This document shows, piece after piece, positions 1 to 64,000 of a DNA stretch of 64,000 nucleotides; the stretch's first letter is position 1, and each line of letters starts with the position of its first letter. Source of the DNA: Branchiostoma floridae (lineage: Eukaryota > Chordata > Leptocardii > Amphioxiformes > Branchiostomatidae); assembly GCF_000003815.2 (NCBI RefSeq), contig NC_049990.1, forward strand, positions 21,998,798 through 22,062,797, given 5' to 3'. A program made the translations under genes and the position numbers. A model generated the notes under the pieces. It saw only the letters and a list, made by a program, of their open reading frames with translations, was not told the DNA's origin and did not search any database.

Positions 1-1088
1 TCCCACATTGTTTTCACCGCTCATCACCAGTTCTGTTTCTGTGTGGATTGGTATGAAGTTGATAATTTACTACTAGGTTACTGCCCAAACCAGTGCTGTT
101 AGTTGGTTACATCACCCAGGTTACTACCGCCCAGGAATGAAGACTGGAAGGAATTGTTTGGCAATGCTAAGGACCGTCTTAAGACTCCCTGCTTTAACTC
201 TTAAGTTGCCGTAACATTGTCTCACAGCATGTTAGAGAACTTAAAAGGAAAGATTAATTCATAACACGAAAGAACATTAAGATTATTCCAGAAAATCTCT
301 TCTTAGGAAAAGGAATAGAATTACTGAATAATTTAGCATGTTTATCCTCAATTCTGGTGTGCTCTTGAAAAAAATGCTTCTCCTCGCTGTCACTTTTCTA
401 AAAACATACTAAGGAAGTCCACCTTTAACTTTTGACCCCTTTTCACCCTTCTTCCTATCATGCCCCCCTGCTGTCTGTCTAGCTTTATCTGGAGTATGGT
501 GACTCTCCGTGTTACGGGTGCAGTCTGTAGACCCAGTCTCTTCCTCTGTGTACATACTAGTAAACAAAGAACTAACAGATTTTCCCATTGCTCTGTTGGC
601 AATCATGCTAGCCTGTATCCCGCAAGCTTCAGTAACTTGTACGTTCTTCTATGATGAAGAAAGACAATGATAAAGATGTGAACTTGTACAAGTAGCTATA
701 GATGCCTGTTCTACGCGCAACTCACAATAAGCATAGACTTAATTTTGTAGACATAGATAGAGGGAAGGTAGGCATTTTTTTAGTTGACATTGTCAAACTT
801 AATCAATAATAGGTAGCATAATCACAAGAAGTACTGTGTACAGCAAGAAGCAAAATTCAACGTTTTGTAAATGATTTTTTTCTTTAGTTTAATATGTATA
901 ATGAATTGTGAAATTCTCCCTTAATTTAGACATGTATGAATGCCAAGAACAATGGTTTCCTGTTTCCTGTAAATCTATAGATATAAAAAGACATAGAAGT
1001 ATGATAGTTGTAACCAAGTAACAGCACCGTCCAACCATTCAGCATATCCTGAGTTGATCATCTCTATTTGTGTTTTGTTGGTGTACAG
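1..1088. other. AT-rich non-coding sequence, probable intron
   Basis: No convincing exon is seen here. Short open frames around 390-654 exist on both strands but have no splice context and no recognisable domain. Because the first visible exon of the coiled-coil gene at 1089 enters in the middle of a codon, this stretch is most simply the upstream intron of that gene. Confidence 0.5.
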
Positions 1089-3921
1089 GAGCCTAGTTGA
1101 CACTGTTTATCAGCTGAAAGATCAAGTCGAAGAATTATGCAAAGTAAGCTGCAGTCTTTTTTTTGTTCCTTTGTTTTTTGCAACCACTTCATACCCATGC
1201 ACATCCTGCCCTCTTTGCACTGTTTTGTTCCCATGGCTTTTCTTGTTCTTGGCTTCCTTTGTTGTGAGGCTTCCCATTGTGAGTTACTGGAGGCTGCTGT
1301 ATCTTCAAAGATGCTCAGTTTGACACCTTGACAGTTTGTATTTTATGACTTTTATTATATAGTCTGAATTATGCAATGGTAACCTTCTTATGTTTTGTGA
1401 ATTTAAACACAATTGGCTGACATGATTGAAGGTCTGTTATGAAAAGGCCTGTGATTGGCTGCTTTTACAGAAATATGTAATTGGCTGATTTGATTTCAGG
1501 TCTGTGATTGGCTGATGATACAGACTGATCTGTGATTGGCTATGCATGGCTTGAACCTTCCTTTTATGGGTGGAGAGCTTAAAATGTTTTAATATCAGTA
1601 TCACAGATCAGATGGTATTTACTAGTGTGTTAAAATTAGGTTGACACATCAACAAGATTATTTAGTGGTATGCAAATACAGTACTGCTACCATTCAGCAA
1701 GCTTAGAATTGGGATCAAGCAGAAATTGATGGTGATCTCACAGTAAGCTTTTTAACAAAGGAGGCAATATCATTTTCCTTTACCTTCAGTTGTCATGCTG
1801 TTGTTTTCATGGCACTTGCATTTCTGTTGTTGGGCTGAGTTACATCTTTGTAACAAAGTCCCAGTCCCTGCAATTTTGTGTGCAGGACAAGCAGTGCCCC
1901 CTGTTGGTGTCATTCTTCACTGCACCAAGCAGAATATGTGTTGGTACCTTGTGTAACAAGCAATAACTGCTACTAAATCCCCTAACTCTTTATACGTCTT
2001 TCCCTTTTTCATACTCACCACATCTCTTACTTCTTACATATGGTACATTTCAAACCATGTATGCATGTGAAAGCAAACAGATCCTAACAGAGAAATTGTT
2101 TCTGTAGAAAATTAACCTTTTTACGCACCACTTGTTTGCATCCTTGGATAGTCACCGTGGCAGGGAGCAGGGGAGGAAATTGCTTGGCTGGCTCCCGTTT
2201 TAGGGAAAAGTATGTAAAATACTAATGTCCAGGTGAAGAAATGTTCTTGTGTACATGTAATAGTTGTTGGCTGTTCCAATAGTGTATGGGGTTTGAAACC
2301 AAAGAAATGAAGTAAGATTTCCTGTGACATACTTTTCGAACCGTTGAGGTTACCAAGTGACAAGGAATAGAAATCTTCATTACATCTCTTCAAATCGCAC
2401 CAGATTGACAAACACTTCTAAACACAAGATATGATCCCTGTAGCCTGATTAAATCTTGCTTATAGCAGCCCACCCAACCTCTGACTCTCTTCCTAAAGGG
2501 GAAGAGCCAGTTACAGCCCTGGACAGCAGAGTTTGTGAAACACAGACTATGATCCTGTAGAACTAAGTATTCTTTGGCACAAGGGCATGTACATGTAGAA
2601 CTGAATTTTAAGATTTCATTTGACCCAGAATCTTAACCCCTGTACATGTGTATGCAAAAATCTGACACAAACTTTTAGAGAACAGAAAACAGTCCTATTT
2701 TTATGACATAAGTAAGAAAATTGTTGCCAACACACTTTGTCTGGTTGAGATATACATGTATTTCACAAGTTATCTCTTCATCAGACCTGGAACAGTAACA
2801 AAGTATGTTGAAACAGCTTTGGACATAATTGCTTTCACATATATCATCGTTGTCTGTGACTCCTGAAACTTGCTAACACTTCTAAACTCTAAAACTCTTC
2901 ATATGTAAATTATGATGATGATCTGAACATTGTTTGTACTGCAAGGCTTGAAGATTAATCAAAGTTTGCCATCAAGGCATGGCTGAGTTTGCTTGAAATG
3001 TGAAAATTTTCTACAAATAATTTTGCAATAAAAAAGCTGTCTACCGTATTTGAAAAAATTGCCACCAAATCAGTATTTTTTTCAATTTGATGAATCATGA
3101 CAAAACCTCATTATTCAAGTTGTTTTCCTGATTTATGTGCATGTTTGTCTTCTGTTTGGTTCATTGTGGTCATCTCAAAGGTTTTCGATTCAGTATCTAA
3201 GAACAAATTTATTAGGAAAAGTCTGTTGATGGAACATTTTGTTGACATAACACCAGTCAGCTATATTTTCACATAGTTTCTTGTAATATGTTTATTGAAA
3301 AATGACATTTTAACAGCATGATGTTATCTTAACCTTTACCCTGCCCTCATTACACAATGCCTTCCTCAACCTGTGCTTAGGTAACATTAGGCTAATGATG
3401 TATTCTGTAAAACGTAACAAGTCAATGTATCACTTACACTTTAACAGACAAGGTAACAAGTACACATGTATGTTCTGCTGCTGTTGTGTATCTGTGCTAT
3501 TTTGTGTCTTAAGACAGTTGTAGTTTGCGAGCTATGCTTCTTTCTTGGCTGTGTACTGTTTTTGCTAACAGCATGTGTTGTTTCATTGTTCATTTCATTA
3601 CTTGCTGGTATGGTGTTCCTCAAGGAAGTATCTTCGGGCCACAACTTACATTTTTGTTGCTCAAAAACCAACTTTCCTTTGCATTTTAAGCCATAATCAT
3701 TTGAATGTGAATTTGGTGTTCCACAAGGCAGCAGCCTTGGGCCACAACTGTTTTTATTTGTCACAACTGATTTTGTCTTACTTCTTTAACCATTGCAGGA
3801 AACCAAAAGGCTTAACAAGGGTCTTGAGGAGGAGGTAATGGCACGGAAGAGAATGGAGTCCATCATTCGCAAGTCCATCAAGAGTTTAGCCGAGACAAAT
3901 TTTGACGAGACCAACTTGTGA
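1089..3921 (+). CDS. C-terminal exons of an unidentified coiled-coil protein (partial gene)
   Basis: Two consecutive exons with good splice sites are visible. Exon 1089-1143 follows a TACAG acceptor and ends at AAA|GTAAGC; it completes one codon and adds 18 residues beginning SLVDTVYQLKDQVEELCK. Exon 3799-3921 follows TTGCAG, is in the same phase, and encodes 41 residues beginning ETKRLNKGLEEE and ending FDETNL before TGA at 3919-3921. The joined tail is rich in Glu, Lys, Leu and Arg with heptad-like spacing, so an alpha-helical coiled coil is likely. The 2.65 kb intron holds a CCAAT cluster and reverse-transcriptase relics. The 5' part of the gene lies outside the window or in exons I could not recognise. 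I do not recognise the family and give no function. Confidence 0.6.
1412..1541. promoter_or_regulatory. Cluster of five inverted CCAAT motifs inside an intron
   Basis: The heptamer ATTGGCT occurs at 1412, 1454, 1480, 1507 and 1535, mostly within the longer context CTGTGATTGGCTG. The spacing is 26-42 bp. This may be a small degenerate tandem repeat rather than a bound element. A CCAAT-type NF-Y site is the established reading of the core, but function here is inference. Confidence 0.3.
3609..3773 (+). pseudogene. Two short relics of a LINE reverse-transcriptase motif
   Basis: Read at 3609 the sequence encodes YGVPQGSIFGPQL, and read at 3712 it encodes FGVPQGSSLGPQLFLF. Both match the GVPQGSxLGPxLF block typical of non-LTR retrotransposon reverse transcriptases. 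The two copies are 103 nt apart and in different frames, so they are fossil fragments. No larger RT domain can be read around them. Confidence 0.5.
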
Positions 3922-4321
3922 CTTCTACAAAATAAGATACTTCAATCATGAAAATGGCAAGCCTGTTAAGTTGTAGTGTTCAAAGAAGACAATAACTACA
4001 GCCAAATATACAATTTTAGTTTTGGTAAAAGGTTTGTTTTAAGTGCAAGTAGATCTTGCACATCTTCAAGACCATAAAGCCATCTAGGGAAGAAGTTACT
4101 CGCTGCTTCATTTTTTGGATGTGTAAGTATGATATTGCAATAAAAACAGGCAACTGTTCTTGGTATGAATGTCAACTCAAATTGGTCCATCTTTTCAGGT
4201 CATGTATATCCATTGTCTTGGCCTTGTTCGAAGCAAATGTTTCTAGTCCAGCATCCTTTAACTGGATAAATCACTACCAACTTACAGACTCCACATACCC
4301 AGTGAAAAGCATCCCAACTTG

Positions 4322-5179
4322 GGGTTTTCGGAAAAACCTGTCCAGTCCGGAATGCGGAAAACCCTGTCCAGTCTGAAAAGAGGGTCTGCATGGGGGTATA
4401 CGTTGTAAGCTACTAAGTACTAGTATACAACAACATTTTTTATCTTTGATATGGCTAAGCACAGAAATAACATCAACTTGAAGTGTGACACAATGTCATA
4501 CAAAAATTATAACTTAACAAAAATCATCCATCATTGTTACTTCTGTGCATCATATAAAAAACTTCTACTCTTTGAGACTGAACATGCTATTAGCCTTACG
4601 GCATAATTTTGCAAATAAAACACATTATTTTTAAAAGGATACATAGTTCTATACAGCTCACAACTTCTACTAGGGTTTGAAAAATACCATCTCGGCTTTA
4701 TTGTAGTGCATTGTAAAATATATGTAATGTTTTAACATTGTGTACTAAGGTCATTCTTAAACCAGGATTTAAACAGACCAGCTCTCAAAATGAGTACTGC
4801 ACACTTATCATTCAAAGAAAACCTTTCAAAGCCTGTCTTTGTAACGTATTGCCACTATTTAACAACCCGAAATTGATGGACACTCACTATCCATTGTTTG
4901 ATGGACAATGGGTGTAATTCTCTCCCCTCATGTCCTACCAGATAAGTGTTAATTGGGTACTTTGCATTTGACAGAACTGACTTTGTGTGCATGTTGTACC
5001 TTTGGATCACTCATTATGCTGCCGATTCTATAGTTATGTGTATCAGTTTAGTGTAGGTGCTGTCTGAAGTAATAGTTTTAAGCATTGCCAGGAACCCCTA
5101 TGCAGACCCTCTTTTCAGACTGGACAGGGTTTTCCGCCCCATTTCCCTGTTTGGACTGGACAGGGTTTTCCGAAAACCC
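4322..5179. mobile_element. Non-autonomous DNA transposon, MULE-like, 858 bp with 9-bp target duplication
   Basis: The ends form long imperfect inverted repeats of about 75 bp. The left end starts GGGTTTTCGGAAAA and the right end finishes with CCGAAAACCC. Both arms hold the subrepeat CTGTCCAGTC and the segment AAAGAGGGTCTGCAT. The element is flanked by the exact 9-bp direct repeat CCCAACTTG at 4313-4321 and 5180-5188. Long terminal inverted repeats with a 9-bp duplication are typical of the Mutator-like superfamily. No transposase frame is present, so this is a MITE-sized, non-autonomous copy. Confidence 0.8.
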
Positions 5180-5188
5180 CCCAACTTG

Positions 5189-6250
5189 ACATGGCTGTTG
5201 ACAAGTGAGAACTAGTGACATGTAACAGTACTATACATGTGTACATGTATGATAGCAGGAGTTTGGATATTGTAAAGACACCCAACAAATGAACCCCACA
5301 AAAAATATAGCCATTTAGGTACATTTCATGTCCTCACTCCAGAACAAAAAACACTTAGATTGTTAAAGGTCTTGCAGAAAATACCAATTTTGGAAAAAAA
5401 TATTTCTCGTCTTAGCATTGTTGGGAAGTTCATTAGAAGTTTGGCTTATATCATTAGTACATGTACTTGGAATTACAAGTTTTCATACGCTGGAAAATCT
5501 CTTTTTTTAGCGCATCTCCTGTTTGATGCAATAATGTTTAGTGTGGATACAGCTGCAGAACAATTCTGGTCATATTTGGGTGTTGGGGCAAAACCTTTAA
5601 TAAAAAAAAGCACAGAAGAAACAATATGCTTTTGTAAAGTTCTTAAAAGATTGTGAATGGGACAGCAATTTCCATTTGTATCTCTTACTGGCTGTGTTCA
5701 ATGAGTTGGGGATACTTCTTACTGGATTCTTTGTACATTAAAATTTCTTTGGGTATGGAATATATACATATAGTATTTGTATTATACTGTTCTTTTCTGT
5801 CCTGTTCAGTGTAAAAAAAGTGGTGTTTCCTTAAATGCAGTTGTATCAAAGCATATACAATAGATGATTCAGTTATAGTATCGTTGCATTAAGGACTTTG
5901 ACATACTTTTTGTAATCCAGCACTTAGTTGTATATTCTGAATGTCAAAGCATCTTTGTAATAGTTTTGCTGAAATCAGCACCAAATCCCATGCTGATTTG
6001 TGTAGAATAGAAATATTTGGTTCGTACATTATTACAGCGTCAAACATCACAAAACTAAACCATGGCACAAGTATGAATGTAAGACATTATAGAGCTTTCT
6101 TCTTGGTATTGTCATGTTCATTCTTGAACTATATGTGTAGTGTTTTTTTTTGTCTTGTTGTAAACTTGAATATGCATGAGGAAGGACATGAGGAAAAATA
6201 AAAGCCAAAACCCTGTGTATCTGTATCCTTGTCTGTTGTATTACTGGATA
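5189..6250. other. AT-rich intergenic stretch without a recognised gene
   Basis: Only short open frames occur and none has a recognisable domain or splice context. The segment may include the 3' untranslated region of the coiled-coil gene. A candidate AATAAA signal lies near 6196, which is far from the stop at 3921. Confidence 0.35.
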
Positions 6251-6256
6251 TATATG

Positions 6257-6703
6257 CAGTCAAACCTGTCTATAGCGGCCACTCAAGGGACTGGAGAAAT
6301 ATGGCCACTATAGACAGGTGGCCACTATAGAGAAGATGTTGATCAATTGACCATGAGCAAGCTACACATGATTTCAGTTCCCACTAATCTTTCTCACCAA
6401 GTAACATTGTCTCGATCGGTAAATTCACTGACAAAGACTTGCACTTTAATACTCGAGGCATGCATACCTTCTGCTACCGCCAAAATGACCCTGTTACTGT
6501 TAGGAACCCAAATCCTCGCAAACTACAATTTCAAACTCGGTGCAGGGTGACATAAGGCTGTAGTATGGTTGCAATAGGCAGCGTTTCTGTTTCAACGGGA
6601 CCGGAAATCGTGTGGCCGTGTTGGACAGGTGGCCGCTAAGCCTATTTCTTAATCATTACGAATCCAAGGGACCGATAAAAAGAGGCTAATACAGGTTTGA
6701 CTG
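6257..6703. mobile_element. 447-bp MITE with CAGTCAAACCTG terminal inverted repeats
   Basis: The left end begins CAGTCAAACCTGTCTATAG and the right end finishes with ACAGGTTTGACTG. Internal copies of GTGGCCACTATAGA near 6270-6330 give it a repetitive left half. The hexamer TATATG flanks both ends (6251-6256 and 6704-6709), so the target duplication is either 6 bp or a TA embedded in it. The termini resemble those of pogo/Tc1-type elements. No transposase is encoded. The superfamily call is tentative. Confidence 0.65.
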
Positions 6704-6709
6704 TATATG

Positions 6710-8222
6710 GTGTCCCAGAAATAAAGTACATTGTCTATTTATCTAGCCCAGCCTGGCAGGTGTACCCATCCCATTTCTACCGGGGCTCCCTGCAGCTAGG
6801 GCAGCCAATGCAAGGAGCCAGGCTAATATTCATCTTTACTAACTCAAGAACAAAATTAAAGGGTTATCATCAATAACTCAAAATGTGCATCACTATTATA
6901 ACAGTAAGTTTTCCATCAAGTGTCAGAGCCTTCAATAGTTCTCCCTCCCCATTTGGATACCAAGCCCATAGCTGTGCCTTGTCAGCCATAGCTTGCCTGA
7001 GAGAGGTGTATGCAAATGTACATAAACATGACACCAGGAACCAGAACAAGATGACAAAGTCATCTGTACAATTTATGATATGAACCAGAACAAAATGACA
7101 AAGTCATCTGTACAATTTCTGATATAAACATGATTTTACAGTGGAATCAAGGTTACTTTAGACTTGGTGTATCTTGTGTAGAGAATCCATGCCTTCAAGA
7201 GGATCTCAGAACCAAGATGGTGCTGATTTCCAAACCCAATATCATTTTTTAAATGCTAGTCATCTTTGTGGTAGGATTAGCGTATTTTTAATTACAAGCA
7301 AAATCGATTAAAAATATATATGCTTGAGTGTGCATGTACATCTAATCAGTACAGTACATACAGTAATTGTCAAAAGACTGCCATTACTTTTATTAATGGC
7401 AAAATTACAGTTAAAGTGCTGTGTTTCTCACATTTGTAATAAGTTCAAAGATAGGTGTAAATTTTGGGGGGCATAACCTTAAGAATGTAATACAACCGAA
7501 AAGTCGCAAAGCAATAATTAAACAACTGAGCCAGATCAAAAAAGAACCGCCCAACAAGATTATTCAGCATTGCAGAATCTTTATTCAATTCAATCCTGTG
7601 TAACTTAAACAGCTGAACTTTAAAACTCTGGCTGATATTCTCCAAGTATCAAAAAGGCAATGGTGAACACTTGAATATTTACACGAGTCAGACTGCACGT
7701 ATACATCAGACTATGCTTTAGTATGCTTTATAAATCAAATCTTTACTATAACTCCATTTACACTTTCCTTAACACCACAGACATACAACAGAAGTTTACT
7801 TATCAATTAAAGTTACAGCAAAGTTCCCTTTACAATTAAACATGTTTCTTCACTAGTATTAGGTGTAAACAAGGAATAATCTTGCGTAACCAAAGAGGAT
7901 ATAAGTTCCATACCAATAATTATCAATATTGATAGATTCTGGCCCTAACTACCAGCTACAAAATCGTATCATAATGTAAACCAGGAATCGATAAACAAGT
8001 TTGCATGTAATACTTTACAAATACATCATCCATAATTGTATCACCATTGATACAAATGGGAGGGGGCAGACATAATATTTACAATTTGAGTTCCAAAATT
8101 ACATGTTGTATGCAGCTGCTAAATTATCACGTCTACCCAGTGGGTTTCATAGAGTTGCTAAATAATATTTTCATACTGTTTCTACACTCACTCCATCAAA
8201 TACCAGAGCTACATGTATAGTA
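6710..8222. other. AT-rich intergenic stretch
   Basis: No gene is recognised. A 34-bp segment around AACCAGAACAAGATGACAAAG near 7039-7073 is repeated at 7083-7120, which is a short local duplication. The rest is low-GC sequence between the coiled-coil gene and CHMP1B. Confidence 0.35.
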
Positions 8223-8363
8223 GCCTCTACCAGGCTCCACGGATCAATGGCCAAATGGTACAAATTGGACAAATAGATGGAATAGGCCACACTATTTGGA
8301 GTATTTCGTCTATTTGTCCAATTTCTACTATTTGACCAATGATCCACAGAGCCTGGTAGAGGC
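8223..8363. repeat. Hairpin-forming foldback element of 141 bp
   Basis: The sequence starts GCCTCTACCAGGCTC and ends GAGCCTGGTAGAGGC after an imperfectly complementary middle. Most of the 141 bp can fold into one stem. It resembles a foldback MITE. I see no clean target duplication at its borders. Confidence 0.6.
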
Positions 8364-8767
8364 AATAGCTATAGCACAGTACCAGTGATAAGAGTAAATA
8401 CAGTATGAGAATGATACAGGCATGCTGATTACATACAACTGTAGCTTATTTCCTGTACAGTTCACACATAGAAGCTTCTGTCACCATAAACTATAGATAA
8501 AGATGTGTCTTTTCTAACAGATCGGTATCAATATGAGTAGCTGTGAGCAACTAAACTGAAGGCTTGAAACAAAACATTTTTGCATCATTCATTGCAAAGA
8601 GTGGTAATAGTACAAAGTTGTTATATGGCATTCCCAAAAAGAAAGTTACCTAATTAAGTAACGTTACATGTGCACAGTACTGTACTATTATTTGAACGAA
8701 GACAGTCTTGTCTTTTGATATTGAAGACGGCATACAAAGGATGTACTGTTGTTGTTGTTGTTGTTGT

Positions 8768-9367
8768 TTACATCTGCCTGAGCTGTGCCAGCCTCTGTGA
8801 CAGTTCGTCCTGTTGTTCGGAAGCTGTAGACGGTGTACCGATGGTGCTGGTCTGACCCTGCGGCAGCTCCATGTTCAACTCCAGCCCGGCCTCGTCAGCC
8901 ACCTGGTGCATCAGGTTGTCCACCTGGTCCGTCGGCACATTCAGAGTCGTGGTGCCGCTCATGGCGTCCTCCATCTGCGCTGACTGCACGTCTAGATCCT
9001 CGAACTGCCTCTCGAATTTGTCCATCAGGCCGGTCACCTTTTCTAGATTCATGGAGCGCATAGCTGCGTCCATAGACTTGACCACTCCGGCCATATCCTT
9101 GGTCACCTTCTTCATAGTGACCGCCGTCTGGACTCTCTGCGCCACGGCGTCTATCCTGGAACTCATGCGGAGGTAGTTCAGAGACTGGTTGTGCTGTCGG
9201 ATGGAATTCTCGGCGTGAATACGGGCGCCTTCCATGTTGTTTTTCTGGATCGCCTTCTTCAGCTTGGTCTTTTCCTCTTTCTCCATTTTGTCGCACTTCT
9301 TGGCGTTCCTCTGTAAGTCCTTGGCGGCGAACTTGAGATTGAAGAGGTGTTTCTCCATGTTGGACAT
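8768..9367 (-). CDS. CHMP1B: Charged multivesicular body protein 1b (ESCRT-III subunit), intronless
   Basis: The frame encodes 199 residues in one exon, the length of vertebrate CHMP1B. I chose the Met at 9367 because MSNMEKHLFNLKFAAKDL matches the family N-terminus, although the frame stays open 18 codons further upstream. CHMP1 proteins are cytosolic ESCRT-III subunits that polymerise on membranes in multivesicular body sorting, abscission and spastin recruitment. The basic N-terminal helical half (about residues 1-100) and acidic C-terminal half are visible. The end DELSQRLAQLRQM is a MIT-interacting motif. Human CHMP1B is also intronless, so a single exon here fits an old retrogene origin. 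A (GTT)n microsatellite at about 8748-8768 immediately follows the stop. Nothing suggests damage. Confidence 0.95.
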   Translation of the reverse strand: MSNMEKHLFNLKFAAKDLQRNAKKCDKMEKEEKTKLKKAIQKNNMEGARIHAENSIRQHNQSLNYLRMSSRIDAVAQRVQTAVTMKKVTKDMAGVVKSMDAAMRSMNLEKVTGLMDKFERQFEDLDVQSAQMEDAMSGTTTLNVPTDQVDNLMHQVADEAGLELNMELPQGQTSTIGTPSTASEQQDELSQRLAQLRQM

Positions 9368-9421
9368 CTTGGCGACTGGTTCGTACAGGTACAAGGTGTT
9401 TAGAACGGTGGGAGTGACCAA

Positions 9422-9857
9422 AAAGTTACACAGATATTACACACAGATGATGACGAAGTGACTCTGAATCATCCGGAAATTCTGGTACTGACGTCACGTT
9501 AGGGTGAAAGGTTGACCAAAGAGAGGAACACTTCCGGATCAGGAGCGCACCTGGCGGAATTTGACAAATCTGCAGCGTGTAGCTTTTGCAAAATTAAACC
9601 TGATCGAACCCTGATCATTATTTCAGGAGATGCTGCCCGAACAAAAAATGATCATTGCAACTTGAGCCATGTTTGCGAATCAAGCATTGCTGTCAAAAAC
9701 ATGCTGATTAAATGAGCTATAGATTTTTTATCTATTGCGAAATTGTAGCATATTTGCGGTCACTATTTTCAAAGGGCACGCTTTACTCCCTTTAAAATGA
9801 GAATTGCTTGAAGTTTGTTCTTATGGCGGGTTTGGGTGCCAACTTCTAATAAGAAGT
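9422..9857. other. CHMP1B upstream region
   Basis: This stretch holds the promoter and 5' leader of CHMP1B on the minus strand. No clear TATA box is seen. A TGACGTCA CRE-like palindrome lies at about 9488-9495 (context ACTGACGTCACGTT), about 120 bp upstream of the start codon. The remainder up to the SINE has no recognisable gene. Confidence 0.4.
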
Positions 9858-9872
9858 ATGATGGTGATAGCA

Positions 9873-10343
9873 CAGTGGTATTGGGGCCGCTTGCACAGTG
9901 GTAGTGTATTCGGCCCGTGACCGAGAGGTCGCCGGTTCGAATCCGCCTGCCGTGTTGCCGGTCTTGTGCCCTTGGGAAAGGCACTTGACACGACTTTACA
10001 CGTGAAAAATGAGTCGTCCCTCGGATAGGACGTTGAATGGAGGTCCCGTGTATGGGGAGAGCCATACCCCATGCACGTTAAAGAACCCCCACACGTGCGA
10101 TGGTGCGGTGTGCGTTGCAAATCCTTCTGTGGCGGGAGTTGGAGCCGGATGGATGCCTGGCGAACCTCTGTCTCGTATCAGCCACATGGCCGGACGGGTG
10201 TGTCACCCCGTAAGGGGCGGTATAACCCGTCGTGTGCGAACATGTGCGAACAAGTACAGGGTTAGCCCTTGACAATAGCGTACGGCTAGTTGGGCAGCCC
10301 TGGCTGTTTGTAAACAGCTGAACAAATAAATAAATAAATAAAA
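9873..10343 (+). mobile_element. tRNA-derived SINE with 15-bp target site duplication
   Basis: The 471-bp body is flanked by exact copies of ATGATGGTGATAGCA (9858-9872 and 10344-10358). The head contains a tRNA-like promoter with a B box GGTTCGAATCC at 9934-9944 and an A-box-like segment around 9893-9907. A conserved middle runs through GGATAGGACGTTGAATGG and CACGTTAAAGAACCC, a block I associate with metazoan SINE families. The tail is (AAAT)n at about 10322-10343. The intact duplication and full structure indicate a fairly recent L1/L2-type retroposition. Confidence 0.85.
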
Positions 10344-10793
10344 ATGATGGTGATAGCATTGCGACATAGAAGTTATAAGAAATTCTAGATCTCTAGCTCT
10401 GTGGCCATATTGAATATAAAACAGCAAAGAATCTCGTACGCGACAGCAAATTGCAATTGCAACTTTTAATACACAAGCAACACTACAGTACAGGCAACCA
10501 AGATACATGTGTATTGATATCTAGACCAAGTCTGAAGACAATAACGTACTTAGCTATTTGAAAGGAAGCGCGTGATTCAAAGTTACTCTTAAGATAAGTG
10601 AGTGGAATCGTCTTAAAAGTATTGGTCATAATTAGAGTAGCCTCGCCAAGAAAAAAAGGGAAAGGCCAGTTCTTTGATTTTGCAGGTCATCCTATATTGT
10701 TTCTTTGACTTAACTAACTAAAAGTTAGTCAAATAATAATCATAAACACTGCTGCATGCACGAGAACATTTTGTTGTCAAACACTGAAGAAAA

Positions 10794-11201
10794 TAGCCTG
10801 GATACCATACCCCAACCTCAAAAATATATTTTGTGTTGGGGTCTGGCAGGACGGCTGTAGAAATGTTCTCGAAGGCCCTTGCTCAGAGGGAGGAGAACCT
10901 AGGATTTATGACCACTCACACCACAGGTAGCCAGCTACAACACACCACAGTTGGTCAGCAGGCTATCACAGTACGAATCAGGTATTTGGTGGCCACTGTT
11001 ATGGATTCAAAAAATACAGTTGGGGGTCATTAACCAATCATGGTAGGGGTGTAGTACCTCCTGCTGATCCTGCTGCTGTTCTATTGGTGGAGTTTTTTTG
11101 CCCACTATAAGGTGCAAAATTGAGAACCCGGTCTATGCCATCCTGCCAGACCCCTGCACGATAGATTCTTGAGATCGGGCTGGGGGTTGGTAACCAGGCT
11201 A
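10794..11201. mobile_element. 408-bp MITE with TAGCCTGG termini and 9-bp target duplication
   Basis: Left end TAGCCTGGATACCATACCCC and right end TTGGTAACCAGGCTA are inverted copies. Subterminal segments GGGGTCTGGCAGGA and TCCTGCCAGACCCC (near 10840 and 11140) are also inverted. The exact 9-bp direct repeat TGAAGAAAA flanks the element (10785-10793 and 11202-11210). This fits a MULE-type non-autonomous transposon unrelated in sequence to the 4322-5179 element. It lies just downstream of the serpin A stop. Confidence 0.75.
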
Positions 11202-11229
11202 TGAAGAAAATACATGTCTATAGTATTTT

Positions 11230-13113
11230 CTATAATTCGTCTTTTGCGGTAGTAGTCCCTTCTGGTCGGACTAGTCTACCCATGAATAAGATAGAGTTCG
11301 TTTCGTTGTCTTTGATAAAGAACAGAAAGGGATGGTCAGCAGCGAACTCATGTGCAGGCCCACCCAGAACAATTATACCAGCTGTCGCTGCCGCGGCTTC
11401 TGTGCCCTTCTCATTGACCTCCACAAACGCCTTGTGAACGAGGGCGTCCACGTGAAGATCACGTGATCCTGTCATGCCTGACAAGTCCGCATCCGTGCCG
11501 AACAGGTCGGGCATCCCCATTTCTGACAACTTCTCACTCAGCCTGAAATCTTGTTCAAGTTTAAACTTCGGCATGAGGATGCCGATATCTTCTTGAACCA
11601 TAGACTTCTGCCACTTTCGAAGCACCTCCGGTGGTGTTCAGTCCGCCTATTTCGTCTGGTAAGACTACCACCATACTTAAGTGCTTTCCCTTGTAAGGCA
11701 TCTCTAAGGTACAATTGGGTAGATGTACTGCAGTTCAGGTCGTCATCACGGCCAAGTTTAAAGATCCCGTCTTGATACATCATGGGTACCTGTACCTCTT
11801 CCTCAGGGCTGACGTGGAAAGGGCGAAGCATCGTATCTGAGGAGTAGAATTGACTCTCCCACTTTCCCTTGAAGTAGATGGCGTTGACTAGGACAAGCAG
11901 GGTTTCCGGCGAAACAGAACCTGAAGAAGAAACAGCTATCATCAGGATAGGCCTTATATCAAAACTATTCAAAACACTGTTTTAAATGTAATCTCGTCAT
12001 TGTGTGCTTGCAGATATGAGAAATTGAGCCATTATTTTTACACGGGCTCAGTCTATGCTATGTAGAAATACTTGAATAATTGGTTTGCACATACAACACC
12101 ACGCCCTGCAAGATGGAGCACATTGGGTCTATATTGTACAGCATAAAGTGCAATAGAAGTTCCACATACCTGGCGCCATGATATCTTGTATTTTGTTATC
12201 TGTCTGTTCCTCCACCCAGCTGTTGATAGTTTGCCGTGCTCCCTCTGTGTCTCCATGGAAGTCCACAGGAGCTAGGTCCGCGCCGTAATGCCTGGATGTC
12301 TCATCAAGGAACTTCTGTACAAACGTAAAGGAGTTCTGACCGAAGAGTCTATTAGCAGTCTTGAGTATGTAGGGTCTGTCGGAGTGGTGTAGTTGTGCCA
12401 AGAGATCGCGGAAACGATCATGGAAGTCCGTTTGGTTTGACTTGTTGAATCGTAGCACTTGTCTGATCTAAAAAAAAAAGTTTGGAATTGGTCACACTTT
12501 AAAGCAGGTACCTCACTGGACCGTTGGTAACGTCGCTGCGTCCTATATTGGATATGTGTATCTGTTACCCTTGACGTTTTTTTCATGCAAAACGTACAGG
12601 CATGACCAAAAAGACAACAAACACACACAAAGCAGTGAAAAGATTTGTTTTTTATCTATGAAGTGTCGGTGCATAATCCGACCAGAATACACTACCCCAT
12701 TCACGCTGTCGCTGACAGAGATATACGGTATTGTCCCTTTTGCTCACGTGTTGTGCTGTATTATTCCTTTCTGTATATATATTAGCTCACGTGTTGTGCT
12801 GTATAATTCATTAAACTCACCTGTTGTACTGTATCGTTCCTTTAGCTCACCTATGTTTCTGCATATTGTTCCTTTAGCTCACCTGTTGTGCTGTATCGTT
12901 CCTTGCCCCCAGGTAAGTCATGGCCAGACAGGTGGAGATACTGAAGGGTGAGAAGAAGATGTTCTCGGGATGATCCTTGTGGAGCGCCTTGTACAGCTCC
13001 AGGGCAAACTCGCTGTTGACGTCAGCCAATGACGTAGGCTCTTGTGGGAAGGGGTTCTCCGCGGTTGCTATAGCAACGAGGAGTCCAAGCAACCAATAGT
13101 GTGGACACAGCAT
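11230..13113 (-). pseudogene. Serpin A, KDEL-terminated secretory-pathway serpin with two frame breaks
   Basis: Exon 1 (12883-13113) encodes 77 residues with signal peptide MLCPHYWLLGLLVAIATA. Exon 2 (12170-12467) and exon 3 (11230-11920) follow with the same phases as serpin B. Exon 3 starts as a normal serpin core (LVLVNAIYFKGKW). After DLNC it has about 28 nt where serpin B has 12, so MPYKGKHLSMVVVLP is read in a second frame. Near 11630 about 17 nt are missing, so LRKWQKSM to the end is read in a third frame. The C-terminal part keeps the hinge EAAAATA and ends in KDEL, the ER retrieval signal. The reactive loop reads AGIIVLGGPAHEF instead of the basic loop of serpin B. Either this is a recently broken gene or the assembly has two indels. 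Splice sites, start and stop are intact. Confidence 0.75.
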
Positions 13114-14433
13114 GTTTGATTCTGTGGGATCATTTAAAACGAACATTTCAACTTGTTTAATAACGTTTTGTAACGGAATATGTCATGAAATTAGAAATAA
13201 ATATTCATATTTCCGGACCTCGCTGTGACGACTTCAATATGGAAAAAATGTCAACAATGTAGTACTATTATCATTCATCGTAACATCCTGGTTGCGATTG
13301 AGAACAACGCTAGCATCTTCAAAATGTTAATCAAAAGTACTCACCTTGTCACAACTGTTTTCCCTCCCAACTCACCGGACTATTTTGGCTGGTATACCGG
13401 TAATGCAGACTATAACAGTTAATGGTGTCCTCAGTGTAATACAATGAATATGAGAAAGATCACAGCATTTATAGTGGCGAGCTGTTTGTTTTATAGGTAT
13501 ACGTGTCGAAAAGACATGCCAGTTTGGTTTTGAAGTACACGTGGCAGAATTTTTACATCAGCATCAAAGATCACGATGTTGTTTTTAGCTGACCACGTGT
13601 CGTTTCGCTGGGCACAGGTAAAATGTGGTGGGTGTAGTAATACGTGTTGAAACGACACTGGTCATTACGTATCTAAGTACACGTGGCGGTCATAATGTGC
13701 GTGTGTACTGCAGATCAATCTCTTTTCGCCAGATGTCGCTTTTGTAAGAAGAGCTGTTCTCGCTGGCCTTGTTTTGGCACCTCACCTTCATCGTAAGTTT
13801 TAAAGCGAGACATACAATTAACATAAACATAAACCTACATGGTTACTTTATATAGTTTGCATCTTAGAGCCATACATATAGCTTCCATATCAGGCCCTCA
13901 AGCCTCGTGGCTTTAAAATGTACATGATAAACACATCGTGTGAGACAACAAACGATCAACCTTTGCACCTTTGGAGATTTTTTTGGCACAGTTCCAAGCA
14001 AAGAGAATGAATGTGGTACAGTCCCAATCCGTGTACGTTTTATATGTAACATTATAACAAAGGGACGGTTACAGACAAATGCGCCAAAATCACACCACTC
14101 AGAAAAATCTTTACAATACAGATTCGATGTAACGTTACATACGTAAATGCAAATTAATGAAACAATGTGAATGGTGCGATGAACATGTGGAATGCTATTC
14201 TACGAGGATAATCGGCTTATCGTTGTTTATATAACCCACAAAGCTGGTTATCTATTCTCAGAATGGCCTCATTCAAACAACAGGTGCTGTGATTGGAGGA
14301 ACATACGTAGTGTACAGCGAATTACCAATCAGCACTCCGCTTGTAAATGTACTCTACAGGTTGATTCCATTTAGCTTCCATCACTTGTACGGGCGTTCAT
14401 CAAAGTTTGAAAAGTACCGAGCCGCTTGGCGAC
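13114..14433. promoter_or_regulatory. Divergent promoter region between serpin A and UGT-A
   Basis: The 1.3 kb separates two genes transcribed away from each other. The decamer TACACGTGGC occurs at 13536-13545 and 13678-13687, and CCACGTGT near 13594. The same decamer occurs twice upstream of serpin B, so it belongs to the serpin side. An octamer ATGCAAAT lies near 14146 on the UGT side. Sequence from about 14100 to 14390 matches the regions upstream of UGT-B (28670-29040) and the orphan block at 18780-19045, which marks it as the conserved UGT promoter. Confidence 0.55.
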
Positions 14434-17400
14434 ATGGGAAGCAAACTTCGGTGCACCGTCGTTCTGTTCCTTGTCCTGGGTCTTCTCACCAGCCATAGGA
14501 CCAGTGCGGAGAAGGTTCTGATGTTTCCTACACCAGGGTTTTACAGCCACTGGCTGGTACTGGCAGAAATCGGGCAGGCGTTGGTTGACAGGGGTCATAC
14601 CGTCACCGTCGTTCTTCCCCAGGACCTTGTGGACGCACGGCGGGCAGAAAGGTCTGGTTTTTGGTTTGAGACCTTTCAAGACCACGGAACCGGGGCAAGA
14701 ATCAAGGAGCTTATAGACTACAACGTGGCAATGGCTGGACAGGCGTCTACATCTATTTTCCATACCTTAGAGGCAGGCATCAATATGACCGGGACAATGA
14801 CAAGACACTGTGACTTACTTCTGAGGGACAGTACCCTGGTAGGTCGCCTGAGGGCGGCACAGTACAGTGTAGTTCTTACTGAACCCATCTTCCCCTGTGG
14901 CGCTCTCATGGCAGCTCATGTAGACGCCAAGCTGCCAAATGTCGCCGTCCTGCGATATGATGTTTATTTTCAGGACGTTAAAGCTACAGGTGTCCCCCAC
15001 CCCCTGTCCTACGTAACATCAGTGGAAACGGATCTCACTGATCAAATGACTTTTCTACAGAGATTTCAGAACGTTGGCTTTTACAGTCTTGTTCACGTGG
15101 CGGCGAGCGTGTACGACGGCGTGGCCCGGGAGTACCTCGGCGAGGGAGTGACTACACAGAGCGTCATGTCCCGTACGACGTTGTGGCTGTATCAAACCGA
15201 CCCCGTGCTGGATTTCCCCCGTCCCACCATGCCCAACATGGTCCATGTTGGCGGACTAAACGTCCGTGAGGCTGCGCCACTTCCCAAAGTGAGTTCGAAG
15301 AGCCTAACTTGTATCCAGTCTTGGCCCGATTACTTGGCTAATACTGTCAGAAAGCATGTACAATGTAAAAGCTAGCGCGGTATAGAGTCGAGTACCAGAT
15401 TAATGTATTTTGGTGTCATTGGTTTCAAAACACTTTAACTTGGCGTTTGTCACCGTGTAAATGCCATTTTTACTCTCTTTTAGCCGTTGAATAACACTTG
15501 CTTGTCGATCATGGACCGTAGACTAACTACATGTGGTTCATCCATACAGGACCTGGAAGCGTTCATGCAGTCTTCCGGACAGCACGGAGTGGTTATCGTC
15601 AGTTTCGGGACGATTGTGAAGACCATGGAATCGGAACAGATAGAAGTCTTCACTGCAGCCTTCGCCCGTCTCCGCCAGAAGGTGGTGTGGCGGTACACGG
15701 GAGAGAAGCCGGCCGGTCTGGGCAACAACACCAAGCTGATGGCCTGGCTGCCTCAGAACGACCTGTTAGGTACGGGACACATTCCAAATCGCTCTTAACG
15801 GGACACATTCCAAATCGCTTACTTGTTTGATAGTAACGTTACACGACTTCAAATTCATCATGAGGGATTCGCCAATAAAACAAGGAGTTGGCAAGAAATC
15901 AGAATGTTGGAATGTCAATTATACAACAATGATAATGATTATCGTTAATGGACATTCATACCCACGACCAACGAATGCTAATCTATACATTGATAACAGT
16001 CCAAAAGGTTTGTCTATGATGACACAGCCGCCATGTTGGTTGGTTAAACTTAAACCTATCAATTTGCACCTGTTCACATAGTATCATACATTCAAATGTA
16101 CCTTAAACTTGAAGATATAACCAATCAACATGGCGGACTCCTTACGTCAGAGTCACGTGGGTGGCAACAGCCTAAAACCCGGTTCTTTTAAGCGATATCC
16201 ATCATGGGAGAGTATTGGCCACCTATCGTGCATTGCGCTAGTTCTGTGTAGTTTTAAAGCCATACTTAAGAATGTCTATACTAAAAGTATTATTTGTGAA
16301 ATGAACAATTTGACACAGGCCACCCGAAGACCAGAGTCTTCATAACCCACGCGGGTTACAACGGCGTGTGCGAGACGCTGCACCATGGCGTACCGATGGT
16401 TTGTCTGCCGCAGTTTGGAGACCATCCCGGTAACACCGCTCAGGTGGTGGCCAGAGGGCTGGGGGTGAAGCTAGACATCAACAGGGTGACATCAGACGAG
16501 TTGTATCAAGCCATTCTCTATGTTCTCACCAACAACAGGTACTCTTAGTTTGCATGAAAGCTTATCTGCGTTCAGATACCATGTAGATTGTTGTAAGTGT
16601 TGGCGTACTCATCACCAAAACAGTGATGTAAGTGTGGAAATTGTTGTCCACCAGAGACAGTGTTGTTAACTGTTAGCTTGGAATGTGTTCAGAACCGTAT
16701 CAGGGGCAATGTTTTAGCGTGGAGAGTATTCAACACAATGGACATTGCTGTTAGTGTGGAAAGTGATCAGCACCAGGGACAGGGTTGTTAGCGTAGGGAT
16801 CAATCAGTATCAGGGGCAGTGCTGTTAGTATGGGAGTGTTCGGCACCAGAGACAGTGTCGTTAGTTTGGAATGTCTTTTGAACCGGAGAGTGTTTTAGCA
16901 TGGTGAGTATTCAGCACGATGAACATCACTGTTAGCGTGGAAGGTGATCAGCACCAAGGACAGTGTTGTTAGTATGTGAAGTGTTCAGAACTGGAGACAG
17001 TGCTGTTAGAGTAGGGATTATTCAGTACCAGGGACAGTGTTTTAGTGTGGGGATTGTCCAGAGCCAGGGATAGCGTTTTACTGGGGGATTGTTCAGTCCC
17101 AAGGACAGTGTTGCTAGTATGGGAAGTGTTCAGCACCAGAACAGTGGAGATTGTTCAACACCAAGGGCAGTGTTGTGAGTATAAGAAGTGTTCAGCACCA
17201 GGGACAGTGTTGTTAGTATAGGAAGTGTTCAGCACCAGGGACTGTGTTGTTAGTATGGGAGTGTTGAGCACCAAGGACAGTGTAGTTAGCGTAGGTATCA
17301 TTCAGCACCAGGGACAGTGTTTTAGTTTGGGAAGTGTTCAGCACCAGGGACAGTGCTGTTAGTGTGAAAGTATTCAGCACCCGGGACTGTGCTGTTAGTA

Positions 17401-17827
17401 GCCTGAGGAACAGTGCTCATAGTCGTTGTCACGGTTGTGTCGAACATGTTCAATGTTCGGTGTGCATGTTTTGATTACCACAGTCGGTCAAGTCGTTACG
17501 GCCAATTCCATGCCACCATCCACTAATGTTATACCTTTCCGCAGTTACCGTGATACTGCAGCCCACCTGTCCTGCCTGCACCGTGACCAGCCCCAGTCAC
17601 CCATGGAGCGGGCCGTCTGGTGGATAGAACACGTCATCAAACATGGCGGACTGCCCCATCTCCGCGCACGCGCCGTGGAGCTGCCGTGGTACCAGTACTA
17701 CTTGCTGGACGTGGCTGCGTTCCTTTTGGCTGTCTGTGCAGCTGTACTGGGAGCCGTGTGGTACAGCTGTTCGTTCATTTGTAGAAAGTGTTGTTGTAAA
17801 CGTGAAAACAAGATCAAATCACAGTAG
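14434..17827 (+). CDS. UDP-glycosyltransferase A (complete, four exons)
   Basis: UGTs transfer a sugar, usually glucuronate, from UDP-sugar to lipophilic substrates on the luminal side of the ER. Exons are 14434-15288, 15550-15769, 16319-16538 and 17545-17827. All have GT-AG borders and compatible phases, giving 525 residues, the normal family length. The first ATG fits the family (signal peptide about residues 1-25). His39 in YSHW matches the catalytic base. The donor-binding signature is split over exons 2-3 and includes FITHAGYNG and PQFGDHPGN. A C-terminal membrane helix (about YYLLDVAAFLLAVCAAVLG) is followed by KIKSQ, a KxKxx ER retrieval signal. The partner acidic residue expected in the xDxxxPC block is Glu150 here, whereas UGT-B has Asp149. 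The last intron is expanded by a minisatellite. The ATG at 14434 aligns with the UGT-B start. Confidence 0.93.
15957..16318 (+). other. UGT-A second intron segment that recurs as a relic
   Basis: From CATACCCACGACCAACG onward, this part of the intron between exons 2 and 3 is nearly identical to 28043-28417. Its distal part, from about 16140, also matches the equivalent UGT-B intron at 32285-32491. It is therefore ancestral UGT intron sequence and not an independent mobile element. I see no coding content. Confidence 0.6.
16640..17420 (+). repeat. Degenerate minisatellite in the last UGT-A intron
   Basis: A unit of about 37-40 bp with core CAGCACCAGGGACAGTG, followed by TTGTTAGT and GGGAAGTGTTC-like spacers, is repeated roughly twenty times with many substitutions. 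The same repeat family occupies the equivalent intron of UGT-B. The array therefore predates the gene duplication and has evolved separately in each copy. Confidence 0.8.
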
Positions 17828-18139
17828 ATTTAGAGTTTCATGATGAATACAAGATGAGGAGGAGGAAATAGAGAGAGAGATAGAGGCGAGGGAGAGAGAG
17901 AGAGAGACAAAGGTGACAAGGAAAGAAACTTATCGAAGGAACAAGCTAGTCAAGTGCTCCGCATGGGTCAGTTGTACTCCAGGCTGCCACAATGCACTGC
18001 GTTGATTAAAATTCCAGTGTCCTGTAAAAGATAATGAAAGTCTCAATAAACGACATCGCACAATTTCGTGTGCCTATGAAAATTTTATATATAGCCGACA
18101 GTCGTAATATTAACACCATTATATAGGTGTGTTACATGC
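17828..18139 (+). other. UGT-A 3' untranslated region and downstream flank
   Basis: The stretch begins with a purine-rich GAGA run (17868-17910). It then contains AAGTCTCAATAAACGACATCGC near 18035, which holds a good AATAAA polyadenylation signal. The same AGTCTCAATAAA block follows UGT-B (about 33611) and also occurs upstream of C1q-3 (about 46383). Confidence 0.6.
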
Positions 18140-18396
18140 TATGAATAGGACGTTTACTACGGGCTCGTATCCGTTAATTCTAACAAGGTCACAATACGTT
18201 TATTAAGAGGACTCCTCATACGGGCGTATTATTCATGATCATTTCTTTTGGACTATAGATTAACAGCTACACATACGAGTGTAAGAAATAGAAGATTGGT
18301 GTATGTGGTAATTAGTCTTCTCTGGCGACGCGCAAACACTACTTATTGAGTTCTTATGCAACGAATCTGTATAAATATGGGTAATCTGCACGCTAG
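18140..18396 (+). promoter_or_regulatory. Orphan relic of a C1q-gene promoter
   Basis: The segments GGGCTCGTATCCGTTAATT, ACACATACGAGTGTA and ATCTGTATAAATATG match, in order, the upstream region of C1q-1 (34250-34680). They also match that of C1q-3 (46510-46760). The TATA box TATAAATA is at 18370-18377. No C1q exon follows, and the sequence changes abruptly into UGT promoter sequence at about 18397. I read it as the remnant of a lost C1q gene. Confidence 0.55.
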
Positions 18397-19045
18397 GAAT
18401 AGAAGCAAACGTCTATTTACGGGGAGGGAGTTAAAAATCTTACCCCTTTTTATGTCTTTGTGTTCTCTTGAAATGTAGCCTTTATGTTTAATATCAGGTA
18501 CCAAAGCAGGCGTAAAAAACGTTCTGTGTAACGTTACATGATAAAGACCCGGTAACATACCAAACGGTCGCGATCGACCTTTACAACTTTGTGCACACGG
18601 TCCAAAGCTCATAATAGAAAACAACATGGATGTGATCGCGTGACACAGTTCCAACGCACATGCGTTTTATAATAACAGGGAACTTTGTACAAAAATCAAA
18701 TGTGGCGTATTTGTAACTCAAACTTGAAAACTGGTCTTGGTTTATTCCTTGGTTTATTCAACACCCCTGTTCAGATAGGCGGATAAAAAACAAACCAGTC
18801 AGAAAATGCTTATAGATTCGATGTAACTGCAAAAAAAGCCCCACACTTGTTTATGATCTGCTTGGAGATGAAATAATATGACTGCTGCAGTGGAACTGGT
18901 GAAATGCTATATGCCCGGAGGATAACCGTTGTTTACATAACCCGCTAACGCTGGTCATCTATTCTCATGATGACCTCATTCAAACAGCAGGGGTTTTATC
19001 AACTTCATGTGATTAACCGAAACGTACGCAGTGCATTGCCATTGT
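18397..19045 (+). promoter_or_regulatory. Orphan relic of a UGT promoter
   Basis: Homology to the UGT-B upstream region (28418-28980) is continuous. Examples are ACGGGGAGGGAGTTAAAAA, CAAAGCAGGCGTAAAAAACG, ACAACATGGATGTGA, CACACTTGTTTATGATCTGC and GTTGTTTACATAACC. Homology stops near 19045, before the region where the TATA box and start codon of UGT-B lie. No UGT exon follows within 9 kb. It is evidence for a third UGT copy. Confidence 0.65.
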
Positions 19046-19165
19046 GAACTAGGGGGTCCAAACTCACAGCACTTACTTTCTGTCCTAAGGGCTATCTACC
19101 TCTCAAAAATCACAGTAGTATATAGTCAGCACGCTGACTATTATTATTCAGGCGCAAGCAGGCGC

Positions 19166-19314
19166 AGGTCAAAGGTCATCGCCTGCCTAGTGGAGCAGGT
19201 CAGAGGTCAGATATTATTTAGTCAGGGCGGGTCAGAGGTCAGAAGTCACATATTATGTATTCAGGCGCAGGTCAGAGGTCAGATATAATGTATTCAGGCG
19301 CAGGTCAGAGGTCA
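19166..19314 (+). promoter_or_regulatory. Array of five DR1-type nuclear receptor elements
   Basis: Direct repeats of AGGTCA separated by one base occur at 19166-19178 (AGGTCAAAGGTCA), 19197-19209, 19229-19241 (GGGTCAGAGGTCA), 19269-19281 and 19302-19314. The surrounding unit of about 33 bp contains TATTCAGGCGC and ATATTATGTATT. DR1 is the established binding arrangement for RXR heterodimers, HNF4 and PPAR-like receptors. The elements lie 1.2 kb beyond the RRM2 copy stop and about 1.3 kb past UGT-A. Whether any receptor binds is inference. Confidence 0.6.
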
Positions 19315-19338
19315 GATATTATGTGCCCTTTTGATACA

Positions 19339-19353
19339 CCCCCCCCCCCCCCC
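19339..19353. repeat. Poly-C tract
   Basis: A run of 15 cytosines directly follows the DR1 array. Such tracts are prone to sequencing and replication slippage, so its exact length is unreliable. Confidence 0.7.
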
Positions 19354-19481
19354 TCGCCACAAATGAACCTCCCCCACCCAAATCGTGAATGACATGCCCT
19401 TATTTGGCCTGGTTCTAAGTCTCTACGTCACAAAGTAAAAAATAAACAAACATGACAATGACCGTCTGATTTTTCCTTTCT

Positions 19482-19487
19482 TTTATT
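19482..19487 (-). terminator. Polyadenylation signal of the RRM2 copy
   Basis: On the minus strand AATAAA lies only about 9 nt after the TGA stop (19496-19498). The context is AGAATAAAAGAAAGG. A signal this close implies a very short 3' untranslated region, unlike the long ones usual for cellular RRM2 messages. Confidence 0.5.
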
Positions 19488-19495
19488 CTGTACTT

Positions 19496-20533
19496 TCAAA
19501 AGTCAGCATCCAGCGTGAACTTCTGCTGTTCAGAGGAGGACATCACCCCCATCTTCTGATACTCTCCCACCTTCTTCTCAAAGAAGTTGGTCTTTCCCTC
19601 CAGAGAAATGTTCTCCATGAAGTCAAAGGGGTTCTCGCTGTTGTAAAGCTTACTGCACATGAGTTCTCCCAGCAGCCTATCTGCGACAAACTCGATGTAC
19701 TGTTTCATCAGGTCTTGATTCATCCCAATCAGCTTCACTGGAAGAGCTTCCGTCAGGAACTCTTGCTCAATCTTAACAGCATTGTCGATAATCTGGTGAA
19801 TGCGCTCTTGACTGGGCTTATTGATCAGATAGCTGACCATAAGACAGGCAAAGTCGGTGTGCAGACCCTCGTCTCTACTGATCAGCTCATTAGAGAAAGT
19901 CAGCCCTGGCATAAGTCCTCTTTTCCTCAACCAGAAAATTGCTGCGAAGGCCCCGGAGAAAAATATCCCTTCCACAGCAGCGAACGCAACAACACGATCC
20001 CCAAAAGTGCTTTTCTCGTCTCCGGTCCACTTTAGGGCCCAGTCAGCTTTCTTCTTTACACAAGGTATGGTCTCAATCGCACTGAACAGATGCTCTCTTT
20101 CATGCGGATCCTTCACGTAGGTGTCGATTAAGAGGCTGTACATTTCAGAATGGATGTTCTCAATGGCAATCTGGAAGCCATAGAAGCACCTCACCTCAGG
20201 CACCTGCACCTCTTTGGTGAATCTCTCTACCAGATTTTCATTCACGATTCCGTCACTAGCTGCAAAGAATGCCAGGACGTGTTTGATGAAGTGTTTTTCG
20301 TTGTCATTCAGACTCTCCCAATGCTCCAAGTCCTTAGAGAGATCAACTTCCTCCGTTGTCCAGAATGATGCTACGGCCTTCTTGTACATGCGCCAGATGT
20401 CGTGGTACTGGATGGGAAAAATGACGAAGCGTCTGGAGTTTTCACGCAGTAGGGGCTCACACTGCATCTCTCGGTCTACAGAGACCTTAAGTACGGACAG
20501 CTGGTTAGACTTCGGTGGCTGCGCTGGAAGCAT
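19496..20533 (-). CDS. RRM2: Ribonucleotide reductase small subunit (RRM2-like), single exon
   Basis: Class Ia ribonucleotide reductase R2 supplies the diiron-tyrosyl radical used to make deoxyribonucleotides. The 345-residue frame is uninterrupted and closely resembles animal RRM2 from the [15 protein letters not shown] block to the C-terminal FTLDADF, which docks on R1. Expected metal ligands are present: Asp94, Glu125, His128, Glu188, Glu222 and His225, with radical Tyr132. It lacks most of the cellular N-terminal extension. Cellular RRM2 genes are normally multi-exon, so one exon suggests a retrocopy or a gene carried by the neighbouring viral element. Just before the ATG, TTTTTTTGCTAACAG resembles a splice acceptor, so a short upstream exon is possible. 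The gene points away from the PolB gene across the tandem-repeat region. All key residues are intact, which argues for selection or recent origin. Confidence 0.93.
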
Positions 20534-20540
20534 CTTGCGG

Positions 20541-20640
20541 CGGTTCTGTTAGCAAAAAAAGGAAGACCTTTTATCTTGTCTGTCACCATATATTTGTATA
20601 TTTACATTTGCATCAGACGAGTCGGTACTCTGATTGGTCC
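20541..20640 (-). promoter_or_regulatory. Putative RRM2-copy promoter
   Basis: Reading upstream on the minus strand are GATAAAAG (20568-20575), the octamer ATGCAAAT (20606-20613) and a CCAAT box (20633-20637). The order TATA-like, octamer, CCAAT is typical of an S-phase-type promoter. The presence of a promoter argues against a simple reverse-transcribed copy, unless it was acquired from the insertion site. Confidence 0.45.
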
Positions 20641-20759
20641 AGATATACAGAGTTTAGGGGGGATATGTAATTCCTTAGCTCAAGTCGGGGTGAAACAGAG
20701 GTCAGGCTGAACTTTTGACCCACCAAGGTAACTATGACAACCCGCCCTATTGTTCACCG

Positions 20760-22290
20760 CTGGCCGCGGAACCTAGTTGCCCGTGCTGAACAACGCCAGA
20801 TGGCCCATTGTTCTTGTGTGGGTAGGAAACAATAGACGCCGCGGCTTGGTATGCACACGGCTGGCTTGGACAGACCTAACGGTAACCTTCAAGGAGAGGT
20901 CGTACAGAGAAATACAGTGACCACCCTGCATGTTGTACCAAGGAGCTTTTATCAGTAAGCGCTGGCCGGACACTACGTTATCGGACATACATGGCCAGCC
21001 CTAACTCATTGGAACCGAGGAGGTAAGGAAGAAACGCAAAACCTTTATCAACAAGTTGAACAGGGTTCTTGGCCAAACGTTACGTGGGATAAAGTGGGCC
21101 CGTATTGAAATGCAAATCGGCCTCTGGCCCCTGGTTGACCCCGCTGGCCCCGACCCTTGGTGGTCGCGCTGAAGAACGCCAGATGGTGACATTGTTCTTG
21201 TGCGGGTAGGAAACAATAGACGGATTGGTCACCGCGGCTTGGTATGCACACGGCTTGGGAGAGAGCTAACAATGCACTTGGAGTCAGGCCCGTGCGGAGT
21301 CAGGCCCGTACAGTGAGCGTCACACATTCTGAGCAGCTACAAGACAACAGAGAACGGTGCTGTCTGGACACTGCGTTGTACGTACATACATGGCCAGCCC
21401 TAACTCATTGGAACCGAGGAGGTAAGGAAGAAACGCAAAACCTTTATCAACAAGTTGAACAGGGTTCTTGGCCAAACGTTACGTGGGATAAAGTGGGCCC
21501 GTATTGAAATGCAAATCGGCCTCTGGCCCCTGGTTGACCCCGCTGGCCCCGACCCTTGGTGGTCGCGCTGAAGAACGCCAGATGGTGACATTGTTCTTGT
21601 GCGGGTAGGAAACAATAGACGGATTGGTCACCGCGGCTTGGTATGCACACGGCTTGGGAGAGAGCTAACAATGCACTTGGAGTCAGGCCCGTGTGGAGTC
21701 AGGCCCGTACAGTGAGCGTCACACATTCTGAGCAGCTACAAGACAACAGAGAACGGTGCTGTCTGGACACTGCGTTGTACGTACATACATGGCCAGCCCT
21801 AACTCATTGGAACCGAGGAGGTAAGGAAGAAACGCAAAACCTTTATCAACAAGTTGAACAGGGTTCTTGGCCAAACGTTACGTGGGCTATAAAAGGGGGC
21901 CCGTTTTGAAATGCAAATTGGCCCGTGCTTGGTGTACACACGGCTGGGAACAAAACCAACTCTTCCGCTTGGAGAGGGCCGTGCGGACAAATTACAGTTA
22001 CCACCACCCGCGTACCGAGCAGACAAGACAGCGGTGGCCGGACACTACGTTATCGGACATACATGGTCAGCCCTAACTTCTGGGAATCGAGGAGGCAAGG
22101 AGCAAATGTAAAAGCTTTATCAACAAGTTGAACAGGGTTCTTGGCCAAACGTTACGTGGGCTAAAGGGGGCCCGTTTTCAAATGCAAATTGGCCTCTGGC
22201 CCAAAGTCGACCCTGCTGCTGAAGAACCACAGATGGCCCTTTGTTGTTCCCTGCCAGGAGACAATAGACGGAGTCGTCGCCCAGACAATA
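20760..22290 (+). repeat. Tandem repeat array, two near-identical 399-bp units plus divergent partial units
   Basis: Units starting CATGGCCAGCCCTAACTC at 20991 and 21390 are 399 bp each and almost identical. A third at 21789 is about 272 bp and more diverged. A fourth begins at 22061 with CATGGTCAGCCCTAACTTC, and a partial copy precedes the array from about 20760. Each full unit contains GAGGAGGTAAGGAAGAAACG, a TATA-like segment before GGGCCCG (CTATAAAAGGGGG in the third) and an octamer ATGCAAAT (21110, 21509, 21911, 22182, also 22374). It also holds AACAATAGAC next to CATTGTTCTTGTG, a partial inverted repeat. The array fills the gap between the divergent RRM2 and PolB genes. Short open frames inside it are repeat by-products. 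Confidence 0.85.
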
Positions 22291-22439
22291 GACGGAGTCC
22301 AAGCAAGTTGTCCTGCCTGCCGGCTTCGTTCCGCCTCACCAACTCGCTTTGGGCGGAAGTGGCCCGTTTTGTTATGCAAATGCCCATCTGCTCTTCGTGA
22401 AGGGACATGTCCATATTTGGCCAGCCAAATTTTTTCATC

Positions 22440-22812
22440 AATAAAAAGGCCACAGGCGAGACACCGGGCAGTAGTTACCAGCCTGGGTTCACCCTGAACT
22501 GTGCTCCGATTCTGGCGTGGAACCTACTTGAATGACCGCAGTACCGCTACAGACGGATCGTCTCTTTCTTTCGGTAAGTGGAAAAATTTCTCCGCTACCA
22601 AAACAAGTATTACCCACTGACAACAACGGGTTTTTTTTTCGTTTACAAAAGAGCACAGATACAATAGAAGCCCTTTCTTTGTTTGTCATGGAATACTGAT
22701 GAGTGTGAGGTCGTCGCTCTAGCAAAAGCACTGGTACGAATTCAGCGCTTTAAACAAAACTCTGTATGTTCTTTCAGAACGCAGCAATGATCAAAAGTAC
22801 AGTCAACTAGAC
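22440..22812 (+). promoter_or_regulatory. PolB leader with 5' intron and upstream ORF
   Basis: A TATA-like CAATAAAAAGG near 22440 could place transcription start near 22470. A donor TCG|GTAAGTG at 22574 and an acceptor CTTTCAG ending at 22777 define a plausible 204-bp leader intron. The second leader exon has an upstream ATG at 22787 that opens a seven-codon frame ending in TAG at 22808-22810. That is two bases before the main start GACATGG at 22813. Such an upstream frame would be expected to dampen PolB translation. Exon borders are inferred from consensus only. Confidence 0.45.
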
Positions 22813-25800
22813 ATGGCGTTTACTTGTGATACGTGCGGAAAAACCTTTGCCCAAAAACGTAGTCTCACCCGTCACCAAAAGTCCCACGACCCGAACGCAC
22901 CCACGTACGAGTGCGATTTTTGCGGCAAAAAGTTTCCTAGACGGGACAACCTACTGCAACATCGGCGGCTGCACGATAAACCCAGGCCGGCCCCCACGTT
23001 CTGGTGCCAGCCGTGCAATGTGGCGTTTGACACGGCCCATGCCCTGCAGGCGCACCGAGAAGCCGCACACCCCGTGGCGTCAACCTCCCGTCCACGGAAA
23101 AGGGTTTTCTCCGCAGACGGGGCCGGGCCCAGAGCGAAACGACGACACATCCAACCCGCAGGAGACGACGACGCATTTCCATTTGAGGAAGATCCGGAGG
23201 ACGTGTCTGAAGAGCTGATTCCCCAGCACGAAGACGTGGCTGTTCAGAATCTGTACCGGCAGAAATGGTCCATGATCAGGACGCAGTTCAAGCGGGGCCA
23301 CATCCAGGACACGTACAACTTTAGACTGGAGTCCGAAAATCCTAGCGATCTGGCCGACAACGTATGGGCCATTTTTGGCGACCAGCAAACCGTCTTTAAG
23401 ATCAACCTATCGTTCGGGTTCATCCTCTTGGACGGAGAAACGGGGGCACTGCGATATTTTTACCCTTGTGAAAATAATAGCGGATTTTTACCAGAACCTG
23501 TCCAAGTGGAAAACGAGGATGGTGTCCGACGGTTCCTGGACAAGATAGAGGAGGTCGATCACATGGAGAAGGCGCAGCAGGAGCGCCCCAACAGTAAGTC
23601 CGTCCTGCAGAAGATGGTGAACGTCATGTTTTACGTGCACAAAATCAAGGAACATCCCATCGGTGCCCCGGGGACGCTGACAGACTACATCAGGAACAGC
23701 AGGTCCATCATCGCCCTTTATAGCGGAACGAACGGCCCGTACACGGACAAGCTCTGCTTTTTCCGGTGTCTGGCACTCCATCGGCAATGCGATCGCACCA
23801 GGCTGGAAAGGACGACCAAGAGCCTCTTCAACGAGTACCTGACGTGGGTGGGTAAGACGCCCAGGCAGTTCAAAGGCGTGTCCCTCAAGCACCTGGAGGA
23901 CATAGAGAAATTGTTTGAGGTCGACGTGTACGTCTATGCTCTACAGCCCAATCGCGATGAAGACGCCGAAGATGACGATTTCTTTGCGGAGTTGGTGAGA
24001 CGTCCCCTGTCTACGCACAACAACACGATGTACCTGAATCTCTGCGAGCAACATTACAGTTACATTAAAGATTTTAAGACTTACGCCAAGTCGTACGCGT
24101 GTCCGCAATGCGGAAAGAGGTGGACGCGCCGCGGCAATTGCGAAGCCCACATTCGCACGTGCGACGGTAAGGTGACCAAGGTGTATCCGGGGGGCGCCTA
24201 CCATCTACCGCAGACCATCTTTGAAAAGCTGCAGGACGAAGGAATCGTCGTCCCCGAAGAAGATCGTTACTATCCCTACCGCGCCTGCTTCGATATAGAA
24301 TGTCTTCTAAAACCACTGACTAATCAAAAGACGGACAAGATGACGTGGGAGGCGGCGCATGAACTCTTGAGCGTGAGCGTCTGCTCAAACGTCCCTGATT
24401 ACACCGACCCAGAATGTTTCGTGTCCGAAGGCGACCCGACAAAAGTGGCTGAAGACTTGTTGAATTTCCTACAGCAAATCAGTCGTAAGGCGTACTCCCT
24501 TCTGTCGGAAAAGTTCCTCTCCGTATCGCTCAAGATGGGAGAAATTCGGCAAAGGGATTTGGAAAAAGAGGAAGAAGAAGAAGAGGAAACGGAAGGAGAA
24601 TCCCCGCAAGACAAGGCAAAGCGAAAAGAAAAGCGCATGAAAGAACATTACATGACCAAAATGATGGAGGAACTGAACAAGTACATGAGTCAGCTGGTGG
24701 TCCTTAGTTTCAACGGCGGGAAGTATGACCTGAACGCCATCAAAAAAGTGTTCCTGCCGCTGCTGCTGCGATCGACCAGCAAACTCCGACCCATCAAGAA
24801 GAACAACACGTACATGTCGATTGAAACGGACGACCTGAAATTTCTGGATCTCATCAATTATGTGGCTCCGGGCTTCTCCTACTCTATCCTGCTGAAGGCG
24901 TACGGCTGCCAGGAGACCAAGGGATTCTTCCCGTACGAATGGATGGACAGCTTGGACAAGTTAGATGACACTCAGCTACCACCACGAGCCGCCTTCCATA
25001 GCAACCTGCGACAGTCCGACATCTCGGAGGAGGATTATCTGTACTGTCAGCGCGTGTGGGAAGAGCAGGGCATGACGACCATGAGGGACTTTCTAATATG
25101 GTACAACAACAAGGACGTTAGCCCCATGGTGGAAGCCGTACAGAAGATGACAGAGTTCTACCAGGACAAAGGTATAGACATGTTTAAGGATGGTATTAGC
25201 GTCCCGGGTCTAACACTTAAGTACCTATTCATGAACCTGCCGCACGATACGTACTTTACTCTTCCAGACAATGAGGAGGTGTACAGATTGTATAAAGACA
25301 ACATAGTGGGGGGACCCAGCATCATCTTTCACAGGTACCACGAGAAGGGCAAAACCTACATCAGGGCCGACGAGATGAAATTGTTGGGCAGGGAACCGAA
25401 ACCTTGTCAAAAGGTCATTGGCTACGACGCGAATGCGTTATATCTGTGGGCCCTGATGCAGGACATGCCCTCTGGCCATTACATTCGGCGGCGAGAAGAC
25501 ACGGGGTTTGAAAGAGAATATTCTACACCTCAGTGGGGACGAATGGCCGTCGACTGGTTAGACTGGCTGGCCCAAGAGCGGAACCTCGTCATTCGCCACA
25601 AATTCAATAGCACAGAGAAGCGCATCGGTTCACGTCGAATTCCGGTGGACGGTTTCTGTTCCGACACCGGGGAAATCTTTCAGTTTCACGGTTGCTATTG
25701 GCACGGTCACCGCTGCCCCTTAACTAAAGGCCAATTCTTCAACGATCGTCGCGGCAAGTCTTTCGCGACTTTGCGGGCGGAAACGGCCCAAACGACCGAG

Positions 25801-27120
25801 TACCTGCGAGCGTGTGGGTATACGGTCATCGAGATGTGGGAGTGCCAATGGAAAAACTTGGTAAGAGCCGACGTCCGATTGGCGTCTTTCTTGGAAGGCC
25901 GCAAGACTCCCACCGAACATCTTCCCGACATGACCGGTGAACGCGTCCTCCAGGCTGTTCGCTCGAAGGAGTTGTTTGGAGCAGTGGAATGCGACATCGA
26001 GGTCCCCGCGGATCTCAAGTCGCGCTTCGCCGAAATGCCTCCGATTTTTAAGAACGTCGTGATCTCCATCGACGACATTGGCGAGCACATGAAGGAGTAC
26101 GCCGAGAAGCATCGCATTATGTCCAAACCCAGGCGATCGCTCATCGGTAGTATGTTCGGTCAAAAGATCCTCTTGGCTTCGCCCTTGCTCAACTGGTATC
26201 TCGACCACGGCTTGAAGGTCACTCGCATCTACCAGGTGATGGAGTACAGACCCAAACCCAGTTTTAAAGCTTTCGGAGATGCCGTTAGCGATGCGAGACG
26301 TAAGGGTGACGAGGACAAAACCAAGAAGATCATCGCCGACACCATGAAGCTGATCGGTAATTCGGGCTACGGCAAGACGGTCACCAACAAAGAAAAACAA
26401 ACAGACGTCGAGTATTGCCAAGACGTCGTGACCGCCACTCGAAAGATCAACACTTCGCGGTTTCGGCATCTGATCGTGGTCAACGACAACAATTTCTTTG
26501 AAATTGAGTCGGCAAAGCGCACCATCAAGTTTAACCTTCCCGTGCAAATTGGCTTCTTCGTATATCAATACGCCAAATTACGTATGCTTGCCTTTTACTA
26601 CGACTTCATGTTAAAGTTCGTGGACGTGTCCGATTTCCAGTACTGTGAAATGGACACGGACTCTGCTTACATTGTCATCTCGGCGGAAAAGCTAGAAGAT
26701 GTGATCAAACCGGACATGCGGGAGTCGTACGACCGCGAGAAATCTGACTGGTTTCCCCGAACAGACACCAAACAGAACGCGGCTTACGACAAGCGCACCC
26801 CCGGGCTGTTCAAAGAAGAATGGTCCGGGAGCGGTATTGTCGGTCTGTGCAGTAAAACGTATTACTGTTTCGGCGGAGATGAAGCGAATGACGACAAGTT
26901 CAGTTGCAAAGGGGTGAGCAAACGGTGTAACGTCATCAACCACCTCAAGTACCTGAATGTCTTGCAGACCAAGAAAAGCGGTCAGGGCATCAACAAAGGG
27001 TTTCGCGTGCACAAAAACGAAATACACACGTACACGCAAACTCGAGATGCCTTTTCGTACTTTTATCCCAAACGAAAGGTAAAGAATGACAAGGTCACCA
27101 CTCTCCCTCTAGATATTTAG
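22813..27120 (+). CDS. Protein-primed type B DNA polymerase of an adintovirus/Maverick-like endogenous virus
   Basis: The intact 1,435-codon frame is a family B polymerase of the organellar/viral protein-primed type. Three C2H2 zinc fingers open the protein (Cys5/Cys8/His21/His25; Cys34/Cys37/His50/His54; Cys65/Cys68/His81/His86). About residues 305-420 contain DKLCFFRC (Cys315) and a late His414 in EQHYSY, an arrangement recalling OTU cysteine proteases. A zinc-finger-like CPQCG (430-434) follows. Exonuclease motifs: FDIE (Asp494, Glu496), FNGGKYD (Asn634, Asp639) and YNNKD (Tyr764, Asp768). Polymerase motifs: YDANALY (Asp872), KLIGNSGYG (1179-1187) and DTDS (1281-1284). An insert around FHGCYWHGHRC (958-968) to MWECQW looks like a nuclease-type domain. 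There are no stops or shifts, so the copy is young or maintained. GC content is higher than in flanking DNA. Confidence 0.92.
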   Translation: MAFTCDTCGKTFAQKRSLTRHQKSHDPNAPTYECDFCGKKFPRRDNLLQHRRLHDKPRPAPTFWCQPCNVAFDTAHALQAHREAAHPVASTSRPRKRVFSADGAGPRAKRRHIQPAGDDDAFPFEEDPEDVSEELIPQHEDVAVQNLYRQKWSMIRTQFKRGHIQDTYNFRLESENPSDLADNVWAIFGDQQTVFKINLSFGFILLDGETGALRYFYPCENNSGFLPEPVQVENEDGVRRFLDKIEEVDHMEKAQQERPNSKSVLQKMVNVMFYVHKIKEHPIGAPGTLTDYIRNSRSIIALYSGTNGPYTDKLCFFRCLALHRQCDRTRLERTTKSLFNEYLTWVGKTPRQFKGVSLKHLEDIEKLFEVDVYVYALQPNRDEDAEDDDFFAELVRRPLSTHNNTMYLNLCEQHYSYIKDFKTYAKSYACPQCGKRWTRRGNCEAHIRTCDGKVTKVYPGGAYHLPQTIFEKLQDEGIVVPEEDRYYPYRACFDIECLLKPLTNQKTDKMTWEAAHELLSVSVCSNVPDYTDPECFVSEGDPTKVAEDLLNFLQQISRKAYSLLSEKFLSVSLKMGEIRQRDLEKEEEEEEETEGESPQDKAKRKEKRMKEHYMTKMMEELNKYMSQLVVLSFNGGKYDLNAIKKVFLPLLLRSTSKLRPIKKNNTYMSIETDDLKFLDLINYVAPGFSYSILLKAYGCQETKGFFPYEWMDSLDKLDDTQLPPRAAFHSNLRQSDISEEDYLYCQRVWEEQGMTTMRDFLIWYNNKDVSPMVEAVQKMTEFYQDKGIDMFKDGISVPGLTLKYLFMNLPHDTYFTLPDNEEVYRLYKDNIVGGPSIIFHRYHEKGKTYIRADEMKLLGREPKPCQKVIGYDANALYLWALMQDMPSGHYIRRREDTGFEREYSTPQWGRMAVDWLDWLAQERNLVIRHKFNSTEKRIGSRRIPVDGFCSDTGEIFQFHGCYWHGHRCPLTKGQFFNDRRGKSFATLRAETAQTTEYLRACGYTVIEMWECQWKNLVRADVRLASFLEGRKTPTEHLPDMTGERVLQAVRSKELFGAVECDIEVPADLKSRFAEMPPIFKNVVISIDDIGEHMKEYAEKHRIMSKPRRSLIGSMFGQKILLASPLLNWYLDHGLKVTRIYQVMEYRPKPSFKAFGDAVSDARRKGDEDKTKKIIADTMKLIGNSGYGKTVTNKEKQTDVEYCQDVVTATRKINTSRFRHLIVVNDNNFFEIESAKRTIKFNLPVQIGFFVYQYAKLRMLAFYYDFMLKFVDVSDFQYCEMDTDSAYIVISAEKLEDVIKPDMRESYDREKSDWFPRTDTKQNAAYDKRTPGLFKEEWSGSGIVGLCSKTYYCFGGDEANDDKFSCKGVSKRCNVINHLKYLNVLQTKKSGQGINKGFRVHKNEIHTYTQTRDAFSYFYPKRKVKNDKVTTLPLDI

Positions 27121-27259
27121 AGCGGCTAGTGTGTCATATAATGCGCATAGATGTCTATTGTAAAGCAATCGTGTGATGATGAAATGCTGCTGCCATGACT
27201 CGCCTCTGTAGTAGATAGATAAATAGTACTGCTGGGCAGAGTTGACGTCATTTGCGGGT

Positions 27260-27907
27260 ATGGATGCGAGAATAAAACATCCATGTCGGATGGTTCTAGC
27301 GGGCTGTTCTGGGTCTGGGAAATCTTATTTTGCTCAAAAACTACTGACGACGGGAGCCAGTTGGATTGATCCCGGGCCCTTTCAACACGTGGTGTGGTGT
27401 TATTCGGAGTTTCAGGACAAGCTGCACCGCGAGCTGACTTCGAAACTTGGTTCAAACGTTCAGTTCGTAGAAGGCCTTCCCAACAATTGGAATGACGTCA
27501 TTAAGCCGTCATGCCGAAACGCGCTCGTGATTGATGATCTCATGATTGAGTCGGCCAAGGACACGGATCAAAGAGTTACGAAACTGTTTACCCGAGCCAG
27601 TCGTCATCGGGACCTGTCGGTGATTTTTCTCGTTCAGAACTTGTTCTTCCAAGGCCTGAGAACCATTTCTCTAAACTCCAGTTACATCGTCCTGTTCAAA
27701 TCGCCAAGGGATCAAAGCATGATCACCACGTTAGCTCGGCAAATGTACCCGGGGCACGGCAAATTTCTTCGAGAGTGTTACGAGGACGCCGTCAATAAGA
27801 CGACGTACGGACATCTCTTCCTTGACCTCCATCCCGAAACGCCCCAGGACCTGCGCGTGAGAACCAACATGCTGACGCCACAACCCCAAGTGTACCTGAG
27901 AAAGTGA
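27260..27907 (+). CDS. FtsK/HerA-type genome packaging ATPase of the endogenous virus
   Basis: The frame encodes 215 residues from the ATG at 27260; an open frame without ATG extends a few codons upstream. Walker A is AGCSGSGKS (about residues 14-22) and Walker B is ALVIDD, as in packaging ATPases of adintoviruses, Mavericks and related double-stranded DNA viruses. The family role is DNA translocation into the capsid. The later block with LNSSY, FKSPRD and a C-terminal VYLRK is also typical. The gene starts 139 nt after the PolB stop in the same direction. No frame damage is visible. No capsid, penton, protease or integrase gene is found nearby, so the element is a partial genome. Confidence 0.85.
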   Translation: MDARIKHPCRMVLAGCSGSGKSYFAQKLLTTGASWIDPGPFQHVVWCYSEFQDKLHRELTSKLGSNVQFVEGLPNNWNDVIKPSCRNALVIDDLMIESAKDTDQRVTKLFTRASRHRDLSVIFLVQNLFFQGLRTISLNSSYIVLFKSPRDQSMITTLARQMYPGHGKFLRECYEDAVNKTTYGHLFLDLHPETPQDLRVRTNMLTPQPQVYLRK

Positions 27908-27951
27908 TAAAACGTTCCGTTCGTCTACGCCGTGGTCTCATTTTGCCGAAG

Positions 27952-28042
27952 ATGTCGAAGAGGTTACATCGTCACGCCGATTGTCTTCGGGTGTTGAGCA
28001 AGGCCAACCCGAAATTGCGAAAAGCCATCCTGTCGTCCGCCC
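27952..28042 (+). pseudogene. Truncated third viral gene, small basic protein
   Basis: From the ATG at 27952 about 30 residues are readable, starting MSKRLHRHADCLRVL and rich in Lys and Arg. Small basic virion or core proteins often follow the ATPase in this virus group, so that is the likely identity. Around 28043 the sequence changes without a gap into UGT intron sequence. The remaining open frame to 28167 is therefore not viral. The gene is cut at a recombination or integration breakpoint. Confidence 0.5.
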
Positions 28043-28417
28043 CATACCCACGACCAACGAATGCTAATCTATATATTGATAACAGTCCAAAAGGTTTGTC
28101 TATGATGACACAGCCGCCATGTTGGTCGGTTAAACTTAAACCTATCAATTTGCACCTGTTAACATAGTATCATACATTCAAATGTACCTGCAACTTGAAG
28201 ATGTAACCAATCAGCATGGCGGACTCCGTACGTCAGAGTCACGTGGGTGCCAACAGCCTAAAACCCAGGTTCTTTTAAACGATATCCATCATGGGAGAGT
28301 ATTGGCCACTTTCATTCATTCATTCATTAATCTTTCAGGGTAGTCCCTACAGTTTTGATAAAACTGATTTCCAAGGGAGCCACCTATCGTGCATTGCGCT
28401 AGTTCTGTGTAGTTTAA
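28043..28417 (+). other. Orphan UGT intron relic adjoining the viral fragment
   Basis: The sequence matches the UGT-A intron at 15957-16256 almost base for base (for example GAATGCTAATCTATA, GACACAGCCGCCATGTTGG, CATGGCGGACTCC). It then joins at 28417/28418 directly to UGT promoter sequence homologous to 18397 onward. A 69-bp insertion at 28310-28378, flanked by GCCAC repeats, interrupts it. No UGT exon is present on either side, so it marks a deleted gene copy. Confidence 0.7.
28310..28378. mobile_element. Short retroposon-tail-like insertion
   Basis: This 69-bp segment is absent from the homologous UGT-A intron. It is bordered by the 5-bp direct repeat GCCAC (28305-28309 and 28379-28383). 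On the minus strand it ends with a (GAAT)n simple repeat, as many retroposon 3' ends do. It must have inserted after the intron duplication. Confidence 0.5.
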
Positions 28418-29076
28418 TAAAAGCAAATTTAAGACTACGGGGAGTGAGTTAAAAAATCGTACCCCTTTTCATGTTTTTGTGCTATGTTTATTTTCTATGT
28501 CAGGCACCAAAGCTGGTGTAAAAACGTTCTGTGTGCATGATAAACAAACGATCGACCTTTACACCTTAGGAGATCTGTTCACACGGCCAATTCTCATCAT
28601 AGAAAACAACATGGAGGTGACACAATTCCAACCTTATCTGTATGTTATATAACAACAGGGAACTTTGTACAAACATCAAATGCGGCGCGTTGACAACCCT
28701 GTTCAGATAGGCCGAGAAAAACACACCAGTCAAAAAATGCTTGCAGATTCGATGTAACTGCAAACAACAGCCCCACACTTGTTTATGATCTGCTCGGAGA
28801 CGAAACAATGTGACTGCTGCAGTGGAACACGTGAAATGTTATACCGTGAAGATAACCGTTGTTTACATAACCTACTAACGCTATAGTAATCTATTCTCAT
28901 GATGGCCTCCTTATAAACAACAGGTGCTTTATAAAGTTCCTGTGATTGGTCGAACTGTACGTAATGTACGACGAATTGCCAATCAACAGTCCGCTTATAA
29001 AGATAGTCCACAGGTTTCATCATTCATAGGAGCATTCATAGAAGTCTGGAAAGTACCGAGCTGAGAGGGAGACGAC
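28418..29076 (+). promoter_or_regulatory. UGT-B promoter region
   Basis: This is conserved with the upstream region of UGT-A and with the orphan block 18397-19045. A TATA box TATAA lies at 28996-29000, about 80 bp before the ATG, with GTGATTGG and CCAATCA motifs just upstream. The short leader contains GGAAAGTACCGAGC, which is also present before UGT-A. Confidence 0.6.
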
Positions 29077-31456
29077 ATGGGAAGCAAGCTTCGGTGCACC
29101 GTCATTTTGTTCGTCAGTGTTCTGGTTATCCTGACCAACCACAGGACCAGTGCGGAGAAGGTTCTAATGATCCCCCCACCAGCTTTGTACAGCCACTGGC
29201 TGGTACTGGCAGAAATCGGGCAGGCGTTGGTGGACAGGGGTCATACCGTCACCGCGGTTCTTCCCAGTGACCTTCTGGACACACGACTAGCAGAGAGGCC
29301 TGATTTTTCGTTTGAGACCTTTCAAGACCACGGAACCGGGGCACGAATCAAGGAATTTATAGATTATAACGTGGCAATGGCTGGACAAATGTCCGTTATC
29401 CAGACATTCCAATTAGGCATCAATGCGACCGCAACGACGACAAAACACTGTGACCTACTTCTGAGGGACAGTACCCTGGTGAGTCGCCTGAGGGCGGCAC
29501 AGTACAGTGTGGTTATTCCCGACCCCGTCTACCCCTGTGGCGCTCTGATGGCAGCCCATATAGACGTCAATCTCCCTACTGTGGCCATCCTTCGTCATGA
29601 TGTTCACTTTCAGGACGGTAAAGCTACAGGTGTCCCACTACCTCTGTCCTATGTAGCATCATTGGAACGGATTTCCTGATCAATGACTTTTCTGGAGAGA
29701 TTTCAGAACGTTTGCTTTTACAGTCTTGTCCAGATGGCGAGACGCTGGTTAGCGGGGAGTGTGTTTGACGGCGTTGCCCGGGAGTACCTCGGCGAGGGAG
29801 TAACTACACAGAGCGTCATGTCCCGTACAACCCTGTGGCTGTATCAAACCGACCCCGTGCTAGATTTTCCCCGTCCAGCCATGCCAAACATGGTCCCTGT
29901 TGGCGGACTGAACGTCCGTGAGGTCGCCCCGCTTTCCGAGGTGAGTCGGACGAGCCTAAGTTGGCATCAAGTATTAACCGTTGGTCCGATACCCTGAGTA
30001 CTATCGTTAGAAAGCGTGCCAGAGCTGTATAAAGCTGGGTACCAGATCAACTCCGAAAAAGCAGGCTTTAACGTTTAGTCAGTGATGTGTTAAATATAAA
30101 CTTGCAATTCCCTCCAGCTACTAAGTGGGTGATGTTGCTACGAGACATCTGTCAACATTGAATATTTAGATCCATAACTAGCTTGGCATTTTACCAGCTA
30201 TCAGATGGCATGCGTTTCATTCATCTAGGACCTGGAAGCGTTCATACAGTCTTCCGGACAGCACGGAGTGGTCATAGTCAGTTTCGGGTCGATTGTGAAG
30301 ACCATGGAATCGGAACAGATAGAGGTCTTCACTGCGGCCTTCGCCCGTCTCCGCCAGAAGGTGGTGTGGCGGTACACGGGAGAGAAGCCGGCCGGTCTGG
30401 GTCACAACACCAAGCTGATGGCCTGGCTGCCTCAGAACGACCTGTTGGGTACGGCACACACTCCAGAGAGATAGCACACGACTTCATATTCATTATGATG
30501 TTTTACCAATAAAACAAAGCTATGACAGGAAACCTGAATGGAGGAGTATCAATCATACAACAACAATAATGATAATCCTAGCATGAAAGTTCATCTGTGT
30601 TGGTAAATGGCATTATGGATAAACTAAACTTTAACTAGAGTTCGGGGACCTCATACCTCCATGAAATATTTATCACTTTTTTGTGGATGGTATGTATGTT
30701 TATAGTCGGTTGTATTTGAGAGTAATGGTTATAAATGTTATGGGAAAGTATTGGTGTATTTATTTAATGACACAGAGGATGTCCATCTGATTAGTAATTA
30801 TTAAAATGTGACACTTAATTGTGTAATGTGCGTTTAAGAGGTCGACGGCATATGGTAGCGTGGTGTTCCTTAAGCTTGATGTTTGGCATTTAAAATGTCT
30901 AAGGTTGTCAGCATTATTGAGCTTCGACTATTTGCCTCAGAGCGGTGTGGTGGGAGGAGTTGGGAAACTCAGAAAGAAGAAGGGATGTGGCCAACTTTAG
31001 TCAGATGGTGATTTGATTTTCCACCAATATGTCATAACATCAGCTGTTCACACGGTACAAAAACGAGATGCACACTTTCCTCTGACAGCCCTACACCAAC
31101 TGTAAGATGAATACTTGGCGCCAACCCCGTCTGCTAAAAAACAAATACCATTGGCTACGAAAGAGACAACTAACAACTGTCCCTTATCAACTAACAACTG
31201 TCCCTTATCGTAACGAAATCAGAACATCTGTATCGCCCATAAAACTTCTGACACCCAACCCATCTAAGATGAGAGGACCTAATGGCATTTTAATCACCAT
31301 GTCACTCAAATCAGCAGTACAGTATGTGAGACATCCATACCTGTTAAGCATTACCGTTAAATATACCTCAACTTCTTACAATTATACTTACGCTTCACAT
31401 CTCCATGATGTCCTAAGCAGATATAAATAAAACTAATTATCATATTCAAAAAAACT

Positions 31457-32096
31457 CGGGGTTCCCCAAACTATCTGCTTGGAGCTAAGCCCATTAACAA
31501 ATACTTAAAGCACGATGCCTGTTCCAATATATCGCAGATATAGGGGTGATTTCTGATATCATTACATCGATTATAATGACAGATACGGCGCCCAAAATCT
31601 CATCGATTCGAGCTTTTATCACACCCCACCAACACAACAAGTATGAAACCAATCCATCCAGCCGTTCTTCAGTACACAGACAGAGACACATAACAGAAAA
31701 TATAACCTCCATGACATTTCATGGAGGTAACTACTGTGCCAACTGTTACAAATATTTCAAACAGTCCTAAGCAGACATAAATAAAACTACTGGGGGTTCC
31801 CCAAACAGCTGTCACCTCACTATCTGCTTGCAGCTAAGCCCATTAACAAACACATAAAGCACGATGCCTATACCAATATATCTCAAATATAGGGGTGATT
31901 TTTGATATTATTACGTCGATTATAACGACAGATACGGCTCCCAAGATCTCATCGATTCAAGCTTTCATCACACCCCATCAACACAACAAGTATGAAACCA
32001 ATCCATCCAGCCGTTCTTGAGTAATCTTCTACACAGACAGAGACACATAACAGAAAATATAACCTCCATTCCATGACATTTCATGGAGGTAACTAA
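31457..32096 (+). repeat. Two tandem copies of a dispersed repeat in the UGT-B intron
   Basis: Copies at about 31457-31731 and 31791-32096 share GGGGTTCCCCAAAC, AGCTAAGCCCATTAACAAA, CACCCCACCAACACAACAAG and an end with ACCTCCAT...ATGGAGGT. The last part forms a short hairpin. A third, partial member with the same 3' part (AAGTATGAAACCAATCCA to CATGGAGGT) lies at about 41360-41505. This is a mobile-element-derived family, type not identified. Confidence 0.65.
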
Positions 32097-32744
32097 CCAA
32101 CACTACAAATAAGTTGGAACCTACCCCAAATTTACAGCTGACTCCGTCAGCCTTGTTCACGGAACGGACCCGTCTGCTGCAGCTTCAGGAACGTGACGTC
32201 GAAGACTCGTGACTGCAGCAGAGGGTCGTAAATGTAGATAGCCTATGTCGCCCCCCGTCTCTGTACAGCGATGGACGATGGGTGCGGATCCGATCCCTAC
32301 GTCACGATCACGTGGATGCAAAAAGCCACAAACCCGGTTTCTTGATATAAATATATCCATCATGGGAGAGTATATCACACCTATCGTACATTAATTGGCT
32401 TAGTTCTGTACAGTACCAATGTAATTTCCAAACCATACTGAGGAACATCTATACTAAAAGTATCTTTTCTGATTTTATCAATTTGACACAGGCCACCCGA
32501 AGACCAGAGTCTTCATAACCCATGCGGGTTACAACGGCGTGTGCGAGGCGCTGCACCATGGCGTACCGATGGTGTGTCTGCCGCAGTTTGGAGACCATCC
32601 CGGTAACGCCGCTCAGGTGGTGGCCAGAGGGCTGGGGGTGAAGCTAGACATCAACAGGGTGACATCAGACGAGTTGTATCAAGCCATTCTCTATGTTCTC
32701 AACACCAACAGGTACTGCTGGTTTGCATGTAGTACCAGGCAGAA

Positions 32745-33140
32745 TGCTATGAGTACGGGGCGTTTTCGGCACCAGGGACAGCACTGTGAGTGTGGAAATT
32801 GTTTAACACAAGGGACAGTGCTGTTAACGTTACCTGTGAGTTTGGAATGTGTTGAGGACCAGAGACATTGCTGTTAGTGTAAAAGTGATCAGCACCAAGG
32901 ACAGTGCTGTTAGTGTAGAAAGTGATCAGCACCAAGGAAAGTGTTGTTATTGTGGAAAGTGATCAGCACCAAGGACAGTGCTGTTAGTGTGGAAAGTGAT
33001 CAGCACCAAGGACAGTGTTGTTATTGTGGAAAGTGATCAGCACCAAGGACAGTGCTGTTAGTGTGGAAAGTGATCAGCACCGAAGACAGTGCTGTTAGTG
33101 TGGAAAGTGATCAGCACCAAGGACAGTGTTTTTAATCTCC
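32745..33140 (+). repeat. 37-bp minisatellite in the last UGT-B intron
   Basis: The unit contains GTGATCAGCACCAAGGACAG followed by TGCTGTTAGTGTGGAAA and is repeated about nine times. The last units are nearly identical. It is homologous to, but more uniform than, the array in UGT-A, so it has been homogenised recently. Confidence 0.85.
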
Positions 33141-33488
33141 ACATTCAGTGAAAATGTTACAGTCGTCTCCATGCCTCAATCCACTGATATTATGCCTTTC
33201 CGCAGCTACCGTGAGACGGCAGTCCGCTTGTCCCGCCTGCACCGTGACCAGCCCCAGTCACCCATGGAGCGGGCCGTCTGGTGGATAGAACACGTCATCA
33301 AACATGGCGGACTGCCCCATCTCCGCGCACGCGCCGTGGAGCTGCCGTGGTACCAGTACTACCTGCTGGACGTGGCTACGTTCCTATTGGCTGTCTGTGC
33401 AGCTGTACTGGGGGCCGTGTGGTACAGCTGTTCCTTCATTTATGGAAAGTGCTGTTCTAAAAGTGAGCGCAAGCTCAAGTCACAATAG

Positions 33489-34660
33489 ATCTAGACGTTT
33501 ATGATAGATACCAGGCGGAAGAGAGTTAGAGAGAGAGTTATGGGGGCAGTTGTACTCCAGACTGCCCCCGAGCACTGTGTAGTTATCAGAATAGTGTGTT
33601 AACGACAGTAAAAGTCTCAATAAAAGAACTTGCAGAAGATATCGTGCACGTGTCTGTCTCTTTACCTCAACTTTATAGAAAGCGGACAGTCGAAATGTTG
33701 ACAACTTGACACCATTAGGCCACAGCATGTAAATTTTATGGATGACATCAGCGCTTATTAATTCTCGCATGATTTCAGATAAACCATTTTTTTTCCTCTT
33801 CAGGGTTCGTTAGATAGACCAAAATAGGCAAACATGTAATGTTGTAGTCTTATAATCATACTTGTAGAAGTGACACTGGGGAGGTAGCCATGACTATAGT
33901 TGCAGAAGTGAAACTTGTTTGATAGTTGTAAAAGTGCTACAAAATATATCGCATGGAAGCCATAACTGTAGTTGCCAGCTTGGCAAGTGATACCAGTGTA
34001 CCACACTAGTATCACTTTTACTCAAGTTTACACAAGTTCTCTTCTTTAATACAGCTGCAGGAATGAATGCCTCGTTAGTTGTGATGTCACAGTTTGCCAC
34101 TTCAAATCTTGTTATGAGGTTTATGGTGTCAATTTTGAAAATGTAGCCATCTTATTTTTTGAACCATCTTGGTTTTTTTTCGCGCTATCTAATTTTTTGT
34201 ATTCTGCATAGAATACCATCCATAATATTTACTTGCTGTGGCCTTAAATATGACGTTTACCAAGGGCTCATATCCGTTAATTTCCGCACGGTGACATTAA
34301 AGATTTTAATAGCAGTCCTCATTATGTTTGAGTTAGTTACAGTCATTTCTTCCAAGTACGTACGAGCGTAGAAACAGATGGAAACTTGACATACGTGGTG
34401 ATTAACCTTTCTGGGACGGTCTGTAGACAGAAACGTCCAGTTGGCACTACCCATAAAATTCTCCAATATAGTCACAACAAATAAGATCTTTGGTTTTATA
34501 AAGTTTTATGACTGGTAAAAATTATTTCTGAAAATTTCATTGCCGATATTAGCGTACAGGTAAAGGTCAAGAATACAATAGAATACGGAAATCATATCAA
34601 TGCCATATGTTCCACTAGGAAATGCACTTATGATTACGGTTTACTACATGTAACTTATCT
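33489..34660 (+). other. UGT-B 3' flank and C1q-1 distal upstream region
   Basis: An AATAAA signal lies within AGTCTCAATAAAAGAAC near 33611. Around 33885-33990 segments containing GTAGCCATGACTATAGTTGC and GAAGCCATAACTGTAGTTGC form a short local repeat. From about 34250 the sequence matches the upstream regions of C1q-3 and the relic at 18140. No gene is seen. Confidence 0.45.
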
Positions 34661-34661
34661 G

Positions 34662-34729
34662 TATAAATATGAGTAAGCAGTGCGCTCTGACTTGAGGAGT
34701 CATTTCTTCATCTCTTCAGCCTTTGAAGG
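34662..34729 (+). promoter_or_regulatory. C1q-1 TATA box and 5' untranslated exon
   Basis: TATAAATA at 34662-34669 is followed about 30 bp later by a probable transcription start. A non-coding exon would end at GAAGG|GTGAGT (34729). It joins the acceptor TTCTCAG at 35036. The C1q-3 gene has the same layout, which supports the assignment. Confidence 0.6.
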
Positions 34730-35060
34730 GTGAGTTAAAATCTTCACTTATTTCAGGTCTACAAGTTCGTTTTCTGATATGCATTTTAGCGAAGTTCGAG
34801 AATAGTATATCTTCATAGTATGCATACTGCAATACTATTTCGTAGCTGTCCGTTTTCAGTCTTCGATGTATTGTATTGTACATATGTACTGCAATGTATT
34901 ATACATGGTGGCGGGTAGGATGAAAGCGTTAGATTGTTGTGGCTGCTGTGGCATGATGTTTCTAGAAAGGAAATAACGTAGGGTCTAATCAAATTTTGAT
35001 GTCAAACTGTATTCCAGTTCTCCTTGTTGTTCTCAGAGTTACATTTCCACAGACACAACA

Positions 35061-38000
35061 ATGGCAGTGTGGACGCTCGCAGTTCTTCTCGCCGTTTTAC
35101 AAGGTAGGCCATAGAGCGGTATACCTTATACTTGTATACATAGACTTTGAAAAGAGTTTAAGCTGAGAAACGTTATCCACCGTCATGCGCGATTACTTTG
35201 TTTCAGGGCAACGTTTAAATGAGTACGTCGCATAATATATAGTGTGTACGTAACCAGCATCCACGTGTCATTTGTGTAACTTTACTGTGGATTTACATGT
35301 CCGGAGTTCTTTATTTGGGGGTTGAAGAAAAACTGACAAAGTAACCTCTTTCTAAGCTCTGTGGTATGCATGAATCACATCATCCATGACCTTATCCGTA
35401 GGGTAACCTATATCCGTTGTATATAAAAATTGGGGTATTTAGGGATCGTTAAGTCGATGGAAGGTACTTTCACATTGCAATATTTTAAAGATATTGACAT
35501 TTCAAACCCACTTCGTTGACCTGAATTCTCTAAATACCCAGTTTTTTTTCAACATCGAATCTAGCTTACCCCACGGATTAAGGTGAACTAGCGTCACATA
35601 GTTACAGTAGCATGTGTAGTTCAATCGCTAGTTGAATCTGGCTCTGGACCCAAAGTCGTGAGTTTGAGTCACGGTTAAAGGGGCACTCCACTCCAGACGG
35701 GACTGTTATTTTTCGATAGATATTAATTATAAAAGTGACAAAGGTATGCTATGTACCATGATACGAAAGAGAACCCATCAGCCCCACGCGCATCAAAAAG
35801 CATTCAGTCTTCTACAAAACTCCCCAAGTACCCTCTAATTAAATTAAATCAATCTCAGCCTATGGCTGAATACAATGTGCCTGACTTAAGTTAGGATACA
35901 AAGCTAATTTCAGGGGCACTAAGAAAAACACGTCTAGATATGTGTTCTTTGATATCTTGTGAACAATTGACCTTCTTGGTGTGCTTAGCGCCCCTCATTT
36001 ATGCCGAAATTATTCACGATAAAGGAAGTGTCTACACGTATAGGGAATACATGGGTAGGGTCTGCATGGGTTTAGTGAGAGTCATATTGTTTTACAAACA
36101 CACGTTGCGTAATTCGCCAGAAGTGGAATTCCACAAAAGGTCGGCTGATCATGTATTCATTGATACATTATCTATTGAAAAATAACACTCCCTTCTGGAG
36201 TGGAATGCCCCTTTAATTGTGTCACTCACCCAACTGGCATGCAAGGGCTGTATGAAAGGGTTGCAGTCTTTCAATAGGATGATGCGTTAATCCGTGGTCC
36301 ACTAGTACTTCTGATTGTTCTTGGCGAAAAACAATTAAACCAGGCCAATGGATTCTCTCGATACAATGGACCTGTAAACAGTCGCGTCTGTTCTCTCTGT
36401 CCCGACCCGTGCTATTCCGATGGATGTCACCCCCGACCCTAAGGGTCAACACACGTGCAGCGACCACAGGGCCTAGGGTTACGGGACCATGCTTCAGTTG
36501 CCACCTGTCAGAGCGACGTCATTTCGCGGTAGTCTGCAGCACTACGGCGTCCAGCTGTGGAACAAACTTCCGCAGGAAACACGTAGCATGATGAAGTTTA
36601 GGACATTTAGACGCCAAGTACAACCAGTGGCTTAGCAACGATACTTTTACAGCTATGTTGTTATTTAGTGTTGTTATTTAATGTTATTGTGTAATTGTTT
36701 CTGCCCAGGATTGCCTGAAAAACAGGTCTAGGTTTGACCTGAGCTGTATTACTCCTGGTTAAATAAATAAAGTAAAGTAAAGTAAAGTAAAGTGAAAGAG
36801 TAGCTCAACCTTGCATTGGGTTCACTTGAGCTGAACTGTGGTTCGGTATCATATATTGTTCATAACATAAATATTCTACACTTTTCCCAGTGACGTCAGG
36901 GAACGTTGGCTGCCCAACAATGGTTTGCACACAAACTTGTCAAACAGCATCACCCCGTGTAAGTAACATTGGGCATTTTCAAATATAAAACTCCTTTGTG
37001 TGTTGTCATCTCATTGTTATTGTAAAAAAAATACTATTTCAAAATAGTTTTGGTACCATCAATTGTTGAAAGGCTCCAAATGTTCATTTAGGACTCACAA
37101 CACTCAAAACATTCATAAATAAATAAGTTTAGGCCAAAGCAAGTAAATGTTATGGATGGCATCTTCTGCAGCCTCCAAATATAATGATAGGGTGTGGAAA
37201 AAAACAAGCTGGGCAAATAAAACAAGCTGCCTATAATTTTCAAATTACTATAACGCTTGTATGTAGCGAGACGTGAAGTGATAAAACTTGGCTGTGACAA
37301 TCAAAGACACTTTTATTCATGTATTTTGTGATGCAATTAGAGACACTGGTGCCCACATTAAAATCATTTAACAGAATAAGATTGTCATTTCAACAAAAAC
37401 TATTACCAGACCACATCTCTATTTCCTGTATCACCATGCTACAAACCGGTAACTCTGTTTGATACACTAGGGGGTGGAGGTGTCGGTGCTATCGCGATGG
37501 CTACCGTACCATGTTAACTTAAATAGCTTAAGCTTGTTGACTGCTGCAGGTCGCCACGGCTATGTGTATGAAGTGATATCGATTCCTGCATTTATTCACT
37601 GTCTATGCAAGGCTGAATTGCCAAAGAATGTTAAAGAAGAAAACAGAAGGCAAATATAACGTTACCTGTCCTTGGTGCTGAACACCATCCACACATAGAT
37701 AAACGTGTCCCTGGTGCTGAACACCGTACACTGAAAAAACTTGTCCCTGGCGCTGAACACCATACCTGTCCTTGTTGTAAATACCCACTCAAGTAAACAC
37801 AGTGCATACGCATATATGCGCATGTCACCTTTTCCCCAATTATATATACATCATGTAACAATCCCTGGGTGCTTAGGTCAACAAAAGAGTACTTCTTCAG
37901 TTTGCCATTACACTTTTTAGTTTTGATGGGATGTTTTTGCACTTTGAAAAATAAAACAAGTTTGACAGCCCCCTTCTCCTTTTCACATCTAAATTTTCAT

Positions 38001-41000
38001 TTCTTAAATTGTAGAGATCAGACAACTTGTAAACTAGAATTGAAACAATAAAACATGGTGTCACAACCAACAAGACTCTTATTCCTGTATTCAACGATAA
38101 GTGACCCTTGCCTCAACACATTAGACTAACAATAACAAGTCTCATCTCCATTCCTGTCTGAATCTGCAAATAGCTTTGTTACAAACATTCGTTATTTATA
38201 AAGCATAAAAAAAGATTTTACTATATATAACTTGAATGAACATGCTATACCTTTCACAATCATCTGTAGAATCAAAAGAGAAGTTTTAATTTTTCAGGTT
38301 GCCTTCACCCTGACCCGTTCCACCGGTCTGGGCGTGGTGTCCAGTACAGCTGACCTGACCGTGACCTTTGACCATGTGCTGACTGATGTTGGCGGCAGCT
38401 TTACTGACGTCACCAACCCGTCCGTCTTCAACTGTCAACATCCAGGTGTCTATCAGTTCAGGTAAATTAAATACTGATCCTCATACATCGTCTTTCTTTC
38501 TTTTCCATTTTCATTTTCTTTCTATCTCTTCTTCCTCTGAACCAAAGGCCCTTTCTCTTATATTTTTTTATATTATAGGTGGCGTTACAGCAAGAATGCT
38601 GTCATAATAAGTCATTTTGATGTGAACAAGCAAACAGACATGCAATGATTGTTCACACTCAGGCTATATGTCATGATTGATATAGATTATATTTTCCAGC
38701 TTCTCGGCACTGTCACAGGCAAACTGTTCTGCCTTTGTCAAGCTGATGAAAAACGGACAATTTCAGGTTAGTTCTGTAGATTACAGGGTGATCATTTTGT
38801 CCATATCATATCATCAATGTCATGCAAGTCAAAAGTGCAAATAAAAAAGGACATTTGGGTTTTCTTTTTACATATCCAGTAATGTCTCTTACTATACCTG
38901 GTTACGCTTCGATGTCTATCAGGCATCTTCCTCAGGATTTGACTGGAGTGATGCTTCTCACAGCTCTATGTAGCTGATGTAGGTGGCGTTGTTGTGGCGA
39001 CAACACAATCCTAAACAAGCTAATTTTTGCGTTTCGCCCTCTGGCGACGAAACGCCATGTGTTGGGTTTTACCTTCAGTGCTTGCTTCGATGCATGGATG
39101 CACTGTGTCGCACAGCATGAAGACCTTCCATGTTTGTTGTTCAACCATTGCCTTATATGGCAAGACCTGCAACATTTCATGTTCAGACTTTGCCTTATAT
39201 GGCAAGGGAGCAAGAAAAGCCAGGCAGCCTTGATTTGCACGATACACATGCGACCGCATGCAACTGCTACAACTGTTCGGAAATACCATTGCATTGTGGT
39301 TTCGGACTTCAATATCCTGGAAAATGGCCATATAACATCTATTCCACAAGATTGCACAAGAAAAAAAAGATTTTATCAAGAAAGCGACCGAAAATCGACA
39401 TAAATAATACTATGTAGTGAGGTTAAAGCATAATGTACGCTCACGTATAATACACGCAACAACTTAGCTCAATCGGTAAAGTCATAGGCCTTCGGATCCG
39501 AAAGTCCCTGGTTCGAAACCGAGAGTGGATTTTTTTCTTTTTAAATATTGAAGATAATATATGAATATTCTATTTATTTATTGATATTATATTTTTATAT
39601 ATCATGTTTTTATTTATTTTAGTATTCATTTCATATATGCAAGGCCTTTGTCTTATGAACAGGACTTCATAGATTCCAAACCCGGCATTCGAATTTTTTC
39701 TGTTCATGGTAATGGAAAATACCGTGCAGCGGCTCCTATGCGCGGTAAGATGATCCTCGCAAAACACTCGCCACTAAACTACTATTCATGATGTAAACAG
39801 AGGCTCTTGATGTTGTTTGCATGAAACTCCATCAAAAACAGCGATCCTTTCTTACAGTAGCAAATGCTCCATTGTTCATTCAGTATCGACTTCATTCAGA
39901 AGTTTTCAGACAACACGGATGTGGAAAGTCACACCGCTCGACACAAAAGTATGGAAATTTTCATGAATATTAGCAAAATTATACAGGAAAACAAGGAAGA
40001 AATGTTGTAAATGCGGAAACCAGTATAATAGAGATGAGGTAGCTGTTAATTGGTTTGGATATTTGTTTGACATTTGGTAGTCAATTTAGATAGAATCTTG
40101 TCACAGTGCTGATGGTGCTTTTTCAAGTGTACACAAGTACCTGAGTATATTGATAGATTTTATAATGAACTTATTGTACATTTAAAATAAAGTTGTAAGC
40201 CAAGACCAGCTATTAAACAGTACTCCTTTCCAAAATAACAATTTTTCTTATAGACGCAACAGCCCTTGAGTGACCTTTTCTAACAGATTTTACTTTTACT
40301 AAATTTAGAGCTTTCGTAAATTTCATGCAATTGACTAACATATTAACATAATTTATGCATGGTGTTGTTCATCATTGACTAACGTACACATTAAACAATT
40401 ATAAAATTCCCATTATTAATCATAAAGCGGTTTTGCAATTTTTACATTATTAAAAATTATGTAAATAAGTTCCTCATTACCATAATTCGTATCTGCTTAT
40501 ATTCCACCTATCATAATGAACATGTGTTACATTTATTGAAGTCCAGCTATTTAAAACAATGGAATTATACAATTTTTTCATTAATTATGTAAATTAAGTC
40601 CTCATTTGCATAACATGTATATCATTATGAACATCTTTGTCTAAGGTATCCGCATGCCTAATATGATGCCAATCCGTCAATCCTTTCTGCAGTTATCCTC
40701 TTTGGAATGTCTTGACAACAATGCCCCTGCAGTTAAGAAATTAAATGTTAGGGGGATGAAACTTGTCCCACTTTGTCATGACACTAAAAGCTATCTACCA
40801 CCCAAATATCAAGACCATATCACGTCCAGGACAAGAGATACATAGAAAAAACTGCTATGATGGAATATTCCCATTAACTATGCAAATGTATTCCTATTTT
40901 GCATAATTAGTATTTCATTTTGTAAAACATTGTCTAAGGTACCTACATACCAAAAATCATTAAAATCCGTTGTTCCCTTCTTGAGTTATGAAAAGTCCTT

Positions 41001-42006
41001 TTTACCAACAAATTTCTACCCATTTTGAACTACATGGTACGGTCCGCCTGTGACACGTGGAGGTCAAGGAGTCATGACCCATGGGCCTAAGGAACGCGTC
41101 AACTGTGCTGTGCAGGCTAGGGGTGGAATCAACCAAACCAGGCTGGGGGGTTGTAATGCTTCAGAAGTTTATGACAAAAATGCCCCTGCTATCCATAAAC
41201 TAGCCGCTAGGGGGCCCAAACTTATGTCATTAATTCCTGACCACAAGAGCTATCTAACGCCCAAAATTCGTGACCATAGCTTGTTCAAAAGATGAGAAAA
41301 CACACCCGGAAGTTGCGCTGCAGTACCAAGGAAAGCCGCTAGGGGGCCCAAAATCTAATCATTTCCAGCTTTCATCACACCCTACCAACACACCAAGTAT
41401 GAAACCAATCCACCAAGCCGTTCTTGAGTTATCTTGTTTACACACACACAGACAAACGCAGGGTAAAATATAACCTCCATTCCATTACATTTCATGGAGG
41501 TAAAAAGACAGTTCACACTCATAAACGTAGACGAAACGCCAGCTTTTTTTAAAAGCACTTGTTTTTATCTCTTCTCGCTACGGTTCATCACTGGGGTGGG
41601 ATGAGGGACGGGGGGGGGGGATGCAAACTTAGCCTCGTTTAGGATTAGATTACTGGTTATGTAAAAATAAAACCTCGATATTCTATGTTCTGCCAACCTG
41701 ATGAAATAATTTCTGGAGCCAATAAAAACAGTTTGCAATAGTACTACAAGAAATCTAGTCCATGTTGAGTGCCATTCATTGACTGACCACAAACCTCTGA
41801 TTATTGCCCTTTTTTTTTATCTCCCTCAGCTTGCCATGTGGGCTGGGCAGAGTTCTAACTATGGCAGTGGGGCAAACACTGCTGTGCTGGAGCTGGAGCA
41901 AGGGGACCGAGTCTGGCTGGCTATCGGTTCACCAAACAGATATACCATACATAGCAACAGTAACCGCTATGTCAGCTTCACAGGAGCCCTGTTGTACTCT
42001 ACCTAA
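35061..42006 (+). CDS. C1q-1: small secreted C1q-domain protein
   Basis: Coding exons are 35061-35103, 36891-36958, 38298-38461, 38700-38766 and 41830-42006, with consistent phases, giving 172 residues. The signal peptide starts MAVWTLAVLLAVLQ. A 23-residue linker has three Cys (CPTMVCTQTC) that could link chains. The last 135 residues are a C1q domain: VAFTLTRS start, VTFDHVLTDVGG, CQHPGVYQF, and GDRVWLAI near the end. C1q domains form trimers and serve in recognition or signalling; amphioxus has many. No collagen region is encoded, unlike classical C1q. The last intron (38767-41829) is enlarged by a 2.5-kb insertion. Other introns hold a TTAA-type MITE and a LINE end. The ligand is unknown. 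Confidence 0.88.
35679..36212. mobile_element. 534-bp MITE with TTAA target duplication
   Basis: The left end AGGGGCACTCCACTCCAGA and right end TCTGGAGTGGAATGCCCCT are inverted repeats. They continue through GTTATTTTTC and GAAAAATAAC for about 45 bp in total. TTAA flanks both ends (35675-35678 and 36213-36216). TTAA duplications are typical of piggyBac and Kolobok superfamilies. The open frame inside has no transposase features. Confidence 0.8.
36410..36790 (+). mobile_element. 3' end of a LINE retrotransposon
   Basis: From about 36516 a frame encodes a typical ORF2 C-terminus with YGVQLWNKLPQETRS and FRTFRRQVQP, ending at TAG 36633-36635. A 3' tail follows with TTAAATAAATAAAGTAAAG simple repeats to about 36790. 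It is 5'-truncated, as most LINE copies are, and lies in the first coding intron of C1q-1. Confidence 0.7.
37655..37790 (+). repeat. Short tandem repeat in a C1q-1 intron
   Basis: Copies of CTTGTCCCTGGTGCTGAACACC-like units of about 30 bp are repeated four times. The homologous array in the C1q-3 intron is at about 49918-50060. The shared position shows that the introns were duplicated with the genes. Confidence 0.65.
38925..39015. mobile_element. Left arm of a foldback element, interrupted
   Basis: TTTGACTGGAGTGATGCTTCTCACAGC and the following segment match the intact foldback elements in the equivalent introns of C1q-2 (45238-45462) and C1q-3 (51121-51388). Here the element is split by the insertion that follows. 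The continuation CTCGCTACGGTTCATCACTGG is found at about 41575. Confidence 0.6.
39016..41560. mobile_element. 2.5-kb AT-rich insertion of composite repeats in the last C1q-1 intron
   Basis: It lies inside a foldback element that is uninterrupted in the other two C1q genes, so it is an insertion. It starts near a short palindrome (GCGTTTCG...CGAAACGC) and ends near GACGAAACGCCAGC. Two paralogous blocks (40720-40830 and 41160-41275) share CCCCTGC, CTATCTA and GACCATA and encode similar frames (APAVKKL/APAIHKL, KSYLPPK/KSYLTPK), but these look like repeat by-products. The end (41360-41505) matches the dispersed repeat at 31457-32096. No transposase is recognised. Confidence 0.55.
39460..39529 (+). 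pseudogene. tRNA-like sequence, degenerate
   Basis: TTAGCTCAATCGGTAAAG resembles a D arm with A box, and GGTTCGAAACC resembles a T arm with B box. Between them CTTCGGA could be an anticodon loop (TCG, Arg). The acceptor and T stems pair poorly. A T-run directly follows and would end Pol III transcription. It is more likely a tRNA pseudogene or a SINE head than a working tRNA. Confidence 0.45.
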
Positions 42007-42960
42007 ATGGTGTGTCACACACTCCTACAACTAGCTATATATAGCCTCAGGGCAACGTTTTGTTGCACTCTACCTAAAATCTGCCTAAAGGCAATATTTC
42101 ATCAATTTTGAAGTAAGAAATTAATTCTGTCTCCACCAAGTTCATCTTCAGAATGAACAGAATATTTCAAGTATTAAACTTGAGGCAAAGAACCCTAGAC
42201 CTAGTGACATGAAGAAATAAATCTATGGCAGAAGTATTGACTGTTGTGTCTTTTCTTGGCATTGATATGATACTTTTCCATTTTGCACTTGGCTACACAT
42301 ACAGTCTTCTTATTGCTACGATGTTGCTTTTTTATCAACTTTCAAGTCTTTTCAATATGTCGTTTAGTTAATTGCCATATGCATGGCAACACATACCCAG
42401 AGATACTAAAGATGATTCTTACAATGCACTTGTTGCATGATTATCATGACATACAAAACAACGCTATTTATGCAATGTACATACCTTTCTGTAAGCTATG
42501 TGTAAATTTGATAAAGATTGGAAAATAATTCGAATGCTACAGCGTTGAAAAGTGATCGACCCTCTTGACCTCGATCCAACTCCCCGGGAGGGTTTTCGAA
42601 CCCATAACACGTCTCTCAATTGCCAGTGAGGCGTACATTTCTCGGAACGACCTGCCTAGGGCACAGAAACATTGGCTACCCCACGTGAGGTCTCACAATA
42701 GAGTGAGACCTCGCTTCTGGCTTATAGCCAATCAAAGCGTTTAATGATGACTAAGCCGGCAACTGGTACACGTCAAGGGGAATCCCCTGACAACTACCTG
42801 TGCTCTCGTGCCCGAACAACCGGACTGGCAGGTCTGCAAAAATATCAGACGTGTGGAAAATCCTGTGGTAGCCGGACCTAACTGCGTCGTTCCACAGGGC
42901 TGTCCGTAAAGTTGCCTCACACTGTCTTCAGTTAGAAAAGCGTTCGTTATCGTCTTAAGC
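42007..42960. other. Intergenic region between C1q-1 and C1q-2
   Basis: The first 500 bp resemble the 3' flanks of C1q-2 (45846-46330) and C1q-3 (51815-52260); all share the GTGTGTCACA and ATGTTGCTT-type segments. This marks the limit of the duplicated unit. From about 42540 the sequence is unique and leads into the start codon of C1q-2. No TATA box is evident. Confidence 0.45.
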
Positions 42961-45845
42961 ATGAGCACGGAGAAGCTCACTATCGACAGCGATGGTTATC
43001 CCAACCATCGACGCGGGCACGAGCACGGCCCCGTCGCCCTGACTTCGCTGGTCCAACTTCTGACGGCGGGTCTGTCTGTGGTCATCATCGTGCTTGCCAT
43101 CCAACAGGGGACACACATGATAATAGAGGAGGTGTCAGCACGGAAGGGCGCAGCTTCTGATTACCAGAAGATGGTCGCCGACTACGAGAAGGAAGTGGCA
43201 GCCATTAAGGCACAGCGAGAGGTCGACGTGACGTTGTTCAGCGCTCGGCTCGAAGCCCTGGAGGCAAAAATTCTAAACAATGGGCAGATAGAAGGCAACA
43301 TAAACCCACAGGTAAAGACAAGTTGTGGCTAAACATTTTCTAACTCAATCTGTCAGTCATTTGAAGAAATTGCTGTATTGACTTTGGGATCATTGAATTT
43401 TGAGAAGTCAGAAAATGCATTTTTTTAAAATCGAAACGGACTCTTAACTGTGCATGTTTAACAGATGTTGTCAAATGATAAGAATATTCCATTATAATTG
43501 TCGGTAGAAAAGTTCTAAGTTGACTCCGACATGGACATAGAACGTTAAGTTCAAACTGCAGCGATGAAAGTCTTTTGGACCGTGGTCGTTAGACAAAGTT
43601 TGACTGTATCCATAAGTAATGTCGCTCTCCCCGGCCAGTCGGAACCAAGCAAAACCAGGGGTGCCTCTGTTGTGAAGTCATATGCCGGTACTGATAGTGT
43701 CGACGTCCCCTGGCAAACTGGGTCCGCACACCGCCGGGAAAAGAGGGCGGCGAACTCAGTGACATGGCCGGCAGGGGCAGGCGGTAAGTCCACTTCTTTG
43801 TGAGTTGCAGTCAACTTGGCATCCAGCTGGTGTAGGCAGACATATGTAAAAAATCTTCAAACGTAAGTTTGAAAGCCAGTCATGCTCGGTCGACTACTAC
43901 ACTCTGTATGTTAAATGGTGACCAGTTTTAGATATGGCTTCGCCTTTACTTATTGTTAAAGACCCTCAACTTTGGAGGTATACTTTTTGGTGTGTTATAC
44001 AGATTATAAAAATTACAAAGTATACAGATGTGAAAGTCATTTGCATAATCAGAATATTTCATGGAGGTATGTGGTCTCCGAACTCTTGTTGGTTCAGTTT
44101 GGTTTAGAATTTCGTTCTGGTTCGTCTGCAGCCTGCTTGCAGGGTCCGCCTGGGAGGGACGGCCGTGACGGACGGGACTGTCCCTGTGGAGCAAAAGATA
44201 CGGAGGTAGAATACTAATACAACTGATTCAGACTTGGATTTGGGCAGGGATATCTGGCGGCAACTTTCTAGTTATCTCTCCACGCTAGAGTGCTTCTCAA
44301 GTGACGCCCAACGCCCAAGTTGTATTTTTACCCAATGACACCGTGTTTTGAAATAGTGCCTATAACTACTCATTGATTGATCGATCATTTTGTTTGATAA
44401 TAAGTTGTTAGATTATGGTTATTCATTTGTTGTTTAGTTTGACGACTCAAAGAAGCTATAGATCATTTTAATGTTCATCATTTTGATGTTTGCGGCTTTG
44501 GCCGCAACGATGTTTGTTTCTGACAGGCCTAGAATCTAGAATATCGCACATAGTGTTCACTGAATAGATATTTTGTTGGACGTCCACGGGGACTAAGAGT
44601 GACGGTAGAGAAAGCAGGGTACATCCAGACAGGGTTTTCGCTGTTGGGTGTCCCTGCATAGGAGGATGGCAATACATAATGTCACTTCTGTTACAGGTTG
44701 CCTTCACGCTAACCCGTTCCACCGATCTGGGCGTGGTGTCCAGTACAGCTGACCTGACCGTGACCTTTGACCATGTGCTGACTGATGTTGGCGGCAGCTT
44801 TACTGGCGTTACCAACCCGTCCGTCTTCAACTGTCAACATCCAGGTGTCTATCAGTTCAGGTAAAATGCTGATTCTCATACAGCGTCTATCTTTCTTTTC
44901 CATTTTCATTTTCTTTCCATCTCTTCTTCCTCTGAACCAATGACACTTTTTCTTATGTTTTCCAACAGGTGGCATTGCAGCAAGAATTCAGTCACAAGAT
45001 GTCTGGCTATATGTCATGATTGATATTGTTATATTTTCCAGCTTCTCGGCACTGTCCCAGGCAAACCGTTCTGCCTTTGTCAAGCTGATGAAAAACGGAC
45101 AATTTCAGGTTAGTTCTGTAGATTACAGGGTGATCATTTTGTCCATATCAATGTGCTGCAAGTCAAAAGTACCAATAAAAAATGATATTCGAGTTTTCTT
45201 TTACACAAGTTCTGTCTCTCAACTTTGATGTCTATCAGATGTCTCAGAGCTGACTGGAGTTCTGCTTCTCACTGCTTTATGTAGCCGATATAGGTGGCGC
45301 TTCTTGTCACGGTTCATCACTGGGTTTCATCATGGTGGTTTCATGAACCGGGATGAGTGGGATGCAAACTTAGCCTCGTTCTTGCCACAAAAGCGCCACC
45401 TACATTGGCTACATAGAGCTGTGAGATGCAGCACTCCAGTCAAGCTCTGAGGAAGATGTCTGATGGACATCGAAGTGTAATCAGGTGAAAGACATTACTG
45501 GTTAATAATATATAAAAAGAAAACCTCAATATCCTATGTTCCGCCAACCTGATGAAATAATTTTCGGAGCCAATAAAAATGTTTTGTAAGAAATCTAGTC
45601 CATGTTGAGTGCCTTTTATTGACTGACCACAAAGCTCTGATTATTGCCTCTTTTATCATCTCCCTCAGCTTGCCATGTGGGCTGGGCAGGGTTCTACCTA
45701 TGGCAGTGGGGCAAACACTGCTGTGCTGGAGCTGGAGCAAGGGGACCGAGTCTGGATGGCTATCGGTTCACCAAACAGATATGCCATACATAGTAACGGT
45801 AACCGCTATGTCAGCTTCACAGGGGTCCTGTTATACTCTACCTAA
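42961..45845 (+). CDS. C1q-2: type II transmembrane protein with furin-type site, collagen stretch and C1q domain
   Basis: Six exons with matching phases give 325 residues: 42961-43311, 43639-43783, 44132-44205, 44697-44860, 45042-45108 and 45669-45845. The N-terminus (about 1-24) is polar and has no signal peptide. Residues about 25-47 (ALTSLVQLLTAGLSVVIIVL) form one membrane helix. Residues about 55-112 are charged and heptad-like, a probable trimerising coiled coil. Exon 2 encodes HRREKR (148-153), a consensus site for furin-like convertases. Exon 3 encodes four Gly-X-Y triplets (GPPGRDGRDGRD) then CPC. The last 135 residues are a C1q domain nearly identical to those of C1q-1 and C1q-3. 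The order recalls ectodysplasin (membrane anchor, furin site, collagen, TNF fold), but with the related C1q fold. A shed soluble ligand is inferred. Exon 2 is the least certain exon. Confidence 0.85.
45238..45462. mobile_element. Foldback element in the last C1q-2 intron
   Basis: The left arm (TGACTGGAGTTCTGCTTCTCAC, then GTAGGTGGCGC-like sequence) is repeated inverted on the right (GCGCCACCTACATTGGCTACATAGAGC to CACTCCAGTCAAGC). It occupies the same intron position in all three C1q genes. It therefore inserted before the gene duplications. Confidence 0.65.
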
Positions 45846-46379
45846 ATGGTGTGTCACAGACTCCCACAACTAGCCTGAGGGCAATGTTCTGTTGTAATCT
45901 ACCTAAATTCTGCATAAAGGCAACAATATTCCATCAGTTATGAAGTAAGGAATGAATTCTGTTGACACCAAGCTCATTTTCAGAATAAACAGAATATTTC
46001 AAGTATCAAACTTAAGGCAAAGAACCATGGCTAGTGACATAAAGAAATAAATCTACAGTAAAAATACTGACTGTCGTGTCTTTTCTTAGGCGTTGATATG
46101 ATTCTTTTCCATTCTGCACTTGTTTACACAGCATTCCTATTAATAGGATGTTGCTTGCTTTATCATCTTTCAAGTCTTTCCAATATGTCGTCAAGGTACA
46201 CTGTAATTGCCATATGCGTGGTAACACATGCACAGAAACACATATACTACAGAAGACTATTACAACGCACTTGCCGCATTATTATCATGACATAAAACAA
46301 TATCATGATAATAAAAAGATAAGTCAGTAGAAGCTCCAAAGCTCAATAGAATAGTTTCTAATTTGGTCAACGACAATGA

Positions 46380-46480
46380 AAGGTCTCAATAAAATTAACG
46401 ACATCGCAGAAGTACTTGTTGCTTCTTCACCTCAACCTTGTAGATCGGCGGCCGGGGCAGCCGCAATATCTACACCATTA
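46380..46480 (+). other. Relic of a UGT 3' end upstream of C1q-3
   Basis: AGGTCTCAATAAAATTAACGACATCGC, then CTTCACCTCAACCTTGTAGA and CACCATTA, follow the order seen after the UGT-A and UGT-B stop codons (18035-18120, 33611-33720). No UGT exon precedes it here. The duplication that gave C1q-3 therefore carried the tail of a UGT gene with it. Confidence 0.55.
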
Positions 46481-46933
46481 TTAACGCATGCGAATGTTGT
46501 CAATACAATGTTTACCAAGGGCTCGTATCTGTTCATTTCCGCACGATGTGACAATCGACTTTGAGAGCAGTCCTTATTCCATATTTATCAGACACAGTAT
46601 ACTTTCTTCCTAGTACGTAAATCTACTGCTACACATATGAGTGTAAAACAGGTGTGGCAGCCGGACATACGATGTAATTAACCTTTCTGGGACGGTGTGT
46701 AGACAGAAACGTCCATTCGGCACTATATATACAAGTAACATACTTCAGTACGACCAGAACAAATAAGATCTCAGACTTTATCAAGAGTTTTATGGCAGGT
46801 GAAACTACTTTTCCAAAATGTCAATTTCCACACAATAAAGAGAAGCACACATCTGAAGACAGCAATGTTATTAAGGCCATATCGGCCACTAGGTAAAGCA
46901 CTTCTAATTACGGTTGACATCATCAAACCGATC

Positions 46934-46990
46934 TATATAAGCGCGCTGTGACTGCAGGGATCATTTGTTCATCACTGCGGCTTGCGGAGG
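46934..46990 (+). promoter_or_regulatory. C1q-3 TATA box and 5' untranslated exon
   Basis: TATATAA is at 46934-46940. The probable leader exon ends at GGAGG|GTAAGT (46990). It would splice to the acceptor ending at 48252 (TTTACACAG). The layout parallels C1q-1. Confidence 0.55.
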
Positions 46991-48252
46991 GTAAGTAAAA
47001 TATTTCCCCCTTTTTTCATGTCTAGCTATATAACTACTTCTCTGTTAGAGTTCATATATCTCTATAATACTACTTCATGTATAGTTGTCTCTTTCCTATC
47101 TTAGTTGCATTTCATTGTATATGTATTGTATTGTGTTAGATCATTTTGTTACCTGAAATAGGAGTTTTGCGCGTCATATGGATGATCAGATTATTAATTT
47201 TGGGTGAACAGTGATGCATTAAAGTGCAGTATGTCCGCTTGTTCACTAAGTCTAGTACTAGTATACCAGACGAGTAAAGGTGCATTTCCACTGCACTTGC
47301 GTCAAGTTTGCGTCACTGCTGGGTGATACTCAACGAATTTCAGAGAGAAACAACGAATTTTCTTACTTTATGCGTATTTTGTCGGCTAAGTCATACTTTT
47401 ACGTATTAAGCAATATCTAAATTATAAAATTGCAGCGAGAGTACTAGTGCACCTTTCACTCTTACTACTAAGTTCTGAGAAGGTAGAAGGAACACTGTAA
47501 GCAATGACCTCAGGAGAGTCTTAATTACCGTTCTTCCGGTGGGGATCAAGGCTCTAAAGTCAGTAAGCACGACTGTGTGGATACTGAGCAAGGACAACAC
47601 CATATTTGGGACGCAGTCCGGGGCCTTTCCATTAAACTGCCCAGGATATAAGTCATTAGTCTAACTTTCACTAATAGATAAGGAAACATATAAATAGTAC
47701 AGGAGTACTCATGTATTGAGAGAGGACCAGAGAGAGTGTTAGCTTTGGAGAGTGAATACAAGAGTCAACCTTAGACTCCTTTTTTTTTTCTTGGGGATTT
47801 GAGTGTTCGAGCATAGCATCGGCAGCTAGCAGCACAAACTCCTTGTATGGGACGCCATCGAGACCTTCTACAACACCCCTTACACTAAGCACTTTCCTTG
47901 TGGTGAGTAGGAAGTAACTTTGTGTTAGATTGTTCTGGCATAATGTTTCTTTGAAGGAAATAACGGCGACTTTTTGTCCATTTCCCCGTACCTTAAGCTC
48001 ATGGCTTAAGGATATGTTTCAAATTGTAAAGCAAGACAACACCACTTTTCAAAATTTTATATCTCGTAAGTACGTGCCAAGAATTGGCTCTAACCTTGAG
48101 TTAAATCCAAACATGATTCACTTTGAAGCAATGAACGCTGTGAGCACAACGATGTCCGCTACACTTCTAAGAAAGGATTCGAAAAACAACGTCGGGTCTA
48201 ATCAAATCTGGATGTCACATTTATAATCCAGTTCTCCGTGTTGTTTACACAG
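46991..48252 (+). other. Probable leader intron of C1q-3
   Basis: No coding sequence is recognised. The last part (from about 47920, TTGTTCTGGCATAATGTTTC) resembles the leader intron of C1q-1 near 34940. An extra block of about 1 kb is absent from C1q-1. Confidence 0.4.
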
Positions 48253-48270
48253 GCTTCTACAGACACAACA

Positions 48271-51200
48271 ATGGCAGTGTGGACGCTTGCAGTTCTTTTC
48301 GCCGTTTTACAAGGTAGGCAATAGATTGGTAAACCGTATACATGCTTATGCACATTACCTTTTACGTGTAATACTGTACTACCCATCAGTGGCTAGTGAC
48401 CCTGCCTCTAGAGCTGGCAAGGATATTGATTCGTGAGTTTAAAACCCGACTTTGTCGCAAATCCGACTTGAGTGCATTGGTTGTTTTAAATGATTGCAGC
48501 TCTTTAGTGGAACGCGACGTGAATTAAGCCGTGGCCAACCGTGAAATGTTCCTGTCGAAAAAAAAAAGCTAGAGACATTTACTGGGTACAATGTCCTGTA
48601 AATACTGTACAGAGCATCTGTTACAACCAGTGCAGGGTAGCTCAACTTAACATTGAGTTCACATGAGCTTAACTTGTTCGATATTGTCATTAGTTTCGCA
48701 TAGCCTTCACTACACAAATCTTTCTACGCTCTTCCTAGTGACGTCAGGGGACATTGGCAGCCCCGCGATGGTCTGCACACCAACTACACCCCGTGTAAGT
48801 AACGATGTTCTTAAATTTCTTTGTGTGCGTGCATTATTAGCTGTCACTGTTGCCATCTCATTGTCTCATTGCCATCGACTACTGGATGTTAGAAGCCATT
48901 AATAAGTTATGAATGTTCGTTGACTAAGCTCTCATATTTCAACTGATGTGAACAGGTCCCCTTGCCAAACGTAAAATACATAACGTTACCTGTCGACAAC
49001 TGCTATCTTAAGTTTATACACTGTACTCGGTTTATTGGCGCCACAGATTGCCGACAGAAAACCAAAAATGGGTGTTTGGGTGTTTCGTTATACAGTTGAT
49101 AGAAGTTCAAGACATACTTTCCATATATTCGGTCTATGTTTCAAAGTCATGATATGATATCATCAATAAAATTCACATAATGTGGCCATAACTCCATTGA
49201 CAAGAATAGCTGTACAGTAGTACAGTGCAATGCTGTATTGATACAGAAGCGCCGCCTCGCGGTCAAAATCATTACTACAATCATTCCAGGCGTAAAGATT
49301 TTGTTTCCTTATCTGTGATTGGTCAACTTGATAATGACTTGTACAACCCATGCTCATTGGTTACAGGTACGACGTTGACCAATGGTAGCGTATCAATTTA
49401 ACTCGTACGGTAAATTATACCCTGTCTATCAAAATTACCTGTCAGCCATTGGTTAGCTCTGTCCAATTACATTAACGATAGACTCGACGTTAGCCAATCA
49501 ACTTAAGTTTTCTCTTCCTATGTAAACGAAAGACCTGTAGTTTGCTTTTTGGTCAATAGGGATCTCTGTGAGACCGTAAACAACACAGCTGAAACATCCT
49601 CACACTCAGGGTTGACAATCGCGGCAAAGCCTTGTCAACCCTGAGTGTGAGGATGAGCTGAAACAGTGTCGTGAAGAGGGCTTGTATGAGAGATTTTGTT
49701 GTTTCAGCCTTTCTAAAAACCTGTTGTTTTGTTGCTCAGATTTACCTTTGACTGCGTCTGTCCCGGTCTGGGGTGTTGGTTAGTGGGTAACGATACTGAC
49801 GGGCATCGAACCATGGTAGATAGCCGTGTCGACTGCTGCAAACATTTGTTCGTTTATGGTCATTATGGCCATTCGTATGAAGTGTTTTCTTCATTAATTC
49901 ATTGTCTACATAAGGCAAATACACCTGTCCTTGGTGCTGAACGCCATCCACACATAGATAAACTTGTCCCTGTCGCTGAACACCAAACACCATTAAGCGA
50001 GCATACCTGTCCTTGGTGCTGAACACAAACACAAGTAGACACACCTGTCCCTGCACAGTGCATACACATGGTGCCTTTTCCCTAACTACATATAGCACAG
50101 CATGTAACAATCCCTGGATGCTGAAGTCAACAGAAAAAGTCATAATGCTTCAGTTTGCCTTTGCACTTTTCAGTTTTGATGGGATCGATGTTTTCCCACT
50201 TTGATTATGGGCATGAAAAAAATCCCCATAAGTTTGGCAGCCCCTTTCCCATATTTCCTCCATCAGTCCTACCTTTTAAAATTGAGAGACCAGACAGCTT
50301 GTAACAAGAATTGAAGAGATGAAACATGGTGTCACAACCAACAAGACTTTTATTCTTGTATTTAATTATCAGTAACCATGGCCTCAAAACATTAAACTAA
50401 TAATTAATACTAAGTCCCATCTCCACTCCTGTCTGAATCTGCAGACTAGTAGCTTTGTTTCAAACATCCCATTATACAAATCCCAAAGAAATTTTCTCTG
50501 TATAACTTGAACATGCTCTGCCTTTCAGGATATCACCTGTAGCATCAAAATACATTATTTCATTTTTCAGGTTGCCTTTACCCTGACCCGTTCCACCAAT
50601 CTGGGTGGGGTGTCCAGTACAGCTGACCTGACCGTGACCTTTGACCATGTGCTGACTGATGTTGGCGGCAGCTTTACTGACGTCACCAACCCGTCCGTCT
50701 TCAACTGTCAACATCCGGGTGTCTATCAGTTCAGGTAAAATGCTGATCCTCATACAGCGTCTTTCTTTTTTTTCCATTCTCCTTTTCTTTCTATTTCTTC
50801 TTCCTCTGAAACAAAGGTGGCATTGCAGCAAGAATGCAGTCACAATATGTCATTTTGATGTGAACAAGCAAACAGACATGCAATGATTGTACATACTCTG
50901 TCATGATCAATATTGATTATTTTCTAGCTTCTCGGCACTGTCACTGACAGATCGTTCTGCCTTTGTCAAGCTGATGAAAAACAGACAACTTCAGGTTAGT
51001 TAATTTGCATTGTCTACTACTGGGTGATCATTTTGTCCATATCATATCATCAATGTGATGCAAGTCAAAAGTGCAAATAAAAAAGGATATTGGGGTTTTC
51101 TTTTTACATAACCAGTAAAGTCTTCCACAGAGCTTGACTGGAGTACTGCTTCTCACAGCTCTATGTAGCCGATGTTGGTGACGCTTTTGTGGCAACAACA

Positions 51201-51814
51201 CAATCCCAAAAAAAGCTAAGTTTTTATCCCTTCTCGTCACGGTTCATCATTGGGGTTCATGAACCAGGATGAGGGGGATGCAAAATTAGCCTCGTTTTTG
51301 TTGTTGTCGCCACAAAAGTGTCATCTACACTGGCTACATAGAGCTGTGAGAAGCAGCACTAAGGCAAACTCTGAGGAAGATGTCTGATAGACATTGAAGG
51401 TGAGAGACATTACTGGTTATGTCAAAAGAAACCTCAATATCCTATGTTCTGCCAACCAAATAATCATTTCAAGCACTGGCACGGTAGATTGAATCTNNNN
51501 NNNNNNNNNNNNNNNNNNNNNNNNNNNNNNNNNNNNNNNNNNNNNNNNNNNNNNNNNNNNNNNNNNNNNNNNNNNNNNNNNNNNNNNNNNNNNNNNCCAT
51601 TTATTGACTGAACACAAGTTTTTTTCATCTCCATCAGCTTGCCATGTGGGCTGGGCAGAGTTCTTTCCATGGCAGCGGGTCAAACACAGCAGTACTGGAG
51701 CTGGAGCAAGGGGACCGAGTCTGGCTGGCTATCGGGAGACCTGACCTATATGCCATACACAGTAACAGTAACCGCTATGTCAGTTTCACAGGGGTTCTAT
51801 TGTACTCTACTTAA
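48271..51814 (+). CDS. C1q-3: small secreted C1q-domain protein
   Basis: Coding exons are 48271-48313, 48739-48794, 50571-50734, 50928-50994 and 51638-51814, giving 168 residues. The signal peptide starts MAVWTLAVLFAVLQ, one residue different from C1q-1. The linker is four residues shorter than in C1q-1 and keeps a single Cys (AMVCTPTTPR), so its disulfide pattern must differ. The C1q domain contains LTRSTNLGG, VTFDHVLTDVGG, CQHPGVYQF and GDRVWLAI. Compared with C1q-1 the fourth exon reads LTDRSAFVKLMKNRQLQ, with an added basic residue. A 100-N gap lies in the last intron and does not touch exons. It is probably a secreted trimer; ligand unknown. Confidence 0.88.
49598..49652. repeat. Near-perfect 55-nt hairpin
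   Basis: CCTCACACTCAGGGTTGACA and its exact complement are separated by about 13 nt, giving a 21-bp perfect stem. The direct repeat AGCTGAAACA flanks it (about 49588 and 49656). It could be a very short foldback insertion or a small structured RNA. It lies in an intron of C1q-3. Confidence 0.6.
49918..50060 (+). repeat. Short tandem repeat in a C1q-3 intron
   Basis: Units of about 30 bp containing CCTGTCCTTGGTGCTGAAC are repeated four to five times. They are homologous to the array in C1q-1 at 37655-37790. Confidence 0.65.
51121..51388. mobile_element. Foldback element in the last C1q-3 intron
   Basis: Inverted arms GAGCTTGACTGGAGTACTGC and GCAGCACTAAGGCAAACTCTG enclose a loop with CGTCACGGTTCATCATTGG. 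It is the same element as in C1q-2 and, interrupted, in C1q-1. Confidence 0.65.
51497..51596. other. Assembly gap of 100 N
   Basis: A run of 100 undefined bases lies in the last intron of C1q-3. Its true length is unknown. Open frames drawn across it are meaningless. Confidence 0.99.
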
Positions 51815-52331
51815 GTGGTGTGTCACAGACTCCTACAACTAGCCTGAGGGCAATGTTCTGTTGTACTCTACCTAAATTCTGCCTAAAGGCAATATTCCAT
51901 CAGTTATGAAGTAAGGAATGAATTCTGTTTCCGCCAAGTTCATTTTCAGAATCAACAGAATATTTCAAGTATTAAACTTGAGAAACCCTAGTGACATAAA
52001 GAAATAAATCTACTGCAGAAAATGTTGTGTCTTTTATTGGGTGTTGATATGATACTTTTCCATTTTGCATTTGGTTACACAATCATTACAGCCTTCCTAT
52101 TACTACAATGTTGCTTCCTTTTCATCAACTTTCAAGTCTTTCCAGTATGTCGTCTCGGAGATTGTCATATGCATGGTAACACATGCACAGAAATACTACA
52201 GAGGATCCTTACAATGCGCATGTTGCACATAAATTGATTATCATAACAAAAACTAATTCAGTAGAAGCTCCAAAGTCTGACTTTGATACAATAAAGATAA
52301 TCTTTTGAAATACAAACATGCATTTTTAGAT

Positions 52332-54586
52332 TCACAGTTCATCTTTTGTAGTGTGTCCTTCTGGTCGCACAAGTCGCCCCAGAAACAAGACAGAGTTGGA
52401 GTCATTGTCCCTGATGAGGAACAGGAAGGGATGGTCCGCGAAGAACATCTCCCCGCCCAGGGACCGTTTCATCATGTTCACCGCCGTCGCTGCCGCGGCC
52501 TCGCTGCCCTCCTCGTTGACCTCCACAAACGCCTTGTGTATGACGTGGCTGACGTGAAGGTCACGCGATCCCGTGATCCCGGACAGGTCGGCGTCCGCCA
52601 TACTGAACAGGTCCGTCATCCCCATCTCTGCCAGCTTCTCATTCAAGGAGAAATCCTGGACAAGTTTGAACTTAGGGATTTGCACCATTGTGGATTCCTC
52701 GCTCATGGACTTCCGCCAGCGACGGAGTAAGTCTGGCGTTAAAGACGTCTCGACGACGCTCAAATCGTCCATCTTTTCCGGCAACACCACCACCATGCTC
52801 AGGTGTTTGCCTCTGTAAGGCATCTCCAGGATTTGGCAGTTGAGGTCCTCGTCGTAGGTGAGTTTGAACCGGCCCTGCTGATGCATCATGGGTACTTCCA
52901 CCTTCTCGTCACGGCTGACGTGGAAGGTACCGAGTCTCGTACGCGACTCCTCAAACTTACTTTCCCAGCTGCCCTTGAAGTAGATGGCGTTGACCAGCAC
53001 TAACATGGTGCTAGGGCTCACAGTTCCTTCAAGAAATAAAAATAAAGGCTGTCAGTTTATTTGTTTATTTGTCTCAATTATTATCTCAATTAGTGAGTAC
53101 ATTGTAAATACTGTACTTCACTAGTCTTTCTAAAGTCAGTACAATGGACAAACAACATAATTGACAGAGACAACTTGTAAAATACATCTTAGCAAGTGCC
53201 ATTCTAACTATGAATGAGTGGATGAACCAACTGACAAAGAAATAAATGAAAAGCAATGAATGAATGATTAAATGATTGAATGAAAAAGAAAAAAAATGAA
53301 TTTAAAAAATGAATGAAAAAGAAAAAAATGAATGAATGAATGAATCAACTCCCTCTTCATACCTGGTGCTAAAAGATCTTGTATTTTGTTCTCTGTCTGT
53401 TCCTCCACCCAGCTGTTGATAGTTTGCCGTGCTCCCTCTGTGTTTCCATGGAAGTCCACAGGAGCCAACTGTGCCCTGTAATGTCTGGATGTTTCATCTA
53501 GAAATTTTTGCACAAACTCAAAAGAGTTCTGACCAAAGAGCCGGTTGGCGGTCTTGAGTATGTAGGGCCTGTCGGAGTGATGCAGCTGGGTCAGAAGGTC
53601 GTGGAACAGCATGTGAAGGTCGGAGGCGTCCATCTTGTGGAAGCGAAGCACTCGACTCATCTGTGAAAGGCACAGCGCTGAAGTCACAGTAATCTAATTG
53701 ACCATAATTACATCAAAGCCAATAACTGGGTGATGTTGGGCGATAGAAGCTGTCACCTTATAATATTCTTTAATGAAAGAGAAAAGACATTGAATATTGG
53801 AGGTTAATTATGAATAAGGACTAAGATGGGCCAAACTTGTAGAACAGAAATGTTATCATGTAAGGTGTCATCAGCATACAACAGCTGGTGTGTTACACAA
53901 AATGGCAGTTATACTGGCTGTACTAGAATGATACAGACACACCCCAGTAACTTTTTTCTGCAGATTCCTGGCCACAATTCTAATGCTCAAAACAGCTTCT
54001 ACTCCCCCCCCCTCATTTGAAATGATGATGTCTCAGTCTTAAAGTTTCGTGGCATCAAAAGTTAACAAACTGATAGTTGTACCAAGATCTACCATCTGTT
54101 GCCAAATAAGTACAACAGCACAGAATGAAACTGGCTGCTTACTGTATCAAATACCCTGAGATCTCTGCATACCTAATTGCTCTCTGGAGGCCAGGCTACT
54201 AAAGGAACAAGAGGTGGGGAAGACCAAAAGTCACTTACATGGACAACCTACGAAAGAGCTACGAAGGGCCATGGAGGACCATGGCCAAGTGCTGTGGAAA
54301 AGGTTATCGGGATTGGTTCGAGTGCGAGCGTAAACTAAGTAAATAAGTAAGTCACCTGTTGTGCTGTATCGTTCCTTGCCCCCAGGTAAGTCATGGCCAG
54401 ACAGGTGGAGATACTGAAGGGTGAGAAAAAGATGTTCTCGGGATGATCCTTGTGGAGCGCCTTGTACAGCTCCAGGGCAAACTCACTGTTGATGTCAGCC
54501 AATGGGGTGGACTCTTGTGATGTAGAGCTCCTCATGGTTGTCATGGCAACCAAGAGGCCAAAGAGGCAGCAACTGTGTCCCAGCAT
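52332..54586 (-). CDS. Serpin B: ER-retained proprotein-convertase-type serpin (Spn1-like)
   Basis: Exons are 54356-54586, 53363-53660 and 52332-53026 (minus strand). Phases agree and give 407 residues. Exon 1 encodes a signal peptide (MLGHSCCLFGLLVAM) and the start of the serpin fold. The family traits NIFFSPFSI, LVNAIYFKG and ADHPFLF are present. The hinge EEGSEAAAATAV fits an inhibitory serpin. The reactive loop contains MMKR followed by SLGG, so P1 is Arg364 in a dibasic convertase-like site. The protein ends HTTKDEL, the ER retrieval signal. A B. lanceolatum serpin with KDEL and such a loop (Spn1) was reported to inhibit furin-type convertases; the match here is from memory of that work. 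The gene is intact, unlike its paralogue serpin A, and faces the C1q cluster. Confidence 0.93.
53210..53350. repeat. (GAAT)n simple repeat beside serpin B exon 2
   Basis: Interrupted ATGA/GAAT repeats fill the intron just downstream of the exon 2 donor on the minus strand. They have no coding content, although they extend the open frame of exon 2 artificially. Confidence 0.7.
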
Positions 54587-56230
54587 GGTTCAGTGTCCCT
54601 GAGGATCAAACTATTACAGAAGACATGTGAAAACTTTTAAAAACATTAAAAGCTGCAACATGTTCCTGGCATTGTATAATGCATTGACAGTTGTTGTTCA
54701 TGGTTTTAACTGTGCCAGAAATGAAGGGCCCTAACTCGCAGACAGTTTTCGGTCCTTTTTTTGTTAAAAAAAACTATGTAATACTTATATTAACTATTAA
54801 GCAGAATCATTTGGTTTCCTCTCATGTATTAATATTTTTCCATTTTATGTTCATGTTCATGATCATGGTGCTGCCACTGCTTGTCACCATGTCCTTGATT
54901 GTTTGTTTACGTCTCAAGGGCCTTCAACTTTGACATATTACCCACAACACATCAAACCGTGTATGCACGATTGAAACCAAGAACCGGCTTATACAGGCTT
55001 TTCATTTGACGTCACCTGCACCATGTTGGATTACAATCTTTAAACAACACAAAGATGCTACTGCTTAATTCAATTACCCGCCAACATGGTCATCGGAGGA
55101 TTCAAATTATAATTAGTATGACGTCAATGAATAGCTTGCATAAATTCATAATTGCCTTTTCCAAATTCAATGCAGACTTACAGAGCTCTGGTTACAGCTG
55201 AACTATCATACCATGTGGCTATCATCCTTGCCCATGTGCATGTGTCACAGAGTGCAAACATAGGACATTTTCCTACAAGTAAATTGGTGTGAAAGCAAAG
55301 ATAGAAACTTCATCTTCACTCCACCCAATGGTCAATATCTTTACATAATTACATACCTGATTGAGTCACCTGTTCCCAATAGCAATTCGGTTCCCAAGAT
55401 AGTTATGCTTTTAAAAAGGTGCTTTGACTGTAGTGTTTATCGTGTCACAAGAACAAATGTTTGGGAGTAAGTGACAAGTCTACATGTTGAAGTTTAATGT
55501 ACACGTGGCAAACCGGCATAGGCTGTGTCATATTATACACGTGGCAGTAACACACAGTTTCATATTCCGTCGCACTTTGTGCAGTCACTATTTTTCCTTA
55601 AACACTAAATTATGTGGTATCCCACCTCCACCCTAAGACCGGCTTAATGTTAACTATGATGACGCTTCAAGTCCACGTGCACTAGAAAAGTTTTCGTACT
55701 TGTATCCTTACTACAGCCGCATGAGATTTTAGTACTGTTTTACGAATTCTGTAAAGCATTCGACATTACGGTGTCGTAGAATGTTTCCTCTGACCTTAAA
55801 GATTTCTATGGGACAGAAACGCCCCTCAAAAGAGCCAATAGCACGACTAAAACCGTGAGAAACTCACCTGCGCACCAACAAACTTCCGGGTCCCACCACT
55901 TCCGGGTTCCGCCAGGTGAGCCCGCGTGAAAGCGAGGCTCCGACCTCTGACCTTTCACCGCCCCGCCCTGAGTCAGCCGACATTTTGTTTCCGTGTGTTG
56001 TCTGAGATTTTCTTCCCAACACCAAAAAATGGTCTAAAAACGTCTTTTTTCGTCTTCCCGTTCGCAGAACAAGCCGGATTTCCGTCCCCAAGACTGTCGA
56101 GAAGTGCCTTAAAGACTGAAACGGGTTGTAATTTGTGCGGCGTTTGTGTGAAATTTCATTGTTTGCTTTGGTTTTTTTTTTGTGTGTGAGGCGCTTGAAG
56201 TTTTTGTTGATCCTGAGACTGGGTGAAGAT
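54587..56230. promoter_or_regulatory. Divergent region between serpin B and PDCD10
   Basis: TACACGTGGC occurs at 55500-55509 and 55536-55545, the same decamer found twice upstream of serpin A. The core ACGTGG is shared with unfolded-protein-response elements bound by ATF6 and XBP1, and also with CACGTG E-boxes. Nearer to PDCD10, about 55860-56000 is GC-richer with CCGCCCCGCCC and TGAGTCAG, a likely TATA-less promoter. No additional gene is recognised. Confidence 0.45.
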
Positions 56231-59200
56231 ATGACCATGGGCGACGATGCAGAACACTCTACAGTCGTCTCACTACCACTGCATGTCGTACTGTATCCAG
56301 TATTAGACGAGGTACGTCATTTATATACATTTTGTACACGGATATCTACAATATTTCCCTTCTCCATGCACGTCACATACATACTGTAATTAAGGGCGTT
56401 TTCCATCTTCGCGTGACACACTAAAAATAAACATCCAAAATTTGTTTGTCAGCAACAAGATATCCCTGTTGTACCGCAGCCAAAATACACGATATTTATA
56501 GGTCTAGGTTTCTAACCAACAGTCCATAGTGAAAGTGAAGATGTAATAAATATTATCAGTGTTAAAGTAGTGTACTTAATTCGTACTTGATAATTGTATA
56601 ATTAAATATAGTTGTTAGGGGAGTAATGTAATTTGTATTTCTCACTTTTTCACCTGTCATCTCAAGTAATATGTAATAATTATCACTTAAGTAGCCTTTG
56701 CTTGCAGAAATTATGGAGAAGATATATTCATAGCACTAAAAGGGAACCGCATTTTACATTGTATCCATTCCACAGTTGCTAACAGAAGTTGGTAAATGAT
56801 CTATGGATGAACAAACATGTAGATTTGTTTTTGGATTGTGGCAAGTTTGATATAGTGTAACCTATATGTGTGTGTACCTAGTTTTTGTGCAGAATAAAAC
56901 CTTATTTTGTCCCAGTAACATAATAATCTAATATTTGCAATGAAGTCACATGATGTCTTGAATGGTTTTGAACGGTCTGCCTAAATACCACAAACGACCA
57001 CAAACGACTCGGAAATACCACAAACGACTCTAAAATGCAGTGTATATGGGTCAAAGACCTTGTGTGGCGCTCTGGAGACATTGTTTACACATTTATGAAT
57101 TTAAAAAACGCAACAAGTCCTGCGTATTCACCAGTTATTTCAAGTTAGTCCGCCGGTTTCAAGATCGAAGCGATTCTCGGCCGCCATGTTGGATCGCCCG
57201 TGCTAGGAGTCTACATGGGGAAGTTCTCGATACCTTCCACGGCACCATAGACGACAGGACGATAAAACTATGGACGCTGTTGGTTCATAGATTGTAGCAT
57301 GGCACTATTCTATCATTGTCAACTAATAAAACTTGTATACTAAGTGTTTTTCATCCTCAAATGCAAGCACGCATTCATTGACAGCGCAGAATCGCTTCGA
57401 TCTTGAAACCGGCGGACTAACTTGAAATAACTGGTGAATACGCAGGACTTGCTGCGTTTTTTAAATTCATAAATGTATAAACAATGTCTCCAGAGCACCA
57501 CACAAGGTCTTTGACCCATATACACTGCATACTAGAGTCGTTTGTGGTATTTAGGCACACCCGTTTTGAACCCTATTGTTTTCTTATATGGAAAATGCAG
57601 AGGTAGATTTTATCTGTGTCCAGTTCGTATGACTCTTATATTATGTGTATTGTTACAATTGCTACATTGCTGTTTGCAACAATTGCTACATTGCTGTTTC
57701 AGTGTTTGCAACAATTGCTACATTGCTGTTTGCAACAATTGCTACATTGCTGTTTCAGTGTTTGCAACAATTGCTACATTGCTGTTTGCAACAATTGCTA
57801 CATTGCTGTTTGCATTGGCCATATTACTGCTTAGTTAACAATGTAGTATCTTGTAGGTTTTTCTATCCAAGAAGGGGGTAGACATTGGAATATCCGGATA
57901 TTCTAGTATCTATATATAGTAGTAGAGTAATACATAGGTGCTGAAAGTTGTCTTTCTTTTATACATATACATGAAAAATAAACAAATCGACACAATTGGT
58001 ATTTCCTTGACTAAAATAGAGTATTACAGCAGAGAAGCAAAAAATCACAGCATTATTTCTTGATATAGCTTAGCTTGAAGTTGTACTAAAAGTTATTGAC
58101 ATCATTCTTAGTAAATGACCAACATTGTCCTCAAATTACCTTCAAAATATTGCAAGTAATGTGGCTAGTACTAGTAGTAGTACTTGTAGACCAATTTCCA
58201 TTGACGTCATTGCTTTCTTTGTTATGTGACAAAATGAGACCAAGGCTTAAAGGGAAAAGAAATTCAATATTCATACATCATATTTAATATCATGATGAAG
58301 GAAAGGATTTTCAGTGTTTACTGAAATGATCTGTTATAAAGCAATAGAAATTCAATAATGACTATATGATACAGTTGAGGTATCACTAACCATGTTTTTG
58401 TTGCTCATAATCATAATCATAGTTCAACAAACATCCAACGTCAAGACCAACTTTTGTACCTCACTTCAGTAATTTCATGTTTTTTTTTGTAAAACTTGAG
58501 TGAAATTTGACTATAGTATTGATGTAGGCAATGGCAAGGAAAATCCGAAATGTTGAGAAAATATACCATATGTGCTTGTTGAATCCCTGATATAACAAAC
58601 GTGACAATAGCTTGCATTTATTTACAGAGGTACAGTCCAAAGGCCCATGCCCTAGATTACCAAGTAGATAGGTGATTTTTTTGAAGGACCAATGACTAGG
58701 GGACACAGACTTTGTTCAACTACTGATGCCTGAATCGAAGCATTTGTGGGTTTATTCATTTGGAAATATTGGCAAATGAGATCTTTTTATTTTCAAATTA
58801 GAAAAAAAAGTGGTGAATCCAAGACCCAAGAATTAGATTGTTGTGGCATGGATGTTATTGTTACGTAATGACTAGTGCCATTGACAGGTCACTGGTGAAG
58901 CATTTCATTGTTGTTTATTTGTTGTTGTTGTTGTCTTTCAGGTGCAGAAAAAGGATGCAGCCGCAGCACAGACACTCAGGGCAGCGTTTAACAAGGTAAG
59001 GATGAACTGGGAATATTCTTACTTTTGTATGTTTTTCAAACTCATAGTCTCAATAACTCAAAGTCAAAGGGTTTCACTTTGTGTAGGTGATCTTCATGCA
59101 AACAGTAATTTAGGTTTAGAATGTAGATTATTTGTTCAAGTGAGCCAAAAATGTTAGATATGCCATGAACTTTCATATTGTATACAAAATATGGCAACAT

Positions 59201-62200
59201 TCTTTTCATTGATGGTTCCTTGCAGTCCTAAAATGTAAAAAAAGTTTTCAAAGGGTATGTGTCATATTTTACCTGCCGCAAAATTAAATTCCTGTGAACT
59301 TAAATGCATTTACAGTACATAAGTTTGCAGGATCCAGCTAAGCAGCCTTCTATTTGCACTGCAAACTGCAGACTGCAGGCAAAAGAACAACTGCTACTAA
59401 GGCATGCTAGATACCAAAAGTTGTCATAAAAGCAGTTCGAATGCTGGATACCAAATTTTTACCAGTCATGACTTTAATAGCATACTCACTGTAATGTAGG
59501 GTGCAGGTATAACATTTGTGTATGTGCTGGTATTCAGTTTTGAAGATTAACGGACCTGCTAATGTTCTGTGAACTTAACATGGTTGAACAGAATTGTGCT
59601 ATGAAGCCAATGTTCTATGGTTTTACATTGTTGGAATTGACCTTTAACCATACCTGAAAGGCATTCGGCTCACTGGTATCTAGGCATGTTAGACTGCTTT
59701 CTACACCCACAGCCAGTGCTAAATTAGACGTGTGAACTCTAGTCCGTTAGGCGTGGCGTTCAGATTCAAAGCCATTACAGTAAAGGTCCTTATCAATGGG
59801 TTTTGGTGGGATAAGCCTTTTGATGTAGGTAATATAAACATTGGCTGTATTTGGCTTACCTTTGAAGCTACTAGAGGGTTCTATACTTCAGGGTGGTTAT
59901 TTTGGCTGGTGCATATAAATAGACCACAAATAAAATTGCTAGCCTGAAACACAGTCATAGTAGTATAACTATAAGCTACTCCCTTTCTGGTCTATGCACT
60001 CGCTAGTCAGGTTTAAACTTGGCCGACAATACATGTACATGTATCTAAGTTACTTTTTTACAAACACTTTTATTTATTTTCGATTGCTTTCTTCACATAC
60101 TGTATTTTGTTTCTGTATATTCCAGGCTGAGCGAGAGAACCCAGGTTTGACCCAGGAAGTGATTATGGGAGTTCTACGGGGTCAGGGGTCAGATGTCAAC
60201 CTAGTAGAAAGCCTACTAAGGATGTCTGCTGATGATTGTGAAGGTAATACTTACATGTCAAATCCCAGATGCACCATTATGAAAAATCTTAAAAGTATAA
60301 CCCCTTTGTCTTCTCTTTACATATTGTATTACTCTTGTATTGCAATCTCTTCAGCTCGAAATAAGTATCTATGTTAATATCAATCTATTTAATCTATATA
60401 GCTAGTTTAATCACTCGTGAGCATAACTAACCAGCTTTGCAGGCAATGTATGCGGCAGCAGCTGGTTATATTGCACTGGTTATATTGCACAGACTAGATG
60501 CCGTAGGTGTTGTGTAAACCTATCTAATAAAGACATCCCTTAATTCTCTTATTTTGCCCATTCTTTGGATTAGAAAAAACTCCTGACTTCTGCATTAAAC
60601 ATTAGTTTTTATATTTTCTAGAGTAGGATGCTAAAGTTAATTTTTCTGCAAATGCAGTTTAGGAAGTTATTACTAATACCACATCTGTTGTTTTGTGCTT
60701 AGTATATTAGTATTAGAAGTGTGGTCATTTGCTGCATTGGTTGAAAACCGTTTAATTGCTGCATAGATGAATGAAACATTACTTTCTGTGCAATTTTAAT
60801 CAAAACTTTCCCAAGGCATAGTCAGAGGTTTTAATTACTTGACTTCTGCCAAGAACAAACTTTCATAAGTGAAAATCTGTTTAACTCTTACGTAAGAAAT
60901 CAAGATCAAAATGGAAAGAGAATTAGAAAAAAACCTAGTGTCTGAGTGGATTTTTTTTTCAGCTTTGAATACATAACATAGCTATAATAACTAACACATT
61001 AAGTGCCTTGGTACAGCATGGAAGCAGTGTTTGCAAATAGGGTGTGGCTGGTTTACTTTGTTCTTTGTGCTTGTTTTATTTTTAGGTAATCAATGAATGT
61101 GGTGAAACGTATGATGTAATCTGTGTAATATATACAGTATAGTTTATCAAAGATTGCTACAGCCAGACACTGGTATGCTGTGATGTTAAAGTATTACAGT
61201 AGCTAATAAGTAATATCATTAGAATAGCTACTGTTGTATGACATTGTATGACATTGTGTACTTGGGGTCGGTACCGGTACAGAAAATTCATGTACAGGTA
61301 CGTTCCAGGTTTAGAAAACCAGGTCAGGGTTCTAGTCAGGATGTCATTTTAGCGTAGTGGGAATGTCATGGTAGCGAAGCGACCAATCAGGAGATTGAAG
61401 AGATTTTGACAATGTCAAGTTAAAAGTTGGCACTCTATTAACATCACATGTAATTTGAAGGATTTTTGGTCAGTTTTGAATGGCATATCATCATTTTTCA
61501 TTGTTCAGACATTGATTAGACATTGCTGAACAAGAAAATGATAGCAAAGCACCACTTGACTTGTTAAAAATTAGCGTAGTGGCCCTTATTTTAGCGTAGT
61601 GGTCACAAATTTTTTGCGTAGTGGCCCACTACGCTAAAATGCACTAGCTAGAACCCTGCAGGTCCAAGTCCGGACCTGAACTGGCCTTTTAAAAATCCTA
61701 TCTTCATGTAAACAACACTAATTCCTCTGTTAAGTTAGACCAAGTTTGACTGTAGAAACTCTCCTCTACTTTGCTCGTTATTTTCTTGGGCCTGACCGTG
61801 AACGACTGTCGGTATAATCTGTTCAATTTCTAATTGGTACAACATCCGGTCCTTGATTTTTTTTTCGGGTCCAATTTTTCTGAACCGGTCCAACAAAAAC
61901 AGTTTTGCAAAATGTCTACTGTAGAAAGTTGGATTTTGGCTAACTTGGTGACTTTGTGCTTTTTTTCAGAGTATTCACTGCATCGTCCAGAGAGGGAGTT
62001 TGTTCGTCTCAACGACAGGGCGCGGACGCTGAAACAGATTCTCAGTAAAATCCCCGACGAAATCAACGACAGGTCCAAGTTCCTACAAACAATAAAGTAA
62101 GAATCTTCAATGGTTCCTATTTCATACTGTTGGCTGCAAGAGTACAGTACATTTCATGTATTGAAAACATAAGGATATACGATCAAGGACATTGGCTTCA

Positions 62201-63893
62201 AACAAGCAATGACATCCATATGAACTTTATTTTCTATAATTTATTCATGAGCTGATGATTGATTGGTCTGGGAAATATGTTCATATATTTATATATATCA
62301 TTTGTTCATGTTTTGTTGTGTTTTATGTACTTTGTCCTGTAGGATAAATCGGTATTATTACATAGAACTGGGCAATAACAACAATAGGATTTGTATCTTT
62401 GTACTAGTATTAGCATTGTTGTTACTTTGTTTCAGTTTCCAGTTTCTTTTTCACTAAATCTCCATTCAAATTAATTTTCCCAGGGACATTGCCAGTGCGA
62501 TTAAGGAACTTCTGGACGCCGTGAATGAAGTCTTTAAAAGTCAACAGAGCCTGCACATACAGGGGCATAAAAAGGTAAGGGAGGCCTCATTATATACATG
62601 TGTGTAGGAAGACTATTCAAGGGGAGATTCATTGTGTTCACAGTTTTTGTTGATGAACAGCCATGACCCATGTGTATTTGTGCTTCTAATGTTCTATTCT
62701 TGATTCTTTGAACCTTTCTATCTTTAAGAAGAAGTCATGAGTTGTTCTTAACAATGTCCTGGCCTATATGCTCTAGTCTTTATGTCTGCTAGCAAATAGC
62801 AGTAGGCAACCACAGTAGATTAAGTAATGAATGGCCCTCTTTTCCCAATGTGTTTGCCAGAGAAGTCATCAAATTGAACAAAATTAAGCACAAGTACACC
62901 AAATTTGGTCAGAANNNNNNNNNNNNNNNNNNNNNNNNNNNNNNNNNNNNNNNNNNNNNNNNNNNNNNNNNNNNNNNNNNNNNNNNNNNNNNNNNNNNNN
63001 NNNNNNNNNNNNNNAGGTCATGTGTTTTTCGTTGTCTCCCTTAATAGCAACTTGAGTACCAGAAGAAGGAGTTCGTGAAACACTCAAAACACTTCAGTGA
63101 CACCTTGAAGGGGTACTTTAAGGACGGCAGGTATGTGTTTCTTACCCCGCTTTCTTTCTGCATAATGTTGGGAACTATGTTTTTTCCCCAATTCCTTGTG
63201 GCCTATTCTACAAATTTTGAAATGAAAAGTAGAAACTTAGTATTGTTGTCATGACATTTTCATATTCACTTTTAGGGAAAATATAAAACGAATAATAAAC
63301 CCATTCCACCAGTGCATTAAAAGTTGAAAAATTATTGTTCTAATACGCCATTTTGATTTTAAACTAGTATATGGATGACATCCTCTGGGAGCCCAAAACT
63401 GATATGAGCTTGCGACTAAGAAAAGTTTGACCGAAAACCTTCATTATGAAATCTAAGTGGCCAGGAAGGTTGAACAAATGACTGAACACACAGAATATGG
63501 TATACAAACAAGAGATGCTTCATTTTTGTTCTTTCACATCTTCTTTGACCTTGGTACATTCTATGACATCCGATATTTGTTTTTGCAATCCACGGCGTAT
63601 ATTTGAAGCTGCTTTGTACAAATTACAGTATGGTTGAAAACAAAAATTGATGCCCTTGCAGTTGTCACCCATATAATCAAATCAACATGGCCTTACTTTA
63701 TTAAAAACGTCTGACAAGCAAGAAATTGAATCCATGTGGTGCCACTAGTTACTGCAGCAAAAAGTTGATGATTTATGCCGTTGTGCAAATATTTGATTCC
63801 AGGGAAGTCAGCGTGTTCCAGAGTGCAAACCGACTCATCCACCAAACCAACGTCATACTGCTCACCTTCAAAAACATCGTAGGGAGGGCATAG
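56231..63893 (+). CDS. PDCD10: Programmed cell death 10 (CCM3)
   Basis: PDCD10 is a cytosolic adaptor that binds GCKIII kinases (STK24/25/26) and CCM2 and joins the STRIPAK complex. Seven coding exons fit phase by phase: 56231-56311, 58942-58995, 60126-60243, 61970-62096, 62484-62574, 63048-63130 and 63803-63893, giving 214 residues (human 212). The N-terminal dimerisation part includes [27 protein letters not shown] and [10 protein letters not shown]. The C-terminal focal-adhesion-targeting-like helical domain includes [32 protein letters not shown] and [10 protein letters not shown]. The end differs (FKNIVGRA). MTMGDD was chosen as start; the frame is open further upstream without family similarity. 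A 100-N gap lies in the intron before exon 6. Confidence 0.95.
56979..57556. mobile_element. Large foldback element with about 170-200-bp inverted arms
   Basis: The left arm (56979-57176) starts GCCTAAATACCACAAACGAC. The right arm (57388-57556) is its inverted copy and ends GTGGTATTTAGGC. The left arm has an extra internal duplication of ACCACAAACGACTC. The 211-bp loop contains GCCGCCATGTTGGATCG, a frame reading [19 protein letters not shown] with a stop, and an AATAAA. The loop therefore looks like a captured gene 3' end. The element lies in PDCD10 intron 1. No clear target duplication is seen. Confidence 0.75.
57650..57815 (+). repeat. Minisatellite in PDCD10 intron 1
   Basis: Units CAACAATTGCTACATTGCTG of about 24-25 bp repeat seven times, some separated by TTTCAGTGTTTG. 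Longer units of two repeats plus spacer are nearly identical, which indicates recent expansion. Confidence 0.85.
58996..60125 (+). other. PDCD10 intron 2
   Basis: No further gene is recognised. Open frames such as the one at 59732-59947 have no domain similarity. A polypyrimidine-rich acceptor (TATTCCAG) closes the intron. Confidence 0.5.
60244..61969 (+). other. PDCD10 intron 3
   Basis: AT-rich intron containing the foldback element at 61325-61658. No other gene or RNA is recognised. Confidence 0.5.
61325..61658. mobile_element. Foldback MITE with CAGGGTTCTAG termini
   Basis: Left end CAGGGTTCTAGTCAGGATG and right end CACTAGCTAGAACCCTG are inverted. The arms also include TTTTAGCGTAGTGGG and CCCACTACGCTAAAA. 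CAGGT may be a 5-bp flanking duplication. Extra copies of GCGTAGTGG occur inside (61575, 61592 and 61616). No transposase. Confidence 0.65.
62915..63014. other. Assembly gap of 100 N
   Basis: A run of 100 undefined bases lies in the intron between PDCD10 exons 5 and 6. The exons on both sides are complete and in phase. Confidence 0.99.
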
Positions 63894-64000
63894 CGAAATG
63901 AACCGGGGGCACATGGCAAAGCACTGTGGGATAAAATACACCAACTTCCTGTTTGACTGGAGGTTGTTATCAACCTGCATGACACAACCAGGGCTATACC

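Follow-up and report, generated by a model that had tools for sequence, protein, structure and literature searches.

A Maverick/Polinton-type endogenous virus of Branchiostoma floridae carrying a host-derived ribonucleotide reductase R2 gene

Introduction

The systems closest to the locus described here include the Maverick/Polinton elements and the Adintoviridae, whose definition we take from the accessible part of PMC11071296; according to the same portion of text, homologs of anti-apoptotic genes are found in most mammal-associated adintovirus species. The small subunit of ribonucleotide reductase (R2) is likewise encoded by viruses. As described in the available sections of PMC2900304, most chordopoxviruses encode R2 without the large subunit R1, and poxvirus R2s, from which much of the N-terminus is missing, form complexes with host R1. 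In the open-licence literature, including the accessible portions of PMC8547959, PMC6431247, PMC2836005, and PMC11071296, we found no report of an R2 in an animal Maverick. Here, we describe such an arrangement in a 64,000-nucleotide stretch of B. floridae DNA (the window).

Results

The locus represents the left portion of an endogenous virus

The region from 19114 to 28042 is the left part of a Maverick/Polinton-type, adintovirus-like endogenous virus (Table 1). A previous sequence-only reading of the same DNA had delimited a foreign block at 19046-28042 comprising a DR1 array, an intact minus-strand single-exon R2 gene, 399-bp repeats, and plus-strand PolB and ATPase genes. All of these components were found where that reading had placed them. 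Its right limit, which abuts a UGT intron, stands as well, whereas the left limit has to be moved inward to the first nucleotide of the element.

Table 1. Coordinates of the features of the locus within the window.
Feature	Position	Strand	Remarks
Host bases AATCAC	19108..19113		Adjoin the element on its left; presumably one half of a 6-bp TSD whose right half is lost, judged from the exact 6-bp TSDs of 5 of 6 other copies tested
Left TIR	19114..19415		Starts at the left edge of the element with terminal AGTAGTAT; holds a 33-bp tandem array (19195-19324); end transferred from copy C11
R2/RRM2, intronless RNR small subunit	19496..20533	-	345 aa; captured host gene without host exons 2-4; Pfam Ribonuc_red_sm, E=6.5e-118
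R2 leader	20540..20640	-	CCAAT (20633-20637), octamer ATGCAAAT (20606-20613), A/T-rich TATA-like stretch; putative promoter
399-bp tandem repeats	20961..21923	+	About 2.4 copies, one octamer per unit; candidate enhancer
PolB upstream motifs	22182..22449	+	Two octamers (22182, 22374); A/T-rich TATA-like AATAAAAAGG (22440-22449), spotted by eye
PolB frame	22813..27120	+	1435 aa; C2H2 fingers at the N-terminus, Cys/His motifs of OTU-like type, an insert resembling a Vsr nuclease, and PolB motifs A/B/C
Packaging-type ATPase	27260..27907	+	Walker A (GCSGSGKS) and Walker B-like (LVIDD) motifs; reading frame already open at TTG 27242 (221 aa, 27242-27907)
MSKRLHRH gene, first part	27952..28042	+	Truncated by the deletion; 111 aa from its ATG in other copies
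Deletion junction	28042..28043		Element to the left, UGT intron to the right

Sequence 28043-28309 matches the UGT intron at 15957-16222 with 95.9% identity, and the left TIR has no match in window positions 27001-64000. Since the left side of the boundary follows a gene that continues in other copies and the right side is UGT intron, its sequence identifies 28042/28043 as a deletion junction rather than as the end of the element. What is missing here is the right half of the element together with part of a UGT gene. The virus would have entered the genome upstream of a UGT gene; a single later deletion would have taken both segments.

The 1435-residue frame contains the sequences DANALY, KLIGNSGYG, and DTDS, which we take to be PolB motifs A, B, and C, respectively. 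As no Pfam PolB model registered on the frame (E<=10 for the polymerase part), the PolB assignment is based on these motifs. Its N-terminal region comprises the motifs DKLCFFR and HYSYI, for which a search with the OTU model gave no match. The ATPase matches Pfam Pox_A32 with 25.7 bits (cut-off 22.8).

The octamer ATGCAAAT, which the sequence-only reading had noted in both gene leaders and in the repeats, is indeed present in the R2 leader, the 399-bp units, and the PolB upstream region. It occurs 13 times in 64 kb versus 4.8 expected, a number reached by none of 100 shuffles. Six of these occurrences fall between R2 and PolB (20606-22381); they are not independent, since three sit within copies of the 399-bp unit. 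In all eight copies of the element read, the window copy included, an octamer is located at most 100 bp from the R2 ATG, and the repeat sequence is present also in copies C12b and C12:5.27M. A role as part of a terminal origin was discarded, as the TIR of the window is devoid of the octamer, which renders use as a promoter or enhancer element more likely. Likewise, a common splice acceptor ahead of the R2 ATG was considered and dropped, as it is not kept in copy C3.

R2 is carried by a family of Maverick-like elements

An R2 gene divergent from PolB and ATPase was found in the same arrangement at 12 genomic loci, PolB being whole in only six of them. This common order and orientation bears out the earlier suggestion that R2 belongs with the PolB/ATPase element. 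The genome contains 15 full-length open R2 frames. The R2 of the window keeps the C-terminal tail FTLDADF, by which the other frames were selected, so that the tail is no test for those.

Clear TIRs are present in five of ten copies, counting the window with its left TIR alone: copies C17, C11, C12b, C9, and C2 show 96-99% identity over 212-402 bp (290-402 bp without C2). The TIRs of C4 (79% over 205 bp) and C3 (57 bp) are weaker, and none were found in C12c and C10. An exact 6-bp TSD flanks five of the six copies tested (C17, C11, C12b, C2, and C9, the latter if one extra AGT unit is counted), whereas C4 has no 6-bp target duplication; this count leaves out the window, C12c, and C10, none of which has a right end, as well as C3, whose left side falls into a gap of the assembly.

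Element genes were mapped in nine copies. The integrase of C11 matches rve (PF00665, E=2.6e-12) and Chromo (E=2e-11); the window copy, being cut off, has none. For an adenain-type protease, the score with Peptidase_C5 fell marginally short (E=2.6e-4, 21.2 bits, 0.1 bit below the cut-off of 21.3). Moreover, PC4 and Bcl-2 domains were matched by Pfam among the genes of the fuller copies. For a capsid candidate, a low-confidence structure model (pLDDT 47.6) was used solely for fold matches, which were mostly to capsid proteins of virophages, PBCV-1, adomaviruses, and adintoviruses, the best being a bracovirus protein with 34% identity; by this model, it is a probable double-jelly-roll capsid protein. 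A penton/minor capsid candidate of 281 aa has no Pfam match, and its structure model (pLDDT 36) is unusable. What had been envisaged as a two-gene replication module is better described as the left portion of a larger Maverick, whose complement also includes integrase, protease, capsid-type, PC4-like, and Bcl-2-like genes. Single-protein scans of IMG/VR for close relatives with PolB, capsid, or ATPase revealed no viral relative.

The family member C12:5.27M has no R2, and thus R2 is not needed in every copy. We rejected the idea that R2 is missing from its whole branch: C12:5.27M and the R2-bearing C11 have capsid genes with 100% identity, which favours loss of R2 over ancestral absence. C16 was dismissed as a further copy devoid of R2, given an assembly gap at the place of the gene.

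The R2 gene probably derives from an exon-skipped host mRNA

A phylogenetic tree unites 11 element R2s in a single group (100/100) with host RRM2 as its sister (96/90), and the R2s from IMG/VR all fall outside the element and host group (100/100); the viral set consisted of 13 of the 31 IMG/VR R2 frames read, with poxvirus and herpesvirus R2s left out. Correspondingly, element R2 is 87% identical to host RRM2 versus 61-70% to the IMG/VR proteins. The host gene has 11 exons, whereas the element gene is intronless and has host exon 1 fused straight to exon 5 at phase-0 splice boundaries, at the same point in all 11 aligned copies. By sequence, the element R2 is thus of host origin. The position of the join at a splice boundary indicates that an exon-skipped mRNA was probably its source: the viral lineage would once have captured, in reverse-transcribed form, an RRM2 message whose exon 1 had been joined to exon 5 by splicing. 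Host-element dS exceeds 1. In all 55 pairs of the 11 copies, dN/dS ranges from 0.04 to 0.20, which marks strong purifying selection on R2.

An intronless gene nearest to host RRM2 might also be an ordinary processed pseudogene or retrogene that landed by chance beside an old virus fragment. The sequence-only reading had named the nesting of R2 within cellular RRM2, with no other element copies carrying it, as the sign of such an unrelated retrocopy. R2 does group with host RRM2, yet many other element copies carry it, in an identical arrangement at 12 loci and just within the TIR, and 11 of them form a single clade under the constraint described above; the stray retrocopy is therefore rejected, its probability being negligible in our estimate. 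The opposite proposal, that R2 is an old viral gene common to other DNA viruses which merely converged on host RRM2, could appeal to the R2-only viruses common among chordopoxviruses and to the R2 of the virophage type EMALE07 (accessible parts of PMC2900304 and PMC8547959, respectively). It is highly improbable in view of the position of all 13 IMG/VR R2s in the tree, their lower identity, and the agreement of the exon 1/exon 5 join with host splice sites.

Exons 2-4 might instead have been deleted later inside the virus. Viruses do trim genes, and a host transcript with an exon 1-exon 5 splice is hypothetical; however, the join unites the very end of exon 1 with the very start of exon 5 in every aligned copy, and the R2 frames continue without the remaining host introns, which makes a later deletion rather unlikely. 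The 15 intact frames and their strong purifying selection would also fit retention of the copies as domesticated host R2 genes. We regard this as very unlikely: in C11, C9, C12b, and C4, intact R2 is accompanied by PolB, integrase, and capsid-type genes with open frames, selection may predate integration, and one copy has dropped R2. Capture of an exon-skipped host mRNA by the virus remains the preferred reading.

R2 may act together with the host large subunit

Residues W58, D94, E125, H128, Y132, E188, D221, E222, H225, and Y325, which we assume to include the diiron ligands and the radical tyrosine, are kept in all 12 aligned rows (11 element, 1 host). In the genome, PF02867 matches for a viral R1 were obtained only at C7:19.64 Mb and C9:0.30 Mb, as exon-like pieces, none adjoining an element. 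Intact catalytic residues and the lack of an R1 match beside any element suggest that element R2 probably pairs with host R1, by analogy with poxvirus R2. The notion of a virus with its own R2 thus holds as regards function, whereas the gene itself is placed by the tree as a captured host RRM2.

The 49 residues lost from R2 lie within the region that bears degradation signals in vertebrate R2. The N-terminus of host RRM2 read contains no KEN motif (it has DREN), and a degradation signal in B. floridae RRM2 is therefore assumed. R2, located next to the left TIR and divergent from PolB, with a CCAAT and octamer leader, would be expressed together with PolB. The viral protein would dock onto host R1 via its host-like C-terminal tail, the complex would raise the dNTP supply for protein-primed replication, and R2, devoid of the N-terminal region that in vertebrates targets the protein for degradation, would stay available outside S phase.

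Palindromic derivatives of the R2 end

In addition, R2 pieces occur in the genome as 13 pairs that face outward. Four of these pairs were read: each is a near-perfect palindrome formed from the R2 end and has a 6-bp target duplication, and three of the four have a zinc-finger gene of their own. Adenoviruses and linear plasmids have defective or satellite forms, and by analogy the palindromes may be likened to satellite or defective genomes of a protein-primed replicon. We tentatively consider it possible, if somewhat doubtful, that this Maverick lineage uses a degradation-resistant RRM2 splice form as a standing replication gene and that its R2 end seeds palindromic satellites, in which two head-to-head arms would arise by snap-back during protein-primed replication and be inserted whole by the integrase.

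Discussion

Taken together, we consider it probable that the locus is the left part of a Maverick that captured an exon-skipped RRM2, and we propose that R2 and host R1 supply dNTPs outside S phase. R2 capture is known from large DNA viruses; here, it has been accomplished by a transposon-like virus of about 17 kb, which could thereby obtain DNA building blocks in non-dividing cells. The capture lends support to the idea of Mavericks replicating as viruses in cells where dNTPs are scarce. If the satellite proposal were true, the genome would hold both a virus and its defective or satellite forms. The palindromes with intact TSDs allow replication errors and satellites of Mavericks to be studied from genome sequence.

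The element has in common with Maverick/Polinton elements and Adintoviridae the TIRs, 6-bp TSDs, an rve integrase with a C-terminal chromodomain, an adenain-type protease, a packaging ATPase, PolB motifs, and, probably, a double-jelly-roll capsid protein. It differs in its captured host R2 gene and in its Bcl-2-like and PC4-like genes. EMALE07, an integrated mavirus-like virophage of Cafeteria, is likewise a small integrating virus with an R2; however, it is a protist virophage, and its R2 is unique to one EMALE type (available part of PMC8547959). Vertebrate p53R2 (RRM2B) resembles the element protein as an R2 without the N-terminal KEN region (accessible sections of PMC2900304) and is 78% identical to it over 320 aa, but it is a cellular paralog that the tree places with mammalian RRM2 and not with element R2.

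Poxvirus R2s (leporipoxviruses, vaccinia F4) are also viral R2s, mostly without a viral R1, and in the text available to us leporipoxvirus R2 is close to mammalian R2. Poxviruses belong to another virus class, and in the element the limits of the missing segment coincide exactly with host exon boundaries, from which it may be possible to read how the donor mRNA was spliced. The captured gene indeed seems to record this splice form, and its N-terminal loss parallels that of poxvirus R2 and p53R2. The element thus offers a natural parallel test of whether what a virus requires of R2 is the loss of its N-terminal region.

Results

Copies of the element and their genes

As described in the sequence-only reading, the window contains the R2, PolB and ATPase genes as well as the repeated octamer. 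In addition to the Pfam assignment (table below), mouse RRM2 matches the R2 at E=2.4e-179. A Pfam search of the PolB frame registered no Pfam PolB model; a Vsr-like endonuclease segment lies within this frame (window 25681-25863, PolB residues 957-1017). The window contains 13 copies of the octamer ATGCAAAT where 4.8 are expected, and no shuffle out of 100 yielded as many as 13. Six of these octamers are located between R2 and PolB, and three of the six fall within 399-bp repeat copies. In all eight copies read, the R2 leader comprises a CCAAT box as well as one or more octamers less than 100 bp from the ATG; five of these copies have two octamers there. The 1470 bp read upstream of the host RRM2 gene contain CCAAT boxes and no octamer. 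The octamers may tie R2 and PolB to a common expression timing.

Positions of the genes discussed in the text
Feature	Position	Strand	Location	Description
R2	19496-20533	minus	window	open 345-codon frame; class I RNR small subunit; Pfam E=6.5e-118
PolB	22813-27120	plus	window	open frame
ATPase	27242-27907	plus	window	open frame
PC4 gene (transcriptional coactivator)	L013:6910-7665		right half of C11 element	two PC4 stretches (Pfam)
Bcl-2-like gene	L013:7866-8360		right end of C11 element, adjoining right terminal inverted repeat	Pfam 40.5 bits, cut-off 31.4
C2H2 protein	L067:3309-3944		palindromic locus	211 aa; acidic middle, conserved C-terminal part

Protein searches with the R2, PolB and ATPase of the window against the 513-Mb genome, in which the window occupies C12:21998798-22062797, yielded 74, 41 and 21 matches, respectively. 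Fifteen of the R2 matches extend over the full length (1-345) and are free of stops; seven others represent exons of the host gene located on C2, and a diverged gene on C6 accounts for two. Including the window, 12 loci combine a full-length R2 with PolB and ATPase on the opposite strand (three on C12, and one each on C17, C9, C11, C2, C3, C4, C10, C15 and C158), so that further copies with R2 in the same place do exist. PolB is a whole, stop-free single match in six of them (window, C11, C10, C9, C12b and C4), contains one stop in C17 and is fragmented in the other five. In C12b (C12:19.84 Mb) an extra 6.6 kb (L017:756-7351), showing no match to the spacer of the window, is nested in the repeat spacer between R2 and PolB.

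The foreign content had been proposed to begin at about 19046; the element is indeed there, its left end being located at 19114. It breaks off at 28042, inside the gene 3′ of the ATPase. The adjoining 28043-28309 is 95.9% identical to the UGT intron at 15957-16222, and the left flank (18761-19014) shows an 85% match to the region upstream of the next UGT gene (28693-28947). Judged from these junctions, the element would have inserted on the upstream side of a UGT gene, and a single deletion would then have removed its right half together with part of that gene.

The outer sides of nine further copies of the 12 were compared with the window. The C11 element spans 17.7 kb from left to right terminus, the latter lying approximately 8.5 kb beyond the ATPase. 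Terminal inverted repeats of 290-402 bp with 96-99% identity are present in C17, C11, C12b and C9, and one of 212 bp (98%) in C2. Those of C4 (79% over 205 bp) and C3 (57 bp) are less pronounced, C12c and C10 showed none, and in the window only the left repeat is present. Five of the six copies tested are flanked by exact 6-bp target duplications (C17 GACGTA, C11 GACGCG, C12b GTTCTC, C2 GTCGTC and C9 CCGGCC, the last being exact if one extra AGT unit at the right end is counted); the sixth, C4, has none.

Of nine frames in the right half of C11 scanned with Pfam, four gave no match and one a weak match only. The genes recognized include an integrase with rve and chromo domains and a Peptidase_C5 scoring 0.1 bit below the cut-off, besides those in the table. 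The Bcl-2-like frame, which contains BH1- and BH2-like motifs, also matches BCL2L10, MCL-1 and A1 chains; it is 83-89% identical among copies, below the whole capsid or integrase frames. The capsid candidate is a 475-codon frame (443 aa from the ATG) with a poor predicted model (pLDDT 47.6); the fold matches of this low-confidence model are mostly double-jelly-roll capsid proteins, the first being a bracovirus protein with 34% identity. When the open state of the nine right-half genes was tabulated in nine copies, all were open in C11 and likewise in C12b, where, however, the end of the capsid frame is altered. Within the stretches read, seven are absent from C12c and five from C10. C2 lacks two and retains fragments of some others, and C17, C9 and C4 have stops inside the PC4 match.

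Origin and maintenance of the element R2

In a midpoint-rooted tree of 29 R2s, the 11 element R2s included cluster in a single group (100/100), whose sister is host RRM2 (96/90). Mouse and human R2 and human p53R2 fall outside, together with the C6 gene, and the 13 IMG/VR R2s lie outside all cellular and element R2s (100/100). Correspondingly, the window R2 is 87% identical to host RRM2, 78-80% to mammalian R2s and 61-70% to those IMG/VR R2s. Since it is the intron-rich gene, the full host RRM2 on C2 (399 codons, 11 exons), that groups with cellular relatives, R2 was probably transferred from host to virus. All of the host introns are absent from the element R2. Its N-terminal 20-odd residues match exon 1 of the host gene and lead straight into exon 5; the 49 codons of exons 2-4 (66, 45 and 36 bp, each in phase 0) are absent from all 11 aligned copies. 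An exon-skipped mRNA as the source of the captured gene would explain this arrangement most simply. The C6 gene (L065, C6:908200-910600), a second R2-like gene in two pieces, is 70% identical with a long branch, and is possibly an older duplicate or retrogene.

The ten residues checked, comprising the iron ligands, the radical tyrosine and the transfer path, are identical in all 12 aligned rows, and dN/dS of R2 ranges from 0.04 to 0.20 in 55 of 55 pairs of the 11 copies. The window R2 shares its tail, FTLDADF, without any change with the mammalian proteins; the presence of this tail in the other frames is no test, because these were selected by it. No R1 was found in the elements, the R1 family matching at two genome loci only, both away from them. 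Cyclin F is a further factor that targets RRM2 for degradation (PMC10954691). Missing from the element R2 is the protein part corresponding to the region with the degradation signals, and in the remaining part each of the 11 copies has DREM or DREK where the host has DREN. The N-terminus of host RRM2 as read contains no KEN, so that a degradation signal in this host is an assumption.

A copy at C12:5.27 Mb (L075, C12:5264000-5268800) cleanly lacks R2 together with the R2 leader, the terminal inverted repeat being joined directly to the spacer. Because this copy shares a 100% identical capsid gene with the R2-bearing C11 element, we read it as a probable later loss, in which case not every copy would require R2. 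In related elements whose PolB is 52-70% identical (C13, C18, C3:6.6 Mb and C5:29.1 Mb), no R2 match lies nearby, and R2 is therefore a trait of one element lineage. In the C13 relative a zinc-finger gene occupies the place beside PolB, and the 5.5 kb read there yielded no R2.

Palindromic derivatives

With the nine host rows excluded, the remaining R2 matches form 56 pieces; at a pairing limit of 12 kb these gave 13 pairs and 30 unpaired pieces. All 13 pairs are arranged back to back, the 3′ ends of R2 pointing outward. In each of the four pairs read (L066-L069), the R2 end of the element, its left end, is duplicated in inverted orientation, with arms of 0.8-3.8 kb that are 99.75-99.9% identical. 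As they are flanked by exact 6-bp target duplications (CACCAT, CTTCCA, GTCCAA and CGCCGC), each palindrome was probably inserted as a unit, and the four resemble satellite or defective genomes. Three of them contain N gaps, so that an assembly error is still to be excluded; L068 has no gaps. A zinc-finger frame is present in three of the four, including L068, where it is shortened. The 211-aa C2H2 protein has 102 genome matches, many of them open copies, with pN/pS of approximately 0.23 in the one pair compared. A relative adjoins PolB in the C13 element.

Discussion

The assignment of the element to the Mavericks is well supported, and it is likely a member of the adintoviruses. Among the open-licence papers surveyed, which covered Polintons/Mavericks with R2 as well as adintoviruses and Polintons of Branchiostoma, we found no report of R2 in an animal Maverick. 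A precedent for R2 in a small integrating virus is EMALE07 (PMC8547959).
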